Below, one piece after another: positions 1 through 64,000 of a stretch of DNA of 64,000 nucleotides (positions within the stretch are counted from its first letter, which is position 1; every line of letters begins with the position of its first letter). This stretch comes from Phyllobacterium myrsinacearum (GTDB lineage Bacteria; Pseudomonadota; Alphaproteobacteria; Rhizobiales; Rhizobiaceae): the NCBI RefSeq assembly GCF_002980555.1, contig NZ_PVBT01000003.1, forward strand, positions 682,001 to 746,000. Reading direction: 5' to 3'. A model generated the notes under the pieces. It saw only the letters and a list, made by a program, of their open reading frames with translations, was not told the DNA's origin and did no database searches. Made by a program: the position numbers and the translations under genes.

Positions 1-1
1 C

Positions 2-178
2 GCGGAGCCTGGCTGGCTCATCTTTTTCACGCATGATATCGCGCCGCAGCCGACGCCGTTTGGCTGCACGGCGGACACATTCGAACGCCTCGTTGCCTAT
101 ACGCTGGCGCGCGGCTGCACGGTCCTGCCGGTACGCGACGCGCTGGAACAGTTCAGCGCGGAAAGGCATTCGTCGTGA
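2..178 (+). CDS. Polysaccharide deacetylase family protein, C-terminal fragment
   Basis: This frame is open from the window edge to a TGA at 176-178 and encodes the last 58 residues of a protein whose start lies outside the window. It contains WLIFFTHDI, which resembles the C-terminal strand of NodB-type polysaccharide deacetylases found in surface-polysaccharide clusters, and ends with a helix-like LPVRDALEQF segment. The next gene starts with GTG at 175, so the two overlap by GTGA and are probably translated together. The two glycosyltransferases downstream support a cell-surface glycan role. Family assignment rests on a short segment and context, so it is moderate. Confidence 0.6.
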   Translation, partial: AEPGWLIFFTHDIAPQPTPFGCTADTFERLVAYTLARGCTVLPVRDALEQFSAERHSS

Positions 179-1416
179 AAGCATCCGCCCATACGAAGCG
201 CCTGCTGGCGATCAACAACTATTTCTACCGGCGCGGCGGTGCCGAAGCGATCTTTCTCGAGCACATGCAGCTCTTTTCCGAGATCGGCTGGGAGGTCATT
301 CCCTTTGCCATGCAGCATCCGGACAATGACGCCTCGCCGTGGTCGGAGCATTTTGTCTCTGAAATCGAATATGGGCGGGAAAGCAGCCTTTTGACCAAGG
401 TCGCCCAGGCCGGCAAGATCATCTACTCCTTTGAAGCGCAGCGCAGCATCGAAGCGCTGATCGGGCAGGCCCGGCCCGACATCGCCCACGCCCACAATGT
501 CTATCATCATCTTTCGCCCTCGATCTTTGCCACGCTGAAAAAGGCGGGTATCCCGACCGTGATGACCGTGCATGACCTGAAGCTCGCCTGTCCCGCCTAC
601 AAGATGCTGGTTGACGGCCATGTCTGCGAGGAGTGCCGCGGCGGCCGGGTCTATAATGTCGTCCGGCACCGCTGCATCAAGGGCTCGCTTGCCCTCAGCG
701 GCCTGGTCTTCCTGGAGACCATCGTGCATCGCGGGCTGGGGCTTTACCGGAACAAGGTGGACAGGTTCGTTGTACCGAGCCGGTTCTACCGTGAGAAGCT
801 GATCGAATGGGGCTGGCCGGCGGAACAGCTCGTCTACATCCCGAACTTTGTCGATACGCAGGAATTCGCCACCGGCTGGAACGAGGGCGACTATTTCGTC
901 TTTGCCGGGCGCCTTGCGCCGGAGAAGGGACTGGTTACGCTGATCCGCGCTGCGGCACTGGCAAAGCAGCGGCTGGTGATTGCGGGAACCGGCCCGGACG
1001 AGGCCATGCTCAAGGCCCTTGTTGCGGAACTGGGCGCGGATGTCATGTTCGCCGGATATGTTTCGGGTGAGAATCTGCGCCGCCTGATCGGCGAAGCCAA
1101 GGCACTGGTCCTGCCTTCCGAATGGTATGAAAACGCACCCGTCAGCATCCTGGAAGCCTATGCGCTGGGCCGGCCGGTGATTGGCGCGGCCATCGGCGGC
1201 ATTCCGGAAATGATCCGCGAGGGCGAAACGGGCATGACCGCCATTGCCGGCGATGCGGACGATCTGGCGCGCGCCATCGCCGTTATGGCTGGACTGACGC
1301 CGGCGGCGCGTTCGCGCATGGGCATGAATGGCCGCGACTGGATCGCCCGCGACTTCTCGGCGGCTGCCTATCGCGACCGTATGGCCGGGCTCTATGCCAC
1401 GCTTGGAGTATCGTGA
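175..1416 (+). CDS. Glycosyltransferase family 4 (GT-B fold)
   Basis: This 413-residue protein has the two Rossmann-like halves of a GT4 glycosyltransferase. The N-terminal half carries NNYFYRRGGAE (about residues 14-24), the Gly-rich acceptor-side loop, and HDLKLACPAY near 133-142 with a CEECRGG segment just after it. The C-terminal half has AGRLAPEKG near 244 and the nucleotide-sugar EX7E motif in EWYENAPVSILEA (about 316-328). It should transfer a sugar from an NDP- or GDP-sugar to a lipid-linked or polysaccharide acceptor on the cytoplasmic side. It starts with GTG inside the end of the deacetylase gene and overlaps the next glycosyltransferase, so the three look like one operon. The sugar and acceptor cannot be told. 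Confidence 0.88.
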   Translation: MKASAHTKRLLAINNYFYRRGGAEAIFLEHMQLFSEIGWEVIPFAMQHPDNDASPWSEHFVSEIEYGRESSLLTKVAQAGKIIYSFEAQRSIEALIGQARPDIAHAHNVYHHLSPSIFATLKKAGIPTVMTVHDLKLACPAYKMLVDGHVCEECRGGRVYNVVRHRCIKGSLALSGLVFLETIVHRGLGLYRNKVDRFVVPSRFYREKLIEWGWPAEQLVYIPNFVDTQEFATGWNEGDYFVFAGRLAPEKGLVTLIRAAALAKQRLVIAGTGPDEAMLKALVAELGADVMFAGYVSGENLRRLIGEAKALVLPSEWYENAPVSILEAYALGRPVIGAAIGGIPEMIREGETGMTAIAGDADDLARAIAVMAGLTPAARSRMGMNGRDWIARDFSAAAYRDRMAGLYATLGVS

Positions 1417-2576
1417 TGGCGGATGGACGCGGGGCAGCAAGGCAGCCCACGGTGATGATGCTCGGCCTGCGCGGCATCCCGGAGGTGCAGGGCGGCGTGG
1501 AAAAACATGTCGAGGAACTCAGCCGGCATTTTGTCGACAAGGGCTGGGATGTCACGGTTCTCGGCCGCAGGCGCTATCTGCTGACACCCGATCCCTATAC
1601 GTGGAAGCGGGTAAAAGTGCATCCGCTGTGGTCGCCCGGCTCGGTGAAATTCGAGGCAATCGCCCATACGGCGCTTGGCGTGCTGTTTGCCGCCTATCAT
1701 CGGCCGGATATTCTGCATATCCATGCCATCGGCCCGGCGCTGCTGACGCCGCTGGCGCGCCTCCTTGGCCTGAAGGTCGTCGTTACCCATCATGGTTATG
1801 ACTACGACCGGCAGAAGTGGGGCGGCCTTGCCAAGCTCATGCTGAAACTGGGCGAGAAGGCCGGCATGCGCTTTGCCAGCGGACGCATTGCCGTGTCCAA
1901 CGATATCGCGCGGACAATGGAAAGCCGTTACGGCGTGCCGGTTCAATATGTGCCCAATGGCGTGACGATCCGCCGGAGCCAGGCTGATACGGGCATTCTT
2001 GGGAAACTTGGGCTGACGCCGCGGCGCTATATCATGCTGGTTGCCCGCATCGTGCCGGAAAAACGCCAGCACGATCTCATTGCGGCATTTGCCAAACTGG
2101 CCGATCCCACGGTCAGGCTGGTTCTGGTCGGCTCGGCCGAATATATGGCGCAGTATTCGCAGGACATCGAAACACGTGCCGCTGATGTTCCCGGTGTGAT
2201 CCTTGCCGGCATGCAGACGGGCGACGATCTTTCCATCCTCTATGAGAATGCCGGGTTGTTCGTGCTGCCTTCCAGCCATGAAGGCATGCCGATTGCTTTG
2301 CTCGAAGCCATGGGCGCGGGACTGCCGGTGCTTGCCAGCGACATCACGGCCAATCTGGAAATCGGCCTGCCCGCGCAGGACTATTTCCCGCTTGGCGACA
2401 TCGAGCAATTGGCTGCGGCCATGCGGTCAAAGCTCGCCGTGCCGTTCGATCCGCGCAAAGCGGCGGAGCAGGGCGCTCTTGTGGCGGAGCAATATGGCTG
2501 GATGAACATTGCGGACCAGACGCTTGACGTTTACAACGCGGTTTTGAAACGCAAGATGCCGAAAGTGCAGGGCTGA
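1413..2576 (+). CDS. Glycosyltransferase family 4 (GT-B fold)
   Basis: This 387-residue protein is a second GT4 enzyme. It opens with LGLRGIPEVQGGVEKHVEEL, the Gly-rich loop of this family (about residues 17-36). It has VARIVPEKRQHDL near 210 and the EX7E nucleotide-sugar motif in SSHEGMPIALLEA near 287-299. The start is GTG at 1413, overlapping the previous stop; an ATG at 1416 is almost equivalent. It probably adds a residue to the same surface polysaccharide as its neighbour. The next gene begins at base 2577, directly after the stop codon, so transcription likely continues into the membrane protein. Confidence 0.88.
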   Translation: MMADGRGAARQPTVMMLGLRGIPEVQGGVEKHVEELSRHFVDKGWDVTVLGRRRYLLTPDPYTWKRVKVHPLWSPGSVKFEAIAHTALGVLFAAYHRPDILHIHAIGPALLTPLARLLGLKVVVTHHGYDYDRQKWGGLAKLMLKLGEKAGMRFASGRIAVSNDIARTMESRYGVPVQYVPNGVTIRRSQADTGILGKLGLTPRRYIMLVARIVPEKRQHDLIAAFAKLADPTVRLVLVGSAEYMAQYSQDIETRAADVPGVILAGMQTGDDLSILYENAGLFVLPSSHEGMPIALLEAMGAGLPVLASDITANLEIGLPAQDYFPLGDIEQLAAAMRSKLAVPFDPRKAAEQGALVAEQYGWMNIADQTLDVYNAVLKRKMPKVQG

Positions 2577-3836
2577 ATGGGGATGCAAGGGGACATGGAA
2601 ACGCAACAACGATCTGCCGATCTCCGCGGCGCCAGGTGGCTTTTTCCTGTGATTTCCATGCTGGTTCTTTATCTATCGGCGCCATCTCTCTTTCAGGACC
2701 CGCGTTTCTGGGCAGAAGAGGGAAGTGTTTACTATCAGAAGGCTGTCGTTTCGGACTGGAGCTTCCTGTTCACATTCGTTGCTCAAGGCAATTATCAGTT
2801 TCTTGCCAATCTATTCGTCTATCTCTCCACCTTTGTCGACATTAAGGCTGCGCCTGTCGTAACAACATATCTTGCAATTGCGACCTTTGGTCTTGTCGCG
2901 ATGCAACTTGAAACGATTGCGAAACAATACAAGATACCTTTTGAGTTATCGATTTTGTCGCTGTTGGCATTTTGCCTTTCACCAGCAATGACCGAGATAT
3001 TTGCTACCTCTACCAATGTTCAATGGGTAGCCGCGCTTTCCGTTCTGTTGATGACTATCACGTCATATTCGCAAGCTCGCCCGAGCTGGCGCATCTTGAT
3101 TTACATTTGGATCGCGGCATGCGGTTTGACCGGTGTTCCGTCCGTATTGCTGGCGCCATTTTTCTTCTTACAAGCCTATCTGAGCAAATCACGTCCGCAT
3201 TTCATCATGGGCTGTATTCTTGTTCTCTGTGTCGCCATTCAGGCCTTGGTGATCCTTGACCACAATCACCCGGACCGGCAAATCGTGCTTTCGCCAACTC
3301 TTCTGTTGGCGCCGTTTCTACTCCAAACGGTATTCACTCAATTCTCGGGGGCAAATCTAACGAATGCTCTCGGCGCATTGATCCTTGAAAATCGCATCTA
3401 TCTCATTCTGATTATGATTGCGAGCGGCGGTTTGATCGGTTCCTGCCTCTATTTGTCGAGGGATAAGCAGGTAAGAAATGCCGCTGTCATTTTGACCCTT
3501 GTGTGTGTGTGCGTGTCGATCGCACAAACTGCCGGGGCCATAGGAACCCTCGAAGATAAAATCAATATGCTGTCTGCCGCCACTGGGGCGCGATATTTCG
3601 CTACGGGAATTCTATCGTTGTTGATTTTGGTATCTTTTGCCGGAAGGTTCAATGCCAGACCGTTCGTAGCGCTGGGACTTATCGTAATAGTGGCAAATGG
3701 AGCCATGTTTTCTTCCGAGATCCAGAAACAGAGAGCGACGAATTTTCCTTCTTGGAAAGATCAGGTGAAGGCCTGCCAGTTCCCTTGTACGGTTAAAATA
3801 TGGCCAAACACATGGACTGTAGTCTTGCAGCGCTGA
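2577..3836 (+). CDS. Polytopic membrane protein of unknown function (possible GT-C-type glycosyltransferase)
   Basis: I do not recognise this 419-residue protein. It shows roughly ten or more hydrophobic segments, starting with WLFPVISMLVLYLSAP near residues 22-37. After the first helix comes an acidic loop, DPRFWAEEGSVYYQ. An acidic residue in the first external loop is typical of GT-C glycosyltransferases, so a lipid-linked sugar transfer or glycan-modifying role is possible but unproven. It ends with a Cys-containing tail, CQFPCTVKIWP. It begins immediately after the preceding glycosyltransferase stop. Its base composition and codon use are clearly AT-richer than the neighbours, which suggests horizontal acquisition. 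The translation is continuous with no sign of breakage. Confidence 0.7.
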   Translation: MGMQGDMETQQRSADLRGARWLFPVISMLVLYLSAPSLFQDPRFWAEEGSVYYQKAVVSDWSFLFTFVAQGNYQFLANLFVYLSTFVDIKAAPVVTTYLAIATFGLVAMQLETIAKQYKIPFELSILSLLAFCLSPAMTEIFATSTNVQWVAALSVLLMTITSYSQARPSWRILIYIWIAACGLTGVPSVLLAPFFFLQAYLSKSRPHFIMGCILVLCVAIQALVILDHNHPDRQIVLSPTLLLAPFLLQTVFTQFSGANLTNALGALILENRIYLILIMIASGGLIGSCLYLSRDKQVRNAAVILTLVCVCVSIAQTAGAIGTLEDKINMLSAATGARYFATGILSLLILVSFAGRFNARPFVALGLIVIVANGAMFSSEIQKQRATNFPSWKDQVKACQFPCTVKIWPNTWTVVLQR

Positions 3837-4123
3837 CGTGGCCATTTGTTTATCTAGTATGATAGACTAGGGTAGGGTTCCTTAAGACGGTGGAAATAGC
3901 GTGTTAAGTGGCGACGAGAGACGTGTGCAACTCGATATTTAAATATGGTCTTTTCGTCCGGCGCCATCGCTGCAAAGGCTCGACATTGAACCACATTGCC
4001 ATCGTCATTGCTCCTCCTATCAGACAGGTTAAAGCACCAAGATATTAATCGGGTTCTGTTGTGTCGGATTGACCCAGATTCGACGCCGTGCTTGAACACT
4101 TCGGATAGCGGAGGATTACCCTT

Positions 4124-4879
4124 ATGGATTTGCGTCATACAGCGTTAAATGGGTTAAATCTAAAGGGAAAAGCGATTTTGGAGATCGGCCCGCTGAATAG
4201 GCCGCTTGTTCCCCGTAGTGTTGGGAAGGTCTATTACGCGGATCACTGTTCAACTGAAGATCTCAAGAAGAAGTATCACGGCAATCCTGATGTACCTGAA
4301 CAGGACATATGTAGCGTCGATATCAATCTTTTGGAAAGGACCTTACCCGATGCGGGTAAGGATTTCGGTCCCTTCGACTTTGTCGTCGCGAGTCATGTCA
4401 TAGAACACGTTCCCAATCTTGTCGGATGGCTTCGAGATATTCACGCTGTTTTGCAGAACGGTGGCGTTCTCGCGCTCGTTATTCCCGATAAGCGGTATAC
4501 TTTTGATTTCTTTCGGCGCGATACTGAGGCTTGGATGATTGATGAGGCGGAGGCGGAGCAGCGATGGAGACCCAGCCTCAGGCAGGTCATCGATCATTTT
4601 ACCAATATAGTTCATGCCGATTGCGGGGCACTATGGTCCAATGTTGGAGCGTCTTCAAATTTTCGGCCACAGATTGCTGCTGAAGCAATTGAGGGCCTTA
4701 TAGCGCAATACCAAGCAGGCAAATATATCGACACTCATTGTTGGATGTTCCGCCCCGACAGCTTCAAGCCTTTGCTGGAAGAAGTGTTCCGCCGTTATCA
4801 AATAGGCTTTAAGGTCGGTAGAATAGTCCCTACTCCGTTTAATCAGTTGGAATTCTACTCACAACTGACAAAAATCTGA
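4124..4879 (+). CDS. Class I SAM-dependent methyltransferase
   Basis: This 251-residue protein has the SAM-binding motif I in ILEIGPLNRP (residues 18-27), an acidic motif near FDFVVASHVIEHVPN (85-97), and a post-motif VLALVIPDKRYTFD. HVIEHVPN is typical of Methyltransf_11-type enzymes found in surface-glycan clusters. A GCGGAGGA ribosome-binding site lies about nine bases before the ATG. The gene is AT-richer than the chromosome around it and is separated by 287 non-coding bases from the membrane protein upstream. A likely role is methylation of a sugar or of the end of a polysaccharide chain, inferred from the neighbourhood. The substrate is unknown. Confidence 0.8.
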   Translation: MDLRHTALNGLNLKGKAILEIGPLNRPLVPRSVGKVYYADHCSTEDLKKKYHGNPDVPEQDICSVDINLLERTLPDAGKDFGPFDFVVASHVIEHVPNLVGWLRDIHAVLQNGGVLALVIPDKRYTFDFFRRDTEAWMIDEAEAEQRWRPSLRQVIDHFTNIVHADCGALWSNVGASSNFRPQIAAEAIEGLIAQYQAGKYIDTHCWMFRPDSFKPLLEEVFRRYQIGFKVGRIVPTPFNQLEFYSQLTKI

Positions 4880-5040
4880 TTTCCGTTTGGTGATGGTATT
4901 CAATGTGAGATGACAGACAATGCCGTGGTTCACACGGTATGCTCAATATGGTTAATTGCGCATCGCCAGTCAAAGATCGACTAGGGAACGCCCAAGCAGG
5001 AACGCGTGAGGAACATGTTACTGCCTAAATTGTAGATTTA

Positions 5041-5117
5041 TGGTGATCCCGACTGGATTCGAACCAGTGGCCTACAGATTAGGAATCTGTCGCTCTATCC
5101 TACTGAGCTACGGGACC
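5041..5117 (-). tRNA. tRNA-Arg (anticodon CCU)
   Basis: On the minus strand the sequence folds as a 77-nt tRNA. The acceptor stem GGTCCCG pairs with CGGGATC, with one G-U pair. The D-arm contains AGCTCAG, the anticodon stem ACAGA/TCTGT encloses TTCCTAA giving anticodon CCT, and the T-arm contains GGTTCGAATCC. The CCA end is encoded (5041-5043). The AT-richer stretch at about 2.6-5.0 kb lies on the 3' side of this gene, the side used by tRNA-integrating elements. No second copy of the tRNA 3' end was seen in the window. Confidence 0.97.
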
Positions 5118-5206
5118 ATGCGGCCAGACATACTGTTTTTCCGCGGCAACGCCAAGTCTGAAGATGCGCGAAATGCACGCATCTTCAGGGGCCGCGCCTC
5201 AAAATG

Positions 5207-6376
5207 TCAGGATGCGGCGGGAAGGGCGCTTTCGGCCAGTTGCACCCAATAGCTGATGCCGTGGGGAATGGCGTCGTCATTGAAGTCATAGGCCGGGTTG
5301 TGCAGCGAGGCGCTCTCGCCATTGCCGATGAACATGAAGGCGCCGGGGCGCGCTTCCAGCATGTAGGAGAAATCTTCCCCCGCCATCATCGGGGCGACCT
5401 CCAGATTGACGGCATTGCTGCCGGCAACGCTCTGCGCCGTGCGCGCGGCAAATTCCGTCTCCTGGTCGTGATTGAAGGTGACGGGGTAATTGCGGTCGTA
5501 GTCAATCCCCGCGACAGCGCCGAGAGCCGTCGCCACGCCCTCGGCCACTTCGCGCAGGCGCTTCTCGGCAAAATCGCGCATTTCGGAGCGCAGCGTGCGC
5601 ACCGTGCCTGCCAGCTCGGCCTTCTGCGGGATGATGTTGTGTGCATCGCCCGCATGGAATTTGGTGACGGACAAAACAACCGAATCCAGCGGATCGGTGC
5701 CGCGCGAGACGATGGTCTGCAGCGCGTTGACAAGCTGGGCGCCGATGACAACCGGGTCGATCGTGCGGTGCGGCTGCGCCGCGTGGCCGCCGCGGCCTTC
5801 GATGGTGATGTTGAATTCGTCGGTTGCCGCCATGATCGGCCCCTTGCGGATGGCGAACTGGCCGACGGGCAGGCCCGGCGTGTTGTGCATGCCGTAGACT
5901 TCGGAGATCGAGAAGCGCTCCATCATGCCCTCCTTGACCATCTCGCGGCCGCCGCCGCCGCCTTCCTCCGCCGGCTGGAAGATCACCGCGACCGAGCCCT
6001 TGAAATTGCGGGTTTCGGCGAGGTACTGCGCCGCGCCGAGCAACATGGCCGTATGGCCGTCATGGCCGCAGGCATGCATCTTGCCGGGGGTTTTCGATGC
6101 ATAGGGCTTGCCGGTGATTTCATGCAAGGGCAGCGCATCCATGTCGGAGCGCAGGCCAACCGTCTGTCCTTCGCCATGGCGTCCGCGAATGATGCCGACA
6201 ACGCCGGTCCGGCCGATGCCGGTGGCAACCTCGTCGACGCCGAAGCTCCGCAGCTTGTCCGCGACAAATTTCGCGGTCTCGTGGACATCGAACATCAGTT
6301 CCGGATTCTCATGCAGATGGCGGCGCCACCGGGAGACTTCTTCCTGCATTTCGATGGCGCGGTTGAGCAAGGGCAT
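5207..6376 (-). CDS. M20 family amidohydrolase (hippurate hydrolase-like)
   Basis: This 389-residue protein matches the length of M20D amidohydrolases such as hippurate hydrolase and N-acyl-L-amino-acid amidohydrolase. The metal-site motifs are visible: RSDMDALPL at 76-84, MHACGHDGHTAM at 100-111 and PAEEGGGGG near 135-143, the last holding the catalytic Glu. A dimerisation-domain segment with GRGGHAAQPH follows near 190. Enzymes of this family hydrolyse N-acyl or N-aroyl amino acids in the cytoplasm using a metal centre. It is monocistronic, between tRNA-Arg and the divergent DD-carboxypeptidase gene. The true acyl substrate cannot be read from the sequence. Confidence 0.9.
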   Translation of the reverse strand: MPLLNRAIEMQEEVSRWRRHLHENPELMFDVHETAKFVADKLRSFGVDEVATGIGRTGVVGIIRGRHGEGQTVGLRSDMDALPLHEITGKPYASKTPGKMHACGHDGHTAMLLGAAQYLAETRNFKGSVAVIFQPAEEGGGGGREMVKEGMMERFSISEVYGMHNTPGLPVGQFAIRKGPIMAATDEFNITIEGRGGHAAQPHRTIDPVVIGAQLVNALQTIVSRGTDPLDSVVLSVTKFHAGDAHNIIPQKAELAGTVRTLRSEMRDFAEKRLREVAEGVATALGAVAGIDYDRNYPVTFNHDQETEFAARTAQSVAGSNAVNLEVAPMMAGEDFSYMLEARPGAFMFIGNGESASLHNPAYDFNDDAIPHGISYWVQLAESALPAAS

Positions 6377-6555
6377 AGTGTTGAAACTCCAAACGTGCGA
6401 ACTACATCTGACAATTCAGTGAACAGTTCAAAGGTGTTTTGCCTTTTGCCTGCCACATAGGATAGATAAGGCCATTGCGACCCGGCGGGAAGCCCGGCAA
6501 TGAAATCACAAGGCCATTTCCCTGGTTCTTTATACAGACAGGCTGGATATCTGGA

Positions 6556-7671
6556 ATGCGGAAAACTGTAGCACTCTTTCTCTCGGGCTGCGTGGTGTCA
6601 ACCACTGCGGGTCTGGCAACGGCGGCACTTGCGGGTCCGAACATCACTGTGGATGTGGGTACCGGCGAGATTTTGTCGCAGGAAGATGCGTTCCAGCGCT
6701 GGTATCCGGCGTCCCTCACCAAGCTGGTGACGGCCTATGTGGCCTTCCGCATGATCGAATCAGGCCAGGTCACACTGGACACGCCCATCAAGATGACGGC
6801 CCGTGCGGCAAAGGAGCCGCCGAGCAAAATGGGCTACAAGCCCGGCTCGCAGCTGACGCTGGATAACGCGTTCAAGATTATCATGGTCAAATCGGCCAAT
6901 GACGTGGCGATGGCGATTGGCGAGACCCTCGGCGGCTCATCGGAAAAATTCGCCGTGCTGATGAATGCCGAAGCCAAGCGCCTGGGCATGTACGGCTCGC
7001 ATTTCGTCAATCCCAATGGCTTGCATTCGGACGATCACTATACGACAGCGCGCGACCTGGCGATCCTGACGGTGCAGATGCGGCGTGAATTCCCGCAATA
7101 CATGCATTATTTCGATATTGAGGCGATCGATTCCGGCAACAAGATCCAGGCCAATTTCAATGCGCTGATTGGCCGGTTCCAGGGCGCAAACGGTATGAAG
7201 ACCGGCTTTGTCTGCCCGTCCGGTTTCAATCTCGTCGGCTCGGCCACCCGCGATGGCCGCAACATCATCACCGTCGTTCTGGGCGAGTTGAAGCAGCAGG
7301 GGCGCGCGACGAAGGCGGCCGAGCTGCTGGCAAAGGGGTTTGAGACCCGCGGAACCGGCAAGACACTGGAGGCCCTGCAGCCCTATGGCCCGGCCGCGCG
7401 CGATGTCGCCGTCAACATGCGTCCGACCGTCTGCTCCAAGGAGGCGGCCGCCTCCGACAGCTGGGACGGCAAGGACGCAGAAGGCCATATCATCCAGGGC
7501 TCGCCCTACATGTACCGGATGGATCATCAACCGCAGGCGGAACTCGTTGCCCTGCTTCCCTCCAAGACCAATGCGAAGGGCAAGGATATGAGCCGCATCC
7601 CGATCCCGATTCCGCGGCCCGACCGCGCCTCGATCACCGATGCGGCCAACACGGCAAAAGCAGTGAATTAA
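6556..7671 (+). CDS. dacC: D-alanyl-D-alanine carboxypeptidase (S11 family penicillin-binding protein)
   Basis: From the ATG at 6556 the protein has 371 residues and begins with a signal peptide (MRKTVALFLSGCV, cleavage near ALAG). The three active-site motifs of a low-molecular-mass PBP are present: SLTK at 53-56, SAN at 113-115 and KTG at 215-217. It should trim the terminal D-Ala from peptidoglycan pentapeptides in the periplasm. An upstream in-frame start at 6475 would put 27 polar residues before the signal peptide and is less likely. The C-terminus is short and Pro-rich, with no clear amphipathic membrane anchor. The CobW gene follows after 25 bases and may be co-transcribed. The exact dac paralogue is uncertain. 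Confidence 0.9.
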   Translation: MRKTVALFLSGCVVSTTAGLATAALAGPNITVDVGTGEILSQEDAFQRWYPASLTKLVTAYVAFRMIESGQVTLDTPIKMTARAAKEPPSKMGYKPGSQLTLDNAFKIIMVKSANDVAMAIGETLGGSSEKFAVLMNAEAKRLGMYGSHFVNPNGLHSDDHYTTARDLAILTVQMRREFPQYMHYFDIEAIDSGNKIQANFNALIGRFQGANGMKTGFVCPSGFNLVGSATRDGRNIITVVLGELKQQGRATKAAELLAKGFETRGTGKTLEALQPYGPAARDVAVNMRPTVCSKEAAASDSWDGKDAEGHIIQGSPYMYRMDHQPQAELVALLPSKTNAKGKDMSRIPIPIPRPDRASITDAANTAKAVN

Positions 7672-7696
7672 CAACAACGCACGATAGGATGTCATC

Positions 7697-8884
7697 ATGA
7701 GTGGCCTCAACGCCCCCATTCCGGTTTCTGTACTCACGGGATTTCTGGGGTCGGGCAAGACCACCTTGCTGAACCGCCTGCTGAAAGATCCGGCGCTGGC
7801 CGACACGGCCGTCATCATCAATGAATTCGGCGATGTCGGCATCGACCATCTCCTGGTGGAGACGGCGAGCGAAGGCGTCATCGAGCTTTCCTACGGCTGC
7901 CTGTGCTGCACGGTCCGCGGCGAACTCGTCGATACGCTGGCCGACCTGATCGACCGTCTGCAGACCGGCCAGTTGAAGCGGCTCAAGCGGGTCATCATCG
8001 AAACGACCGGGCTGGCCGACCCTGCGCCCGTCCTGCATGCGATCATGGGGCATCCCGTGCTGCTGCAGGCGTTCCGGGTGGACGGGGTGATCACGACGGT
8101 CGATGCGGTCAACGGCATGGCAACGCTCGATGCGCATGAGGAAGCGGTCAAGCAGGCGGCGGTCGCCGACCGGATCGTCGTGACCAAGACCGACATGCCG
8201 CAAGCGGCGCAGGGTCTGCCGGCGCTGCGGGCCCGGCTGGCCGCGCTTAATCCCGGTGCCGATATCATCGATGTCGGCGATGCGCGCACCGGCTATGCCG
8301 CGCTGTTCGAGTGCGGTGTCTACAATCCCGGGACCAAAACCATCGATGTGCAGCGCTGGCTGAAGGCGGAAGCCTATCGCGATCGTGAGCATGAACGGGA
8401 GGAAGCCGAGCATCATGCGCATCATCATCATGGCCATGACGGGCATGATGATCACGACCATGACCACCATGACCACCATCACCACCATCACCACGATGTG
8501 AACCGCCATGATGCGGCGATACGGTCGTTTTCCCTCACGCATGATGCGCCGGTACCGCGCGCCGGTTTCGAGATGTTTCTCGATCTGCTGCGTTCGGCCC
8601 ATGGCGAAAAACTCCTGCGCATGAAAGGCATCGTGCAGCTGGCCGATGATCCGGAGCGTCCGCTGGTCATTCACGGCGTGCAGCAGATTTTTCATCCGCC
8701 AGCGCGGCTTGCCGCATGGCCGGAAGGGCGGCGCGAGACGCGGCTGGTTCTGATCGTCAAGGATCTGCCGGAAAGCTATGTGACACAGCTGTTCAGCGCC
8801 TTCCTCAACGAACCGAAGGTCGATACGCCGGACCGTGCGGCGCTGTTCGACAATCCGCTGGCAATCCCGGGATTGAAAGTCTAG
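7697..8884 (+). CDS. CobW/COG0523 family GTPase metallochaperone with His-rich loop
   Basis: This 395-residue protein is a G3E P-loop GTPase. It has Walker A GFLGSGKTT (15-23), the metal-binding CXCC motif in YGCLCCTV (Cys68, Cys70, Cys71), and a C-terminal CobW_C domain from about residue 275. Between the two domains, at roughly 233-273, is a long His/Asp stretch with many HHHH and HDH runs, expected to bind Zn or Co. Related proteins insert or deliver metals to client enzymes under metal shortage. There is no space for its own promoter after the carboxypeptidase gene and I see no Zur-type box, so it may be transcribed with it. The 3' end overlaps the convergent TusA-like gene by four bases. 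Confidence 0.9.
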   Translation: MSGLNAPIPVSVLTGFLGSGKTTLLNRLLKDPALADTAVIINEFGDVGIDHLLVETASEGVIELSYGCLCCTVRGELVDTLADLIDRLQTGQLKRLKRVIIETTGLADPAPVLHAIMGHPVLLQAFRVDGVITTVDAVNGMATLDAHEEAVKQAAVADRIVVTKTDMPQAAQGLPALRARLAALNPGADIIDVGDARTGYAALFECGVYNPGTKTIDVQRWLKAEAYRDREHEREEAEHHAHHHHGHDGHDDHDHDHHDHHHHHHHDVNRHDAAIRSFSLTHDAPVPRAGFEMFLDLLRSAHGEKLLRMKGIVQLADDPERPLVIHGVQQIFHPPARLAAWPEGRRETRLVLIVKDLPESYVTQLFSAFLNEPKVDTPDRAALFDNPLAIPGLKV

Positions 8885-9105
8885 CCGCGCTCGATGTGGA
8901 AGCGGTGGCCGCCCTCGATGGTCACCGTCTCGATCAGCCGGTGGCCGTCGGTCAGGCAGAAATTCGGCATGTCGATGACGGCGAGGGGGTCGCTGGTTTC
9001 AACCCAGAGGCGGCTGCCTCCGGGCATGGTTTCCAGACGTTTGCGGGTTTTCAATACCGGCAGCGGGCAATTCAGGCCACGCAGATCATAGATATCAGCC
9101 GACAT
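8881..9105 (-). CDS. TusA-family sulfurtransferase
   Basis: This 74-residue protein has the TusA/SirA signature LNCPLPVLKTRKRL near the N-terminus, with the CPXP motif that carries the persulfide Cys. TusA relays sulfur to tRNA thiolation or other sulfur-carrier systems in the cytoplasm. The start at 9105 is preferred because GGAGGG lies at good spacing upstream; a longer reading to 9135 would add ten residues before the conserved MSADIYDLRG. The gene follows the L,D-transpeptidase gene on the same strand, 33 bases downstream of its stop. Whether it is the true TusA or a TusA-like paralogue is not clear. Confidence 0.88.
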   Translation of the reverse strand: MSADIYDLRGLNCPLPVLKTRKRLETMPGGSRLWVETSDPLAVIDMPNFCLTDGHRLIETVTIEGGHRFHIERG

Positions 9106-9138
9106 GGCGGGCCCTCCAGGCAGGAAAACAAGCACGGC

Positions 9139-10410
9139 TCAATTGCCGATGATTTTCCACCAGGCCTTTTTCGCCGGCTGTTCCGCCACCGTGGCGGTCA
9201 CGTCCTGTGGTGCCTGGACGGGCGCTGCTGCCGACGCGGGTACCGGAGCGGTTGTCTGCCGGGCCGGGGCAACGACATTGGCGGCGACCTGGTTGGCGGT
9301 GGAAGCCGGTGCCGTCGCCGGGATGGAAGCAACCGTCATGCGGTGCCGTTTGCCGGCCTCACGCTCGTCGCGGGCCTTGTCGGCGGCGACAGCGGATGCA
9401 AGGCGGACCATGACCTGCGGCTTCAGCGCGGCGTCCTTGTCCTGCGGCGACAGGGACGGCGGCTCCTGGGTCACGCGTTCACCGCGGGCGCGGCGGGCGC
9501 TCCATTCGGCGATGATCTTGGCTTCGTTGAGGCCCTGGATGGAACGGCTCGGCGCCTGGATGCTGCCCTTGCCGACCATGGAGGAGAATGCGGCCTCGTA
9601 ATTGGTCTGATAGCTCTGATAGGCCATCTTCAGCGTTTCAGGCTGCTGCATGGGCGGGCATGTGGCGGTGGCGGCAATCGGAGCGTTCGGGTCGGTGGTG
9701 TTGTTGAAGACATATTTCTTCTCGCACACGTCGACCTTGGGCGGGACCTTGGTGATCTCGAAGTGATCGTAGCCTTCCTTCAGGTTTTTCCAGAACGGAT
9801 AGTTCGGATCATCCTTGTAGCGCGCCATGTTGGCTGCGGTCATGCGGAATGGAAAGGCCTGGAGCTGGATCGAGTCCTGGCCACCCTTGAACGCGTCGCG
9901 GGCAAAGGCGTAGATTTCCTGAACCTGGGCATCGGTCATCGAATAGCAGCCGGACGACGAGCAGGCGCCGTGCACCATCAGATTGGCGCCCGTGCGGCCA
10001 AGCGCCCGGTCAAGCGCGTTGGGAAAGCCGGTGTTGAAGGACAGGTAATAGCTGGAATTCGGGTTCATCTGCGCCGGGCGGACGGCATAGAAGCCTTCCG
10101 GTGCCTGGCGGTCGCCCTCGATGAATTTCGGGCCGAGCTTGCCGGACCATTTGCAGATCTGGTAGCTCGTGACGATATCGTAGCGGCCGTTGTCCTTGCG
10201 CTTCCAGACTTCAAGAACGCTCTCTTCCTTGAAGATGCGAACCATGATCGGCGCGGTCATGGTCATGCCCTTGGTCTTCATCAGCTTGACCAGTTTTTCG
10301 GACAATTGCTTTTCGGATTTTGGCGCAAGGTCGGACACCGACGCGCCCTGGCAACCCGCCAGAAACAGGGTCAGCAATAACGGAGCAAGGATATGTGTCG
10401 GTATTTTCAT
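9139..10410 (-). CDS. L,D-transpeptidase lipoprotein (YkuD domain, YafK-like)
   Basis: Starting at 10410 the protein has 423 residues and a lipoprotein signal peptide, with lipobox LAGC ending at Cys20. A YkuD catalytic motif is present in HGACSSSGCYSM at 147-158, with Cys155 as the nucleophile. The layout resembles the YafK branch of L,D-transpeptidases, which cleave or form bonds at meso-diaminopimelate in peptidoglycan or its lipoprotein links. The C-terminal third is Ala/Pro/Val-rich and low-complexity, then ends in KKAWWKIIGN. A longer start at 10479 would place 23 residues before the signal peptide and is unlikely. It is placed in the envelope; transpeptidase versus hydrolase activity cannot be decided. 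Confidence 0.87.
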   Translation of the reverse strand: MKIPTHILAPLLLTLFLAGCQGASVSDLAPKSEKQLSEKLVKLMKTKGMTMTAPIMVRIFKEESVLEVWKRKDNGRYDIVTSYQICKWSGKLGPKFIEGDRQAPEGFYAVRPAQMNPNSSYYLSFNTGFPNALDRALGRTGANLMVHGACSSSGCYSMTDAQVQEIYAFARDAFKGGQDSIQLQAFPFRMTAANMARYKDDPNYPFWKNLKEGYDHFEITKVPPKVDVCEKKYVFNNTTDPNAPIAATATCPPMQQPETLKMAYQSYQTNYEAAFSSMVGKGSIQAPSRSIQGLNEAKIIAEWSARRARGERVTQEPPSLSPQDKDAALKPQVMVRLASAVAADKARDEREAGKRHRMTVASIPATAPASTANQVAANVVAPARQTTAPVPASAAAPVQAPQDVTATVAEQPAKKAWWKIIGN

Positions 10411-10729
10411 CTTCGCAGCTGGTACCAGTTCGCTTCGCCGAAATTGTGTGGATTGGTATCCACAACCCCCTATTTGCACCCGGTATAGTTGATAAAGCCT
10501 TACTGCAATGAGTCAAATTGCTCAATCATGCAATTGTCACCTGCAATGAAGACAGGGCGGATTTATGGCGAAATACACTGTTTTCCAAAGATGATCCATC
10601 CGTTGCAACACGTACTTGCCCTGTCATACGCCATTGACAGGAAGCAAGCGTCCTCATCAATTGTTGGTGTTCGGCCCCTGAGCGGCCGCGTTGCGTGCCC
10701 GTTTCATCAGCCATGCATGGAGGAACACA
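10411..10729. other. Intergenic region between divergent genes
   Basis: This 319-base gap separates the L,D-transpeptidase gene (leftward) from the AHSA1-like gene (rightward). I see no protein gene with a good start here. It holds a probable leftward promoter at 10489-10516. It also holds a 7-bp perfect hairpin, TGTGGAT/ATCCACA around 10447-10464, which would lie in the leader of the L,D-transpeptidase mRNA. Nothing else is clearly structured. Confidence 0.5.
10489..10516 (-). promoter_or_regulatory. Putative sigma-70 promoter of the L,D-transpeptidase gene
   Basis: On the minus strand TTGACT (10511-10516) and TATCAA (10489-10494) are spaced by 16 bases. This is a reasonable match to housekeeping -35 and -10 elements and is placed about 80 bases before the start codon at 10410. 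It was found by eye only. Confidence 0.35.
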
Positions 10730-11182
10730 ATGGCAGTTGCACCCTTTTTGACGCTCAAACGCCATTTGAAGGCGCCGCCACGGCTGGTGTGGGCCGCCTG
10801 GACCGATCCTTCAATGATCGTGCGCTGGTGGGGGCCGGCAGGGGCCAAAACATTGAGGGCCGAAGCCGATCCGCGCCTTGGCGGCAGGTATCATGTCGTC
10901 TTCGTCACCCCGGACGGCGAGCAGCATGATGTCAGCGGCGTCTATTGCGAGGTGGTGGTTGAAGAGCGCCTTGCCTTCACCTGGGTCTGGATTACCCTGC
11001 CGGACCGGGAGTCGCTGGTAACGCTGGTGCTGGAGCGGGTGGATGACGGCACATTGCTGACACTCATCCATGAGAAGTTCTACGACGAGGCAGCGCGGGA
11101 TCGTCACAGGCAGGGCTGGAGCGGTGCTCTCGACAGTCTCGAAAACTTTATCAATCAACAGGCGGTGAACCATCGTGACTGA
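10730..11182 (+). CDS. SRPBCC domain protein (AHSA1-like)
   Basis: The protein has 150 residues from the ATG at 10730, which is preceded by a good GGAGG site. It has the features of the bacterial AHSA1/SRPBCC fold: a start like LKRHLKAPPRLVWAAWTDP, then WWGPAG, a LGGRYHVVF strand and a C-terminal helix with GWSGALDSLENF. This fold forms a hydrophobic ligand pocket; bacterial members of this type have no firmly known substrate. The next gene starts with GTG at 11175 and overlaps the end, so the pair is likely an operon. An upstream reading from 10691 is not supported by a ribosome-binding site. Confidence 0.85.
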   Translation: MAVAPFLTLKRHLKAPPRLVWAAWTDPSMIVRWWGPAGAKTLRAEADPRLGGRYHVVFVTPDGEQHDVSGVYCEVVVEERLAFTWVWITLPDRESLVTLVLERVDDGTLLTLIHEKFYDEAARDRHRQGWSGALDSLENFINQQAVNHRD

Positions 11183-11717
11183 CCATTCCGCAATCACCTT
11201 CCGTCCGGCGTCGCTGTCCTATCTGCCATTGATGGCGAAGTGGCTGATGATGCCGCATATGCGCGATTCCTACCAGCCGGACCCGATAAGCCCGGGGGAG
11301 GTGGCGGAGGAGTACGGGCCATTGTTTAGCGGCGAGACGCCGGATATTTGTCACATCGCCTATTATGGCGAGCTGCCTTTCGGCTATCTGCAGAGCTACC
11401 GCAATGCGGACTATGAGGACGAGCTGCCGGCGCTTGACCACGGCATCAGCGTCGATCTGTTCATCGGTGAGCCGGACTATATCGGGCGCGGCCTCGGTTC
11501 GCTGATGCTGAGGGAATATCTTGCGCAGATCGCCTTCCCGCATTTTTCCGATGAACGGTTCGCCTATATCACCCACGAGGCGGGCGATCTCGATGCGATC
11601 AGGGCCTCGGAAGCGGCAGGCTTTCGGCCGGTTGACGAATTTGAAGAGGATGGCGACAGCGTTATTCTTTTCCGGTTCGAGCGCGGCAGCAACGACAATA
11701 AAAAAGGCGGCGCCTGA
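11175..11717 (+). CDS. GNAT family N-acetyltransferase, AAC(6')-like
   Basis: This 180-residue protein has the GNAT acetyl-CoA loop in GRGLGSLMLREYL and a conserved SEAAGFRPV near the C-terminus. The N-terminal LMAKWLMMPHMRDSY and the PDYIGRGLG segment resemble aminoglycoside 6'-N-acetyltransferases and lysine-siderophore acetyltransferases of the same subfamily. It should acetylate an amine using acetyl-CoA. Whether it gives drug resistance, acts in siderophore synthesis or does something else cannot be told from sequence. It starts with GTG within the end of the SRPBCC gene. A bidirectional terminator follows directly, separating it from the convergent HU gene. Confidence 0.82.
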   Translation: MTDHSAITFRPASLSYLPLMAKWLMMPHMRDSYQPDPISPGEVAEEYGPLFSGETPDICHIAYYGELPFGYLQSYRNADYEDELPALDHGISVDLFIGEPDYIGRGLGSLMLREYLAQIAFPHFSDERFAYITHEAGDLDAIRASEAAGFRPVDEFEEDGDSVILFRFERGSNDNKKGGA

Positions 11718-11729
11718 GCACCGCCTTTT
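11702..11729. terminator. Bidirectional rho-independent terminator (GNAT gene / HU gene)
   Basis: AAAAGGCGG (11702-11710) and CCGCCTTTT (11721-11729) form a 9-bp stem with a 10-nt loop. A/T runs on both sides let it work in either direction. It overlaps the end of the GNAT gene and lies 22 bases after the HU stop. Confidence 0.8.
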
Positions 11730-11751
11730 GTGAAATCAGCACAAACGGCAA

Positions 11752-12027
11752 TTAGCCGTTGAGGGCGTCCTTCAGAGCCTTTGCAGGCTGGAAGGCAACC
11801 TTCTTGGAGGCTGCGATCTTGATCGTTGCGCCAGTTGCAGGGTTACGGCCTTCGCGAGCAGCGCGCGACTGTACCTTGAACTTGCCGAAGCCTGGCAGCG
11901 AAACTTCGTCGCCTGCGACGACGGCATCGGTGATGCCCTTAAGAACGCTATCAACAATCGCCTTGGACTGAACCTTTGTAAGACCCTGATCAGCGACGAG
12001 CTTCTCGATAAGATCGGACGTATTCAT
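11752..12027 (-). CDS. hupB: HU family DNA-binding protein
   Basis: This is a 91-residue HU protein, the normal length. It begins MNTSDLIEKLVADQGLTK and has the helix-turn segment, GDEVSLPGFGKFKV, then the DNA-binding arm RAAREGRNPATG, and ends with VAFQPAKALKDALNG. HU bends and compacts DNA in the nucleoid. The ATG at 12027 is preferred; the frame stays open upstream to 12096 but the extra residues are not HU-like. It is monocistronic and ends at a terminator shared with the convergent GNAT gene. Confidence 0.95.
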   Translation of the reverse strand: MNTSDLIEKLVADQGLTKVQSKAIVDSVLKGITDAVVAGDEVSLPGFGKFKVQSRAAREGRNPATGATIKIAASKKVAFQPAKALKDALNG

Positions 12028-12198
12028 GTTGGCGGTTTCCTCAGTATATTCGTTGATCGAAGGCGTCTGTATGGCATGCGTTGCCGCCTCTGTCATCAGG
12101 AATAGAGCGCATTTTCGGGGTTTATACCCAGTGTTTACAGGGTTTTTTGCAAAACCGGCTATGATTTTTCCGATCGGAGCCGGATGACGCCCGCAAAT

Positions 12199-13173
12199 TC
12201 AGCCGGGTGATTCGGCCCGTGATTCCATCGCTTCACGCCCGCCGCTCTGCAGAGCGTCAGGCATCTGCCAGATCGGAGGGTCGCCGATGTGGCGCGCGAC
12301 GTGGTCGATAAAGGCGCGCACCTTGGCCGAGACATGCCGGGTCGGCGGGTAGACCGCATAGATCCTGTAGGGCAACGGCCTCGCCTCCGGCAAGACCTTG
12401 ATGAGCGTGCCGCGCCGCAGCGCTTCGGCGGCGATGAACATGGGCAGGAGCACCAGCCCCAGTCCGGCGATGGCCATGTCGCGCATGGCTTCGCCATTGT
12501 TGGCCACGATGCGCCCGTGCATGGCAACCGAAATGGGTTCGCCGGAGGCTGCCGGGTTTTCGAACTGCCAGAGCTGGCTGGTGTTGACGTTGGAGTAGTC
12601 GATGCACGCGTAGGAGCCGAGTTCGCCGAGGTTTTGCGGCAGGCCGTTGGCCGCGGCAAAAGCCGGGCTGCAGCATATGACGCGCGGATCGGTGCACAGT
12701 TTGCGCGCGATCAGGCTGGAATCCTTGAGAATGCCGATGCGGATGCCGGCATCGAAGCCGCCCTTGACGAGATCGACCATCCGGTCGTCGAGTTCCACGG
12801 CGATTTCAAGATCGGGATATTGCCGGGCGAAATCGGCAATCAGGCGGCTCAGGTAAAACGTGCCGAAGGTCATCGGCGCCGTGATGCGCAAGGTGCCGCG
12901 AATGGCGCTGTAGCGCTCGCCGACCGTGTCGGCTGCCTCGATGATCTCACGCACGAGCGGCCGGACGCGTTCGACAAAGGCGCGGGCATTGTCCGAGGCG
13001 AGCAGTTTGCGCGGCGAGCGCTGGAACAGCTGCGTGCCGAGTGCCGCTTCCAGATCGGTGATGCGCTTGCTCACCACGGATTTCGACAGGTTGAGCCGGG
13101 CGGCAGTCATGGTGATGCTGCCGGTCTCCATCACGTCGAGAAAAGTCACAAGGTCATCGAAACGCCATTTCAT
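12199..13173 (-). CDS. LysR family transcriptional regulator
   Basis: This 324-residue protein starts MKWRFDDLVTFLDVMETGS with the LysR winged helix-turn-helix, including AARLNLSKSVVSKRITDLEAALGTQLFQR. A periplasmic-binding-protein-like effector domain follows from about residue 90. It is divergent from a ring-cleaving dioxygenase gene, the usual layout of a LysR regulator and its target, so it may sense an aromatic or quinone compound. A GTTC-N9-GAAC palindrome lies in the shared promoter region at 13227-13243. The frame is open upstream to 13296, but the ATG at 13173 gives the canonical start of the DNA-binding domain. Confidence 0.9.
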   Translation of the reverse strand: MKWRFDDLVTFLDVMETGSITMTAARLNLSKSVVSKRITDLEAALGTQLFQRSPRKLLASDNARAFVERVRPLVREIIEAADTVGERYSAIRGTLRITAPMTFGTFYLSRLIADFARQYPDLEIAVELDDRMVDLVKGGFDAGIRIGILKDSSLIARKLCTDPRVICCSPAFAAANGLPQNLGELGSYACIDYSNVNTSQLWQFENPAASGEPISVAMHGRIVANNGEAMRDMAIAGLGLVLLPMFIAAEALRRGTLIKVLPEARPLPYRIYAVYPPTRHVSAKVRAFIDHVARHIGDPPIWQMPDALQSGGREAMESRAESPG

Positions 13174-13226
13174 GGTTCTCTTATAGAGGACAATATGCCG
13201 ATGAAGAAGACGTTTCGGGAGAAATC

Positions 13227-13243
13227 GTTCTGTTTTAACGAAC
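13227..13243. promoter_or_regulatory. Palindrome in the LysR/dioxygenase divergent promoter region
   Basis: GTTC (13227-13230) and GAAC (13240-13243) are separated by nine bases, giving a partly symmetric site of the size used by LysR regulators. It lies 54 bases from the regulator start and about 100 from the dioxygenase start. This is a visual call without binding data. Confidence 0.35.
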
Positions 13244-13341
13244 ATGGGTTGCATCGAAGCGGGCTTTATATCGGCGGCGGCAGCGCAGATATTCACCCCA
13301 ACGGCGCATGAGCGCCAGGCAACATCATTCAGGAGGCTTTC

Positions 13342-14295
13342 ATGTCCCTACAATTGACAGGTATCCATCATCTGACCGCCATCACGGCGAATGCCCCGGA
13401 AAACCTGCGTTTCTACACGCAGACCCTCGGTTTGCGGCTCGTCAAGAAGACGGTCAACCAGGACGATACCAGCGCCTATCACCTTTTCTACGCCGATGGC
13501 GAGGCAACGCCCGGCACCGATCTGACCTTCTTCGACTGGCCAGTCGGCCCGGAACGGCGCGGCACGCACAGCATTGCGCGCACGGGTCTGCGCGTCGGCA
13601 GCAAGGCCAGCCTTGTCTGGTGGAAGGCACGCTTCGACGAACTCGGTGTCACGTCGGGCGAAATCAGCGAAACCGGCGGGCGTGAGTCGCTCGATTTCGA
13701 GGATGGCGAAGGCCAGCGGTTCCGTCTGATCGATGATGGCGGCGCAGGCCCGTCACATCCCTGGGACAGGAGCCCGGTTCCGGCCGAACACCAGATCCGC
13801 GGTCTTGGCCCGATCACGATCAGCGTGCCTGACATCACCAACACGGAAGCCATTCTCCTGCATGTGATGAACATGCGCCAGACCAGCACCTATCCGTCTC
13901 CCGACGGCGCCGGTCATGTCCATGTCTTTTCCATGGGCGAGGGCGGACCGGCTGCCGAACTGCACGTCGCGGTCCAGCCGGACCTTCCGGTGGCCCGTCA
14001 GGGGGCAGGCGCCGTGCATCACGTGGCTTTCCGGGCGCCGGATGTACAGCAGCTGCACGAATGGACGGAACGGCTGAAAAGTTTCCGCATGCCGTCCAGC
14101 GGCGAGGTCGAGCGCTATTACTTCCGCTCGCTCTATTTCCGCGAACCCAATGGCATCCTGTTCGAGATCGCCACGGATGGTCCCGGCTTCACCGTTGACG
14201 AACCGCTGGAAACGCTGGGCGAAGGATTGTCACTGCCGCCATTCCTCGAGGGCAAGCGGGCGTCGATCGAAGCAAACCTGAAGCCTCTGGTCTAA
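13342..14295 (+). CDS. VOC-family ring-cleaving dioxygenase (MhqO-like)
   Basis: This 317-residue protein has two tandem vicinal-oxygen-chelate halves. Each half starts with a HH-containing strand: [21 protein letters not shown] at the N-terminus and [12 protein letters not shown] near 225. The second half ends with [20 protein letters not shown], holding the metal-ligand Glu. Proteins of this type, such as Bacillus MhqO, are thought to be Fe(II)-dependent dioxygenases acting on hydroquinone- or catechol-like compounds. An AGGAGG site lies just before the ATG. The gene faces away from a LysR regulator and toward a second dioxygenase gene fused to an esterase, from which it is separated by a terminator. 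The substrate is unknown. Confidence 0.87.
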
Positions 14296-14305
14296 CCGGA
14301 ATGAA

Positions 14306-14335
14306 GAAGGCCCGGCGCACAAGCGCTGGGCCTTC
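14306..14335. terminator. Terminator hairpin between the two dioxygenase genes
   Basis: GAAGGCCCGGCGC (14306-14318) pairs with GCGCTGGGCCTTC (14323-14335) over 13 positions with one G-T pair and a 4-nt loop. It lies 10 bases after one convergent gene and 7 bases from the stop of the other, so it can serve both. The T run is poor. Confidence 0.65.
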
Positions 14336-14342
14336 CTGCATG

Positions 14343-15908
14343 TCAAACCGTGCGGGGAAGATTGGCCTCAATCCATTGCCTGATGGCCTCGATATCGTGC
14401 GGCCCGGTTTCATGCCCGGCATGAACACGATCGACGGCAAGCTCAGCCCCAGCCTGCCGCAGCAACGCCTCGAGATCGGGCGTCCTGGCGCCGAACAGGT
14501 CGTGTTCACCATTGACCATCAGAATTTTCACATGGCTCAAATCCGCGTGCGGTGCCTCCTCAAGAACATTCATTGCGCGCAGGAGAATCGCATTCCTGAC
14601 AAGGCCGGGGTGCAGCAGCATGGTTGCCACCAGCATGTTGGCGCCGTTGGAATAGCCGAGAAACACCGTGCGCTCGAGATCAAGGCGATAGGCCTCGGCG
14701 GCCCCTTCGATGAACGCAGCCAGCGCTTCGGCTTCCGAGCGGATGTCCTGCTGGTCGAAACTCAGGGGGCCGAAGCGGCGGAACCAGCGGCCGATGCCCT
14801 CCTCATTGCTGCGCCCGCGTAAACCGATGAGGGTGGCATGCGGCGCGGCATTGGCGGCAAGCGGCAGCAGCGTGGTCTCATTGCCGTCGGAGCCATGCAA
14901 AAGCACAAGCGTCAGGCCATCGGCATGTTCGGGCGTATAGACACGATGCACGAAAGGCAGCTCGCGGTAGAGGAACCGCTCCTCGCCGGGCAGGCCGAAC
15001 TGCGGCAGCATCACTGTGAGATTGCCGGCTTCTTCAGCAAAATGCGGCGGAATGAACAGGTGCGTTCCGAGTGTTTCCAGCGTCTCGTCCACAAGCATGC
15101 CAGGACCGTCGGTCGCCATCTCGAACAGGGTGCCGCCGGGCTCGCGCACATAGATCGAATGGAAATACTTGCGGTCATGCATGGCGGTCGCGTCCGACCC
15201 GTCCCTGATCAGGCTGTCATAGGTCGCCTGGGCATGGGCGATATCGGGCGCACGGAAGGCGATGTGATCGATCGTTCCCGTGCCGGGTGCGGAACTCCAG
15301 AAGCCGCTGGCATCGCGCACATCGACGCAATCGCCGGAGGCCGAAACCATCCGCACGATCGTGTCGGTGCGCTCGCCGGCGTGAAAGCCGAAATAGGTTT
15401 CGAGAAAGGCGCAGGTGGCTTGCGGCTGTTCGGTGAGGACCGTGGCGCTGCGGATGCGCCGGATGGCATCAGCTTCGGCAATGCCCTTGACGGTCCACGG
15501 CGCGGCACCCGTGACCCCGGATGTTCCAACGAGTTTCACGATCACGCCGTCGGGGTCTTTCAGCCGCAGGACGGTTTCGCCGAATTCCTGTGCGGGGCCG
15601 GTGACGGCAATATTGTGCTGGAGGGCGCGGGTCAGCCAGAAACCGATGGCCTCCGGGGCAATGGCCAGGGCAATTTCGCTTGGCTGGCCGTAACCGACCC
15701 GGCCGAGCGATCCGTCTTCCCAGACGAGAAAGGTGATCAACGAACCGGGGGTTGCCGCGGCATCGCCATAGAAGAGGTGAAGCTGGGTCGCGTCTTCATA
15801 GCCGCCGGTGCGTTTGACCAGGCGAAGACCGAGAAAACCGGCGTAGAAGTCCACATTCGCCTGAACGCTGCGGGTGATCAGGGTGATGTGATGGATACCA
15901 CTTGTCAT
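14343..15908 (-). CDS. Fused VOC ring-cleaving dioxygenase and alpha/beta-hydrolase (esterase)
   Basis: This 521-residue protein is a fusion. Residues 1-310 repeat the two-module dioxygenase layout of the facing gene (SGIHHITLITRSVQANVDFYAG; later DHIAFRAPD and REPGGTLFEMATDGPGM). Residues from about 325 form an alpha/beta-hydrolase of the phospholipase/carboxylesterase type. It has VLLHGSDGNE, the nucleophile elbow GYSNGAN with Ser420, GEHD with Asp470, and HAGHE with His499, a complete triad. In Bacillus, a similar dioxygenase (MhqO) and esterase (MhqD) are separate genes of one quinone-stress regulon; here both activities are in one chain. I infer sequential ring opening and hydrolysis of an aromatic compound. 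The frame is continuous, so the fusion is not an artefact of a missed stop. Confidence 0.88.
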   Translation of the reverse strand: MTSGIHHITLITRSVQANVDFYAGFLGLRLVKRTGGYEDATQLHLFYGDAAATPGSLITFLVWEDGSLGRVGYGQPSEIALAIAPEAIGFWLTRALQHNIAVTGPAQEFGETVLRLKDPDGVIVKLVGTSGVTGAAPWTVKGIAEADAIRRIRSATVLTEQPQATCAFLETYFGFHAGERTDTIVRMVSASGDCVDVRDASGFWSSAPGTGTIDHIAFRAPDIAHAQATYDSLIRDGSDATAMHDRKYFHSIYVREPGGTLFEMATDGPGMLVDETLETLGTHLFIPPHFAEEAGNLTVMLPQFGLPGEERFLYRELPFVHRVYTPEHADGLTLVLLHGSDGNETTLLPLAANAAPHATLIGLRGRSNEEGIGRWFRRFGPLSFDQQDIRSEAEALAAFIEGAAEAYRLDLERTVFLGYSNGANMLVATMLLHPGLVRNAILLRAMNVLEEAPHADLSHVKILMVNGEHDLFGARTPDLEALLRQAGAELAVDRVHAGHETGPHDIEAIRQWIEANLPRTV

Positions 15909-16002
15909 GAAGTTCCTCCGCCTGTGGATCGTGCAACCAAGAGGAAGCGACCAATACGGGGAAAGCCGGCGGGCGGCAATCAGGCAGGGCCTGAAAAAAC
16001 AA

Positions 16003-16032
16003 CACCCACCGCGGGAGGAGGTGCGGTGGGTG
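16003..16032 (-). ncRNA. Cuckoo/CcsR-type anti-SD hairpin sRNA, third copy, with terminator
   Basis: On the minus strand a perfect 10-bp stem (arms 16023-16032 and 16003-16012) encloses the loop ACCTCCTCCC. A T-rich run, TTGTTTTTTC, follows at 15993-16002, so this copy also looks like the rho-independent terminator of the whole DUF1127 transcript. The CCUCCUCCC loop is the mark of the cuckoo RNA family of alphaproteobacteria, to which Rhodobacter CcsR1-4 belong. Confidence 0.8.
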
Positions 16033-16041
16033 CTATTTGTA

Positions 16042-16072
16042 AAGGCCGGCTGGGAGGAGGAGTGCCGGCCTT
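16042..16072 (-). ncRNA. Cuckoo/CcsR-type anti-SD hairpin sRNA, second copy
   Basis: A perfect 9-bp stem, AAGGCCGGC/GCCGGCCTT (arms 16064-16072 and 16042-16050), encloses the 13-nt loop ACTCCTCCTCCCA on the minus strand. The loop again contains CCUCCUCCC. It lies 9 bases from the third hairpin and 3 bases from the first, so the three are a tight array in the 3' UTR of the DUF1127 gene. Confidence 0.78.
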
Positions 16073-16075
16073 CGA

Positions 16076-16110
16076 ACGTTCGGAACCTGGGAGGAGGTCA
16101 TCCCGAACGT
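16076..16110 (-). ncRNA. Cuckoo/CcsR-type anti-SD hairpin sRNA, first copy
   Basis: A perfect 8-bp stem, ACGTTCGG/CCGAACGT (arms 16103-16110 and 16076-16083), encloses a 19-nt loop with CCTCCTCCC on the minus strand. It starts 15 bases after the DUF1127 stop codon. The stem sequence differs fully from the other two copies while the loop core is the same, which is what selection on the loop would produce. Confidence 0.75.
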
Positions 16111-16125
16111 CAACTTTGAATTCGA

Positions 16126-16275
16126 TTAGCGCGCAGCTGCGGCCTTCTTGGCAACGAAGGCGATATCGCCACGGGAGATGCCGAGGTCGTTCAGTTCACG
16201 TGCGGACAGGCGGTTCAGTTCGGTGACAGTGTCACGATAACGGCGCCAGTTGTTGTAAGAGCGGATCAGGTTCAT
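16126..16275 (-). CDS. DUF1127 small basic protein
   Basis: This 49-residue gene reads MNLIRSYNNWRRYRDTV and then TELNRLSARELNDLGISRGDI, the arginine-rich YjiS/DUF1127 domain, with a Lys/Ala tail. Small DUF1127 proteins in alphaproteobacteria are linked to RNA turnover, phosphate and carbon use, and stress. In Rhodobacter sphaeroides the DUF1127 gene RSP_6037 is co-transcribed with CcsR sRNAs. The same layout is seen here: three CCUCCUCCC hairpins start 15 bases after the stop. The start is ATG at 16275. No strong housekeeping promoter is visible upstream; a weak CTGCAA/TATATG pair is present around 16320-16350, and RpoH-type control is possible by analogy only. Confidence 0.92.
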   Translation of the reverse strand: MNLIRSYNNWRRYRDTVTELNRLSARELNDLGISRGDIAFVAKKAAAAR

Positions 16276-16490
16276 TTCACTCACCTTGGTAACTTATTGT
16301 TTGTTGGATCATTTCTTGATCGTGAGCTGCATATAGTCGATGCCCGGTCAAACTTGCAGTGACAAGAATGCATAGCTGCTTTGCAGGAACTGCGGAGTGG
16401 ATGGCCAAATTGGGGCGGGTGGAATCACGTCAATCAGAACGGCCGGGAAGAGGTGCAAAAACCCGCTTCTTTCAGCCATTGTCCGGCTTA

Positions 16491-17426
16491 TCACGGCCGC
16501 TGATTGCGGACCCTTTGAACCACGTGTCGCAGCGGCTGGGTCATCCGCCAGGAGGTGCTTGATCGGATCGCGCTCAGTTCCCCCTGCAGCCGCAGGATGA
16601 TCTGATCCTGTTCGCGTGATTTTTGCTCAAGCGCGCTCCGGTCCTGATTGCCCTTGTCCATGGCTGCGGCGTGAAGAAGCCTCACCTTCTTGATCTCGCG
16701 CCGCAGGGCAATGTTGTCGAGCTGCTCGAGCGACGGAAAATCATCCGATGTCGCCGCCGGGAGTCTTGGCAGGGTTTGAACGGCAATTTCCGATTCCACC
16801 CGGACTTTCTCAGGTTCTATCAGGCTGTGGTGCAGCGCCTGAATGGATGAGAGGTTTGCCGACGCGGGCAGGCATCCCCTGAGCGTGGAAAAGAGGTATT
16901 CCGGATCCTGGGTGAAACGCGGAAAGGCAACGAGGTAAATCGGTATCCCCGCCCGTGTCAGCCGCTCGACGAGATGATGAAATCCCACGGCCAGCAGCCG
17001 GGCCTGATCGACGGGATCGAGCGCGTACACGGCGCCTCCGGGCGTTTCTCCCCAGTGGTCCCAGGTCCTTGCCTCGTCAGCCATCCATTCCTGGGTGTGA
17101 TGGAGCCGCTGCAGTTCGAGAATGATCCGGCTGCTTGCCGCTTCCGCCAGATTGCGTATGGGAATGATGACGCCGTCAATCGTAATGTCGGCGCGCTTGA
17201 GCACCTCGTCGATGAACTGGTACAGCCATGGAGATTTGACGACGTAGGGAAGGTTCTCGCCGCCATGGAGAATCAGATCCTCCAAACCGGCATTGGCGTC
17301 CTCGATCAGATGGGTCTGTCCATTGGACCTGGTGATGTGCGTGGTCAGTCCCAAGGCATTGAGATAGCGGACGAGAAGGCTCGTTCCGGCCCGGCCTGTA
17401 CCCGCGATGAGGAGGTGATTTGCCAT
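16491..17426 (-). CDS. P-loop sulfotransferase-like protein with C-terminal coiled coil
   Basis: This 311-residue protein opens with MANHLLIAGTGRAGTSLLVRYL, the 5'-PSB-type loop of sulfotransferase-fold proteins, and YVVKSPWLY near 62. IIPIRNLAEAASSR near 87 resembles the 3'-phosphate binding region. The last 75 residues are a charged coiled coil (IKKVRLLHAAAMDKGN, then LEQKSREQDQIILRLQGEL) ending in STSWRMTQPLR. That terminal motif recurs in glycosyltransferases and other glycan enzymes of surface-polysaccharide loci. A role in modifying a cell-surface glycan is inferred. The gene stands alone, upstream of the DUF1127 locus on the same strand. Actual sulfate transfer is unproven. Confidence 0.7.
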   Translation of the reverse strand: MANHLLIAGTGRAGTSLLVRYLNALGLTTHITRSNGQTHLIEDANAGLEDLILHGGENLPYVVKSPWLYQFIDEVLKRADITIDGVIIPIRNLAEAASSRIILELQRLHHTQEWMADEARTWDHWGETPGGAVYALDPVDQARLLAVGFHHLVERLTRAGIPIYLVAFPRFTQDPEYLFSTLRGCLPASANLSSIQALHHSLIEPEKVRVESEIAVQTLPRLPAATSDDFPSLEQLDNIALRREIKKVRLLHAAAMDKGNQDRSALEQKSREQDQIILRLQGELSAIRSSTSWRMTQPLRHVVQRVRNQRP

Positions 17427-17681
17427 GCGTGTCTCACGTTATCTGGCAAACGGATACACCCGGTTTTGAGTGGAATACAGTTACAAGTTGTTAAGTTTGT
17501 TGATCGCGAAAAAGCCCATTTTCTGGGCTGGGGACGCCGCCTGCTGGCAGACTTTTCGGCGCCGCGGCGGCAACGGCAAATCGAAATCCCCGATTGAAGC
17601 TGCATTGAGCATGGCCTTGCTGTCGGTTCGCCGGGCCTTGGGTCAAGATCGGGCTCCTGAATCCCACGCGAGAACGAAGCC

Positions 17682-17810
17682 GTGTACGACGAGTATGACG
17701 ACAAACAGCACCTGCATTATACGACACCGGTCTGGGTGCACCTGCTGGCCTTCGGTGTCGTCGTCGGGATCGCCGTGCTGATCTGCGAAGTCTGCCATTC
17801 CCTGGCCTAG
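17682..17810 (+). CDS. Possible small single-pass membrane protein
   Basis: A 42-residue frame starts with GTG and reads VYDEYDDKQHLHYTTP, followed by one hydrophobic helix (VWVHLLAFGVVVGIAVLICEV) and CHSLA. The acidic N-terminus and single helix look like a real small protein, but the ribosome-binding site is weak (GAGAACGAA) and the start is GTG. It lies alone in the gap between the sulfotransferase-like gene and tRNA-Arg(ACG). Conservation in related genomes would decide whether it is a gene. Confidence 0.45.
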   Translation: MYDEYDDKQHLHYTTPVWVHLLAFGVVVGIAVLICEVCHSLA

Positions 17811-17922
17811 AATCAGGGGCTCAGTTTCTGTCCTGTCATCTGGCGCAAATGTGCATGGGATTGCCGCGTCATCGGCCAAGGCCGGCCGCGCAAACAGGGA
17901 TATCGATTTTGTCGGGAAGGAA

Positions 17923-17999
17923 TGGCGCGCCCGAAAGGATTCGAACCTCTGACCCCCAGATTCGTAGTCTGGTGCTCTATCCAGCTGAGCTACGGGCGC
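17923..17999 (-). tRNA. tRNA-Arg (anticodon ACG)
   Basis: The minus strand folds into a 77-nt tRNA with acceptor stem GCGCCCG/CGGGCGC, D-arm AGCTCAGC, anticodon stem CCAGA/TCTGG around CTACGAA giving anticodon ACG, and T-arm GGTTCGAATCC. The CCA end is encoded. The A34 should be edited to inosine by TadA to read CGN codons. No element is seen next to it. Confidence 0.97.
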
Positions 18000-18176
18000 G
18001 TGCCACATCTGCGCGTTCGTCTGCGCAGGCCGGTTCGTAATCGGTTGGGCTGTGAATTGCAAGCAGCTTTGGCAAAAAAACCGCAACAATTTTTTGCCGG
18101 AACGTCGCACCCCGGTTTATTCGGCGGCTTAGTGCCTTTCCCGCCGTGCGTATGCGCGGCATTCCGGCGGAAATGA

Positions 18177-18203
18177 AAAGGCCCGGAGGATGTCCGGGCC
18201 TTT
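18177..18203 (-). terminator. Rho-independent terminator of accA
   Basis: AAAGGCCCGGA (18177-18187) and TCCGGGCCTTT (18193-18203) form an 11-bp stem with a 5-nt loop, starting eight bases after the accA stop codon. The minus-strand copy is followed by TTCATTT. Confidence 0.8.
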
Positions 18204-18211
18204 GACGTGTC

Positions 18212-19165
18212 TTAGAGATTGCGCCCGATGGCGAGGAACTTGTCACGCCGGTCTTTTTTCAGCGCTTCGCCGTCCATCGATGCCATGGATTTCAGGGCGA
18301 CGTTGATGATGTTGCCCGTCGCTTCGATCACCGCATCCTTGCCGCGATGGGCGCCGCCCGTGGGTTCGGGAATAATGCCGTCGATGATTTTCAGCTCGTA
18401 CAAATCCTGCGCCGTGATGCGCATATTGGTTGCCGCATCCTTGGCGCGGGTGGAATCGTGCCAGAGGATCGATGCCGCGCCTTCCGGCGAGATCACCGAA
18501 TAAATCGCATGTTCGAGCATGTAGACCCGATTCGCCGTGGCAATGGCGATGGCGCCGCCGGAACCGCCTTCGCCGATGATGACGGAAACCATCGGCACTT
18601 TCAGGTTCAGCGATGCCGCGGTGGACCGGGCGATGGCTTCCGCCTGTCCGCGCTCTTCCGCCGCGATGCCCGGAAAGGCACCGGCCGTATCGACGAGCGT
18701 GATCACCGGAAGGTTGAACCGGTCGGCCAGGTCCATGACGCGCACGGCCTTGCGGTAGCCTTCGGGCATGGCCATGCCAAAATTGTGCTTGAGGCGGGAC
18801 TTCGTGTCGTTGCCCTTTTCCTGGCCGATGACGGCGACGGCCTGGCCGTTGAAACGGGCAAGACCGGCCTGGATGGCTTCGTCCTCGGCAAAGTTGCGGT
18901 CACCGGCGAGCGGCGTGAAATCGGTGAACAGCCTGCCGATGTAATCGATGCAGTGCGGACGGTCCGGATGGCGGGCGATCTGTGCCTTCTGCCAGGGGGT
19001 CAGCTTGCGGTAGAGATCACGCAGCGCTTCGGCCGACCGCTTTTCCAGGCGGGCGATCTCGTCATTGGTATCGAGTGCGCCGCCTTCTTCCGCAAGCTTC
19101 TTCAGTTCGAGAATCTTGCCATCGAGATCAGCGACCGGCTTTTCGAAATCGAGATAGTTGTACAT
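18212..19165 (-). CDS. accA: Acetyl-CoA carboxylase carboxyltransferase subunit alpha
   Basis: From the ATG at 19165 this is a 317-residue AccA, the usual length. It starts [21 protein letters not shown] and holds the crotonase-fold core with [10 protein letters not shown], the [22 protein letters not shown] segment and the C-terminal [11 protein letters not shown]. With AccD it transfers carboxyl from biotin to acetyl-CoA, the committed step of fatty-acid synthesis. The frame is open upstream to 19498, but the residues there are low-complexity and not AccA-like; a start at 19186 is a second option. It is the last gene of a leftward group with xerD and ends at a clear terminator. Confidence 0.96.
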
Positions 19166-19377
19166 GGACGACGTGTCTGCCTGCATAACGGTGGATTTTT
19201 CACGACCTAACTGGCTGTTGCGGACGCTCATGTCAAGGAAGCATGGCCGACAAGGCGCGTTCATGGCGCCACTTATAGGGATAATTCCGGCGAAGGTGTG
19301 GTGGAAAGCCGTGGATAAGAGCCAAGCTCGGGACCTTGTCCCGTGGCGCGTTTGGTGAAAGCGTGGCGGCCTGCGGC

Positions 19378-19908
19378 CTATGCATCCGGCTTCTTGGCCG
19401 GTGCGCGGGGCTTGGCCGGTGCCGTCTTGCGTTTCGGTGCCGCCTTCTTCGCCGGTCTCGCCCGCTTGGCGGGTTTTGGGCGCTGCCAGCCGATCCACTC
19501 GCCTTCGCCCTCGTAATAGTGAAAACCCTGCGATGCATTGTTCAGGCCCTTGCGCAGCTCGGCGATGTCAAGACCGGGCATGTTTTGCAGAAGGGCGGGC
19601 GGAAGATGGTCGATGTTCAGCCAGTCCGCATGGAAATAGATGTGTTCGGGTGCGCTTTGGTTGTCAACGATGATGAACCATTCGCTCTCCATATAGTCGC
19701 CGAACCAGGGATCGGGAAACATGGCCTGTTTGAACGAGAAGCCGAAACCGTCGATCTCGCCCCAGTCCCAATGTTCGCGCCAGCCCATGGAGCGGATCAG
19801 CTGGCTGGACCGCGTGAACCCGGTTTCGTCGAAGCGCATCACTTCGCCATCGGCTTCGACTGGCGCCGGTTCTGGTCTCGAAAACAGCTTTTTCAACAGC
19901 CGCCACAT
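19378..19908 (-). CDS. Conserved-looking hypothetical protein with Lys/Ala/Pro-rich tail
   Basis: I do not recognise this 176-residue protein. The first 135 residues are rich in Trp, Tyr and acidic residues ([46 protein letters not shown]), which suggests a compact globular domain. The last 40 are a basic AK/AP-repeat tail ([20 protein letters not shown]) like those of nucleic-acid-binding proteins. The start is set at the ATG at 19908 because the frame upstream opens with TTG. It lies 50 bases after xerD on the same strand and may be co-transcribed with it. No function is proposed. Confidence 0.75.
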
Positions 19909-19958
19909 AGAGAGTCTCGTCAAGTCCGTGGTCCCGCCTGTTTCGCGGGGGGATGGGT

Positions 19959-20885
19959 TCAGTCTGCCAGAGGGTGGTGCTCCGTGACAAGGCGGTGCAG
20001 CCGCTCCTCCATGACGTGGGTATAAATCTGGGTCGTTGAAATATCCGAATGACCCAGCAATTGTTGAACCGCCCGCAGGTCCGCGCCATTCTGCAGGAGA
20101 TGGCTGGCGAAGGCATGCCGTAACACGTGGGGCGAGATTGCAGAAGTCACAAGTCCGGCACGGGCGGCCAGCCCCTTTAGTTCGCGCGCGAAAACCTGCC
20201 GCGCCAGAAAACCCGTTTCGGAGATGGCCGGGAAAAGCCAGGGATTGCCGGCAAGGTTGGGCAATGCGTCGCGCACGGCGAGATAAGTTGTCATGGCCGC
20301 GCGGGCCTTGCCGGAGAGCGGAACCATGCGGTCTTTCGAGCCCTTGCCGCGCACCATCAGAAAGCGGTGATCGGACCGGGCAACCGTCACCGGCAGGCCG
20401 ACCAGCTCGGAAACGCGCAACCCCGTCGCATAGAGAATTTCCAGCAGCGCATGCAGGCGCAGGGCGCGCAGATGGTCGCCCGCCGGGGCCGTGGTGTCCA
20501 GGGTTTCCAGTTCGGCACGTCCCAGCAGTTTCTCGACATCCGCCTCGCTGAGGATTTTTGGCAGAGAGCGGTCCTTCCGCGGCGCATCCAGCGTGCCCGT
20601 CGGGTCGTCGGTGCGGATATTTTCCGTGTAGAGGAAGCGGAAGAACTGGCGCAGCGCCGAGAGCCGCCGTGCCTGCGAGGTTGCGGCATAGCCGCGTCCG
20701 GCGATATCGTCGAGATAGGCGCGGATCGTTGCGGGCTCGGCCATGGTCAGCTGCACGCCGGCGGCGCTGGCAAAACCCGCCGCATCCTCAAGGTCGCGGC
20801 GATAGGACTCAAGCGTGTTCTGCGCCGCGCCGCGTTCGGCGCTCATCATCTCAAGAAATGTCTCTATCGCTGCTGCTGTGCGCAT
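19959..20885 (-). CDS. xerD: Site-specific tyrosine recombinase XerD
   Basis: This 308-residue protein has the SAM-like core-binding N-domain ([23 protein letters not shown]) and the catalytic domain with Arg in [24 protein letters not shown] (H-X-X-R), and the Tyr nucleophile in STTQIYTHV. The length and [16 protein letters not shown] opening suit XerD, which acts with XerC at dif to resolve chromosome dimers. It lies beside aroK, a common place for xerD in this order, so it is a core gene and not a mobile integrase. It starts five bases after a small membrane-protein gene on the same strand. Confidence 0.93.
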
Positions 20886-20889
20886 GGCT

Positions 20890-21051
20890 CTACTTTGGAT
20901 TGCCGGGTTTGGGATTGAGCTTTTCGGATGGTATGCGGATGGTCAGTTCCGTCTGTGTCGGGTGCACGAAGGTCACGAGCGCCAGCATCCCCGTGTAGAC
21001 GAGCCCGGCGAGAACCGCGAGGGTGATGATCAATCGGGTCAGTGTGGGCAT
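20890..21051 (-). CDS. Small single-pass membrane protein upstream of xerD
   Basis: The 53-residue frame begins [21 protein letters not shown], a single transmembrane helix, and continues with [28 protein letters not shown]. It ends four bases before the xerD start and so is probably translated with it. A longer start near 21087 would add twelve residues. I do not know a function; the position between xerD and the divergent aroK suggests a conserved small gene of this neighbourhood. Confidence 0.72.
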
Positions 21052-21188
21052 CAAATCGACTTTGCAAGCTGGCTTTCCATGTTCCATAATCTTGCAACGG
21101 AAACTCTTATGAATTGATGAAGGCCAGACACAAGGACAAGCCCACACTTTGCTTGACGAAAGCCCGGTTTTCCTGTCGAAACGCATTT

Positions 21189-21794
21189 ATGAACAGCATT
21201 GACGATATTCTTGGCACAGCCCAGGTTCCGGAGTTGGCCCGATCCATCCGGGAGCGCCTGGGGCACCGGTCTATTGTGCTCGTCGGTTTGATGGGCGCAG
21301 GCAAATCCACCGTGGGTAAAAAACTGGCTTCGCTGGTCGAATTGCCGTTTTTCGACGCCGACAACGAGATTGAAAAAGTCTCGACCATGACCATTCCGGA
21401 ACTGTTCGAAGCCTATGGTGAAGCGGAGTTCCGTGATCTGGAACGCCGGGTTATCGCGCGCATGCTCGAAGATGGGCCCATCGTTCTGGCCACCGGCGGC
21501 GGTGCCTATATGAACGCGCAGACGCGCGGAGCGATTGCGTCCGAAGGCATATCGATCTGGCTCAATGCCGAACTCGACGTGCTGATGAACCGTGTCGTGC
21601 GCAAGCAGAACCGGCCGCTTCTCAAAAGCGACAATCCGCGCGCCGTCATGGAGCGGTTGATGAGCGAGCGCTATCCCGTCTATGCGCAGGCGGATCTGAC
21701 CATTCTCTCGCGCGAGGAAAAGAAAGAGATCATCGCGCTTGAAGCGATGCAGGCGGTGTCGCAGCATCTGGACAACAAGGAATCCCCGCGATGA
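21189..21794 (+). CDS. aroK: Shikimate kinase
   Basis: The 201-residue protein has Walker [10 protein letters not shown], the shikimate-binding DAD in FFDADNEIE, the FRDLERRV segment, the GGG in LATGGGAYM, and [10 protein letters not shown] of the lid. It phosphorylates shikimate at the 3-hydroxyl in the route to chorismate. The start at 21189 fits Rhizobiales AroK, which carry a short N-terminal extension ([12 protein letters not shown]); an upstream start at 21114 is less likely. It overlaps aroB by ATGA, a conserved aroKB pair. Confidence 0.95.
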
Positions 21795-22906
21795 GCGAGC
21801 AGACGACAGTTCCGGTCAAACTCGGAGACCGTTCCTACGACATCCTCATCGGCGCGGGCCTGATCGAGCGTGCGGGGCAGGAGATTGCGGGGCGCACCGG
21901 CGCAGGACGGGTGGCCATCGTCACCGACGAGAATGTTGCCGCGCTGCATCTGCAGCGCCTGGCGGACAGCCTGAAGGCTGGCGGCATCGAATCGACACCG
22001 GTTCTCGTTGCCCCCGGTGAAAAGTCGAAAGGTTTTGCCACGCTCGAAACCGTCACCAACGCCATCCTGGCCGCCCGGCTGGAGCGGGGCGATATCGTTA
22101 TCGCCTTCGGCGGCGGCGTGATCGGCGATCTCGCCGGCTTTGCCGCCAGCATTGCCCGGCGCGGCATGGGCTTCGTACAGATACCGACCTCGCTGCTGGC
22201 CCAGGTGGATTCGTCCGTTGGCGGCAAGACCGGCATCAACACGGCGCATGGCAAGAACCTCGTCGGTGCCTTCTATCAGCCGCAACTGGTGCTGGCCGAC
22301 ACGGATGTGCTCGACACGCTCAGCCCGCGCGAATTTCGCGCCGGCTATGCGGAAGTCGCCAAATACGGGCTGATCGACCGGCCGGACTTTTTTGCCTGGC
22401 TGGAGACGAACTGGCAGGGCATTTTCACCGGCGGGCCGGAGCGCACCCGCGCCATTGCCGTCTCCTGCCAGTCAAAGGCCGATGTCGTGGCGCGCGACGA
22501 GCGTGAAACCGGCGACCGGGCGCTGCTCAATCTCGGCCACACATTCGGCCACGCGCTGGAGACGGCCACACACTACGATTCCGCCCGGCTCGTGCACGGA
22601 GAGGGCGTTGCCATCGGCATGGTTCTCGCCCACCAGTTTTCGGTCCGGATGAATCTGGCGAGCGCCGACGATGCCGCACGGGTTGAAGCGCATCTGCGGC
22701 AGGTCGGGCTGCCGGTTTCCATCGGCGACATTCCCGGTGCATTGCCGCCAGCGGAGGCGCTGATGGAGTATATTGCCCAGGATAAGAAAGTGACGCGCGG
22801 CGCGCTGACCTTCATTCTCACCCGCGGTATCGGCCGGTCCTTTATCGCCAGGGATGTGCCGCCATCGGCGGTTCTCAGCTTTTTGCAGGAGAAACACCCA
22901 AAATGA
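21791..22906 (+). CDS. aroB: 3-dehydroquinate synthase
   Basis: This 371-residue protein has the NAD-binding [14 protein letters not shown], the metal-site residues in [21 protein letters not shown], and [12 protein letters not shown]. It converts DAHP to 3-dehydroquinate. It overlaps aroK at the 5' end and the CNNM/CorC gene at the 3' end, both by ATGA, so the three are one operon. Length is normal. Confidence 0.96.
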
Positions 22907-24192
22907 ACCTGGAACTCTGGATCTTTTGCGGAATCATTTTCCTTCTGATCCTGATGTCTGGTCTCTTTTCAGGATCCGAAACCGCGCTGACGGCCGTGTC
23001 GCGCGCCCGGATGCACCGGCTTTCCAAACGCGGCGACGACCGTGCGACGGTGGTCGAAGGTCTCATCGAAAAACGCGACCGTCTGATCGGCGTCATGCTG
23101 ATCGGCAACAATCTGATCAATATCCTCGCCTCCTCCCTGACCACGAGCATGCTGCTCAATCTGTTCGGCCAGGCGGGCGTGGCCTATGCCACGGCGATCA
23201 TGACGGTACTTCTGGTGATTTTTGCCGAGGTGCTGCCGAAATCCTGGGCGATTTCGAGCCCCGACCGCAATGCGCTGGCGCTGGTGCGGTTCGCACAGGT
23301 GGCCGTGTTCATCTTCGGACCGCTGTCGGACCTTATCAACTGGATTGTGCGGCGTATCCTTAGCCTGTTCGGCATCGATCTCGGTTCGGTGACATCCATG
23401 CTGTCGGCGCAGGAGGAATTGCGCGGTGCCGTCGATCTCCTGCACCGGGAGGGCTCGGTGGTGAAGCGCGACCGCGACCAGATCGGCGGCCTGCTCGATC
23501 TGCGCGAGCTTGAAGTCTATGACGTCATGATCCACCGGACGGATATGGATTCGATCAACGCCGATGATCCGATCGAGGAGATCATTGGCCAGATTCTGGC
23601 GAGCCACCACACCCGCATTCCCGTCTGGCGCGGCGACAATGACAATATTGTCGGTGTCGTGCATGCCAAGGACCTGGTGCGGGCCATCCGCGATTCCAAC
23701 CGGGACTTTTCCAAGATCAACATCATGAAGGTGGCGACCAAGCCCTGGTTCGTGCCCGATACGACGACCCTGCAGGACCAGCTCAATGCCTTCCTGCGCC
23801 GCAAGGCGCATATCGCCATTGTCGTGGATGAGTATGGCGACGTGCAGGGGCTGATCACGCTCGAAGACATTCTGGAAGAGATTGTCGGTGATATCGCCGA
23901 CGAGCACGACATTGACGTTCAGGGCTGCCGCCCCCAGCCGGATGGGTCGGTGCTGGTCGATGGCTCCGTGCCGATTCGCGACCTCAACCGGGCGCTCGAC
24001 TGGAACCTGCCGGATGCGGAGGCCACAACCATTGCCGGTCTCGTCATCCATGAAACCCAGAGCATCCCGACGGAAAAACAGGCATTCACCTTCCACGGCA
24101 AGCGCTTCACCGTGCTGAAGCGGGAAAAAAACCGCATTACCCGGCTGCGTATTCGACCTTTGGAGGATGACGAAAAGGGCAAAACCGGTTAA
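22903..24192 (+). CDS. CNNM/CorC (HlyC) family membrane protein with CBS pair
   Basis: This 429-residue protein starts with a four-helix CNNM (DUF21) membrane domain ([34 protein letters not shown]), followed by a CBS pair from about residue 205 ([10 protein letters not shown] and [29 protein letters not shown]) and a CorC_HlyC domain to the end. Members are linked to magnesium or cobalt efflux and to divalent-ion tolerance. Overlap with aroB is a common arrangement in Rhizobiales. Whether it is a transporter itself or a regulator of ion flux is not settled for this group. Confidence 0.9.
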
Positions 24193-24266
24193 GCTGCCGT
24201 CACTGGTTCGATAATTTTAAGATATTGTTTTTTCAGACGCTTTCCTGCGCCTAAGCTCGAGGCCGC

Positions 24267-24791
24267 ATGCATATTGTCATTGCCATTTTAAGTGGAATTG
24301 CCGCGATTTTTTATTGGATGTTCCGGCTGCAATGGGCGGCTCGTTCCATTCGGGATCTGGACAGAAATACGCCTCTTCTGAGAAACAGGAGCAAGCGGGC
24401 GTTCGACCGTCTCGTCGGTTCGCGCCATAGCCGGATCCGTGATCCGCGGCTGGCGGCGACCGTGCTGATGATTCAGCTTGTGCGCACCGGTGCGCCGCTG
24501 ACCCAGGACGAAAGACAGCAGATCATCGCGCTGGTCGGCGGTCCGCTGGGGATCGGCGACCCGGATGCGATGTTCCGCAAAGCCTGGCGCTATACCAGAC
24601 GCCGGGGTTCGTTCCCAGCGATGGCTGACGACATGGTGCCGATGCTGCGGGCACGCCTGAGCGTGGACGAGCGTTTTCAGCTGATCGGCATGCTGCGGCA
24701 GACGGCCGGCGCCTATGGCGGGGAGAGCGAGCTGCAGGCGCTGATGATCGGCCGCCTGCAACGGCAATTGATGCAAGGCGAGGATGGTTAG
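24267..24791 (+). CDS. Membrane-anchored TerB-like hypothetical protein
   Basis: This 174-residue protein has an N-terminal transmembrane helix (IVIAILSGIAAIFYWMF) and a mostly helical remainder. The remainder has a DPRLAATVLMIQLVRTG segment and a second helical repeat LSVDERFQLIGMLRQTAGAYG, reminiscent of the TerB fold. The family assignment is a visual impression. It follows the aroB operon after a 74-base gap and may be transcribed from its own promoter. No specific function is claimed. Confidence 0.65.
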   Translation: MHIVIAILSGIAAIFYWMFRLQWAARSIRDLDRNTPLLRNRSKRAFDRLVGSRHSRIRDPRLAATVLMIQLVRTGAPLTQDERQQIIALVGGPLGIGDPDAMFRKAWRYTRRRGSFPAMADDMVPMLRARLSVDERFQLIGMLRQTAGAYGGESELQALMIGRLQRQLMQGEDG

Positions 24792-24799
24792 GCCGGACC

Positions 24800-25102
24800 T
24801 TAGCGGCGCGTCGCTTCGCCCGGTGCTGCCGGTTCCAGCGCAAGGGCGTGGACGCTGCCCGCCAGCTCGTCCTTCAGGACCTCGTTGATCGCCCTGTGGC
24901 GAGCAACGCGCGACAGGCCCGCAAAAGCTTCTGCGACAATGCGCACGCGAAAATGCGTTTCACCCGAACCGTCAAATGTGGCATGATGTCCGTCGTCTTC
25001 ATGATGGTGGCCGGCATGAAGATGACTCTCGTTGATGACGGTCAATGAAACAGGATGAAAAGCCTGCGTCAGTTTGTTTTCGATCGCTGACTGAGTGGAC
25101 AT
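24800..25102 (-). CDS. BolA family protein
   Basis: This 100-residue protein has the BolA core: VINESHLHAGH, the FRVRIVAEAFAGLSRVARHRAINEVL helix-turn segment, then VHALALE. A His-rich insert (HHHEDDGHH) sits in the loop that normally holds the Fe-S ligands. BolA proteins pair with monothiol glutaredoxins in Fe-S cluster handling. The start at 25102 has a GGAGAACG site; an upstream reading to 25141 adds only low-quality residues. It is divergent from the J-domain gene and convergent with the TerB-like gene. Confidence 0.9.
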   Translation of the reverse strand: MSTQSAIENKLTQAFHPVSLTVINESHLHAGHHHEDDGHHATFDGSGETHFRVRIVAEAFAGLSRVARHRAINEVLKDELAGSVHALALEPAAPGEATRR

Positions 25103-25245
25103 TTCGTTCTCCTGCGCCCATATGGTAGTTTCATTTGGCAAATCCGTACATGATCACAAATTTACCGCCATTTCAGGCGTTAGGTTGATCCATGGGCAAT
25201 TGTCAATTCTTGTCTTGTAAACCAATCCGTTGATAATCGTACGCA

Positions 25246-25899
25246 ATGACCTCAAATTCGAAATATTTTGACAGCATCCGCATCCGCCCGAAAAAGGTGG
25301 AAGAGGAGAAATCGCGCATTCCCGTGTGCCAGTGGGATGGCTGCGACAAGCCGGGTCCGCACCGTGCGCCGGTTGGACGCATGAAGGAAGGCGAGTTCTT
25401 TCATTTCTGCATCGATCATGTCCGTGAATACAACAAAGGTTACAATTATTTTTCCGGTCTCTCCGACGCGGAAGTCGCGCGCTATCAGAAGGAAGCCCTG
25501 ACCGGCGACCGGCCGACCTGGACCGTCGCGGGCCTTCCGGGCAGCGGCGCTGGCGCCAGTGCCGCGGCTGCCGCATCCGGCGGTGCCAAGACGTCGCCGG
25601 ACTTTTCCAAGCTGCGCTCGGGCCGGGCCGCCTATCAGAACCGCTTCCGTGATCCGAACAGCGTGTTCGGGGATGCACGGCCGAGTGCGCGCCTGCGCAA
25701 GGCCAAGCCTTTGGAGGCAAAAGCGCTGGATACTCTCGGTCTTGATGTAAAAGCCACTGGCGAAGACATCAAGTCGCGCTATAAAGAACTGGTGAAGCGC
25801 CATCATCCCGATGCAAACGGCGGTGATCGGGCTTCCGAGGATCGTTTCCGCGACGTTATCCAGGCTTATCAATTGCTCAAACAGGCTGGTTTTTGCTAA
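25246..25899 (+). CDS. J-domain protein upstream of cobS
   Basis: This 217-residue protein has an N-terminal half with a Cys/His-containing region (VCQWDGCDKPGPHRAPVG, then FHFCIDHVREYNKGYNYFSGL) and a C-terminal J-domain with the HPD motif in VKRHHPDANGGD (about residues 184-195). J-domains stimulate Hsp70 ATPase. The N-terminal Cys and His residues could bind a metal. It lies 91 bases before cobS. Both arrangement and domain order are common in Rhizobiales, which suggests a chaperone role linked to the AAA+ cobaltochelatase, but this is an inference. Confidence 0.85.
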   Translation: MTSNSKYFDSIRIRPKKVEEEKSRIPVCQWDGCDKPGPHRAPVGRMKEGEFFHFCIDHVREYNKGYNYFSGLSDAEVARYQKEALTGDRPTWTVAGLPGSGAGASAAAAASGGAKTSPDFSKLRSGRAAYQNRFRDPNSVFGDARPSARLRKAKPLEAKALDTLGLDVKATGEDIKSRYKELVKRHHPDANGGDRASEDRFRDVIQAYQLLKQAGFC

Positions 25900-25990
25900 G
25901 GACCATGTTTGGCTGAATTCGAAGCCTCCCGTCGAGGCTTCATGGGTGTGACTATCTTATTGCGTCTGCGCGTGCAGTCGCGCTGGAGGC

Positions 25991-26980
25991 ATGATGAATA
26001 AGGTTGATCGCGATATTGCGAATTTGCCGGATACTACGGTTTCTGCCGCAAAGCTGTTCGGATTTGATACCGACATGATGGTCCCTGCCTACAAGGCGGG
26101 CGATGCATATGTGCCGGAGACCGATCCGGATTATCTGTTCGACAAGCAGACCACGCTGGCCATTCTGGCCGGGTTTGCCTTCAACCGGCGCGTCATGGTG
26201 TCCGGCTATCACGGAACAGGTAAATCAACCCACATCGAACAGGTCGCCGCCCGCCTTAACTGGCCGTGCGTGCGCGTCAATCTCGACAGCCATGTCAGCC
26301 GTATCGATCTCGTCGGCAAGGATGCCATCGTCGTCAAGGAAGGCATGCAGATCACCGAATTCCGCGACGGTATCCTGCCATGGGCCTATCAGCACAATGT
26401 GGCGCTGGTGTTCGACGAGTATGATGCCGGCCGTCCGGATGTGATGTTCGTCATCCAGCGCGTGCTTGAATCGTCCGGCCGCCTGACGCTGCTCGACCAG
26501 AGCCGCGTGATCCGCCCGCACCCGGCGTTCCGCCTGTTTGCAACGGCCAACACTGTCGGTCTCGGCGATACAACCGGCCTCTACCATGGCACGCAGCAGA
26601 TCAACCAGGCGCAGATGGACCGCTGGTCCATCGTGACGACGCTCAATTATCTGCCGCATGACAATGAAGCCGCCATCGTTGCGGCCAAGGCCAAGCACTA
26701 CCAGAACAAGGAAGGCAAGGAGATCGTCTCGAAGATGGTCCGCGTTGCCGACATGACCCGTGCCGCCTTCATCAATGGCGACCTCTCCACGGTGATGAGC
26801 CCGCGTACGGTCATCACCTGGGCCGAAAATGCCGATATCTTCAAGGATGTCGGTTTTGCCTTCCGCCTGACCTTCCTCAACAAGTGCGATGAACTGGAAC
26901 GTCCGATCGTTGCCGAGTTCTATCAGCGTGCGTTCGGCAAGGAACTGCCGGAGTCGACGGCCAATGTGGTCATAGGCTGA
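25991..26980 (+). CDS. cobS: Cobaltochelatase subunit CobS (AAA+ ATPase)
   Basis: This 329-residue protein has Walker [10 protein letters not shown], Walker [12 protein letters not shown], and the [17 protein letters not shown] and [18 protein letters not shown] segments typical of CobS. With CobT and CobN it inserts Co(II) into hydrogenobyrinic acid a,c-diamide in aerobic B12 synthesis. A GGAGG site precedes two adjacent ATG codons (25991, 25994). cobT follows after 13 bases; cobN is not in this window. No cobalamin riboswitch is visible upstream. Confidence 0.96.
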
Positions 26981-26993
26981 GCGTCATCAGAGC

Positions 26994-28892
26994 ATGGCGG
27001 GACCGGGAGACAATTCACGCACAAATCCGAAAGGCCCGGTTGATTCCGAGCCTTTCAAGCGCGCGGTTACGGCCTGCATGCGGGCCATTGCCGGCGATCA
27101 TGAAATGGAAGTCGGGTTTGGCAATGACCGCCCGGCCCTGACGGGACATCGGGCGCGTCTGCCCGATCTGCCGAAACGCCCGACGGCCACCGATATCGCG
27201 GTTACCCGCGGCATTGGCGATTCCATGGCCTTGCGCAAGGCATGCCACAATGACCGCATCCATGCGACGCTGGCGCCGGAGGGCAAGCAGGCGCGTGCGA
27301 TTTTCGATGCGGTCGAACAGGCTCGTGTCGAGGCGATCGGTGCCCTGCGCATGGACGGCATGGCCGAGAACCTCAGCTCGATGCTGTCGGACAAATATTC
27401 CCGCGCCAATTTCCCAGCCATCACCGACAAGGCCGAAGCGCCGCTGGAAGAAGCCGTCGCATTGATGGTGCGCGAGAAGCTGACCGGCCGCAAGGCGCCC
27501 GAATCCGCCGGCAATGTCGTCGACCTCTGGCGTGACTGGATCGAGGAAAAGGCGGCCGCCGACCTCAAGCATCTCGGCGAGAAGATCAACGACCAGAACG
27601 CCTTCGCCCGCGTTGTCCGCGAAATGCTGGCTTCCATGGAGATGGCCGAAGAGCTGTCGCAGGAGAGCGAGCAGGACGAGGACCAGGAAAACAACGAGGA
27701 CGCGCCGGAGCCCGAAGAGAACAACGAAGGCGGGTCCGACGAAGACCAGGACAGCGATGCATCCGAGGATGATGATTCGGAAAGCTCCAGCGACGACAGC
27801 CAGTCGGGCGAGACCGAAGCGGCCGATGCCTCCTCTGACGAGATCGATGACGATGCGGATACGGATGCGGAAATGCCCGGCGAAGCACGCCGTCCGAACC
27901 AGCCGTTTTCCAATCTCGGCAGCGAAAGCGGCTATAAGGTCTTCACCCAGGAATTCGACGAAACCACCGATGCGGAAGAGCTGTGCGACGATGCGGAGCT
28001 GGAGCGCCTCAGGGCCTTCCTCGACAAGCAGCTTGCCAATCTTTCCGGTGTCGTCGGCCGTCTGGCCAACCGCCTGCAGCGGCGCCTGATGGCGCAGCAG
28101 AACCGCTCGTGGGATTTTGACCTGGAAGAAGGTTATCTCGATTCGGCGCGTCTCGTGCGCGTGGTCATCGATCCGACGCAGCCCCTGTCCTACAAGCAGG
28201 AGCGTGATACGGATTTCCGCGACACAATCGTTACCCTGCTGATCGACAATTCCGGCTCGATGCGCGGCCGTCCGATCACGGTCGCGGCGACCTGCGCCGA
28301 CATTCTGGCGCGCACGCTTGAGCGCTGCGGCGTGAAGGTCGAGATTCTCGGCTTCACCACCAAGGCATGGAAGGGCGGGCAGGCGCGCGAGGCGTGGCTG
28401 GAGCGCGGCAAGCCTGCCAATCCCGGCCGCCTCAACGATCTGCGCCACATCGTCTACAAGCGTGCCGATGCCCCGTGGCGCCGTTCTAGGCGCAATCTCG
28501 GGCTGATGATGCGCGAAGGGCTGCTGAAGGAAAACATCGATGGCGAAGCCTTGATCTGGGCGCATCAGCGTCTGCTGGGGCGGCCGGAGCAGCGCAAGAT
28601 CCTGATGATGATTTCCGACGGTGCGCCGGTCGACGATTCCACCCTGTCGGTGAACCCGGGCAACTATCTCGAACGGCATCTGCGCGCCGTGATCGAAGAG
28701 ATCGAGACGCGCTCGCCCGTTGAGCTGATCGCCATCGGTATCGGCCATGACGTGACGCGCTATTACCGGCGTGCGGTGACCATTGTCGATGCCGAAGAAC
28801 TGGCGGGCGCCATGACCGAGCAGCTGGCATCGCTGTTTGAAGAACAGGAACAACGCCGCGCCGCGGGCAAATCTGCCGCCCGGAAACACTGA
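26994..28892 (+). CDS. cobT: Cobaltochelatase subunit CobT
   Basis: This 632-residue protein has an N-terminal helical domain, a very acidic linker (about residues 222-300, runs such as [20 protein letters not shown]) and a C-terminal von Willebrand A domain. The VWA MIDAS motif is visible in [11 protein letters not shown] near 415. CobT forms the ring partner of CobS in the cobalt-insertion complex. The length matches Rhizobiales CobT. It ends one base before the ATG of the phytase-like esterase gene. Confidence 0.96.
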
Positions 28893-28893
28893 C

Positions 28894-29910
28894 ATGAACC
28901 GTATGGCGCTGCTTGTTTGGCGCATACGGTTCATTTTCCTTCTGGCTCTGTTCCCTGTGCCGCCTGCCCAGGCGCAGACCGATGGCGTTGCGCCAGCGGT
29001 CATTACTGCGCGGCTTGTTTCACATTTCCGCATAGGTTCCACCCAGACCCGGTTCGGCAGCCTCGAATTTGTCGGGGGGCTGGAATTGCGCTCCAGAAAT
29101 CCGGATTTCGGCGGCATGTCGGCGTTCCGCTATCTCGATGCCGGCCAGAGCTTTCTCGGCATAACCGATACCGGCTTCTGGTATGCCGGGGTCATGCGGC
29201 GGGATATCAAGGGCGTGCCGGTATCGGTCGGCAATTTCCGGCTGGCACCGATCCAGGATGCGGACGGCAACGCCGTCCAAGGCAAGCGCAATGCGGATGC
29301 GGAAGGGATGGCCGTGGCGGGCGGGACGGTCACGGTGTCCTTCGAGCGGGTCCATCGCATTGCCGAGTTCGACCTTGACCTGAAGAGCTTTGCGTCGCGG
29401 CCGCGGGAATTGCCGCTGCCGGTGCCGAAAAGCGAATTGCGCAACAATCGCGGCTTTGAGACGCTGGCCTATGCGCCTGCAACAAGCCCGTTGAAGGGTG
29501 CGCGGGTTGCGGTGACGGAGAAAAGCATCAACAGGGCGGGCGATATCTACGCCGCTGTGCTGGAGGGGCCGGGCAAGGGCATCTTCTTCGTCAAGCGGCT
29601 GGACAGTTTCGACATCAGCGATGGCGCTTTTCTGCCCGATGGCGATCTCCTGCTGCTGGAGCGGCGTTTCAGCCTTGCCAGCGGCATCAGGTTACGCATC
29701 CGCCGGATCGCGGCTGGCGATATCAAGCCGGGCGCGACAGTCGACGGCCCGTTCATCCTCGAGGCGGATATGCGCGATCAGATCGACAATATGGAAGGGC
29801 TGGATGTCTGGCAGGCCGAGGATGGTTCAACCCGCATCTCGATGATATCGGATGACAACAACTCAATCCTGCAGAGAAATCTCTATCTGGAATTCCGGTT
29901 GGCCGAATAG
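28894..29910 (+). CDS. Esterase-like activity of phytase family protein, exported
   Basis: From the ATG at 28894 the protein has 338 residues, an Arg-containing signal peptide (IRFIFLLALFPVPPAQAQ) and a six-bladed propeller-like body with repeated FLGITDTGFWYAG, NADAEGMAV and NMEGLDVWQAEDG segments. The EGM/EGL motifs are typical of the phytase-like esterase family. It should act in the periplasm. The start almost touches the cobT stop, so it is likely translated with the cob genes, although I see no functional link. The substrate is unknown. Confidence 0.82.
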   Translation: MNRMALLVWRIRFIFLLALFPVPPAQAQTDGVAPAVITARLVSHFRIGSTQTRFGSLEFVGGLELRSRNPDFGGMSAFRYLDAGQSFLGITDTGFWYAGVMRRDIKGVPVSVGNFRLAPIQDADGNAVQGKRNADAEGMAVAGGTVTVSFERVHRIAEFDLDLKSFASRPRELPLPVPKSELRNNRGFETLAYAPATSPLKGARVAVTEKSINRAGDIYAAVLEGPGKGIFFVKRLDSFDISDGAFLPDGDLLLLERRFSLASGIRLRIRRIAAGDIKPGATVDGPFILEADMRDQIDNMEGLDVWQAEDGSTRISMISDDNNSILQRNLYLEFRLAE

Positions 29911-30533
29911 ATCGCCGGCGCGAAGATGGCGAGAATGGCGCCATAGGGCACCAGCATCACCACGGCCATGACAATCTTCACCATCAGGTCGCCGAAGCCG
30001 AGCGACATCCACAGCGGGATATCCTTGCCGAGGAAAGGCACCAGCATGGCGAGGGATGAGTCGGCACGCCCGGTTGCCAGATCGATCCAGGCAAACTGCG
30101 CGGCAAAGGCGATGGAGAAAAACAGCAGCGTATCCAGCAGCGAACCGAACACGGCGGACGCGAACGGCGCCTTCCACCAGGTCAGCTGGCGCAGCTTGCC
30201 GAAGACGGTAACATCCAGCAGCTGGGCGCAGAGAAAGGCCGAGCCCGAGGCGATGGCGATGCGCGGGGTTGCCAGCCAGACTGACAGAATAACCGCGATG
30301 ACGAACCCGGCATAGACGACCTTGCGTGCGAATTGCGGTCCGAAACGGCGGTTCGACAGGTCATTGACGAGGAAGGCGACGGGGTAGGTGAAGGCGCCGT
30401 AGGTCAGGATTTCGCCCAGTCCGAGATGGTTGAACGGGTACTGCACCAGGATATTGGACGCAGCCACGACCAGGCACATGGCGAGGACGGGGAAAATGAA
30501 ATCCGACAGGGAATAGGCGCGCGAAAGCGGCAT
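29883..30533 (-). CDS. yhhQ: Queuosine precursor transporter (YhhQ/VUT family)
   Basis: The 216-residue protein has about six transmembrane segments and the family signatures FTYPVAFLVNDLSNRRFGP and RIAIASGSAFLCAQLLDVTVF. YhhQ imports preQ0/preQ1 or queuine for tRNA queuosine modification. The start at 30533 is preceded by AGGA, and the bases just upstream can fold as a preQ1-I-like riboswitch, which fits this function. A start at 30590 would run through that element and is unlikely. It lies downstream of rpmB on the same strand, separated by a hairpin. Its 3' end overlaps the convergent esterase gene by 28 bases. Confidence 0.9.
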   Translation of the reverse strand: MPLSRAYSLSDFIFPVLAMCLVVAASNILVQYPFNHLGLGEILTYGAFTYPVAFLVNDLSNRRFGPQFARKVVYAGFVIAVILSVWLATPRIAIASGSAFLCAQLLDVTVFGKLRQLTWWKAPFASAVFGSLLDTLLFFSIAFAAQFAWIDLATGRADSSLAMLVPFLGKDIPLWMSLGFGDLMVKIVMAVVMLVPYGAILAIFAPAIYSANRNSR

Positions 30534-30559
30534 TTTTTTATCCTGGGTAATGGAACCAG
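30531..30559 (-). promoter_or_regulatory. preQ1-I-like riboswitch in the yhhQ leader
   Basis: On the minus strand, P1 is CTGG (30559-30556) with CCAG (30546-30543). The loop between is TTCCATTAC, beginning with U and ending with C, the positions that contact preQ1 in known class-I aptamers. The A-rich tail GATAAAAAA leads to ATG (30533-30531). CAU in the loop (30552-30550) is complementary to the AUG start codon, giving a pseudoknot P2. The order GGUUC..ACCC..AUAAAAAA follows the Bacillus queC preQ1-I aptamer closely. The Shine-Dalgarno AGGA overlaps P1 and the start codon is in P2, so ligand binding would block translation. The motif is short, so chance cannot be excluded, but the gene downstream transports queuosine precursors. 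Confidence 0.62.
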
Positions 30560-30567
30560 CAACAATA

Positions 30568-30587
30568 AGGCCAGCATGCGCTGGCCT
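30568..30587 (-). terminator. Hairpin between rpmB and yhhQ
   Basis: AGGCCAGC (30568-30575) and GCTGGCCT (30580-30587) form an 8-bp perfect stem with a 4-nt loop. On the minus strand it is followed by TATTGTT, a poor U tract, so termination after rpmB is probably partial. Read-through would bring transcription to yhhQ. Confidence 0.6.
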
Positions 30588-30621
30588 CAAGCGATTAGGA
30601 TGTCAGAACCGTGCTGGCCGG

Positions 30622-30921
30622 TCAGGCAGCAACAGGGGCTTCAGCCGACTTCTTGGCAATCTGGCGCTTCAGGAGACGGGCGCGCTGCGACAGCTCCTTC
30701 TCGTCAGCCTTGGCCAGGAATGCATCCAGGCCACCGCGATGTTCAACGGTGCGCAGGGCATGGGCCGAAACGCGCAGACGGAAGCTCTGACCGAGAGCTT
30801 CGGAGATCAGCGTAACGTGGCAGAGGTTCGGCAGGAAGCGGCGGCGCGTTCTGTTGTTCGCGTGGCTCACATTGTTGCCGTACTGTACCGATTTAGCGGT
30901 CAATTCACATGTGCGGGACAT
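30622..30921 (-). CDS. rpmB: 50S ribosomal protein L28
   Basis: This 99-residue protein matches alphaproteobacterial L28: [29 protein letters not shown] at the start, then [21 protein letters not shown] and a basic C-terminal tail ending SAEAPVAA. It binds 23S rRNA in the large subunit. It has a strong promoter upstream at 31034-31062. yhhQ follows on the same strand after a hairpin and a probable riboswitch. Confidence 0.97.
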
Positions 30922-31033
30922 TGGGTCTCACCTTCAAAATTCATTACCTATAGCCCGAATGTTCTTGTTACCATCACACGTCGCCGTGCAGCGGCGCGCA
31001 TATCGGACAGGCGGCCTATTGGGAAGTCGCGTT

Positions 31034-31062
31034 TCTATAGTGATATGAGCCGCGCGCGTCAA
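31034..31062 (-). promoter_or_regulatory. Sigma-70 promoter of rpmB
   Basis: On the minus strand TTGACG (31057-31062) and TATAGA (31034-31039) are spaced by exactly 17 bases. This is the best promoter match I see in the window. It is about 112 bases before the rpmB start, leaving a leader of roughly 105 bases. Confidence 0.72.
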
Positions 31063-31189
31063 GTGTGCTTCTGCTCCGGTTTTGTGTATTTAACGGACTT
31101 GTCGCAATGTTTAACACAACTTTGCCTGCTTTGTACGGTCTCACCACAGGCAATTCACACATGCGTGATGCAATTTGAAGGAGCGGGAC

Positions 31190-31993
31190 ATGACTGGTCT
31201 CATTCGGCGGCCCGGCTGCGGATATGCTGCGATTGCCGCAGGGATATTGCTCGTTGCCGGTGCGCTCCCGGCGCGCGCCGAGGAAATCTACAAATCCGAT
31301 TACCGGGTTTCGCTGCTCGGACTGACGATTGCCAAGGCGAATTTTTCAACCAGTGTCTCGGGCGGCGCCTATACGGTGACCGGCGGCCTGAGAAGCTCCG
31401 GGCTCGTGACCGTCTTTGACGACACCAAGGGCAATATCGACGTCAAGGGCCAGTTCGGCAAAACCGGCGCGCTGCCGAACTCCTATCTCGTCAAGTACCG
31501 GCACGGCAAGAAGGACAAAAGCACCTCGATTGCCTTTGCCAACGGCAATGTGACGGATACGACCAATGTCCCGCCGGTCCGCAAGAAGGACAAATGGGTG
31601 GAGCTTGAGCCCGCAGCGCTGCAGGGCGTGACGGATCCGATCTCCGGCGTCATGGTTGCGGCGGACAGCATCGGACAGGTCTGCACGCAGACCCTGCATC
31701 TCTACGACGGACAGACCCGGGCGGACCTTCAGCTCTCGCCATCCGGGAGCCCAAAGCCATTTTCCACCAAGGGTTTCAAGGGCGACACGATCACCTGTTC
31801 GGTCAAGTTCATTCCGGTCGGCGGCTATCAGGCGGGGCGCGACGCGATCGAATATCTGAAAAACAAGAGCAAGATCAGTCTCACCTTTGCATCCCTCGGC
31901 AAGTCCGGTATCTATTCGCCGGTGCAGGCGAAGATCGGCACGCAGATCGGAACGGTGACCGTTTACGCGACCCGTTTTGAAAAGATGCAATAG
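31190..31993 (+). CDS. DUF3108 domain protein, exported
   Basis: From the ATG at 31190, which has an AAGGAG site, the 267-residue protein has a signal peptide (YAAIAAGILLVAGALPARA). It is followed by a DUF3108 beta-rich domain: YRVSLLGLTIAKANFSTSV near the start and a C-terminal GKSGIYSPVQAKIGTQIGTVTVYATRF. It should be periplasmic. The function of DUF3108 proteins is not known to me. It is followed by a DMT transporter gene on the same strand. Confidence 0.82.
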   Translation: MTGLIRRPGCGYAAIAAGILLVAGALPARAEEIYKSDYRVSLLGLTIAKANFSTSVSGGAYTVTGGLRSSGLVTVFDDTKGNIDVKGQFGKTGALPNSYLVKYRHGKKDKSTSIAFANGNVTDTTNVPPVRKKDKWVELEPAALQGVTDPISGVMVAADSIGQVCTQTLHLYDGQTRADLQLSPSGSPKPFSTKGFKGDTITCSVKFIPVGGYQAGRDAIEYLKNKSKISLTFASLGKSGIYSPVQAKIGTQIGTVTVYATRFEKMQ

Positions 31994-32033
31994 AAGCGGC
32001 AGGGGCGCCGCTCTTTTTAAATGGGGGCGGCGC

Positions 32034-32897
32034 GTGGCTACATCTGTCGGGTTTCTTGCTGTTATCATGTGGGCGATGCTCGCGCTGTTCACCGACGTGT
32101 CGGGCAAGGTGCCGCCGTTTCAGCTGACGGCCATGACCTTCGCCATCGGCGCCTGTCTTGGCCTGTTGTCCTGGCTCTGGCGACCGGGCGCGGCACAGCA
32201 TCTGCGCCAGCCGGCAAAGGTCTGGCTTCTCGGCGTTGTCGGCCTGTTCGGCTATCACTTCCTGTACTTCACCGCCCTGCGCAACGCCCCGGCCGTTGAT
32301 GCCAGCCTCATCGCCTATCTCTGGCCGCTGTTCATCGTGGTCGGCTCGGCGCTGATGCCGGGCGAGCGCCTGCGCTGGTTCCACGTGCTGGGAACGCTTT
32401 TGGGGCTGGCGGGCACGGTGCTGATCGTTACCAAGGGCGGCAGTGTCGGCTTCGAGGCGCAATATGCCTTCGGCTACGCCATGGCCGGGCTCTGCGCCCT
32501 GACCTGGTCCGCCTATTCGCTGCTGTCGCGGCGTTTTGCCAGCGTGCCGACCGATGCGGTGACCGGCTTTTGCGTGGCGACATCGGTTCTGTCGCTGATT
32601 TCGCATCTGGCGCTGGAGCAGACCGTCTGGCCCGAATCGCTGACGCAGTGGCTGGCGGTGCTGGGGCTCGGTCTTTTCCCGGTGGGCGCGGCCTTCTATG
32701 CCTGGGATTTTGGCGTCAAGCGCGGCAACATTCAGGTTCTTGGAGCGTCGAGCTATGCGGCCCCGCTGCTGTCGACGCTTGTGCTGATTGCGGCAGGCGC
32801 GGCCGAACCGACGGTGCGTGTCCTGCTGGCCTGCCTGCTGATCACCCTTGGCGCTGTGCTTGCCGCCAAGGAAATGATTTTCCGGAAAAGGGTTTAG
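32034..32897 (+). CDS. DMT superfamily transporter (EamA)
   Basis: This 287-residue protein has ten predicted transmembrane segments in two EamA repeats, with FTALRNAPAVDASLIAYLWPLF ending the first pair group and PVGAAFYAWDFGVKRG in the second, as in the YdcZ/RhaT-like drug/metabolite exporters. A GTG at 32034 is the preferred start because hydrophobic sequence begins there; the frame is open upstream into the end of the DUF3108 gene. The substrate cannot be told. Its end overlaps the convergent cupin gene by four bases. Confidence 0.85.
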   Translation: MATSVGFLAVIMWAMLALFTDVSGKVPPFQLTAMTFAIGACLGLLSWLWRPGAAQHLRQPAKVWLLGVVGLFGYHFLYFTALRNAPAVDASLIAYLWPLFIVVGSALMPGERLRWFHVLGTLLGLAGTVLIVTKGGSVGFEAQYAFGYAMAGLCALTWSAYSLLSRRFASVPTDAVTGFCVATSVLSLISHLALEQTVWPESLTQWLAVLGLGLFPVGAAFYAWDFGVKRGNIQVLGASSYAAPLLSTLVLIAAGAAEPTVRVLLACLLITLGAVLAAKEMIFRKRV

Positions 32898-33328
32898 GGC
32901 TCCCAGCCCGGTGCGGCCAGTTCGAACTGGGCAAAGTCGAAACCCGGCGCAACCGTACAGCCGACCAGCGTCCAGTCGCCAAGCGATTTGGCTGTCTGCC
33001 AATGGCCGGCGGGGACAATGCCCTGCGGCCGCTCGCCTGCCATGATATCCATGCCGAGCCGGTGGACCTCATGCGGCGCGCCTTCGGTGGCCATGGTCAG
33101 TTGCAGCGGCGCACCGCCATACCAGTGCCAGACCTCGGCCGCGTCTTTCACCCGGTGCCAGGCGGAAACCTCGCCTTTTTCAAGGAGGAAATAGATGGCC
33201 GTGGAATGGCCGCGCCCGCCCACCGGCCAGCCGCTCTGGTTGTCGCGAAACATCTGGATATAGGCGCCGCCCTCGGGGTGCGGCTGCAGCCCCAGCTCCC
33301 TGCGGATATCATCTGCGGTCAATGTCAT
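32894..33328 (-). CDS. Cupin domain protein (DUF985)
   Basis: This 144-residue protein matches the Cupin_5/DUF985 family: LGLQPHPEGGAYIQMFR near the start, STAIYFLLEKGEVSAWHRVKDAAEVWHWYGG in the middle, and TLVGCTVAPGFDFAQFELA at the end. The H and E residues around WHRV and EVWHWY could bind a metal or small ligand. Its start overlaps the end of gloB, so it is co-transcribed with it. No defined reaction is known for the family. Confidence 0.87.
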   Translation of the reverse strand: MTLTADDIRRELGLQPHPEGGAYIQMFRDNQSGWPVGGRGHSTAIYFLLEKGEVSAWHRVKDAAEVWHWYGGAPLQLTMATEGAPHEVHRLGMDIMAGERPQGIVPAGHWQTAKSLGDWTLVGCTVAPGFDFAQFELAAPGWEP

Positions 33329-34098
33329 CAGAAATTGTCCTTGCGCTTGCGGATTTCGGTAAACACGGCCTCGTCGCTGGCGTTCTCCAGCTTCAGGTTG
33401 CGGCGTATTGCCGGGTCATGCCAGCGCAGGAACGGGTTGGTTGCCATTTCGCGCAGCAAAGTGGTGGGCAATGTCGGCAGGCCAGCCTCGCGCAGGGCAA
33501 AGATTTCCCTGGCCCGTTCCTTCAGCGCCGAATTATCCGGATCGATCGACAGGGCAAAGCGCGCATTGCTTTCGGTATACTCGTGTCCGCAATAGATCTG
33601 CGTGTCGACGGGCAGCTTGATCAGGTGGTTGAGCGACCGGAACATGGTTGCCGGTGTTCCCTCGAACAGCCGTCCGCATCCGAGCGAAAACAGCGTATCG
33701 CCGGTGAAAACAACCTTGGCCTCGGGGATGTGATAGGAAATCTCGCCTGCAGTATGGCCGGGCGTTGAGATGACAAACACGTCGAAATTGCCGAAGCGGA
33801 AGCGGTCGCCATGTTTCAGCGTGCGGTCAATGCCGGGTATATTGGCCTTTTCCGCGTCCGGGCCGAGGATTTCGAGCTTGAACCGCTTCTTCAGCGCAAG
33901 GTTGGCGCCGACATGATCATTGTGGTGATGGGTCGAGAAAATATGGGTCAACGTCCAGCCGCGGCGCTTGAGCGCGTCAAGCACCGGCCTTTCCTCCGGG
34001 GCATCGATGGAGGCGGTGAGGTTGGCGTCGGGGTCGTGGATCAGCACGCCGAAATTGTCGCTGAGCGCGGTGAACTGTTCTATCTGCAGATTTGACAT
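33328..34098 (-). CDS. gloB: Hydroxyacylglutathione hydrolase (glyoxalase II)
   Basis: This 256-residue metallo-beta-lactamase-fold protein has the metal motif THHHNDHVG, HTAGEISYH, FTGDTLFSLGCGRLFEGT and the C-terminal HEYTESNARFAL and NPFLRWHD segments of glyoxalase II. It hydrolyses S-D-lactoylglutathione to D-lactate and glutathione in methylglyoxal detoxification. A 10-bp inverted repeat lies immediately upstream (34102-34151). The cupin gene overlaps the 3' end. It is divergent from a methyltransferase gene. Confidence 0.95.
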   Translation of the reverse strand: MSNLQIEQFTALSDNFGVLIHDPDANLTASIDAPEERPVLDALKRRGWTLTHIFSTHHHNDHVGANLALKKRFKLEILGPDAEKANIPGIDRTLKHGDRFRFGNFDVFVISTPGHTAGEISYHIPEAKVVFTGDTLFSLGCGRLFEGTPATMFRSLNHLIKLPVDTQIYCGHEYTESNARFALSIDPDNSALKERAREIFALREAGLPTLPTTLLREMATNPFLRWHDPAIRRNLKLENASDEAVFTEIRKRKDNF

Positions 34099-34101
34099 GG
34101 G

Positions 34102-34151
34102 GCCTGTCCGGTTTGAACTTTGCCGTCAGGATAGCCAGCTGCCGGACAGGC
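34102..34151. repeat. Inverted repeat in the gloB leader/promoter
   Basis: GCCTGTCCGG (34102-34111) and CCGGACAGGC (34142-34151) are perfect reverse complements separated by 30 bases. The near arm ends three bases before the gloB ATG, so in the mRNA the SD-like AGG would be inside the stem. In DNA it could be an operator shared by the divergent genes. Which is true cannot be seen. Confidence 0.5.
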
Positions 34152-34209
34152 GCAACCCGTCTCCAAGCCATTTTCTTGATGTTATGATTTGCCGTGTTAG
34201 GTTGAATGC

Positions 34210-34962
34210 ATGCATCTCGATATCATCGACCTTCGTGCCTTTTATGCTTCCACCCTCGGCCACCTGACCGAGCGGGCGATTTCCATGGCGCTTGCGCCGA
34301 TCTGGCCGAAACTGCCGGGCGAGAGGCTTGTCGGGCTTGGCTATGTCGTGCCCTATCTCGACCGGTTTCGCGGCGATACCGAGCGGACATTCGCCTTCAT
34401 GCCTGCCGGGCAGGGCGCGGCGAGCTGGCCGCCGGCGGAAGCCTCGGCGACGGCGCTGGTGTTCGAGGAAGACCTGCCGCTGCCGGATTCGGCGGTGGAC
34501 CGCATCTTGATGGTGCATGCGCTGGAACATGCGGAAGACCCGCGCGAGACCCTCAAGGAAATGTGGCGGGCTCTGGCTCCCAACGGGAGGCTCGTCATCG
34601 TCGTCCCCAACCGGCGCGGCCTGTGGGCGCGCTTCGAGCATACCCCCTTCGGCAGCGGACGGCCTTACAGCCGCGGACAATTGATCCGGCTCTTGCGTGA
34701 AACCAATTTCACGCCGGGACCATGGGCCGAAGCGCTGTTTTTCCCGCCATCGTCACGGCGCTGGATCATGCGCCCGTCCAGCCTGTTCGAACGGGTGGGC
34801 CGGCGTTTCTGGCCGGTTTTCTCCGGCGTGCTCATCGTGGAGGCGCAAAAGCGCATTTATCAGGGGCTGCCGGTTGCCCAGCGGTCATCGCGGCGTGTTT
34901 TCGTGCCTGTGCTCTCGCCGCAGGGCACGGCCATGCGGCGGGACGGCCCGGACGGGAATTGA
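34210..34962 (+). CDS. Class I SAM-dependent methyltransferase
   Basis: This 250-residue protein has a Methyltransf_11-like core with VGLGYVVPYLDRF at the motif I position (about 37-49), then LPLPDSAVDRILMVHALEHAEDPRETLKEMWRAL and NGRLVIVVPNRRGLWARFEHTPFG. The glycine-rich loop is less conserved than usual (GLGY), so activity is inferred. It sits divergent from gloB and convergent with metW, a position shared by related genomes. The substrate is unknown. Confidence 0.83.
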   Translation: MHLDIIDLRAFYASTLGHLTERAISMALAPIWPKLPGERLVGLGYVVPYLDRFRGDTERTFAFMPAGQGAASWPPAEASATALVFEEDLPLPDSAVDRILMVHALEHAEDPRETLKEMWRALAPNGRLVIVVPNRRGLWARFEHTPFGSGRPYSRGQLIRLLRETNFTPGPWAEALFFPPSSRRWIMRPSSLFERVGRRFWPVFSGVLIVEAQKRIYQGLPVAQRSSRRVFVPVLSPQGTAMRRDGPDGN

Positions 34963-34964
34963 AG

Positions 34965-35579
34965 TCAGCGCCGCAGCAGGAACACCGCCTGCTGGCCGAA
35001 AAGGTTCCAGAAACCCCAGGGCATGTTGAAGCCGATTCGCTGGCCGAAGGCATTGAGCGCCACGGCGGTTTCCACCTGCGCGCCGATTTCCCTGGTCATG
35101 TCGACAAAGTCGTTGATGGTGCAGAAATGGATGTTGGGCGTATCGTACCAGCTGTAGGGCAGTTCTTCCGTCACCGGCATGCGGCCGTTGACGAGCAGCG
35201 AGGCGCGCATGCGCCAATGGCCGAAGTTCGGGAAGGAGACGATGGCCTTTTCGCCGATGCGCAGGAGTTCGGTCAGGACATTCTTCGGGTTGCGCGTGGC
35301 CTGCAGCGTCTGCGACAGGATCACATAGTCAAAGCCCGCATCGGGATAATATTTCAGGTCGCTGTCCGCATCGCCCTGGATGACCGAGAGACCGCGCGCC
35401 ACGGATTCGTTGACGCCTTTCTGCGACAGCTCGACACCGCGTCCATCGACATTCTTGGTGTTCTGCAGGAGTTCGAGCAGTTCACCATCGCCGCAGCCGA
35501 CGTCGAGTACCCGCGCACCGGGATTGACCAGTGAGGCGATGACATCGAAGTCGACGCGCGAAGCGGTATTCAGGCTCAT
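34965..35579 (-). CDS. metW: Methionine biosynthesis protein MetW
   Basis: This 204-residue protein has the methyltransferase-like core [40 protein letters not shown] and [11 protein letters not shown], typical of MetW. It overlaps the end of metX by four bases. MetW partners MetX in homoserine O-acetylation and methionine synthesis in proteobacteria that lack MetA. Length is normal for the family. Confidence 0.95.
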
Positions 35580-36763
35580 GGCTGCACAAGTCCCCTGGCA
35601 CGGGCCGCCGAGCGGATGAAACCGTTGATGGCCGAGAACATTTCCGGCTCGTCGAGCAGGAAGGCGTCATGGCCCCGGTCCGTCTCGATCTCGACAAAGG
35701 AGACGGAGGCGCCTGCGGCATTCAGCGCATGGGCAACGGTGCGGCTTTCACTGGTTGGAAACAGCCAGTCGCTGGTGAAGGAGACAATGCAGAACCGTGT
35801 CTTCGATCCGGCGAAGGCATCGGCCAGCCGCCCCTCATGCTCCGCTGCCAGATCGAAATAATCCATGGCGCGGGTCATGTAGAGATAGGAGTTGGGGTCG
35901 AAGCGCTCGACGAACGACATGCCCTGATGGCGCAGATAGCTTTCGATCTGGAAATCCGCGTCGAAGCCGAAGGTCACATTCTGCCGGTCCTGCAGGTTGC
36001 GCCCGAATTTGCGGTGCAGGGCGGTTTCCGAGAGATAGGTGATATGCGCCGCCATGCGGGCCACGGACAGGCCCTTGCGCGGGATGGTGCCTTCTTCCAG
36101 ATAACGGCCCTCCCGCCACTCAGGGTCCGCCATGACGGCCTGGCGGCCCACTTCGTGGAAGGCGATGTTCTGCGAGGAGTGGCGCGCGCCCGTGGCGATG
36201 GCAACGGCGGCAAAAACCCGGCCGGAATGGCTGGATGCCCATTCCAGAACCTGCATGCCGCCCATGGAGCCGCCGACGACGGCAAAGAGCTGATCGATGC
36301 CGAAATGATCGACCAGCATGGCCTGCGCCCGCACCATGTCGGCGATGGTGATGATCGACAGGTCGAGCGCGTAGGGCTTGCCGGTTTCGGGATTGATCGA
36401 AGCCGGGCCGGTCGAGCCGAGGCAGCCACCCAGCACATTGGAACACAGGACGAAGAAGCGGTTGGTATCAATGGGTTTGCCCGGACCGACCAGGGTTTCC
36501 CACCAGCCGTTCTTGCCGGTTACCGGATGGACATTGGCAACGTGCTGGTCGCCGGTCAGCGCATGGCAGATCAGGATGGCATTCGACTTGTCGGCATTGA
36601 GCGTGCCGTAGCTCTGATAGGCGATGCGGAACGGGGAAAGCACGACACCGCTGTCGAGACGCAATGGTTTGCCGGCGCCAAACTCCACCACGGGGCTGTG
36701 GGGATTTGTCGCTTCCTGGCTTCTTTGATCGGGACTGGCGGACGGGCTGCTGAATGTCGTCAT
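35576..36763 (-). CDS. metX: Homoserine O-acetyltransferase
   Basis: This 395-residue alpha/beta-hydrolase-fold protein has the nucleophile elbow GGSMGGMQ, the oxyanion-region [26 protein letters not shown] with the Asp, and [10 protein letters not shown] with the His. It acetylates homoserine with acetyl-CoA, the first committed step to methionine in this group. It lies in the metX-metW pair and is divergent from hisC. No ribosome-binding site is obvious before the ATG at 36763. A palindromic stretch in the promoter region is described separately. Confidence 0.95.
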
Positions 36764-36767
36764 TTTC

Positions 36768-36806
36768 GCGCGATTTTAGCTTTGTGGGCGGTAGCTATGG
36801 TCGCGC
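36768..36806. repeat. Imperfect inverted repeat before metX
   Basis: Arms GCGCGATTTTAGC (36768-36780) and GCTATGGTCGCGC (36794-36806) are complementary at 10 of 13 positions around a 13-base centre. The site overlaps the proposed -10 element and ends five bases from the metX start codon. It may be an operator for a methionine-pathway regulator, but this is inference. Confidence 0.45.
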
Positions 36807-36821
36807 AACCGGCAAAGTCAA
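36793..36821 (-). promoter_or_regulatory. Putative promoter of metX-metW
   Basis: On the minus strand TTGACT (36816-36821) and ATAGCT (36793-36798) are spaced by 17 bases. The -35 match is good and the -10 match is weak. It would give a leader of about 25 bases, too short for a SAM-II riboswitch. Confidence 0.42.
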
Positions 36822-36955
36822 TGGTTTCTTTGATTTTCCGGGCCTTGCGCCGCAAGTTTGGCTCGACATCGCGCCTGTTGGCAGCTATGCCCCGTGGCTT
36901 GAGCCATTGCCTGCGATGACCATCGATTTCAACGATGTTACGGATCTTGTGAATC

Positions 36956-38062
36956 ATGACAACGACATTGAAAGACACGCGCCCCACCCCAAAACCCGGT
37001 GTTCTCGACATTGCCGCCTATGTCCCCGGAAAGGAATCGGCGCCCGGTGTTGCCAAGGTCTACAAGCTCTCTTCCAATGAAACCCCTCTGGGCGCGAGCA
37101 AGCACGCGACCGAGGCCTATCATGCCGCATCCGCACGCCTTGAAATCTATCCGGACGGCCAGGCCACCCAGCTCAAGCAGGCGATTGCCGAGGTGCATGG
37201 ATTGAACGCCGACAACCTTCTGTGCGGCAATGGTTCGGACGAACTGCTCGGCCTGTTGTGCCAGACTTACCTGTCACCCGGCGATGAGGCTGTTTACACC
37301 GAGCACGGGTTCATGGTGTACAAGATTTACATCATGGCGGCCGGTGCGACGCCTGTCGTGGCCAGGGAAAAGAATGAGCAGGCGGAAGTCGATGCCATTC
37401 TCGCCGCCGTCACGCCGCGGACCAAAATCGTGTTTCTGGCCAACCCGAACAATCCGACCGGCACCTACATTCCCTTCGAGGAAGTGCGCCGCCTGCATGC
37501 GGGCCTGCCGAAGAACGTCCTGCTGGTTCTCGACGCCGCCTATGCGGAATATGTGCGCCGCAACGATTACGAAGCCGGTGTCGAACTTGTCTCGTCGTTC
37601 GAAAACGTCGTGATGACCCGCACCTTCTCGAAAATCCACGGCCTTGCCGCTCTGCGGATCGGCTGGATGTTCGCGCCGGCGCATGTCATCGACGCGGTCA
37701 ACCGCATCCGCGGACCGTTCAACCTGAACTCCGCCGCCATTGCAGCCGGTGCTGCCGCCATCCGCGACCGTGCGCATGTCGACAAGGCTGTCGCCTTCAA
37801 CGACACATGGCTGCCGTGGCTGACAGAGCAGCTGTCGGCGCTGGGCCTGCGCGTCACGCCGTCCGTCGGCAATTTCCTGCTCGTGCATTTCCCGGACGAT
37901 GCGGCGAAATCGGCCGACAAGGCGGACGTCTATCTGACCGGCAGGGGCTATATTTTGCGCCGTGTTGCGGGCTACGGATTCCCCAACGCGTTGCGCCTTA
38001 CCATTGGATCCGAGGAAGCCAATCGCGGCGTAGTCGCTGCACTCTCCGAATTCTTGAAGTAA
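36956..38062 (+). CDS. hisC: Histidinol-phosphate aminotransferase
   Basis: This 368-residue fold-type I PLP enzyme has [10 protein letters not shown] near the N-terminus, [21 protein letters not shown] and the PLP-lysine segment [17 protein letters not shown]. It transaminates imidazole-acetol phosphate in histidine synthesis; Rhizobiales HisC-type enzymes may also act on prephenate or aromatic keto acids. tyrC follows after three bases, which supports a role in aromatic amino acids too. Length is normal. Confidence 0.94.
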
Positions 38063-38065
38063 ACA

Positions 38066-38998
38066 ATGTCCAAAATCCATTTCGAAACCATTGCGCTGAT
38101 CGGCATTGGCCTGATCGGTTCATCGCTGGCGCGCGTCATCAAACGCGAAGGCCTGGCAGATCACATCGTTATCTCGACCCGCAGCGAAAGCACGCTGAAA
38201 CGTGCCGAAGCGCTGGGGCTGGGCGACAGCTATGTCCTCGACAGTGCGGAAGCGGTCAAAAATGCTGATCTGGTGATCATCTCGGTGCCCGTCGGCTCGT
38301 CCGGCGATGTTGCCCGGCACATTGCCGGATCGCTGAAAGCCGGTGCCATCGTCACCGATGTCGGCTCGACCAAGGGGTCGGTCATCGCGCAGATGCAGCC
38401 GGAACTGCCCGCCCACGTGCATTTCATTCCGGGCCATCCGCTCGCCGGTACGGAATATTCAGGGCCCGATGCGGGCTTCGCCGAGCTTTTTGCCAATCGC
38501 TGGTGCATTCTGACGCCGCTTGATGGCACGGACCCCGCCGCCCTCGACCGGCTGACAAAATTCTGGGAGGCCTGCGGCTCGCGGCTCGATACGATGGACC
38601 CGGTGCATCATGACCGGGTGCTCGCCATCGTCTCGCATCTGCCGCACATCATCGCCTACAACATTGTCGGCACGGCCAGCGACCTGGAAGAAGTGACCAA
38701 TTCGGAAGTGATCAAATATTCCGCCTCCGGTTTTCGCGACTTCACCCGCCTTGCCGCGTCGGACCCAACGATGTGGCGCGATGTCTGCCTGCACAACAAG
38801 GATGCGATCCTTGAAATGCTGGCGCGGTTTTCCGAGGATCTCGCCTCGCTGCAGCGGTCAATCCGCTGGGGCGATGGCGATGCGCTGTTTGACCTGTTCA
38901 CCCGCACCCGTGCCGTCCGGCGCGGAATCATCGATGCGGGTCAGGAAGTGGATGCCCCCGATTTCGGACGCCAGAAGGCGGGTGCCAAGAGCGCCTGA
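38066..38998 (+). CDS. tyrC: Prephenate/arogenate dehydrogenase (cyclohexadienyl dehydrogenase)
   Basis: This 310-residue protein has the NAD-binding loop IGIGLIGSSLARVIK, VTDVGSTKGSV, HFIPGHPLAGTEYSGP and a helical dimerisation domain with SHLPHIIAYNIVG. It oxidises and decarboxylates prephenate or arogenate to form the tyrosine precursor. It lies directly behind hisC, consistent with the hisC-tyrC pair of this order. It has no ACT domain, so it is probably not feedback-regulated through one. Confidence 0.93.
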   Translation: MSKIHFETIALIGIGLIGSSLARVIKREGLADHIVISTRSESTLKRAEALGLGDSYVLDSAEAVKNADLVIISVPVGSSGDVARHIAGSLKAGAIVTDVGSTKGSVIAQMQPELPAHVHFIPGHPLAGTEYSGPDAGFAELFANRWCILTPLDGTDPAALDRLTKFWEACGSRLDTMDPVHHDRVLAIVSHLPHIIAYNIVGTASDLEEVTNSEVIKYSASGFRDFTRLAASDPTMWRDVCLHNKDAILEMLARFSEDLASLQRSIRWGDGDALFDLFTRTRAVRRGIIDAGQEVDAPDFGRQKAGAKSA

Positions 38999-39024
38999 CA
39001 GCACTGCGCTGGCTGTATCTGCCC

Positions 39025-40044
39025 TCACAGGGACGGCAGGCGGCCAATGCTGATAAAGCCGACCGACATCTTGCCGTTCTTGACCGAGACGGGAAGTGTC
39101 GGCGCGCCGCTGGCATCCTTCGGCACGAAGGCCATGGCCTGCACGACGGATGAAATGATCTTGTCCTGACCGGGGAAGATGCTCTTTGCCGTATTGGCAA
39201 CGCCTTCCGGGTTGCGCAGGGTGATCTTGAAATCGCCGCTGATGCGTCCGTCGTCAGCCACCGAGAAAGGCCCCGATATCGCGATGCCGCTGCCATCGGG
39301 CAGGGCGAGATCGACATTGCGCAGCAGGCCGGACTGGCCGCGCAGGACGCTCAGATCGCGTTCCGTCTTGCCGATCAGCGCAAAGCCGTTTGCCATCTGG
39401 ATATCGGCGGCGCCGGTCAGTTCGGGCAGCGGCTTGTCGTAGACCGTGTTGTCGGCAATCTTCAGGCTGCTGAAGGACAGCGCAATATCCATGACCGGCT
39501 CCATGGCGCGGAAATGCAGCTGGCCGTCCTTCAGGGTGGCAAACGGCGCGCCGGCACCGGACGGGTTATGCTGGGTGACGACGATATTGCGGCCCTGCAC
39601 CGACAGGCGCTGCGGAATGGGCTTGTCGAGCCGCATGCTGGATTTCAGGTTGTCCCAGTTCAGATCGAGCGGCGGCATGCCGGGCACGCTGACGGCGGCC
39701 GGACCGTCGATCTCGCTGACGATGTGGAAAGGTGCATAGACCTGCGCGGCGGAGCGGAAGGCACCGGCATTGACGGAAACATTTTTGGCCTGATCAACCC
39801 ACGATACTTTGGAGCAGTTGAGGCCGAGGCGGAACGGGTAGCCGCTGGCCGCCGCATTGTCGCAGGCGGCGTTGATGCCCTTGGCCTGCAGGCCGGCGAT
39901 ATTCGCCGCGACCCGCGTTTCCAGCATGTTGGCCACGTAATACCACCCGCCCGTATAGAGCAGGCCGACGAGGACGATACCGGCGGCCAGAAAGCGGATA
40001 CGCCGTCCGGCATTGTAAGGTTTGTCGGCAGTGCTTGACGTCAT
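39025..40044 (-). CDS. DUF2125 domain protein, membrane-anchored
   Basis: This 339-residue protein has an N-terminal transmembrane anchor (IRFLAAGIVLVGLLYTGGWYY) and a large beta-rich body matching the DUF2125 pattern, including GYPFRLGLNCSKV and a C-terminal MSVGFISIGRLPSL. It is expected to be in the periplasm attached to the inner membrane. No function is known to me. It is convergent with tyrC and divergent from the ChaC-like gene, whose 5' flank overlaps its start. Confidence 0.85.
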   Translation of the reverse strand: MTSSTADKPYNAGRRIRFLAAGIVLVGLLYTGGWYYVANMLETRVAANIAGLQAKGINAACDNAAASGYPFRLGLNCSKVSWVDQAKNVSVNAGAFRSAAQVYAPFHIVSEIDGPAAVSVPGMPPLDLNWDNLKSSMRLDKPIPQRLSVQGRNIVVTQHNPSGAGAPFATLKDGQLHFRAMEPVMDIALSFSSLKIADNTVYDKPLPELTGAADIQMANGFALIGKTERDLSVLRGQSGLLRNVDLALPDGSGIAISGPFSVADDGRISGDFKITLRNPEGVANTAKSIFPGQDKIISSVVQAMAFVPKDASGAPTLPVSVKNGKMSVGFISIGRLPSL

Positions 40045-40108
40045 GGTCCGGGTCTCGCTATCGGTCAGGGAAGAAGCTTGGCATTGCAGTACAGCTATCA
40101 GGACGGAT

Positions 40109-40636
40109 ATGGGCGATTTTTGGGTCTTTGGCTACGGTTCTCTGATGTGGAAGCCAGGCTTTGCACATGTTGAAACCATGCATGCGCGCCTGCACGGCTA
40201 CCGGCGGGCGCTGTGCGTGCATTCCTACGTGCATCGCGGCACGCCGCAACGGCCGGGGCTTGTCCTCGGTCTCGATCATGGCGGTTCGTGCCTCGGCCTG
40301 GCCTTCCGGGTTCCCGGCGAGCTTGAAGACGAGGTCGTTGCCTATCTGCGTGAGCGGGAACTGGTCACCAATGTCTATCTGGAAAAGCGGCTGGCCGTCC
40401 GCCTGCGGGATGGCCGCAGGGTGGAAGCGCTGACCTATGTGGTCGACCGCAGGCACGTGCAATATGCGGGGGGCCTGACCGTTGAACAGGCTGCCGCGAC
40501 CGTGCGCGGCTCGGTCGGCCAGTCGGGCCGCAACGAGGATTACGTGCACAATACGCTGGAGCACATGCGCAAGATGAATATCCGCGACCACTGGTTTGAG
40601 ACCCTGGTCGCCGCCATCGACCGCAATCCCGGCTAG
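40109..40636 (+). CDS. Gamma-glutamylcyclotransferase (ChaC-like)
   Basis: From the ATG at 40109 the 175-residue protein has WVFGYGSLMWKPGF, the glutamyl-binding loop of the GGCT/ChaC fold, and RELVTNVYLEKRLAV, which holds the catalytic Glu region. ChaC enzymes cleave glutathione to 5-oxoproline and Cys-Gly. An upstream start at 40022 would overlap the divergent DUF2125 gene and is unlikely. The gene is convergent with plsC, three bases from its stop. Confidence 0.9.
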   Translation: MGDFWVFGYGSLMWKPGFAHVETMHARLHGYRRALCVHSYVHRGTPQRPGLVLGLDHGGSCLGLAFRVPGELEDEVVAYLRERELVTNVYLEKRLAVRLRDGRRVEALTYVVDRRHVQYAGGLTVEQAAATVRGSVGQSGRNEDYVHNTLEHMRKMNIRDHWFETLVAAIDRNPG

Positions 40637-40639
40637 GGA

Positions 40640-41440
40640 TCAGACCGTTACCCCCAGTTCCTTCAGCCGCTGCACCGCCGTTGGCGGCAGGGGCGGCGGG
40701 TTTTTTGACCGGGCCGCTTCGATCAGCAGCTCATCGCAGGCGGCTTCCGTCACTTCCTGCAATTTTTTCAGGAATGTCTCGGCGTCGAGGCCCGGCTGGA
40801 TCGGCGGCAGGATGCGGCAGCGGATCGTGCCGGGAAAGCGGCGGAACTTGCGGCGCGGCCAGTACAGACCGGCGACATGGGCGATCGGCAGGACCGGCAC
40901 GCCAAGCTCGGTATAGATATGCGCCACGCCGTATTTGTAGGCGGGCGGCGCACCCGGCGCGGTGCGGGTGCCTTCCGGATAGATCATGAGCTGGCGGCCC
41001 TGGGAAACGGCATCCCGCGCTCCGCGGATCGCCGTCTTCATGGCAACAGAGCGTTTGCCCCGGTCGATCGGCACCATCTTCATCTTGAGAATGTACCAGC
41101 CGAACAAGGGAATCCACATCAGCTCGCGCTTGAGAATATAGACGGGATCGGCGATCTGCGGCAGGAAGGCATAGGCATCCCAGAACGATTGATGTTTGGG
41201 CGCGCAGATATAGGGGCCATCGGGGATGTTCTCGATCCCCTCGATCACATGATCCGTCCCGGCCAGAACCTTCTGCAACCAATGGTTGGACCTCGCCCAG
41301 TTCTTCGGCACGCTCCAGGCATTCTTGCGGGAGCTGAGGAAGTAATAGGGTGTGAAGATGATCATCTGAATGATCAGGTTGAGATAGAAGGCGATATTGA
41401 AGACAATGGATCGGATGATCGTCATCGGGGTCCCGGTCAT
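40640..41440 (-). CDS. plsC: 1-acyl-sn-glycerol-3-phosphate acyltransferase
   Basis: This 266-residue protein has an N-terminal hydrophobic segment (IVFNIAFYLNLIIQMIIF), the acyltransferase HX4D motif in KHQSFWD, MVPIDRG and the EGTR motif in MIYPEGTRTAPG. It makes phosphatidic acid from lysophosphatidic acid at the inner membrane. An ATG at 41425 is an alternative start. The YdcF gene lies upstream on the same strand after a 53-base gap. Confidence 0.92.
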   Translation of the reverse strand: MTGTPMTIIRSIVFNIAFYLNLIIQMIIFTPYYFLSSRKNAWSVPKNWARSNHWLQKVLAGTDHVIEGIENIPDGPYICAPKHQSFWDAYAFLPQIADPVYILKRELMWIPLFGWYILKMKMVPIDRGKRSVAMKTAIRGARDAVSQGRQLMIYPEGTRTAPGAPPAYKYGVAHIYTELGVPVLPIAHVAGLYWPRRKFRRFPGTIRCRILPPIQPGLDAETFLKKLQEVTEAACDELLIEAARSKNPPPLPPTAVQRLKELGVTV

Positions 41441-41493
41441 GGCGGTTGGTCAGGCCTTCGTTATACCAACTTGCCCGCGGCGTGAACTCCCAA

Positions 41494-42207
41494 TCAGCCG
41501 CCCCTGATCCATCGAACGAATGTTTGTGTTCCCGCCGAAAGGCTGTCGGGCAGGGCCGAGCGTATGACGGCACCCAGATATTTCACATATTCGACGACAA
41601 GCACGCGCACCACCTGGCCGCGCGCCAGCCAGTCACCATTGCGCAGGTCGCTGTTGACGATGGGATAGGGGATGAACTCGATCTCCTGCGAGGCGCGCCG
41701 CAATTCAACCAGTGTCCGCGGCATGTGGTAATTGTTGGTGACGACGATGACGCGCGTGTAATGGTTGGCCTTGGCCCACTTGATGCTTTCGGAGGCGTTG
41801 CCGATCGTGTCCAGCGCCGAGCGGTCAATATCGACGCAGCATTCAAACAGCGTGGCATCGCCGCGCGTCACGCGCTGCAGTTCGCCGCGCTTGGTCGAGG
41901 GATGGACCCCGCTGATGAAGAGCCGTTCGCCGCGCTTGTTCTTCAGCAGGTCGAGCGCGCCCTCGATGCGGGAATAACCGCCCGTCAGGACGACGATGCC
42001 GTCAGCCGGTTCCACCAGATCCGGTGTCTGCATGGTGCTGACATGATCGCTGAAGACAATGAAGCCGCCGAGAAAGAGACCAAGCGCCAGAACCCCGAGC
42101 AGAAAGAACGGCCGGGCAACGCGCTTGCGCAGCGCAGACACAAGTCCGCGCGGGCGGGCTTCGGGGCCTGCCGGCGGTTGGTTGCTGCTGTCGTCCGTGC
42201 CGTCCAT
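41494..42207 (-). CDS. YdcF family (DUF218) membrane protein
   Basis: The protein has one N-terminal transmembrane helix (PFFLLGVLALGLFLGGFIVF) and a DUF218/YdcF domain with IVVLTGGYSRIEGALDLLK, RLFISGVHPST, and RVIVVTNNYHMPRTLVELRR. It resembles SanA/ElyC-type envelope proteins involved in peptidoglycan or lipid-carrier balance. The ATG at 42207 gives 237 residues; a GTG at 42246 would add 13. Neither has a strong ribosome-binding site. It lies between ftsX and plsC on the same strand. Confidence 0.85.
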   Translation of the reverse strand: MDGTDDSSNQPPAGPEARPRGLVSALRKRVARPFFLLGVLALGLFLGGFIVFSDHVSTMQTPDLVEPADGIVVLTGGYSRIEGALDLLKNKRGERLFISGVHPSTKRGELQRVTRGDATLFECCVDIDRSALDTIGNASESIKWAKANHYTRVIVVTNNYHMPRTLVELRRASQEIEFIPYPIVNSDLRNGDWLARGQVVRVLVVEYVKYLGAVIRSALPDSLSAGTQTFVRWIRGG

Positions 42208-42314
42208 TTTCGGATCACGCGTTGCCTTGTTCGAGAGTAGGGTCACCGGGAGTGTATAAGCCTTGCCGGCAAACCTCCCGTGAATTTTATGGCGTCAAAT
42301 TGAATCGAAATTGC

Positions 42315-43313
42315 TCAGGCATCATGGCTGTCGCCTGCGCGCCCGTCGACCTGGCGCAAATGCGCTATGACTGTCATTCGTGTTGTAATCATGGTCAAAA
42401 CACTGACTGCGAGGATGATCAGTACGACGCCGGTATAGCCGCCTGACCCGATGGAAAAATTGCCGAACAGGGCGGTGGCCTGATCGGCTTCCGGCGTTGC
42501 CAGATTGCGTGACGACCACCAGCCGATGATCAGAAAGATCAGGATGGCCAGCGCGCCGCCGCACAATGCGCCTTTCAGGGCGGTCCAGAAAAAGTGCCGC
42601 TCGAACTGCCGGGCGACGAATTTCTGTTCCGCGCCGATAAAATGCAGCACTTCGATGATGTGACCATTACCGGCCATGGCGCCGCGCGTGGCAAAAATCA
42701 CCGTGAGAATCGTCGCGGCGATCACCAGTCCGAGCACCGTCATGCCGATCAGTACGGTGGACCGGGCCATGGACACGAGCCGGTCGACCCAGGTGCGGTG
42801 GTCGTCGAAGCTGGCCCCCGGGATATTTTTCACCAGTTCGCTGCGCAGCAGGGCGAAATCCGGCGGGGAGGCTTCGTCGAGCGTAACGACGACCAGCCGC
42901 GGCACCGGCAATTCATCGATGTTCAGCCCGGTACCGAGCCACGGTTCCAGCAGCCGGGCCGTGGCTGCCCGGTCGATGACGCGGGTGGATTTGACCCCGG
43001 CAAAGCCCTGCGCGAGCTTGCCCGCCTGAACAAGCAGCGCTTCCATGTCCTGGCCCTCGACGGGGCGGATCTGGATGGTGGCTTCGGTCGAAATCTGGCT
43101 CTGCCATGTGGCGGCGGTCGACTGCACGAGACTGACCGCGCCGATGGTCAGGCAGGCGAGAAAGGTCATGATGGCGATCACGATCATCAGGGCGTGGCCG
43201 ACGACATTGCCGGCTGGCACGATGGGTGCCTGTCCGCTCCGGCCGCGCACGAGCTGGATGGCGCGATCGGTCAGATCCGCGGCCAGTTCCCTGAGGCGGG
43301 CGGCGTCAATCAT
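42315..43313 (-). CDS. ftsX: Cell division protein FtsX
   Basis: This 332-residue protein has four transmembrane segments, the first at VGHALMIVIAIMTFLACLTIGAV near residue 40, then a periplasmic domain with LLEPWLGTGLNIDELPVPRLVVV and three C-terminal helices. This is the FtsX layout. With FtsE it forms a complex at the septum that activates peptidoglycan hydrolases. Its start overlaps the end of ftsE, as is usual. Confidence 0.93.
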   Translation of the reverse strand: MIDAARLRELAADLTDRAIQLVRGRSGQAPIVPAGNVVGHALMIVIAIMTFLACLTIGAVSLVQSTAATWQSQISTEATIQIRPVEGQDMEALLVQAGKLAQGFAGVKSTRVIDRAATARLLEPWLGTGLNIDELPVPRLVVVTLDEASPPDFALLRSELVKNIPGASFDDHRTWVDRLVSMARSTVLIGMTVLGLVIAATILTVIFATRGAMAGNGHIIEVLHFIGAEQKFVARQFERHFFWTALKGALCGGALAILIFLIIGWWSSRNLATPEADQATALFGNFSIGSGGYTGVVLIILAVSVLTMITTRMTVIAHLRQVDGRAGDSHDA

Positions 43314-43965
43314 AGATGTCGAGCCTCCCCTGATCGAGAATCATGCGGCGGGCATTGACCTGATCCATCAGGGTAAGATCGTGGGTGGCGATAACCACGG
43401 CGGTCCCGGAGCGGTTCAGCTCGCCGAACAGGCGCAGCAAACGCCGGGCAAGGGGCGGATCGACATTGCCCGTCGGCTCGTCGGCCAAAAGGATTTCCGG
43501 CTGGTCGATCAGGGCGCGCGCAATCGCGGCGCGCTGTTTCTCGCCGCCTGACAGCACCGGCGGCAGCACGTGCATGCGCTCGCCGAGGCCAACCCAGTGC
43601 AACAGTTCCTCGACTTCCGCGCGATAGGTGGCTTCCTCCTTGCCGCGTACCCGCAACGGCAGGGCCACGTTCTGGTAGGTCGTCATGTGGTCGAGCAGGC
43701 GGAAATCCTGGAACACCACGCCGATGCGGCGGCGCAGCAGCGGCATTTCCTTGGACGAGATCGTCGCAATATCCTTGCCGAAAACCGTGATAAGGCCGCG
43801 CGTCGGCTTCAATGTCATGAACAGCAGGCGCAGCAGCGATGTCTTGCCTGCGCCCGACGGGCCGGTCAAAAACTGGAACGAACGGGGTGAAATATGGAGG
43901 CTGACATCACGCAGAACCTCCGGGCCCATCCCGTATCGCAAACCGACATTCTCAAAACGAATCAA
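43306..43965 (-). CDS. ftsE: Cell division ATP-binding protein FtsE
   Basis: A TTG start at 43965 gives MIRFENVGLRYGMGPEVLRD and a 219-residue protein, the usual FtsE length and N-terminus. A GGAAAG site lies before it. The ABC motifs are Walker A GPSGAGKTS (35-43), signature LSGGEKQR, and Walker B ILLADEPTGNVD. FtsE is the ATPase of the FtsEX septal complex. The frame is open upstream to an ATG at 44058, which would add 31 residues not typical of FtsE. ftsX overlaps the 3' end. Confidence 0.93.
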   Translation of the reverse strand: MIRFENVGLRYGMGPEVLRDVSLHISPRSFQFLTGPSGAGKTSLLRLLFMTLKPTRGLITVFGKDIATISSKEMPLLRRRIGVVFQDFRLLDHMTTYQNVALPLRVRGKEEATYRAEVEELLHWVGLGERMHVLPPVLSGGEKQRAAIARALIDQPEILLADEPTGNVDPPLARRLLRLFGELNRSGTAVVIATHDLTLMDQVNARRMILDQGRLDIYD

Positions 43966-44133
43966 GCGTGACTTTCCAAGTTTCTCGTGCAGGCGTGTTT
44001 TATTCAGCGCGGACGGATTTGACCACCCATCAATCGCCGCATCCGTTCGCCGAAACATTAATTATTAAGCGATAGGTTGCCATAATGAGTCGGAGGATCA
44101 TGACTGCAACATGGCAGAACGGCCGGAAAACGC

Positions 44134-44499
44134 GTGATTGCACGGTTTAAAACAATGAGCGGCGAAACTGTTTCGCATATCGGCCCTGCGCTCCACTTCG
44201 ACAAGGGCGGAGCGGAAGACGCAATCTATGAATCCATGTCACCCCCGTCCTCCCATCCCAATCTGGACGCACACTTCCCTGTAAACGCGCGCATGACAAT
44301 TCTCCAAAAGTCGCAGGAGGCACAGGCCCGCATGCCGGGCTTTGCCTATTGGCTGCTGGTGCTCCTCGTGGCGGCGTCGACGTTCTGGATCTGCGGCGGG
44401 CATGTGCTTTTCAGCCCGCGGCATGCGGCCGGTCCTCATGTTCCGGGCGCGAGCGTGTCCGCGCCCGGGGAACAGCGCGATCCGTTGACCGGGCGCTGA
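44134..44499 (+). CDS. Hypothetical single-pass membrane protein
   Basis: This frame encodes about 121 residues with one transmembrane helix (FAYWLLVLLVAASTFWICGG) at 70-89, a polar N-terminus and a short Pro-rich tail. I do not recognise it. The GTG start at 44134 has GGAAAACGC before it; an ATG at 44155 is possible. It is divergent from ftsE and upstream of hpt on the same strand, 114 bases away. Confidence 0.6.
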   Translation: MIARFKTMSGETVSHIGPALHFDKGGAEDAIYESMSPPSSHPNLDAHFPVNARMTILQKSQEAQARMPGFAYWLLVLLVAASTFWICGGHVLFSPRHAAGPHVPGASVSAPGEQRDPLTGR

Positions 44500-44613
44500 T
44501 TGCCGGGCGGGAAATGCCTGGGCTTTGCTTTTCGGGCCGATATCGGGCTATAGAGCCTTTCAAACAGGAAAGGCTCCGGGAGCCTTGCTTACCGGAAAAT
44601 CAGGAAGAGTTGC

Positions 44614-45150
44614 ATGCCGAAAGTTGGCGAGAAGAATATCGATGTTCTGTTCAGCGCGCAGGAGATCGCCAAGCGCAATCTGGAACTGGCGCAGGACATT
44701 GTCGCAAAGCGGTTCGACAATCTGCTGGTTATCTCGATCCTCAAGGGGTCATTCATCTTCGCGGCGGACCTGATCCGCGCCATGCACGATGCGGGCGCCG
44801 AGCCTGATGTGGAATTCATCACCGTGTCCAGCTATGGCAAGGGCACCGAGAGTAAGGAAGTGCGGCTGCTGCGCGACATCGACAGCGACGTGCACGGCCG
44901 CGACGTGCTGTTGATCGACGATATACTGGAATCGGGCAAGACGCTGAAATTCACGCGTGAACTGATGCTGGAGCGCGGCGCGCGCAGCGTCTCCATCGCC
45001 GTATTGCTGGACAAGAGCGTGAAGCGCAAAACCGATATCGAAGCGGATTTCAAGGGGTTCGAATGCCCCGACTATTTCGTCGTCGGGTATGGCATGGATG
45101 TCGGGCATTCCTTCCGGCAGCTGCCCTATGTCGGTGTCGTCCGGGACTGA
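44614..45150 (+). CDS. hpt: Hypoxanthine phosphoribosyltransferase
   Basis: This 178-residue protein has the type I PRTase PRPP loop VLLIDDILESGKTL and an early LVISILKGSFIFAADL segment, then KRKTDIEADFKGFECPDYFVVGYGMD. It salvages hypoxanthine (and often guanine) to the nucleotide. Length is normal. An AGGAAG site precedes the ATG. It is convergent with the TIGR02302-type gene, with ten bases between stops. Confidence 0.94.
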   Translation: MPKVGEKNIDVLFSAQEIAKRNLELAQDIVAKRFDNLLVISILKGSFIFAADLIRAMHDAGAEPDVEFITVSSYGKGTESKEVRLLRDIDSDVHGRDVLLIDDILESGKTLKFTRELMLERGARSVSIAVLLDKSVKRKTDIEADFKGFECPDYFVVGYGMDVGHSFRQLPYVGVVRD

Positions 45151-45160
45151 TTCTCTCGCC

Positions 45161-47710
45161 TCAGTTGAATTTCAGCAGCCGTTCCAGATAGTCCTTTTCC
45201 ATCTGCGGGCTCAGCGCATTGCCGAGCCGCTCGCGGATGGCATCGAGGATCTGCCGGGCGCGCTGGATATCGGCTTCCCCGGGCAGCATGTTGCGGTCCG
45301 GCCCGAAATTGTTGCCGTTGTTGGATTTGGACGGCCGTCCCAGGGGATCGCGGTCAGTCTGCTGCGGACCGCCCGGCTTGCCGGCCCGGCCCATGGCCTG
45401 CATCTGTTTCATCATGTCCTGTCCGCCCTTGCGCAGGGAATCCAGGGCATTGCTCTGCTGGTCAAGCGCCTGTCCGCCATCGGCCTCGCCAAGGGATTTG
45501 CGGGCGTCTCCCATGGATTTTCCGGCGTCGCCGAAATCCTTGTTGGGGGTAATGCCCTGGCCGTTCAGATCATCCATCAGCTGCTGCAGGTCGGATTGCA
45601 GCTTGCCCTGGCCCTCCTGCAGGCCCTTCAGCGCCTTGGCGACATCCTCCTCTGACATCTGGCCCTGCTGGCCGTCCTGTCCCGTCTGGCCGCCGAATTG
45701 GCCATTGTCCTGCATCATGCCATTCTGGCGCTGCTGTTCCAGCCGGTGGGTCTCGTTCATCATTTTCTGCTGGCGCCGCATCAGGTCGCCCAGCTTGTCC
45801 ATCTGCTGTTTCATCTGGTCGCCCTGGCCATTCTTGCCCTGGGCCTGGCGCATCTGCAGATTGTTCAGCATGTCGTTGAGCTGGGAAAGCAGCTGCTGGG
45901 CCTGCTCTTTCGAACCCTGCTTGGCCAGTTCCTCGATCTGCTTGAGGATGCGGTCGATATCCTCCTGCCGCAATTCGCGGGCATTGGGATCGGGCGCCTG
46001 CGCCATGTTGGGATTGCGCTGGGCCTGCTGGGCAAGCTCGCGCATATATTTGTTCATGGCCTTGCGCAGGTCGGCCATGCGCTTGTCGATTTCTTCGGGG
46101 CTGGCATTCTGCTCGATCGCTTGGCGCAGCGCCTCCTGGGCCTCGCGCAGGCTGCGTTCGGCATCGGACAGGGCGCCGTCTTCGATGCCCCGCGCCACCT
46201 GCCACATATAGGCGACGACATCGCGCAGCTGGTCATCGCTCTTCGCAAGGTTCAGCCGGGAACGGATGCTGCGCAGACCCAGATAATGGGCGGGATTCCG
46301 GATCGTCTCCTCCGGCCACAGGGTGATGGCATCCAGCATGTTCAGCACATCCGGCTTGGCATTGGCGTTCAGCGCCAGCATGCGCCGCTGCTCGACTACG
46401 GCACGCGCCAGCGGATTGGCGAAGGGGCGTTCCGGCATGACGAGGGTCTTGGTCTCGCTCCGGCCTTCCTGCCCGGCATCGTCAACCGCAACAAGGGTCA
46501 TGCGGATTTCCGACCCGGCCCAGACGTGCTCGGTCAGGTCCCGCGTCGTTTTCGTTTCGCCGCCGTCCGCGCCGCGTTTTGGCAGGCTGAGGGGGATTTC
46601 CGGGGCATCGAACAGCGGCCTCGCATCCTTTGCCGGCGGCTGGATCTGCTCGACCTTCGCCTGCGCGCTGGCTGCGCCGTAATCATCTTTGATTTCATAG
46701 GCCAGCTCCATCGTGCCGTTGACGGCACTCGACGGTTCCCTGGTGAAGCGGATGGTGGGCGGCTGGTCCGGCAACACGGCAAAGGCCCATTCGGAATGCA
46801 CGGTGCCACTGTCGATCAGCCCGACCGTGGCGCTGGTATCGAGGGTCAGTTCGAAATTGCGCGGCTGGTCTTTCGCCGGGGCTGCGTCCGCCGCCTTCGC
46901 CTCTTCCTTGACCGGGATATCGGCGGGCTTGCCATCCGGCGGGGTCCGCGTCACCCGTTCGGTTCCGTTGCCGCCGATGATGCGGATGGTCAGCGTGCTG
47001 TTCTGTGGGACGGTGAACTGTTTTTCCTGGTCATTGGCCGCCGAGGTGAGGAAGACCGGCGGGCGGCCCGTATAACGCGGCGGTGTCACCCAGGCATCGA
47101 TGCGGGGCGGCAGCGCATTGCTGCTGCTATGGCTCCGGAATGCATCGCCGAGATGTCCGCCGAGCGGACTGCCGGAAAAGGCGAAGGCGATGACGAGAAA
47201 GAGACCGACCACGGCCCGCAGGCCCCATGGATCGATTTCCGGGATGTTTGTCCGGGGCAGGCCGCTCTTCAGGCCCCTGATGCGCTCGGCCATGCGCTTG
47301 CGGTGTTCGTCCCACAGGGCCTGCGCGAAGGGATCATCCGTGCTGGTCGCCAAAATTTCCGACTGCACGGCAATCGGCTGGTGATCGAGCGTGTTGACGT
47401 CTTCGAGACGGCGGCTGACATCGGCGTGTTCCGGCAGGCGGAATCTCAGCAGGGTATAGAGGCACGCCGGAAGCGACAGGACAAACAGTGTCAGCAGGCC
47501 GAGCCGGGCAAGATCCGGCATCATGCGGAACAGGCCGAACCAGGCGAAAATCACGAACAGGGCACAGACCAGCAGAAGCGGCAGGGTCCGGGGCCACAGC
47601 CGCTCGAATGCGAGGGTCAGCCATGCGGACAAGCGGAGGCGATCGATACTCTTGAAAATATCGAACCTGACCCTTTCAGCGTCCCGCTCATCGGGGTGTT
47701 GACCGGTCAT
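45161..47710 (-). CDS. TIGR02302/DUF4175 family membrane protein
   Basis: This 849-residue protein has two or three N-terminal transmembrane helices (LPLLLVCALFVIFAWFGLF; LLTLFVLSLPACLYTLL; AVVGLFLVIAFAFSG), a large beta-rich extracytoplasmic region, and a C-terminal 300-residue Gln/Met-rich coiled-coil stretch (QAQQLLSQLNDMLNNLQMRQ and repeated QNGMM, GQDGQQGQ). That layout is the TIGR02302 family of alphaproteobacteria. Its function is unknown to me. It lies between hpt and lysA. Confidence 0.9.
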   Translation of the reverse strand: MTGQHPDERDAERVRFDIFKSIDRLRLSAWLTLAFERLWPRTLPLLLVCALFVIFAWFGLFRMMPDLARLGLLTLFVLSLPACLYTLLRFRLPEHADVSRRLEDVNTLDHQPIAVQSEILATSTDDPFAQALWDEHRKRMAERIRGLKSGLPRTNIPEIDPWGLRAVVGLFLVIAFAFSGSPLGGHLGDAFRSHSSSNALPPRIDAWVTPPRYTGRPPVFLTSAANDQEKQFTVPQNSTLTIRIIGGNGTERVTRTPPDGKPADIPVKEEAKAADAAPAKDQPRNFELTLDTSATVGLIDSGTVHSEWAFAVLPDQPPTIRFTREPSSAVNGTMELAYEIKDDYGAASAQAKVEQIQPPAKDARPLFDAPEIPLSLPKRGADGGETKTTRDLTEHVWAGSEIRMTLVAVDDAGQEGRSETKTLVMPERPFANPLARAVVEQRRMLALNANAKPDVLNMLDAITLWPEETIRNPAHYLGLRSIRSRLNLAKSDDQLRDVVAYMWQVARGIEDGALSDAERSLREAQEALRQAIEQNASPEEIDKRMADLRKAMNKYMRELAQQAQRNPNMAQAPDPNARELRQEDIDRILKQIEELAKQGSKEQAQQLLSQLNDMLNNLQMRQAQGKNGQGDQMKQQMDKLGDLMRRQQKMMNETHRLEQQRQNGMMQDNGQFGGQTGQDGQQGQMSEEDVAKALKGLQEGQGKLQSDLQQLMDDLNGQGITPNKDFGDAGKSMGDARKSLGEADGGQALDQQSNALDSLRKGGQDMMKQMQAMGRAGKPGGPQQTDRDPLGRPSKSNNGNNFGPDRNMLPGEADIQRARQILDAIRERLGNALSPQMEKDYLERLLKFN

Positions 47711-47840
47711 CCCTGCTCCATCTCGTCAAGCCTGCGATTCCATCATGACCGCATTGACGCCGGTCAAGAATACCACTCATCGTGGCAAAGGCGAGGCCTT
47801 GGCGCAAAAAGCCGTTCACCGTTCTGTGTGCCGGCCCCGT

Positions 47841-49106
47841 TCAGAGCCAGTCCGGTATGGAATCAAGACCGATCAGTTCGTCATAGGTCGTGCGCGGGCG
47901 CACCACATGGAAGCGGTCGCCGCTGACGAGCACTTCCGGCACCAGGAGGCGCGTGTTGTAGGTTCCCGACTGAACCGCGCCATAGGCACCGGCCGTGCCG
48001 ATGGCGAGGAGGTCGCCGGGGGCCGGGCGCGGCAGGTCGCGGTCAAGACCGAGATAGTCGCCGGTCTCGCAGACGGGACCGACGACATCGCCGCGAATGC
48101 GCGGATGCGATGCCGACGGCTCCTTGACCGGGCGGATCGTGTGGAAGGCGTCGTAGAGCGTCGGGCGGATGAGGTCATTCATCGCCGCGTCGACGATGAT
48201 GAAATTGCGCGCGTCGCCTTCCTTGACGAAAATGACTTCGCTGACCAGGATGCCGGCATTGCCGACGATCAGGCGGCCCGGCTCGAAAATGGTCTTGAGC
48301 CCGAGCGGCTTGATATGCTTGGCGACAATCGCCGCATAGGCATCGGGCAGCGGCGGCGGATTGTTGTCGAAATGGTAGGGAATGCCGAGGCCGCCGCCGA
48401 GATCGACATGCTTGATGTCGTGGCCGTCGGCCTTGAGGTCGCCGACGAGCTTGGCGAGCAGGGCGAAGGCATCGTCAAACGGTTCCAGATCGGTGATCTG
48501 GCTGCCGATATGCATGTCGATGCCGGCGACCTTCAGGCCGGGCAGGCGCGCCGCATGGGCATAGACGGACCGTGCCCTGGCCAGCGGAATGCCGAACTTG
48601 TTCTCGGACTTTCCCGTCGAAATCTTCTTGTGGGTCTTGGCATCGACATCGGGATTGATGCGCAGGGACACCGGCGCAATCTTGCCCGCTGCGACGGCAC
48701 GGCTGGAGAGAAGCTCCAGTTCCGGCTCGGATTCGACGTTGAAGCAGTGAATGCCCGCTGCCAGTGCAAAGTCCATTTCGCCCGGCTTCTTGCCCACGCC
48801 GGAAAAGACGATCCTGCTCGCGGGAATTCCAGCCGCCAGGGCGCGGCGCAGCTCGCCTTCCGACACCACATCGGCACCGGAGCCGAGACGCGCCAGGGTT
48901 TTCAGGACGGCCTGGTTGGAATTGGCTTTCAAGGCATAGCAGACCAGCGCGTCCATTTCGGCAAAGGCTGCGGCAAAGACCTTGTAATGCCGTTCGATCG
49001 TTGCCGTCGAATAGCAGTAGAAGGGGGTGCCGACCGCCCTGGCGATATCGGGAATGCTGACGTCCTCGGCATGGAGAACGCCGTCCTTGTAATCGAAATG
49101 GTTCAC
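47841..49106 (-). CDS. lysA: Diaminopimelate decarboxylase
   Basis: This 421-residue fold-type III PLP enzyme has the PLP lysine (Lys60) in CYALKANSN, HCFNVESEPEL, HIGSQI, the GGGLGIPY PLP-phosphate loop and EPGRLIVGNAG. It makes L-lysine from meso-DAP in the cytoplasm. The start is GTG. The lptM gene lies 11 bases upstream on the same strand, a usual pairing. Confidence 0.96.
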   Translation of the reverse strand: MNHFDYKDGVLHAEDVSIPDIARAVGTPFYCYSTATIERHYKVFAAAFAEMDALVCYALKANSNQAVLKTLARLGSGADVVSEGELRRALAAGIPASRIVFSGVGKKPGEMDFALAAGIHCFNVESEPELELLSSRAVAAGKIAPVSLRINPDVDAKTHKKISTGKSENKFGIPLARARSVYAHAARLPGLKVAGIDMHIGSQITDLEPFDDAFALLAKLVGDLKADGHDIKHVDLGGGLGIPYHFDNNPPPLPDAYAAIVAKHIKPLGLKTIFEPGRLIVGNAGILVSEVIFVKEGDARNFIIVDAAMNDLIRPTLYDAFHTIRPVKEPSASHPRIRGDVVGPVCETGDYLGLDRDLPRPAPGDLLAIGTAGAYGAVQSGTYNTRLLVPEVLVSGDRFHVVRPRTTYDELIGLDSIPDWL

Positions 49107-49117
49107 GAAAAATCAGC

Positions 49118-49306
49118 CTAGATGATTGAGTCGAGGAAAAAGCGCTTGTCTTGAACGGGTGGCCGTGCCGGTTTCGGCTCGCCGGGTGCCGGTGTGGTCA
49201 CCGACGCGGGCGGCAGTTCGAGCGGGCCCTTGCGGCCGCAGGCCGACACGGCGCTGACGATGGCAACCGCCATCAGAATTGTCGTGAGGTAGGAACGGCT
49301 TGTCAT
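49118..49306 (-). CDS. lptM: LptM-type small lipoprotein (formerly YifL)
   Basis: This 62-residue protein has a lipoprotein signal peptide (SYLTTILMAVAIVSAVSAC) with the lipobox Cys at 23, followed by GRKGPLELPP, the LptM core (CGxKGPL). LptM helps mature the LPS translocon LptD. It ends with a Pro/Lys-rich stretch. It sits just before lysA, as in many proteobacteria. Confidence 0.9.
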   Translation of the reverse strand: MTSRSYLTTILMAVAIVSAVSACGRKGPLELPPASVTTPAPGEPKPARPPVQDKRFFLDSII

Positions 49307-49385
49307 AGATTTTGATCCTGTCGTCCGAAAGTATGTTGTCCTGTCTAACGCATGGAGGAACGCTTTGCATCCCCCATCGTCGGAC

Positions 49386-50786
49386 TTACGATTTCGTGAT
49401 GCGTTTTTGCCAGAACTTGATCTGCCTGCGCACCTGTTCCGGGGCCGTGCCGCCATAGGATTTGCGGCTGCGCACGGATTTGTCCACGGTAAGGTAACCG
49501 AAGATGGCATCGGTGATCCCCGGATGAATGCTCTTGAGGTCATCCAGCGTCAGCTTGCCGAGTTCGCTCTTCTTTTCTTCCGCCAGCGCGACGGCGCGGC
49601 CGGTGACATGGTGGGCCTCGCGGAAGGGCAGGCCAAGTTCGCGCACCAGCCAGTCCGCCAGATCGGTGGCGGTGGAATAGCCGGAACCGGCGGCCTTCTT
49701 CATGGCTGCGGTGTTGACGGTCATGTCGCCGACCATGCCGGTCATGGCGGCCAGGGCGAGTTCAAGGGTTTCAGCCGCGTCGAACACGGCTTCCTTGTCT
49801 TCCTGCATGTCCTTGGAATAGGTCAGCGGCAGGCCCTTCATGACGGTCAGCAGGCCGACGAGCGAGCCGGTGATGCGGCCGGTCTTGGCGCGCACCAGTT
49901 CGGCGGCATCGGGGTTCTTCTTCTGCGGCATGATCGACGAGCCGGTGGAGAAGGAATCGGACAGGCGCACGAAGCCGAATTGCGGCGTCGACCAGATGAC
50001 GATTTCTTCGGCCAGCCGGGAAAGATGCGTGGCGGCAATGGCGGCCATCGACAGGAATTCCAGGGCGTAGTCGCGGTCGGAGACACTGTCGAGCGAATTG
50101 CGGGTGGGTTCGCGGAAGCCGAGTTCCTTCGCCGTCATGTGCCGGTCGATGGGGAAGCCGGTTCCGGCGAGCGCGGCGGCGCCGAGCGGCGATTCATCCA
50201 TGCGCTCGATGGCGTCCTTCACCCGGCTGAGGTCGCGGCCGAACATTTCCACATAGGCCATGCAGTGATGGCCGAAGGTGACGGGCTGCGCGGTCTGCAG
50301 ATGGGTGAAGCCGGGCATGAGGGTCGCGGCGTGTTCCTCGGCGCGCTTCAGGAAAGCCTCGATCAGCTTTTTGAGCGCGGTTGCCGTGCGCTGGAATTCT
50401 TCCTTGACCCACAGGCGGAAATCGACGGCAACCTGATCGTTGCGCGAGCGCGCCGTGTGCAGGCGGCCGGCCGGTGCGCCGATGAGTTCGGCAAGGCGCG
50501 ACTCGACGTTCATGTGAATGTCTTCAAGTTTGCGTGAGAAAACGAACTTTCCGCTTTCGATCTCTGACAATATCGTGTTCAGGCCCTTTGCGATCTTGTC
50601 GTGGTCGTCCGCCGCGATTATGCCGGTTTTCGCAAGCATGGCAGCATGGGCAAGTGAACCGCGAATGTCCTGGGCATAGAGTTTCTGGTCAAACCCGATG
50701 GAAGCGTTGATTTCTTCCATGATGGCGGCCGGACCTGAGGCGAAACGGCCTCCCCACATTTCGTTGCTGTTTTTCTTGTCGGACAT
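49386..50786 (-). CDS. argH: Argininosuccinate lyase
   Basis: From the ATG at 50786 this is a 466-residue protein of the fumarase/aspartase superfamily. It opens [19 protein letters not shown] and carries [29 protein letters not shown] and the signature [12 protein letters not shown]. It cleaves argininosuccinate to arginine and fumarate. The frame is open to 50981, but that extension overlaps the divergent tlpA gene and is not ArgH-like. lptM and lysA follow on the same strand. Confidence 0.96.
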
Positions 50787-50832
50787 TGTAAGCCTTGGGT
50801 GAACCGGGGTGGATAGACGGAAAGTGTAAGAT

Positions 50833-51513
50833 ATGGACAACGGCAACGAAACACAGAAAACCACTTCAGGCGGCAGCAGGAAAATTATTGTTCTTGCCGC
50901 GCTTGCAGGCATAGTCGCCGGTGCGGTTGGGGTATACGTGATGGAGCGGCCTTCTGGCAATATTGTTGCCGGAACAAACACGTCCGATCAATGCACCGCC
51001 AAGACCGATACGGCGAGGAAGATCGACGCCGCCGCCACCGGCGCCGTGGCGGCCATGCGCGGCGCCGAGAAACCGCAATCCATGTCCGCGCTTTCCTTCA
51101 CCGGTCCCGATGGCAAGCCGATGCGGCTGGCGGATTTCAAGGGCAAGACCGTCCTCGTCAATCTCTGGGCGACATGGTGCGCGCCCTGCCGTGAAGAAAT
51201 GCCGGCGCTCGATGCACTGCAGACCAAGAAGGGCGGCGACAATTTCCAGGTCGTGGCGATCAATATCGACACGGGCGACGACCAGAAGCCGAAGGGCTTC
51301 CTGGCGGATATCGGGGTGAAATCATTGGCGCTCTATCGCGACCCGACCATGGGCGTGTTCAACGACCTGAAACGCAAGAACCTGGCCTTCGGCCTGCCCG
51401 TGACGATGATCGTCGACAAGGAGGGCTGCCAGATCGCTGCCATGAACGGTCCAGCCCCGTGGGAAAGCGATGATGCCGCTCGCCTCATCGATGCGGCCAT
51501 AGCGGCGCAGTAA
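50833..51513 (+). CDS. tlpA: Thiol:disulfide interchange protein TlpA
   Basis: This 226-residue protein has an N-terminal membrane anchor ([20 protein letters not shown], about 17-36), a linker, and a thioredoxin domain from about 85 with the active site WCAPC (Cys116, Cys119). The TlpA-specific insertion and [13 protein letters not shown] follow. TlpA reduces Cys residues in cytochrome oxidase copper-site proteins in the periplasm. It is divergent from argH, with only 46 bases between starts, the arrangement found in many Rhizobiales. Confidence 0.93.
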
Positions 51514-52030
51514 TTTTTGAAATGCGGCGGGTCGTTGCCACGCCCGCTTTCGCGTCTGGCTGTTGAGAATGTGGGAAAGACGGGCGGTCCATCGGGAGCG
51601 CGGGAGTCTTTGGTTGGTGTTGCGGTTGTTGCGATCCCCTGGACCACCCGCCCGGCATCGGTTTTGCCCAATAGTGGATGATTGGACTGAACCTCTCCGG
51701 CCCGACAGGTTTTCCTCCCCGTGAAGCTGAAGCGCCGGCCCTTTCCCGACTTTCGAAAGTTTCCGGAAGCATTCCCGCCGGAAAGGACAGGAATGAGAAT
51801 AAGCGAGGTTGGGAGAACGTGGATAAGTTTTATCCAAATGACATTTCACCCCCCTCTGGGCTGCCGCCCATCTCCCCCACAAGGGGGGAGATCACATCGG
51901 CATGAACGCTTTTGCGTTGTTTTCAATGTTGAAGACTGGCTGAAACAGCAATGACAGCTGATCTCCCCCCTTGTGGGGGAGATGTCCGGCAGGACAGAGG
52001 GGGGTGTGGCAATATTCTTGCCAAAAAACA
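51514..52030. other. Intergenic region with palindromic element
   Basis: About 570 bases between tlpA and the helicase gene contain no convincing gene. The left part (51514-51840) shows nothing I can name. The right part holds the inverted-repeat element at 51847-52006 and then the helicase terminator. Confidence 0.5.
51847..52006. repeat. RIME-like palindromic intergenic repeat
   Basis: A 48-base left arm (51847-51894) is the reverse complement of a right arm (51959-52006) at about 44 of 48 positions, with a 64-base spacer. Each arm also contains its own palindrome, CTCCCC..GGGGAG, so the element can fold at two scales. C/G-run inverted repeats of this kind are widespread in Rhizobiales intergenic regions. 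Its copy number in this genome cannot be seen here. Confidence 0.75.
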
Positions 52031-52063
52031 AAACCCGCCGGGATTTTCATCCGCGGCGGGTTT
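52031..52063. terminator. Rho-independent terminator of the helicase gene
   Basis: AAACCCGCCG (52031-52040) pairs with CGGCGGGTTT (52054-52063) over ten bases. On the minus strand it is followed by TGTTTTTTGG, so it fits termination of the leftward helicase gene; the plus-strand side has TTTTT too. Confidence 0.8.
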
Positions 52064-52088
52064 TTATGTTAAGAATCAAGAGACCGGA

Positions 52089-54014
52089 TTATTCCGCCTG
52101 ACCGGCAGCGGCCTTGCGGGCCTTCTTGGCCTTGTACTTGTCGAAACCGGAGGGATCGCCGGGCTTGCGCTCCTTGGGCTTCTTGACCTTTTCCGGCTTT
52201 TCCGCGGTCCAGCCTTCCGGCTTGGCCTTGGCGGGCTTGGCCGCCCAGTCGGATCGTGGCTTGTCGTCACGGTCGCGCGGCGGCTTGCGGTCATCCCATT
52301 CGCGCTTCTCGCCAAAGTTTTTCTTCGGCTTGAAATCGCTGCGCGGGGAAGAAAAGCCCGCAGCCTCGCTGCGGGTGATGTTCACGCCCTTTTCGCCGGT
52401 GCCGTACTGCTTGATGCGGGCCATAAATGCGTCGGCCTTGCTCGCGGTGATCTCGAAGCGGGTTTCGGTTTCGAGAATCTTGATCGAGCCGACATCGGTC
52501 TTGGTGATGTCACCGGCCTTGCAGATCAGCGGCAGCAGCCAGCGCGGTTCGGCGCGCTGCTTGCGGCCGACGCTGAGCGAGAACCAGGCGCCGCTTTCGA
52601 ATTGTTCGAAACGGTCAGAACGCGGCGCGCGCTCGGCGCGGTCACCCCGGCCGGGCCGGTCGTCATAGCTGCCCTTGCGAATGGGCTCGAGAACGTGGGC
52701 CGGTGTGTTCGACAGCTCTTCCGGTGCAGGGCGTGCGGCCATCTGCTGGCGCAGATAGGCGGCGGCAATCTGCTCGGCGGAATGCAGGCCGAGAAGCTCG
52801 CGCACATGTTCGCCTTCCTCCTCTGTCATCACTTCGGTCAGCGACGGGTCATTGAGGATGCGGTCGTGGTTGCGCTTGTTGATGGCAGCGGCGTCCGGCG
52901 GCGGCACCATCGTGGTGCTGAGCTTTGCCATCTGCAGCAGCCGCTCGGCCGAACGGCGGCGTGAAGCCGGCACGATCAGCACGCAGATGCCCTTGCGGCC
53001 CGCGCGGCCCGTGCGGCCGCTGCGATGCAGCAGCGTGTCCGGATTGGTCGGCAGGTCGGCATGGATGACGAGATCGAGATTGGGCAGGTCAATACCGCGT
53101 GCGGCGACGTCGGTGGCCACGCAGACGCGGGCACGGCCGTCACGCATGGCCTGCAGCGCATTGGTGCGTTCGGCCTGGCTGAGTTCGCCGGAGAGCGAAA
53201 CAACGGAAAAGCCGCGATTGGACAGGCGGCTGGTCAGATGCTTGACCGCTTCGCGCGTCGCACCGAACACGATGGTGTTCTGGGCATCGTAAAACAGCAG
53301 CGCATTGATGATCGCATTTTCGCGCTCACGCGGCGCTACCGGCATGATGTGATATTCAATATCGCTGTGCTGGGACTTTTCGCTGGTTGCGGTGATGCGC
53401 ACGGCATCGTTCTGGAACTGCTTTGCCAGCTGGGCAATGGGTTTTGGCACCGTGGCCGAGAACATCAGCGTGCGGCGGTCCTTCGGCGCTTCGCCGAGGA
53501 TGAATTCGAGGTCTTCGCGAAAACCGAGGTCGAGCATTTCATCGGCTTCGTCGAGCACCACGGCGCGCAGTTCGGTCATGTCGAGCGAGCCGCGGGTGAT
53601 ATGGTCGCGCAGACGGCCGGGCGTGCCGACAACGATATGGGCACCGCCCTGCAATGCGCGGCGCTCCTTGGTCATGTCCATGCCGCCGACGCAGGAGGCA
53701 ATGCGGGCGCCGGTCTTCTCATAGAGCCATTCCAGCTCGCGGCGCACCTGCAGGGCAAGCTCGCGGGTCGGGGCAATCACCAGCGCGTAGGGTGCGCCGA
53801 TGGAGGTGAAACGGTCTTCGCCTTCAAGCAGCGTCGGCGCAATGGCAATACCGAAGGCAACTGTCTTGCCGGAGCCGGTCTGGGCGGAGACGAGAAGGTC
53901 CGCGCCGTTCGCTTCCGGAGCAAGTACGGCTGTCTGCACAGGCGTCAGGGTCTCGTAACCACGGGCCGCCAATGCACCGGACAGCGCCGGGGCGATAGAA
54001 TCGAAAATAGTCAT
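52089..54014 (-). CDS. DEAD-box RNA helicase, DbpA/CsdA-like
   Basis: From the ATG at 54014 the protein has 641 residues. The helicase core has the Q motif (GYETLTPVQTAVL), AQTGSGKT, PTRELALQ, VLDEADEMLD, SAT, and HRSGRTGRAGRKG. A DbpA-type RNA-binding domain follows near 475-560 (TKTDVGSIKILETETRFEITAS) and the tail is Lys/Asp/Arg-rich and low-complexity. Such helicases act in ribosome assembly and cold adaptation. The frame upstream to 54083 is not helicase-like. Confidence 0.92.
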   Translation of the reverse strand: MTIFDSIAPALSGALAARGYETLTPVQTAVLAPEANGADLLVSAQTGSGKTVAFGIAIAPTLLEGEDRFTSIGAPYALVIAPTRELALQVRRELEWLYEKTGARIASCVGGMDMTKERRALQGGAHIVVGTPGRLRDHITRGSLDMTELRAVVLDEADEMLDLGFREDLEFILGEAPKDRRTLMFSATVPKPIAQLAKQFQNDAVRITATSEKSQHSDIEYHIMPVAPRERENAIINALLFYDAQNTIVFGATREAVKHLTSRLSNRGFSVVSLSGELSQAERTNALQAMRDGRARVCVATDVAARGIDLPNLDLVIHADLPTNPDTLLHRSGRTGRAGRKGICVLIVPASRRRSAERLLQMAKLSTTMVPPPDAAAINKRNHDRILNDPSLTEVMTEEEGEHVRELLGLHSAEQIAAAYLRQQMAARPAPEELSNTPAHVLEPIRKGSYDDRPGRGDRAERAPRSDRFEQFESGAWFSLSVGRKQRAEPRWLLPLICKAGDITKTDVGSIKILETETRFEITASKADAFMARIKQYGTGEKGVNITRSEAAGFSSPRSDFKPKKNFGEKREWDDRKPPRDRDDKPRSDWAAKPAKAKPEGWTAEKPEKVKKPKERKPGDPSGFDKYKAKKARKAAAGQAE

Positions 54015-54224
54015 TAATGAACTTTCAAGTACGTGTTTGGGCTGGTGTTTTCGGCTCGGCATATGTTGGGGCACGAGCGGCACGCATATAGCTTTGTTGC
54101 GCTCTCGTAGAGGTTATCGCTCATTTCGTCAATGGCAGGGCGTGGGAAGCCGGTGCAGGGGAGCCTTGCAAATTCGTTGTGGGTAGGCCCGGCAATGACG
54201 TATCCCGCCTGCGCCCAAACGATG

Positions 54225-54701
54225 TCAGACAGCAAACCCTGCCCGTTTCAGGCGGACGATGGCAAGGTCCAGCGCTGACAGGAAGCTGGAGCGGTCTTTG
54301 GGCGAAAACGGCCGCGGGCCGCCCGTGATCTGGCCGGCCGAGCGCAGTTCGTCCATCAGGTTGCGCGTGGCCAGCGTGTTGCCGATGGAGGCCTCGGTGA
54401 AAGCGCGGCCCGTCGGCGAGATCGCATCGGCGCCGGCCTTCACGCAGCGGCTGGCCAGCGGAATGTCGGCGGTCACCACCACGTCGCCGCGCGATACCCG
54501 TTCAGCGATCCAGTCATCGGCAGCGTCGAAACCGTCACTGACGATGACGCGCTCGATCATCGGATCGCGCGGAATGGCCATGAAGGCGTTGGCGACGACA
54601 TAGACCTTGACGCCGTAGCGTTCGGCAACGCGGTAGATCTCGGCTTTCACCGGACAGGCGTCGGCGTCGACATAGATGGCGATGGTTTTCTGCTCGTTCA
54701 T
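54225..54701 (-). CDS. YaiI/YqxD family protein (DUF188)
   Basis: This 158-residue protein matches DUF188 across its length: [23 protein letters not shown] at the start, [28 protein letters not shown] in the middle, and [19 protein letters not shown] near the end. It has a PIN-like set of acidic residues (DADACP, TADIPLA), but no activity is established. The stop of exoD is two bases from its start codon region, so it is probably co-transcribed with exoD. Confidence 0.92.
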
Positions 54702-54703
54702 GC

Positions 54704-55342
54704 TCAACCGAAGATGTGAAGGGCGGCAAGGCCGACGGAAGCGGCCAGGCCGATGGCAAAGCCGATGGCGAGTGCAGCCACCAGGAAGCCGGTGCCAAGC
54801 CATACGCCATCCTGTTCGCCAAGGCCAATGCTGAGCAGGATAATGCTGAGCGCAGGCAGCTGGTTGATCAGCGGGACGGGGAGAACGACGATGAGCGCCA
54901 TGACCAGCGCGGCCACGCTGACGATCCGCTCCATGATGATTTGCGGCAGCAGCCAATAGCGCGGGCGGGCCAGCCGTTCGAAGCGGATGAGCAGCGGCTC
55001 GAGTTTTCCGACAAAACGGCGGTAGGTTGCCGTGCTGAGGGACTTCCTGCGCAGGAAGGCCGGAAACCACGGATTTTCCAGGCCGATCAGCATTTGCAGG
55101 GACAGAAGGATGAGGGGAATGCCGAAGATCGTCGAAGACCCCGGCGGCAGCGGCACCAGGTTGAGCGCCGCAAACAGGATCAGCAGCGCGCCAAAGCTGC
55201 GTTCGGAAAGCGCGGACAGGATATCGTCAAACGACACCCTGTCCGCATCCGTTTCGCCGATCTGGACCAGAATGCTGGACAGGCGCCGTTCTGCGGGGTC
55301 ACCCGAAGGGTCCCAGGGATACGGTTTTCCGTCAGCGTTCAT
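54704..55342 (-). CDS. exoD: Exopolysaccharide synthesis protein ExoD family
   Basis: From the ATG at 55342 the 212-residue protein has an N-terminal polar helix region ([26 protein letters not shown]) and about four transmembrane segments, including [22 protein letters not shown]. That pattern is the ExoD family. Rhizobial exoD mutants are affected in exopolysaccharide and alkaline tolerance; the molecular role is unclear. It is followed directly by the DUF188 gene. Confidence 0.9.
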
Positions 55343-55363
55343 ACAGGTCCTCCATCGATGCAA

Positions 55364-56404
55364 CTATGCTTTCGTTGTTGTCTCGGCGACAGACGGGGCC
55401 GCAGCGGCCTTTCCATCCATCGTTGGTTCAGTGTGCGGTTCGTCGTTGCGGGTTTTCCAGAGAGAGCTGAAAATACCGGCCGCAAGGATGCCGAGCGTGA
55501 TCGAGAGTGACCACATCGGCGGTATCTTAGCCAGTCCCAAAGCGTCGGCCACGAAAATCTTTCCGCCAATGAACACAAGCACGAGAGACAGCGCATATTT
55601 CAGGTAGACGAAGCGATGGATGAGGCTTGCAAGGGCGAAATACAGCGCCCGCAGGCCAAGGATCGCGAAGATATTCGAGGTGAAGACGATATAGGGATCG
55701 GTGGTGATGGCAAAAATCGCCGGGATGGAATCCACCGCGAAGATCACATCCGCCAGCTCCACCATGACGAGTGCAAGGAGCAGCGGGGTAATCCAGGTCT
55801 TCGACTTGCCCGTGTGCGGGTCGGTGCGCCGGATCATGAATTTCTGGCCGTGCAGTTCCTCGGTAACGCGAAAGCGCTTGCGCATGAACTTGAAGACCGG
55901 ATTGGCCGAGACATCGAACTCGTCGTCGCCGGCCATCAGCATGCGGATGCCGGTGATGATCAGGAACGCGGCAAAGAGATAGAGGACCCACTCATATTGT
56001 TCGACAATGGCCGCACCCGCCGCGATCATGATGCCGCGAAGGATGACAACGCCGAGAATACCGTAGACGAGCACCCGGTGCTGATATTGCTTGGGAATGG
56101 CGAAATAGCCAAAAATCATGGCGATGACGAAAATATTGTCCATCGCCAGGCTCTTCTCGACAACGAAGCCGGTGAGGTACTGCATGCCGGACTCGCTGCC
56201 CAGCTCCCACCAGATGAAGCCGCCGAAGGCGACGCCGAGACTGATGTAGAACGCCGAGAGCAAAAGGCTCTGGCGCATGCCTATATCGTGATTTTTTCGG
56301 TTGAGAACGCCCAGATCAAGGACGAGAAGAACAAGAACAAGGGCAAAAAAGCCAAGCCACATCCATAGGGGCTTGCCCATGGCATCAACAAACAGAAGCT
56401 CCAT
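55364..56404 (-). CDS. TerC family membrane protein (Alx-like)
   Basis: This 346-residue protein has about nine transmembrane helices and the TerC signatures EKSLAMDNIFVIAMIFGYFAIP and ELADVIFAVDSIPAIFAITTDPYIVFTSN, with Asp residues in the membrane. Alx-type TerC proteins are linked to manganese efflux and to metalation of exported enzymes. ExoD lies 21 bases downstream on the same strand. The metal exported here is not shown by sequence. Confidence 0.92.
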   Translation of the reverse strand: MELLFVDAMGKPLWMWLGFFALVLVLLVLDLGVLNRKNHDIGMRQSLLLSAFYISLGVAFGGFIWWELGSESGMQYLTGFVVEKSLAMDNIFVIAMIFGYFAIPKQYQHRVLVYGILGVVILRGIMIAAGAAIVEQYEWVLYLFAAFLIITGIRMLMAGDDEFDVSANPVFKFMRKRFRVTEELHGQKFMIRRTDPHTGKSKTWITPLLLALVMVELADVIFAVDSIPAIFAITTDPYIVFTSNIFAILGLRALYFALASLIHRFVYLKYALSLVLVFIGGKIFVADALGLAKIPPMWSLSITLGILAAGIFSSLWKTRNDEPHTEPTMDGKAAAAPSVAETTTKA

Positions 56405-56590
56405 GTGAAAAATGATCCGCCGGCATCGGTTCCAGATTACAGCTCCGACATCACGAGAGAGCCGGTAACTCTCGCCAGAGGGGCCCGGTGCTGCAATTCT
56501 GCCTCAATTGGGGAGGGGCAGGGATCAATGCAAGGGTTTGACGGAAATAAATAATCTGCGGCCGCCGGATCGAACGGCCTCTTGCCCCCG

Positions 56591-57472
56591 TCAGCGGGTC
56601 GGAACCGGGTTCTCGCCGCGATAGTCGTAGAAGCCGCGCCCGGCCTTGCGTCCCAGCCAGCCGGCTTCGACATATTTGACCAGCAGCGGGCAGGGGCGGT
56701 ATTTCGAATCCGCCAGGCCGTCATGCAACACCTGCATGATCGACAGGCAGGTGTCGAGGCCGATGAAATCGGCAAGCTGCAACGGGCCCATCGGGTGATT
56801 GGCGCCCAGTTTCATCGCCGTATCGATGGCTTCGACCGAGCCCACACCCTCATAGAGCACGTAGATGGCTTCGTTGATCATCGGCAGCAGGATGCGGTTG
56901 ACGATGAAGGCCGGGAAATCTTCGGAAACTGTCAGCGTCTTGTCGAGGCTGGTGACGAATTCGCGCGCGATCTCGAAGGTGACGTTTTCCGTGGCGATGC
57001 CGCGGATCAGTTCGACCAGTTTCATCACCGGAACGGGATTCATGAAGTGGATGCCGATGAAGCGTTCCGGCCGGTCCGTGGTGGCGGCAAGCCGCGTGAT
57101 CGAGATGGAGGAGGTATTGGTTGCAAGAATCGCTTCCGGATTGAGATTGGGGCAGAGCTGGGCAAAAATCTTGCGTTTGACCGTCTCATCTTCCGTTGCC
57201 GCCTCGATGGCCAGATCGACACCGGCGAGGTCTTCCATGCGCAGGGCCGGGCGGATGCGTGACATGCCCTTGACGCGCTCGGCTTCCTCAAGCTTGCCGT
57301 GGGAAACCTGCCGGGCCATGTTGCCGTTGACGGTGGCGATGGCCTTTTCCAGCTGGTCGGCGGACTGGTCATGGATCAAAACATCATATCCGGCCAGTGC
57401 ACAGACGTGAGCAATGCCTCCGCCCATTTGTCCCGCGCCAACAATGCCTACAGTTTTGATCGAGCCAGCCAT
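56591..57472 (-). CDS. 3-hydroxybutyryl-CoA dehydrogenase
   Basis: From the ATG at 57472 this is a 293-residue protein, the usual length. It has the NAD-binding loop VGIVGAGQMGGGIA, the catalytic His region in FIGIHFMNPVPVMKLVELI, and a C-terminal helical domain with NHPMGPLQLADFIGLDTCLSIM. It oxidises 3-hydroxybutyryl-CoA in short-chain fatty-acid or polyhydroxybutyrate-linked metabolism. It lies downstream of etfBA on the same strand, a conserved set in this group. The frame upstream to 57676 is not part of the protein. Confidence 0.94.
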   Translation of the reverse strand: MAGSIKTVGIVGAGQMGGGIAHVCALAGYDVLIHDQSADQLEKAIATVNGNMARQVSHGKLEEAERVKGMSRIRPALRMEDLAGVDLAIEAATEDETVKRKIFAQLCPNLNPEAILATNTSSISITRLAATTDRPERFIGIHFMNPVPVMKLVELIRGIATENVTFEIAREFVTSLDKTLTVSEDFPAFIVNRILLPMINEAIYVLYEGVGSVEAIDTAMKLGANHPMGPLQLADFIGLDTCLSIMQVLHDGLADSKYRPCPLLVKYVEAGWLGRKAGRGFYDYRGENPVPTR

Positions 57473-57510
57473 GTTTCCATCCGTTTCTTTTCTTTGCAGC
57501 ACCAAACTAA

Positions 57511-57543
57511 ATGGCCGGGGTAGCGTTCGTCTACCCCGGCCAT
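57511..57543 (-). terminator. Hairpin between etfA and the dehydrogenase gene
   Basis: A 13-bp perfect stem is formed by 57511-57523 (ATGGCCGGGGTAG) and 57531-57543 (CTACCCCGGCCAT) with a 7-nt loop. The T run after it is weak, so it may limit rather than stop transcription into the dehydrogenase gene, or protect the etfBA mRNA end. Confidence 0.6.
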
Positions 57544-57572
57544 GCAGATTCATTTCAATCTTGCGATGAAAT

Positions 57573-58502
57573 TCAAAGCGCTTTTTCGAGTTCCGGCAGG
57601 ATGACGAAGAGATCGCCGACCAGGCCGTAATCGGCAACCTGGAAAATCGGTGCTTCCTCGTCCTTGTTGATGGCAACGATGACCTTGGAGTCCTTCATGC
57701 CGGCCAGATGCTGGATCGCGCCGGAGATGCCGACGGCGATGTAGAGATCAGGGGCAACCACCTTGCCCGTCTGGCCGACCTGCCAGTCATTTGGTGCATA
57801 GCCCGCATCGACGGCGGCGCGCGAAGCACCAACCGCAGCGCCGAGCTTGTCGGCCACGGGAAGGATGACTTCCTTGAACTTCTCATTGGAGCCGAGGGCA
57901 CGGCCGCCGGAGATGATGATCTTGGCCGAGGTCAGTTCCGGACGGTCGCCGCCGGACAGCTTGGCTTCGATGAAGGTGGACAGGCCCGGATTGGCAGCAG
58001 CCGAGACCGTCTCGACGGGAGCCAAACCGCCTTCGCCGGCCGCCGCAAAGGTGGCGGTGCGCACGGTGATGACACGCTTGGCATCGGTCGCCTGGACGGT
58101 CTGCAGGGCATTGCCCGCATAGATCGGACGCTTGAACGTATCGGGCGCGATGACCTCGATGATATCAGACACCTGCATGACGTCGAGCAGGGCAGCCACG
58201 CGCGGCAGGATGTTCTTGCCGTTGGTGGTTGCAGCGGCAATGATCGTGTCATAATTGCCGGCGATCGAAACGATCAGCGCCGCGGTGGCTTCCGCCAGGC
58301 GGTTGGCCAGATCGTCGCTGTCGGCAAGCAGGACTTTCTTGACACCGGCAAGCTTGGCGGCCTGGTCGGCAACGCCCTTGGCGCCTTTGCCGGCAACCAG
58401 GACATGCACGTCGGAACCGATGGCGAGCGCTGCGGTGAGCGCCTTGGCGGTCTGGTCGGAAAGGGTCTCGTTATCGTGTTCGGCAAAAAGAAGAATAGCC
58501 AT
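57573..58502 (-). CDS. etfA: Electron transfer flavoprotein subunit alpha
   Basis: This 309-residue protein has a C-terminal FAD-binding domain ([60 protein letters not shown]) and an N-terminal ETF domain. With EtfB it carries electrons from acyl-CoA and other dehydrogenases to ETF-quinone oxidoreductase. etfB lies 21 bases upstream. Length is normal. Confidence 0.96.
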
Positions 58503-58523
58503 GGTAAATTCCTTTCCTGATCC

Positions 58524-59273
58524 TTAGAGAACGCCGGCTTCGTTCTTCAGCTTGCTGACGAGTTCGGCAACGTCCTTGACCTTGACACCCGCCTTGCGGC
58601 CGCCCGGCTCCTCGGTCTTCAGGACCTTGAGGCGCGGCTTGGTGTCGACGCCGTAATCGGCTGCGGTCTTTTCATCCAGCGGCTTCTTCTTTGCCTTCAT
58701 GATGTTCGGCAGGGAAGCGTAGCGCGGCTGGTTGAGGCGCAGGTCCGTCGTGACGATGGCCGGCAGCTTGATTTCGATGGTCTGCAGACCACCGTCGACT
58801 TCGCGCGTAACCTTGGCGGCATCACCGCCGAGCTCGACCTTCGAGGCGAAAGTGCCCTGGCTCCAGCCGAGCAAAGCGGACAGCATCTGGCCGGTCTGGT
58901 TGGCGTCGTCGTCGATGGCCTGCTTGCCGAGAATGACCAGCTGCGGCTGTTCTGCTTCGACAATGCCCTTGAGGATCTTGGCTACGGCAAGCGGCTCGAC
59001 GATGTCGTCGACCTTGACCAGAATGCCGCGGTCGGCACCCATGGCGAGCGCCGTGCGGATGGTTTCCTGCGCCTGCGCAGGTCCGATGGAGACAACGACC
59101 ACTTCCTCGACCTTGCCAGCCTCTTTCAGGCGCAAGGCTTCCTCGACCGCGATTTCGTCGAACGGGTTCATCGACATCTTCACGTTGGCAAGCTCAACGC
59201 CCGAACCGTCGCCCTTAACCCTGATCTTCACATTGTAATCGACTACCCGCTTTACCGGTACGAGGACTTTCAT
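58524..59273 (-). CDS. etfB: Electron transfer flavoprotein subunit beta
   Basis: This 249-residue protein begins [20 protein letters not shown] and has [16 protein letters not shown] and the AMP-site region [20 protein letters not shown]. It is the usual EtfB length. It heads the etfB-etfA-dehydrogenase group. Its leader holds a weak hairpin with a T run (59355-59379) and two CGTAAA motifs farther upstream, described in the findings. Confidence 0.96.
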
Positions 59274-59354
59274 GGGGACTCCCTCTCATAAGAACTGCAG
59301 ACAGATTTAACTGCCGGGCAATGGCACCCGCTTGCCGGATGCCGACATTGAGGT

Positions 59355-59379
59355 AAAAAAAACGACACGCTGACGTCGT
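59355..59379 (-). terminator. Possible terminator/attenuator in the etfB leader
   Basis: On the minus strand ACGAC (59379-59375) pairs with GTCGT (59366-59362) and is followed by a run of T down to 59355. The stem is only five base pairs, so strength is doubtful. It lies about 80 bases before the etfB start, between it and the proposed regulatory motifs. Confidence 0.35.
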
Positions 59380-59461
59380 GCGGGACCGTAAATATGAGTA
59401 ACGTAAAGGTCAATCATTGAGATTGCGCTTATCCGATCTTAAACGATTGAAACTTGCGCGT

Positions 59462-60223
59462 TCAGCGGCCCCACGGGGGTGAGGGCGGTTCGGGTGGTGT
59501 TTGCGGCGGCTGCTTGTCGACGATAACGGCGCGCGGCGAGACAATCGCCCGGTCAAACAGCGGCACGCTGCGGCGTTTGAACGGGACAAGGAGCAGGGCG
59601 CCGGCAATGATACCGCCGACATGGCCGGCCCAGGAAATGCGGTCTTCGCCATGGGTGACGAGCATCACGAACTGGAGCCCGATCCAGAGGACGAGCGGAT
59701 AGAGCGCGGGGATGCGCAGGGGTATCCGGCCGAAAGCCAGCACCCAGACCCGCACACGCGGATGCAGCATCAGATAGGCGGTGATCACGCCGGCAATGGC
59801 GGCGGATGCGCCGATCAGCGGCCCTTCGGAAGACGGGTCGAGCGTCCCGTGCAGGAAGGCGCCGGCGGCGGCACAGAGCAGGTAGAAAATCAGGAACTTG
59901 ATATGGCCCATGGCGTCTTCGACATTGTCGCCGAAGACCCAGAGGAACAGCATGTTGCCACCCAGGTGGAAGATATCGGCATGGAGGAAGGCATAGGTGA
60001 CATAGGTGAAAGCGGGCGGCACGAAATCATATTGCGGCGGCAGGACTGACATGTGGTGTGCCACGGACGGGATGTAACCGAAGCCGATGGAGGCGGTCTT
60101 TGCGTCCGCACCGGCAAGGCTCGTCAGGCCGAAGATCAGCAGGTTGAGCGCGATCAGCGCCAGGGTGACATATTGCAGCTTGATGTATTTGAGGCTGTTG
60201 GCGTCGTAGAGTGGAATGAACAT
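59462..60223 (-). CDS. Rhomboid family intramembrane serine protease
   Basis: This 253-residue protein has six or so transmembrane helices, HLGGNMLFLWVFGDNVED, the catalytic Ser in GASAAIAG and the catalytic His in SWAGHVGGI. It should cleave membrane proteins within the bilayer. The C-terminus is Pro-rich and cytoplasmic (PPQTPPEPPSPPWGR). The PduO gene lies upstream on the same strand, 17 bases away. Substrates are unknown. Confidence 0.92.
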   Translation of the reverse strand: MFIPLYDANSLKYIKLQYVTLALIALNLLIFGLTSLAGADAKTASIGFGYIPSVAHHMSVLPPQYDFVPPAFTYVTYAFLHADIFHLGGNMLFLWVFGDNVEDAMGHIKFLIFYLLCAAAGAFLHGTLDPSSEGPLIGASAAIAGVITAYLMLHPRVRVWVLAFGRIPLRIPALYPLVLWIGLQFVMLVTHGEDRISWAGHVGGIIAGALLLVPFKRRSVPLFDRAIVSPRAVIVDKQPPQTPPEPPSPPWGR

Positions 60224-60240
60224 CGGCGCCGTTCCCCCGT

Positions 60241-60822
60241 TCAGCGGTTCTTACCGGGCACCCATAACACGTCCTTCGCGCCGTTGTCATTGACGGCCCG
60301 TGCTGCGACGAAGAGAAAATCGGAAACGCGGTTGATGTATTTGAGCGCGGCTGGTGTGACGGCCTCATCCGGCCTTTGCGCCAGCGCCACCATGTGCCGT
60401 TCGGCACGCCTTGCCACGGTGCGCGCCAGATGCAGGGCAGCGGAGGCTGCCGATCCGCCCGGCAGGACGAAGGAGCGCAGCGGCGCAAGTTTTTGGTTCA
60501 GGCGATCGATGTCCGCTTCGATGCGTGCAACCTGGCTGTCAATGATGCGCAGCGGCTCGTATTCCAGCTTTTCACCGGTATCGGGCGTGGCCAGATCAGC
60601 GCCGAGATCAAAGAGATCGTTCTGGATGCGAGCGAGCATCGCGTCGATTTCCGGAAACTCCTCCACCGTATGCAGCCGCGCCAGCCCCACGCAGGCATTG
60701 GCTTCGTCGACCGTGCCATAGGCTTCGACGCGCAGGTCATGCTTGAGGCGGCGCTCGCCGCTGCCGAGCCCGGTGGTGCCGTCATCGCCGGTCTTCGTGT
60801 AAATCCTGTTGAGCTTGACCAT
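60241..60822 (-). CDS. Cob(I)yrinic acid a,c-diamide adenosyltransferase, PduO type
   Basis: This 193-residue protein has the PduO ATP motif TKTGDDGTTGLGSGER at the N-terminus, then EAYGTVDEANACVGL, FVLPGG and a C-terminal RVSDFLFVAARAVN. It adds the adenosyl group to cob(I)alamin, completing coenzyme B12; CobST elsewhere in the window act earlier in the same pathway. It is followed by the rhomboid gene and preceded by a twin-helix protein gene on the same strand. Confidence 0.94.
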   Translation of the reverse strand: MVKLNRIYTKTGDDGTTGLGSGERRLKHDLRVEAYGTVDEANACVGLARLHTVEEFPEIDAMLARIQNDLFDLGADLATPDTGEKLEYEPLRIIDSQVARIEADIDRLNQKLAPLRSFVLPGGSAASAALHLARTVARRAERHMVALAQRPDEAVTPAALKYINRVSDFLFVAARAVNDNGAKDVLWVPGKNR

Positions 60823-60837
60823 GGCCTACCCCCGCGA

Positions 60838-61035
60838 TCAGCTGGCGGCGCGGTGAAAGTAAATCGCGCCGACGATGAGAATGATCGCCACCAGTTGCAG
60901 GAAAATGCGCAGCTGCATCATCTTGTTGGAAAAATTGGCATCGCCGCCCTTCATCATGTTGCGCAGGCCGATCAGAAGCACGACGGTGACGGCGGCAATG
61001 GCAACGACTGCCAGGAACTTGAAGATGATATCCAT
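60838..61035 (-). CDS. Twin transmembrane helix small protein
   Basis: From the ATG at 61035 this is a 65-residue protein with two helices (IIFKFLAVVAIAAVTVVLLIGL and LRIFLQLVAIILIVGAIYF) and a short loop GGDANFSNKMMQ. It is like the HIG1-type twin-helix proteins that lie beside PduO genes in Rhizobiales. Function is not known to me. It lies 15 bases before the PduO gene. Confidence 0.85.
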   Translation of the reverse strand: MDIIFKFLAVVAIAAVTVVLLIGLRNMMKGGDANFSNKMMQLRIFLQLVAIILIVGAIYFHRAAS

Positions 61036-61063
61036 GGTTTTTCCTTTTCTAGCCGGAGCGCTT

Positions 61064-61897
61064 TCAGGACTGGCCGGCAAGCATGCGGTATAGCGCACGC
61101 GATGACAGAAATCTGCGGGCAAAAACCGCAAATTTCGCGGGTCGCGTGACGAGGTAATGCGGTTTGGGACGTGGGTTTTCCAGCGCGTCCTTCAGCACGG
61201 TATAGACCGCTTCCGGGCCAAGCTTGGAACGGGACTTGGTGCCGCCCTGCGACAGGCGGGCGATCTGCTTCTGGTAGTCGGCGCGATGCACCGAGTTCTC
61301 GACGTCGATATATTTCCCGATCTGCTGCAGCGCATTATGGGTGAAGCGCGAGGCAATCGGTCCCGGCTCGATCAGGGAGACATGAATGCCAGAGCCTTCA
61401 AGTTCCATGCGCTGGACCAGCATCAGGCCTTCCAGCGCGAATTTCGACGCGACATAGGCACCGCGCCATTTCATCGGCACGAGCCCGAGAATTGACGAGC
61501 AATGCACGATCCGCCCGTGGCCCTGGCGGCGCATGACGGGGACGATGTGCCGGGTCAGTTCATGCCAGCCGAAGAAATTGGCATCGAATTGTTCGCGCAA
61601 GCCTTCGATCGGCAGGTCTTCCACGGCACCCGGCAGCGCGTAGGCGCCATTGTTGTAAAGCGCATCGAGCGTGCCGCCGGTCGCGGCAAGCACATCGTCA
61701 ACCAGCGCCTTGATGGAATCCGGCTCGCGATAATCGAGATAATGGGCGGACAGGCCATCGGCTTTCAGGGCGGCGATATCTTCGTTTCGCCGCGCGGTTG
61801 CAAAGACCTGCCAGCCATCCGCCTTGAGCGCGCGGGCGCAGTGCGCGCCGATGCCGCTGGAACATCCTGTGATCAAAATCGTTCTGGAACTGGTCAT
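61064..61897 (-). CDS. SDR family oxidoreductase
   Basis: From the ATG at 61897 the 277-residue protein has the SDR coenzyme loop TGCSSGIGA, the NNGAYALPG motif in place of NNAG, the catalytic Ser in HCSSILG and YVASK with Tyr and Lys. It is a classical short-chain dehydrogenase; substrate unknown. The twin-helix gene is next on the same strand and the BrkB gene is divergent. Confidence 0.9.
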   Translation of the reverse strand: MTSSRTILITGCSSGIGAHCARALKADGWQVFATARRNEDIAALKADGLSAHYLDYREPDSIKALVDDVLAATGGTLDALYNNGAYALPGAVEDLPIEGLREQFDANFFGWHELTRHIVPVMRRQGHGRIVHCSSILGLVPMKWRGAYVASKFALEGLMLVQRMELEGSGIHVSLIEPGPIASRFTHNALQQIGKYIDVENSVHRADYQKQIARLSQGGTKSRSKLGPEAVYTVLKDALENPRPKPHYLVTRPAKFAVFARRFLSSRALYRMLAGQS

Positions 61898-61998
61898 TCT
61901 TTTCCGATTGCTGCAAACCGAACGGGACATCAAAAAAAGACTTCACATATTCGCCTGTGCCTTGCAATGTCACGAGCCAAAGGGGCAAACCATTTTCG

Positions 61999-62853
61999 AT
62001 GCGTAGAGTATATGTTTTTCTCCGGCGGGTGACCTTCGATACATTGAGGCATTTCAGCACGGATGACGGCTGGGCTCTGGCCAGCCACGTGGCGCTTTCG
62101 GGCATCCTGGCGCTGTTTCCCTTCCTGATTTTCGCCACTTCCCTTGCCAGCTTTCTCGGTGCCAGCGCCTTTACCGATACGGCGGTGCATGTGGTGTTCG
62201 ACACCTGGCCGGAGGTCATCGCCCGGCCGATCGCGCAGGAGGTGCGCAATGTTCTCAACGTCCAGCGCGGCGGACTTCTGACCATCAGCGTGATCGCCGC
62301 CGCCTACTTTGCCTCCAACGGCATCGAAGCGCTGCGCATCGCGCTCAACCGTGCCTACCGGGTGGTGGATACACGTTCGATCATCTATTGCCGTTTGCAG
62401 AGCCTCGGCTACGTGATTGTGGCTACCATCGGCATCATGGCCATCAGTTTTCTCCTGGTGCTGGCGCCGCTGGCGGTGCGCATCGCCAGCAAATGGGTTC
62501 CCGAGCTTGACGTTCTGTCCGGTACCATCGGCTTCTGGCGCTACTGCATTGCCTCAGCCGTGCTGATCGTCGGGTTGCTGGTGGCGCATCTATGGCTGCC
62601 GGCGGGACGGCGCAAACTCATCGATATCCTGCCGGGCATCCTCGTGACCCTGCTGGCATGGATCGTTGGTGCATCGATTTTCGCGAGCTATCTCGAGACG
62701 TTCGCATCCTACGTGTCGACCTATGCGGGGCTGGCCTCGATCATGGCGGCGATCGTCTTCCTCTATATCATCGCCGCGATTTTCATCATCGGTGCCGAGG
62801 TCAATGCCGCCATCATCCACTACCGCGAGGGCAGGGTCGCCAAGCGCTTCTGA
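61999..62853 (+). CDS. YihY/BrkB family membrane protein
   Basis: From the ATG at 61999 the 284-residue protein has six transmembrane helices, with FSTDDGWALASHVALSGILALFPFLIF early and VVDTRSIIYCRLQSLGYV in the middle, typical of the YihY family. No transport substrate is established. Its end overlaps the convergent DMT transporter gene by 34 bases. The frame is open to 61957, but those residues look non-coding. Confidence 0.88.
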   Translation: MRRVYVFLRRVTFDTLRHFSTDDGWALASHVALSGILALFPFLIFATSLASFLGASAFTDTAVHVVFDTWPEVIARPIAQEVRNVLNVQRGGLLTISVIAAAYFASNGIEALRIALNRAYRVVDTRSIIYCRLQSLGYVIVATIGIMAISFLLVLAPLAVRIASKWVPELDVLSGTIGFWRYCIASAVLIVGLLVAHLWLPAGRRKLIDILPGILVTLLAWIVGASIFASYLETFASYVSTYAGLASIMAAIVFLYIIAAIFIIGAEVNAAIIHYREGRVAKRF

Positions 62854-63704
62854 CCGGTTGACAGCGCGACGCCAAGCGTTGCCACCACCATGCCGCACAG
62901 CTGGAACAGTGTCAGCGTTTCGCCGAAAAGCATATAGGCCATCAGCGCGGTCACGCCGGGCACGAGATAGAACAGCGAAGCAACCTTCGACACGGCGCCC
63001 TGATTGATCAGCACCATCAGCAGCAGCACCGCGCCGATCGACAGCACGAAGACCAGCCAGAACAGCGCGAAGCCGAGAGGCGCGGCCCAGATCACCGTGT
63101 GGGTCTCGAACAGCAGCGAAAAGAGACCGGTCAGCACCCCGGCGCCGATATATTGCAGGGTTGTGCCGGCCTTCAGGTCAATGGTGCCGACAAAGCGTTT
63201 CTGCCAAACGGTTCCGGCGCTGATGGCGAGGACCGAAAGGATCGACGCGCCGACCGTTGCCGGCGTGATGCCATCGGCGGCAATCGACAGTTTGGGCCAG
63301 AGCACCATGGCGACGCCGATAAAGCCGACCGCCAGTCCGGCCCAGTGACGCGGCTGGATTTTCTCGCCGAGAACCACTCCGGCAATCAGTGCCGTGATCA
63401 GCGGCTGCAGGCCGACCACCAGTGCCGACATGCCCGCAGGCAGGCCGCGATGAATGGCCCAGAACACGGCGCCGAGATAGACACCGTGGATCAGGCAGCC
63501 GGCGATGATGGCGTGCATGGCGCCGCGCCCGCTCGGCCAATGGTTGCCGGCCACGACGACCCATGTGCCGAGAATGGCCGCGGCAATGGCGAACCGGACG
63601 GTGAGGAACAGGAACGGTTCCATATAAGGCATGGCATAGCGGGCGCCGATGAAGCCGGTGGCCCACAGGAGGACGAACAGGGCGGGAAAGTAACGGACGG
63701 GCAT
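62820..63704 (-). CDS. DMT superfamily transporter (EamA)
   Basis: From the ATG at 63704 this is a 294-residue protein with ten transmembrane helices and two EamA halves (FVLLWATGFIGARYAMPYMEPFLFL in the first; SLFYLVPGVTALMAYMLFGETL in the second). It probably exports a metabolite; the substrate is unknown. A start at 63722 would add six residues. Confidence 0.88.
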   Translation of the reverse strand: MPVRYFPALFVLLWATGFIGARYAMPYMEPFLFLTVRFAIAAAILGTWVVVAGNHWPSGRGAMHAIIAGCLIHGVYLGAVFWAIHRGLPAGMSALVVGLQPLITALIAGVVLGEKIQPRHWAGLAVGFIGVAMVLWPKLSIAADGITPATVGASILSVLAISAGTVWQKRFVGTIDLKAGTTLQYIGAGVLTGLFSLLFETHTVIWAAPLGFALFWLVFVLSIGAVLLLMVLINQGAVSKVASLFYLVPGVTALMAYMLFGETLTLFQLCGMVVATLGVALSTGQKRLATLPSR

Positions 63705-63778
63705 GATGGGTGACCGGATCACGGGACGAGTTGTGATGCAGGTTTATACGAACACCGGTCTTGCAGCCAGATGTTGTT

Positions 63779-64000
63779 TTAAGGTTGTGGCGTCAATCCG
63801 ACCAGGCTGACGACGCCGTCGCGGGTCATCCCTGCCGCACGCAGGGAACGCAGCGAGGTATCCCGGCGGCTTTTGGACAGCTTTTGGCCGTCGTGATCGA
63901 GGATCAACCTGTGATGGTTATAGACCGGCGGTTGCAGCCCGAGAATATGCTGCAGAAGGCGGTGGATGCCGGTGGCATGAAACAGATCCCTGCCGCGCAC
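63779..64000 (-). CDS. gluQ: Glutamyl-Q tRNA(Asp) synthetase, C-terminal fragment
   Basis: The frame continues past the right edge of the window. The visible 73 residues include RGRDLFHATGIHRLLQHILGL, NHHRLILDHDGQKLSKS with the KLSKS motif, and RSLRAAGMTRDGVV, the C-terminus of GluQ-RS, a truncated GluRS that attaches Glu to queuosine in tRNA-Asp. With YhhQ at 30 kb it is a second queuosine-related gene in this window. The N-terminal part is not seen. Confidence 0.9.
   Translation of the reverse strand: MRGRDLFHATGIHRLLQHILGLQPPVYNHHRLILDHDGQKLSKSRRDTSLRSLRAAGMTRDGVVSLVGLTPQP

Follow-up and report, generated by a model that had tools for sequence, protein, structure and literature searches.

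What does the short segment directly before yhhQ in Phyllobacterium myrsinacearum do, and could it draw the start codon of this gene into an aptamer for a queuosine precursor? The window analyzed here, a stretch of 64,000 nucleotides, carries on its minus strand a 29-mer (30559..30531) that reads CUGG-UUCCAUUAC-CCAG-GAUAAAAAA-AUG and has the yhhQ start codon as its 3' end. The element is a candidate preQ1-I riboswitch with type III as its nearest subtype, and in our judgment it probably acts as a translational OFF switch in which helix P2 captures the start codon.

The element and its genomic setting

The original prediction described a CUGG/CCAG P1, a loop with U first and C last, an A-rich tail, and a CAU in the loop complementary to AUG. 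All these parts are present in the sequence. The span then given, 30531..30562, holds a real element with three surplus bases on its 5' side, and the true span is 30531..30559 (Table 1). P1 had also been said to cover the Shine-Dalgarno sequence, which holds for one half of the AGGA and fails for the rest.

Table 1. Parts of the yhhQ leader element and neighboring features (window coordinates)
Feature	Position	Strand	Basis
yhhQ / QPTR queuosine precursor transporter, 216 aa	29883..30533	-	ORF; above TIGR00697 cut-off
rpmB, ribosomal protein L28, upstream gene	30622..30921	-	profile match
Terminator-like hairpin 3' of rpmB, end 6 nt 5' of P1	30566..30589	-	hairpin and promoter scan of the region
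Whole preQ1-I-like pseudoknot (predicted), 29 nt, CUGGUUCCAUUACCCAGGAUAAAAAAAUG	30531..30559	-	sequence, conservation in relatives, architecture scan
P1 5' strand CUGG (C30559-G30556)	30556..30559	-	sequence; pooled covariation
Loop UUCCAUUAC (U30555 UCCAUUA C30547)	30547..30555	-	sequence, alignment
P2 5' strand CAU, putative anti-start-codon	30550..30552	-	leader scans, pooled pairing
P1 3' strand CCAG (C30546-G30543); AGGA starts with its final two bases	30543..30546	-	sequence
Likely Shine-Dalgarno AGGA, 7 nt 5' of AUG, half within P1	30541..30544	-	sequence; inference
L3, GAU plus six A (from G30542)	30534..30542	-	sequence, alignment
P2 3' strand, the yhhQ AUG (A30533 U30532 G30531)	30531..30533	-	sequence; in-frame count

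The element begins 62 nt past the end of rpmB on the minus strand and, as in type III, is located before yhhQ. The downstream gene had been said to import queuosine precursors, and its ORF indeed passes the NCBIfam TIGR00697 cut-off. P1 follows a terminator-like hairpin at a distance of 6 nt, and no promoter was found in 30480..31000 with a simple sigma-70 scan; transcription of yhhQ may therefore depend on read-through from rpmB. Inspection by eye of Ochrobactrum-type relatives revealed a hairpin with a T-run ending about 1 nt 5' of the pseudoknot. Ordinary Rfam matches elsewhere in the window mark an ar14 sRNA (15997..16115, minus strand) and a terC RNA (56436..56496, minus strand).

Conservation and covariation among yhhQ leaders

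A scan for type III architecture that left the P2 sequence free (P1 of 4 bp, a UUC-xyz-N-AC loop, and AAAA followed by the complement of xyz) matches the window once, at this site, and has no match in 150 simulated order-1 Markov windows. A looser version again finds this site as the sole match in the window, and 0.013 matches per simulated window. When up to three mismatches are allowed, the pattern CTGGTKSCATNNCCCAGGNTAAAAAAATG is present in 343 of 394 Rhizobiaceae genomes and in 95 of 109 genera; the reversed control has 0 among the matches listed. A draw from the whole class has the pattern in 1 of 385 genomes, namely the window's own, and that genome holds a single site at this threshold. 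Conservation of the leader, which had been proposed as a check, is therefore family-wide, and in relatives it is the 29-mer that is kept while its flanks differ. Outside the family, 40 yhhQ leaders from the rest of the order yielded no CAU/AUG copy and one unrelated chance match (L108).

According to hand-joined counts, the motif occurs in 128 of the 143 family genomes that bear yhhQ and in none of the eight that lack the gene. The remaining 15 yhhQ-bearing genomes comprise seven recognizable variants, with a 10-nt loop (G022, G066, G079, G102, G158), a CCGG/CCGG P1 (G025) or a longer tail (G121), one degenerate copy (G130; L160/L291), and seven genomes where the motif was not found (G024, G026, G076, G101, G110, G112, G143), five of which have queA. 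It is also absent from five further genomes of genus g82 with yhhQ and queA (G706, G765, G818, G894, G922). The motif is dispensable, since several genomes with both genes are without it.

At the level of loci, where some genomes were taken twice (L003/L051 and others) and counts are not genome counts, the best-matching stretch has nine mismatches or fewer in 123 of 144 family loci, giving 29 distinct strings, some of them counted one base out of register. Nearly fixed are the U after P1 (28 of 29 strings), the CAU, the specificity C before the P1 3' strand (28 of 29), the G's of the Shine-Dalgarno sequence and the A-run, so that the hallmarks of preQ1-I, including an A-rich L3, are kept; loop positions 6, 7, 11, and 12 and tail position 19 are the freest. 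Relatives often have UG in place of the UU of type III, followed by G or A, and some have UC or CC for AC. The tail measures 8-10 nt except in L167/L306, where it is longer. This copy, from genus g102, keeps P1 and CAU/AUG and has no AGGA, which implies a different ribosome-binding site. The AUG of the motif is in the yhhQ frame at 135 of the 136 loci having both, while the YhhQ N-terminus varies in length from -6 to +48 amino acids, which ties the motif to the start codon and not to the coding sequence.

Compensatory changes had been proposed as a further check, and for P1 they are present: both strands change together to CUAG/CUAG in L099 and L298 and to CCGG/CCGG in L280, among family loci selected by a regular expression that required CAU and AUG. 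For a wider comparison, 55 non-alphaproteobacterial leaders were used, from E. coli K-12 and 54 yhhQ loci of the same phylum and another class. The scan applied to them, which accepted only a paired P2 and favored loops with UCCCU, found UUCCCUN(A/G/C)C with AGG in 49 of the 55. One type III leader, L252 (UUCUCUCAC, with UUCUCU), has AGA; in it the outer pair of P2 has changed with compensation. By eye L230 has a 10-nt loop, the match in L262 is spurious, and the scan gave nothing for L240, L242, and L243.

The pooled set consists of 29 distinct 24-mers (13 non-alpha, 16 alpha) with 9-nt loops and the linker removed; the 10-nt-loop rows (L154, L230, L279, L281, L282, L284, L303, L304), the spurious L262, the degenerate L160/L291 and the motif-less loci were left out. 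Paired cells reach 96.6% in P1, for which the alpha regular expression demanded closeness to CUGG/CCAG, and 100% in P2 (29 of 29 rows), for which pairing was required of the non-alpha rows and not of the alpha rows. These figures agree, at the sequence level, with the H-type pseudoknot of preQ1-I, in which the 3' tail pairs with the loop of the P1 hairpin. Changes on both sides occur in five of seven pairs, a figure reached in 2 of 500 shuffles, and in three of the four pairs of P1. The covariation score is 0.461 against 0.143 for shuffled rows (0 of 500 as high) and at most 0.111 when the pairing is slid. One of five measures, the number of further pair types, is not above the shuffles (8 against 7.1; 184 of 500 as high).

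CAU and AUG are invariant in the family rows examined, so covariation in P2 appears only when gammaproteobacterial leaders are brought in, which pair CCU with AGG or, in one case, UCU with AGA; it is essentially one difference between the alpha and gamma clades plus L252. Swaps of the start codon that would prove P2 (GUG with CAC, UUG with CAA) were not seen in the family by a scan allowing any paired triplet, nor in rows with the loop triplet and first codon letter left free, nor among the listed family matches with up to three mismatches.

Covariance models were also applied. Rfam cmscan, at gathering and permissive thresholds, gave no PreQ1 (RF00522) match at the site, and the E. coli type III leader is likewise unmatched by any family; the negative score, which the original prediction would have taken as adverse, is judged uninformative because this proven leader scores nothing either. 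The best RF00522 score in the genome, 15.3 bits, lies elsewhere and below the cut-off. A gammaproteobacterial model was built from nine leaders trimmed to equal length, since a 32-row MAFFT alignment misplaced the tails and was set aside. This model, whose sequences are similar and which has no P2 term, ranks the window site sixth among nine chance-level matches, at 6.4 bits (E 6.7), and it scores E. coli at 33.7, L252 at 28.5, and L230 at 24.2 bits. Because of this low score, we treat the site as a candidate preQ1-I riboswitch closest to type III, a subtype that the original prediction did not name, and not as a member, formal type III membership not being established.

A second leader with the layout of a preQ1-I H-type pseudoknot lies directly before yhhQ in 9 of 10 other alphaproteobacterial leaders (L102, L269-L276; the miss is L277). 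Its typical string is CAAG-U..CCG..AC-CUUG-UCAAAA-CGG, with a compensated P1 (CAAG/CUUG, CAUG/CAUG or AAAG/CUUU), a U..CCG..C loop, an A-rich tail and a P2 of CCG/CGG. The hosts (family f74, and the Rhodobacteraceae MAG that carries L102) are probably Rhodobacteraceae. This pattern has no match on either strand in 40 loci of other families, and Rfam PreQ1 has none on L269-L277. The second leader would fit the view that yhhQ genes of alphaproteobacteria often carry preQ1-I-like leaders. In family f6 (L103, L104, L107, L132), a small hairpin, SCGG-UCNNNUG-CCGS, was seen by eye 25-30 nt before the putative yhhQ start and may be another leader element.

Ligand, mechanism and competing explanations

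The queuosine pathway offers indications about the ligand. The genome has both QueF and QueA. Elsewhere in the family, the motif occurs together with queA and without a QueF match in G021 (85% complete), G027, G033, and G035, which favors preQ1 over preQ0. Genus g91 is probably Bartonella, for which loss of queuosine genes has been reported (PMC11570991). Both g91 genomes with queA (G823, G863) keep the motif, and all five without a full queA (G110, G712, G770, G899, G927) keep yhhQ and are without it; G770 has a short sub-threshold queA match. L295, from this genus, looks like a decayed copy of the motif. In genus g7, the queA-bearing G130 has the degenerate copy, G026 lacks queA and has yhhQ with no motif, and both queA and yhhQ are missing from G726 and G782. 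Against a strict link with queA stand the genomes that have queA and yhhQ and no motif, in g82 (G101, G706, G765, G818, G894, G922) and outside it (G024, G076, G112, G143). The association with queA loss may be a single loss event, and L160/L291 and L295, in reduced genomes, may show the switch being lost along with the queuosine pathway.

Mutants of Sinorhizobium meliloti in queC and queF are rescued by 300 nM preQ1, so a member of the Rhizobiaceae can take preQ1 up; loss of queF, queC or tgt impairs symbiosis in this species (PMC3568095). In E. coli, preQ0 and preQ1 are both taken up by YhhQ (PMC5372724, PMC10622847). In two genomes of other families, a second YhhQ-like match, 27-33% identical, is located beside queF (G173:C22:8148-8474 with queF at 7663-7890 of the same contig, G173:C22:7663-7890; G186:C105:58039-58347 with queF at G186:C105:57572-57802).

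Under the mechanism proposed here, P1 would be a weak hairpin holding half of the Shine-Dalgarno sequence; by itself it has a predicted energy of -2.1 kcal/mol, so the ligand-free state should be open. A nearest-neighbor model, which represents neither pseudoknots nor ligand, favors a different hairpin for the UGGCAU variant and yields a minimum-energy fold without P1 for a 122-nt segment of the window. preQ1 would enter a pocket between P1 and P2, with C30547 as its pairing partner and U30555 and A30534 as the bases that read it. By sequence correspondence, U30555 and C30547 should be equivalent to U6 and to the specificity base C14 of the E. coli crystal numbering, and A30534 to the ligand-reading A27. 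In the bound state, the CAU of the loop would pair with AUG and the poly-A tail would occupy the groove of P1. The start-codon base A30533, paired with U30550, would form the ceiling of the ligand pocket, so that the first base of the start codon would lie inside it. By closing P2, the ligand would hide the AUG from the ribosome, and the preQ1/preQ0 importer would therefore not be made while preQ1 is plentiful. The central claim of the original prediction, a putative preQ1-I pseudoknot with P2 on the start codon, gains support from family conservation and P1 covariation.

The same pseudoknot, with the same capture of the start codon, might respond to preQ0 or queuine. We consider this unlikely, even though YhhQ transports preQ0 and preQ1 in E. 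coli (PMC5372724, PMC10622847) and in B. henselae also moves queuine, at high concentration (PMC11570991), and the L1 bases of many relatives are unlike those of type III. For preQ0, the retention of the motif in the four genomes without a QueF match, where preQ0 should be unusable, speaks against it, as does the approximately 138-fold preference of the E. coli type III aptamer for preQ1 over preQ0 (PMC10622847); for queuine, the motif is absent from the g91 genomes without full queA, where queuine use is expected. Somewhat less likely still is recognition by a protein in place of a metabolite, either a translational repressor binding the hairpin or a transcription factor with CTGG-N9-CCAG as its operator. 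This string is a dyad, which the CTAG/CTAG and CCGG/CCGG changes would preserve, but an operator leaves unexplained why CAU is almost invariant, why the C next to the P1 3' strand and the A-run are fixed relative to the start codon, and why the loop agrees with that of type III base by base; the genome also offers only one site at up to three mismatches.

That the 29-mer is a conserved ribosome-binding region and no switch appears very improbable. AGGA and AUG are at good spacing, as such a region requires; however, CUGG, CAU and the C before the P1 3' strand, which initiation does not need, are about as conserved as the Shine-Dalgarno sequence, and the 40 yhhQ leaders from the order's other families have no CAU/AUG copy. 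The main doubt first attached to the element, that a short motif may resemble an aptamer by chance, is countered by its presence in 343 of 394 family genomes and its absence from 150 simulated windows, and chance likeness in one sequence can be given hardly any weight.

If the preQ1-I reading is true, preQ1 riboswitches extend to most of a family that includes root-nodule symbionts and animal pathogens, in which the Rfam PreQ1 model has nothing above cut-off in the one genome tested. It would also mean that one compensated base pair can shift a riboswitch from the Shine-Dalgarno sequence to the start codon, would predict feedback control of queuosine-precursor uptake in rhizobia, and would provide a very small natural aptamer, useful for folding and translation studies. 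Among the publications listed in a search of titles and abstract openings, none dealt with a preQ1 switch of Rhizobiaceae or with a preQ1-I P2 that contains a start codon. Type III was reportedly defined by McCown in 2014, and that set may list such sequences. The available parts of a 2024 review contain neither "start codon" nor "AUG" (PMC11625349), and those of the Bartonella paper do not contain "riboswitch" (PMC11570991). A 2013 regulon survey, as far as its accessible text goes, places preQ1 in one or two proteobacterial lineages (PMC3766115). For Brucella abortus, an excerpt of another work has one plus in a table row, and its text links the species to the glycine riboswitch (PMC9495176).

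Comparison with known systems

The closest relative is the type III preQ1-I riboswitch of E. coli, which lies upstream of yhhQ, binds preQ1 and has been crystallized (PMC10622847; PDB 8fza, as named in PMC11625349). Its loop is numbered U6 U7 C8 C9 C10 U11, position 12, A13 C14, and its P2 pairs are U11-A28, C10-G29, and C9-G30 (PMC10622847). Both elements share the gene, a 9-nt loop UU...AC that is rich in pyrimidines, the poly-A tail, the H-type layout and, in P2, a U-A inner pair and a C-G outer pair. The loop is UUCCCUNAC there and UUCCAUNAC here, differing at the middle base of P2, where A replaces the third C, and at the free position 12. The core therefore agrees with type III apart from this pair, which is A-U here and C-G there. 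Unlike type III, where AAGG (the Shine-Dalgarno sequence) supplies the 3' strand of P2 through its AGG, the element has the AUG start codon in that place and half of its Shine-Dalgarno sequence in P1. Its tail is 8-10 nt (except L167/L306), whereas gamma tails vary widely, L1 is often UG in Rhizobiaceae, and the host belongs to this family, whereas type III has been called almost exclusively gammaproteobacterial (PMC10622847). Size does not distinguish the two, since gamma leaders include cores of 27-31 nt with a P1 of 3-5 bp; a description of the element as the smallest natural aptamer of its class was dropped for this reason.

We lean toward viewing the element as a fourth preQ1-I subtype, in which the initiation codon would serve as both P2 strand and pocket roof, with the ligand stacked under the A of AUG. 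It would have arisen from type III, or converged with it, through one compensated swap (C-G to A-U) that moves P2 from the Shine-Dalgarno sequence to the start codon. Together with the separate CCG/CGG yhhQ leader of the probable Rhodobacteraceae, this would make two undescribed alphaproteobacterial forms.

The type II aptamer of Thermoanaerobacter tengcongensis (Tte) has a longer loop with purines. It resembles the element in its H-type pseudoknot, in the AC before the P1 3' strand and in translational control, but there it is the Shine-Dalgarno sequence that is partly occluded (PMC11625349). The add adenine riboswitch of Vibrio vulnificus also has a paired AUG in its OFF state (PMC5847336); there, however, the Shine-Dalgarno sequence and AUG are helical without ligand and are freed by it, whereas here the AUG would belong to the aptamer and would be trapped by the ligand. 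The SAM-II riboswitch of alphaproteobacteria is likewise an H-type pseudoknot with a translation signal inside the aptamer (PMC10907184), although it is larger, has another ligand and encloses the ribosome-binding site, whereas the yhhQ element would enclose the start codon.
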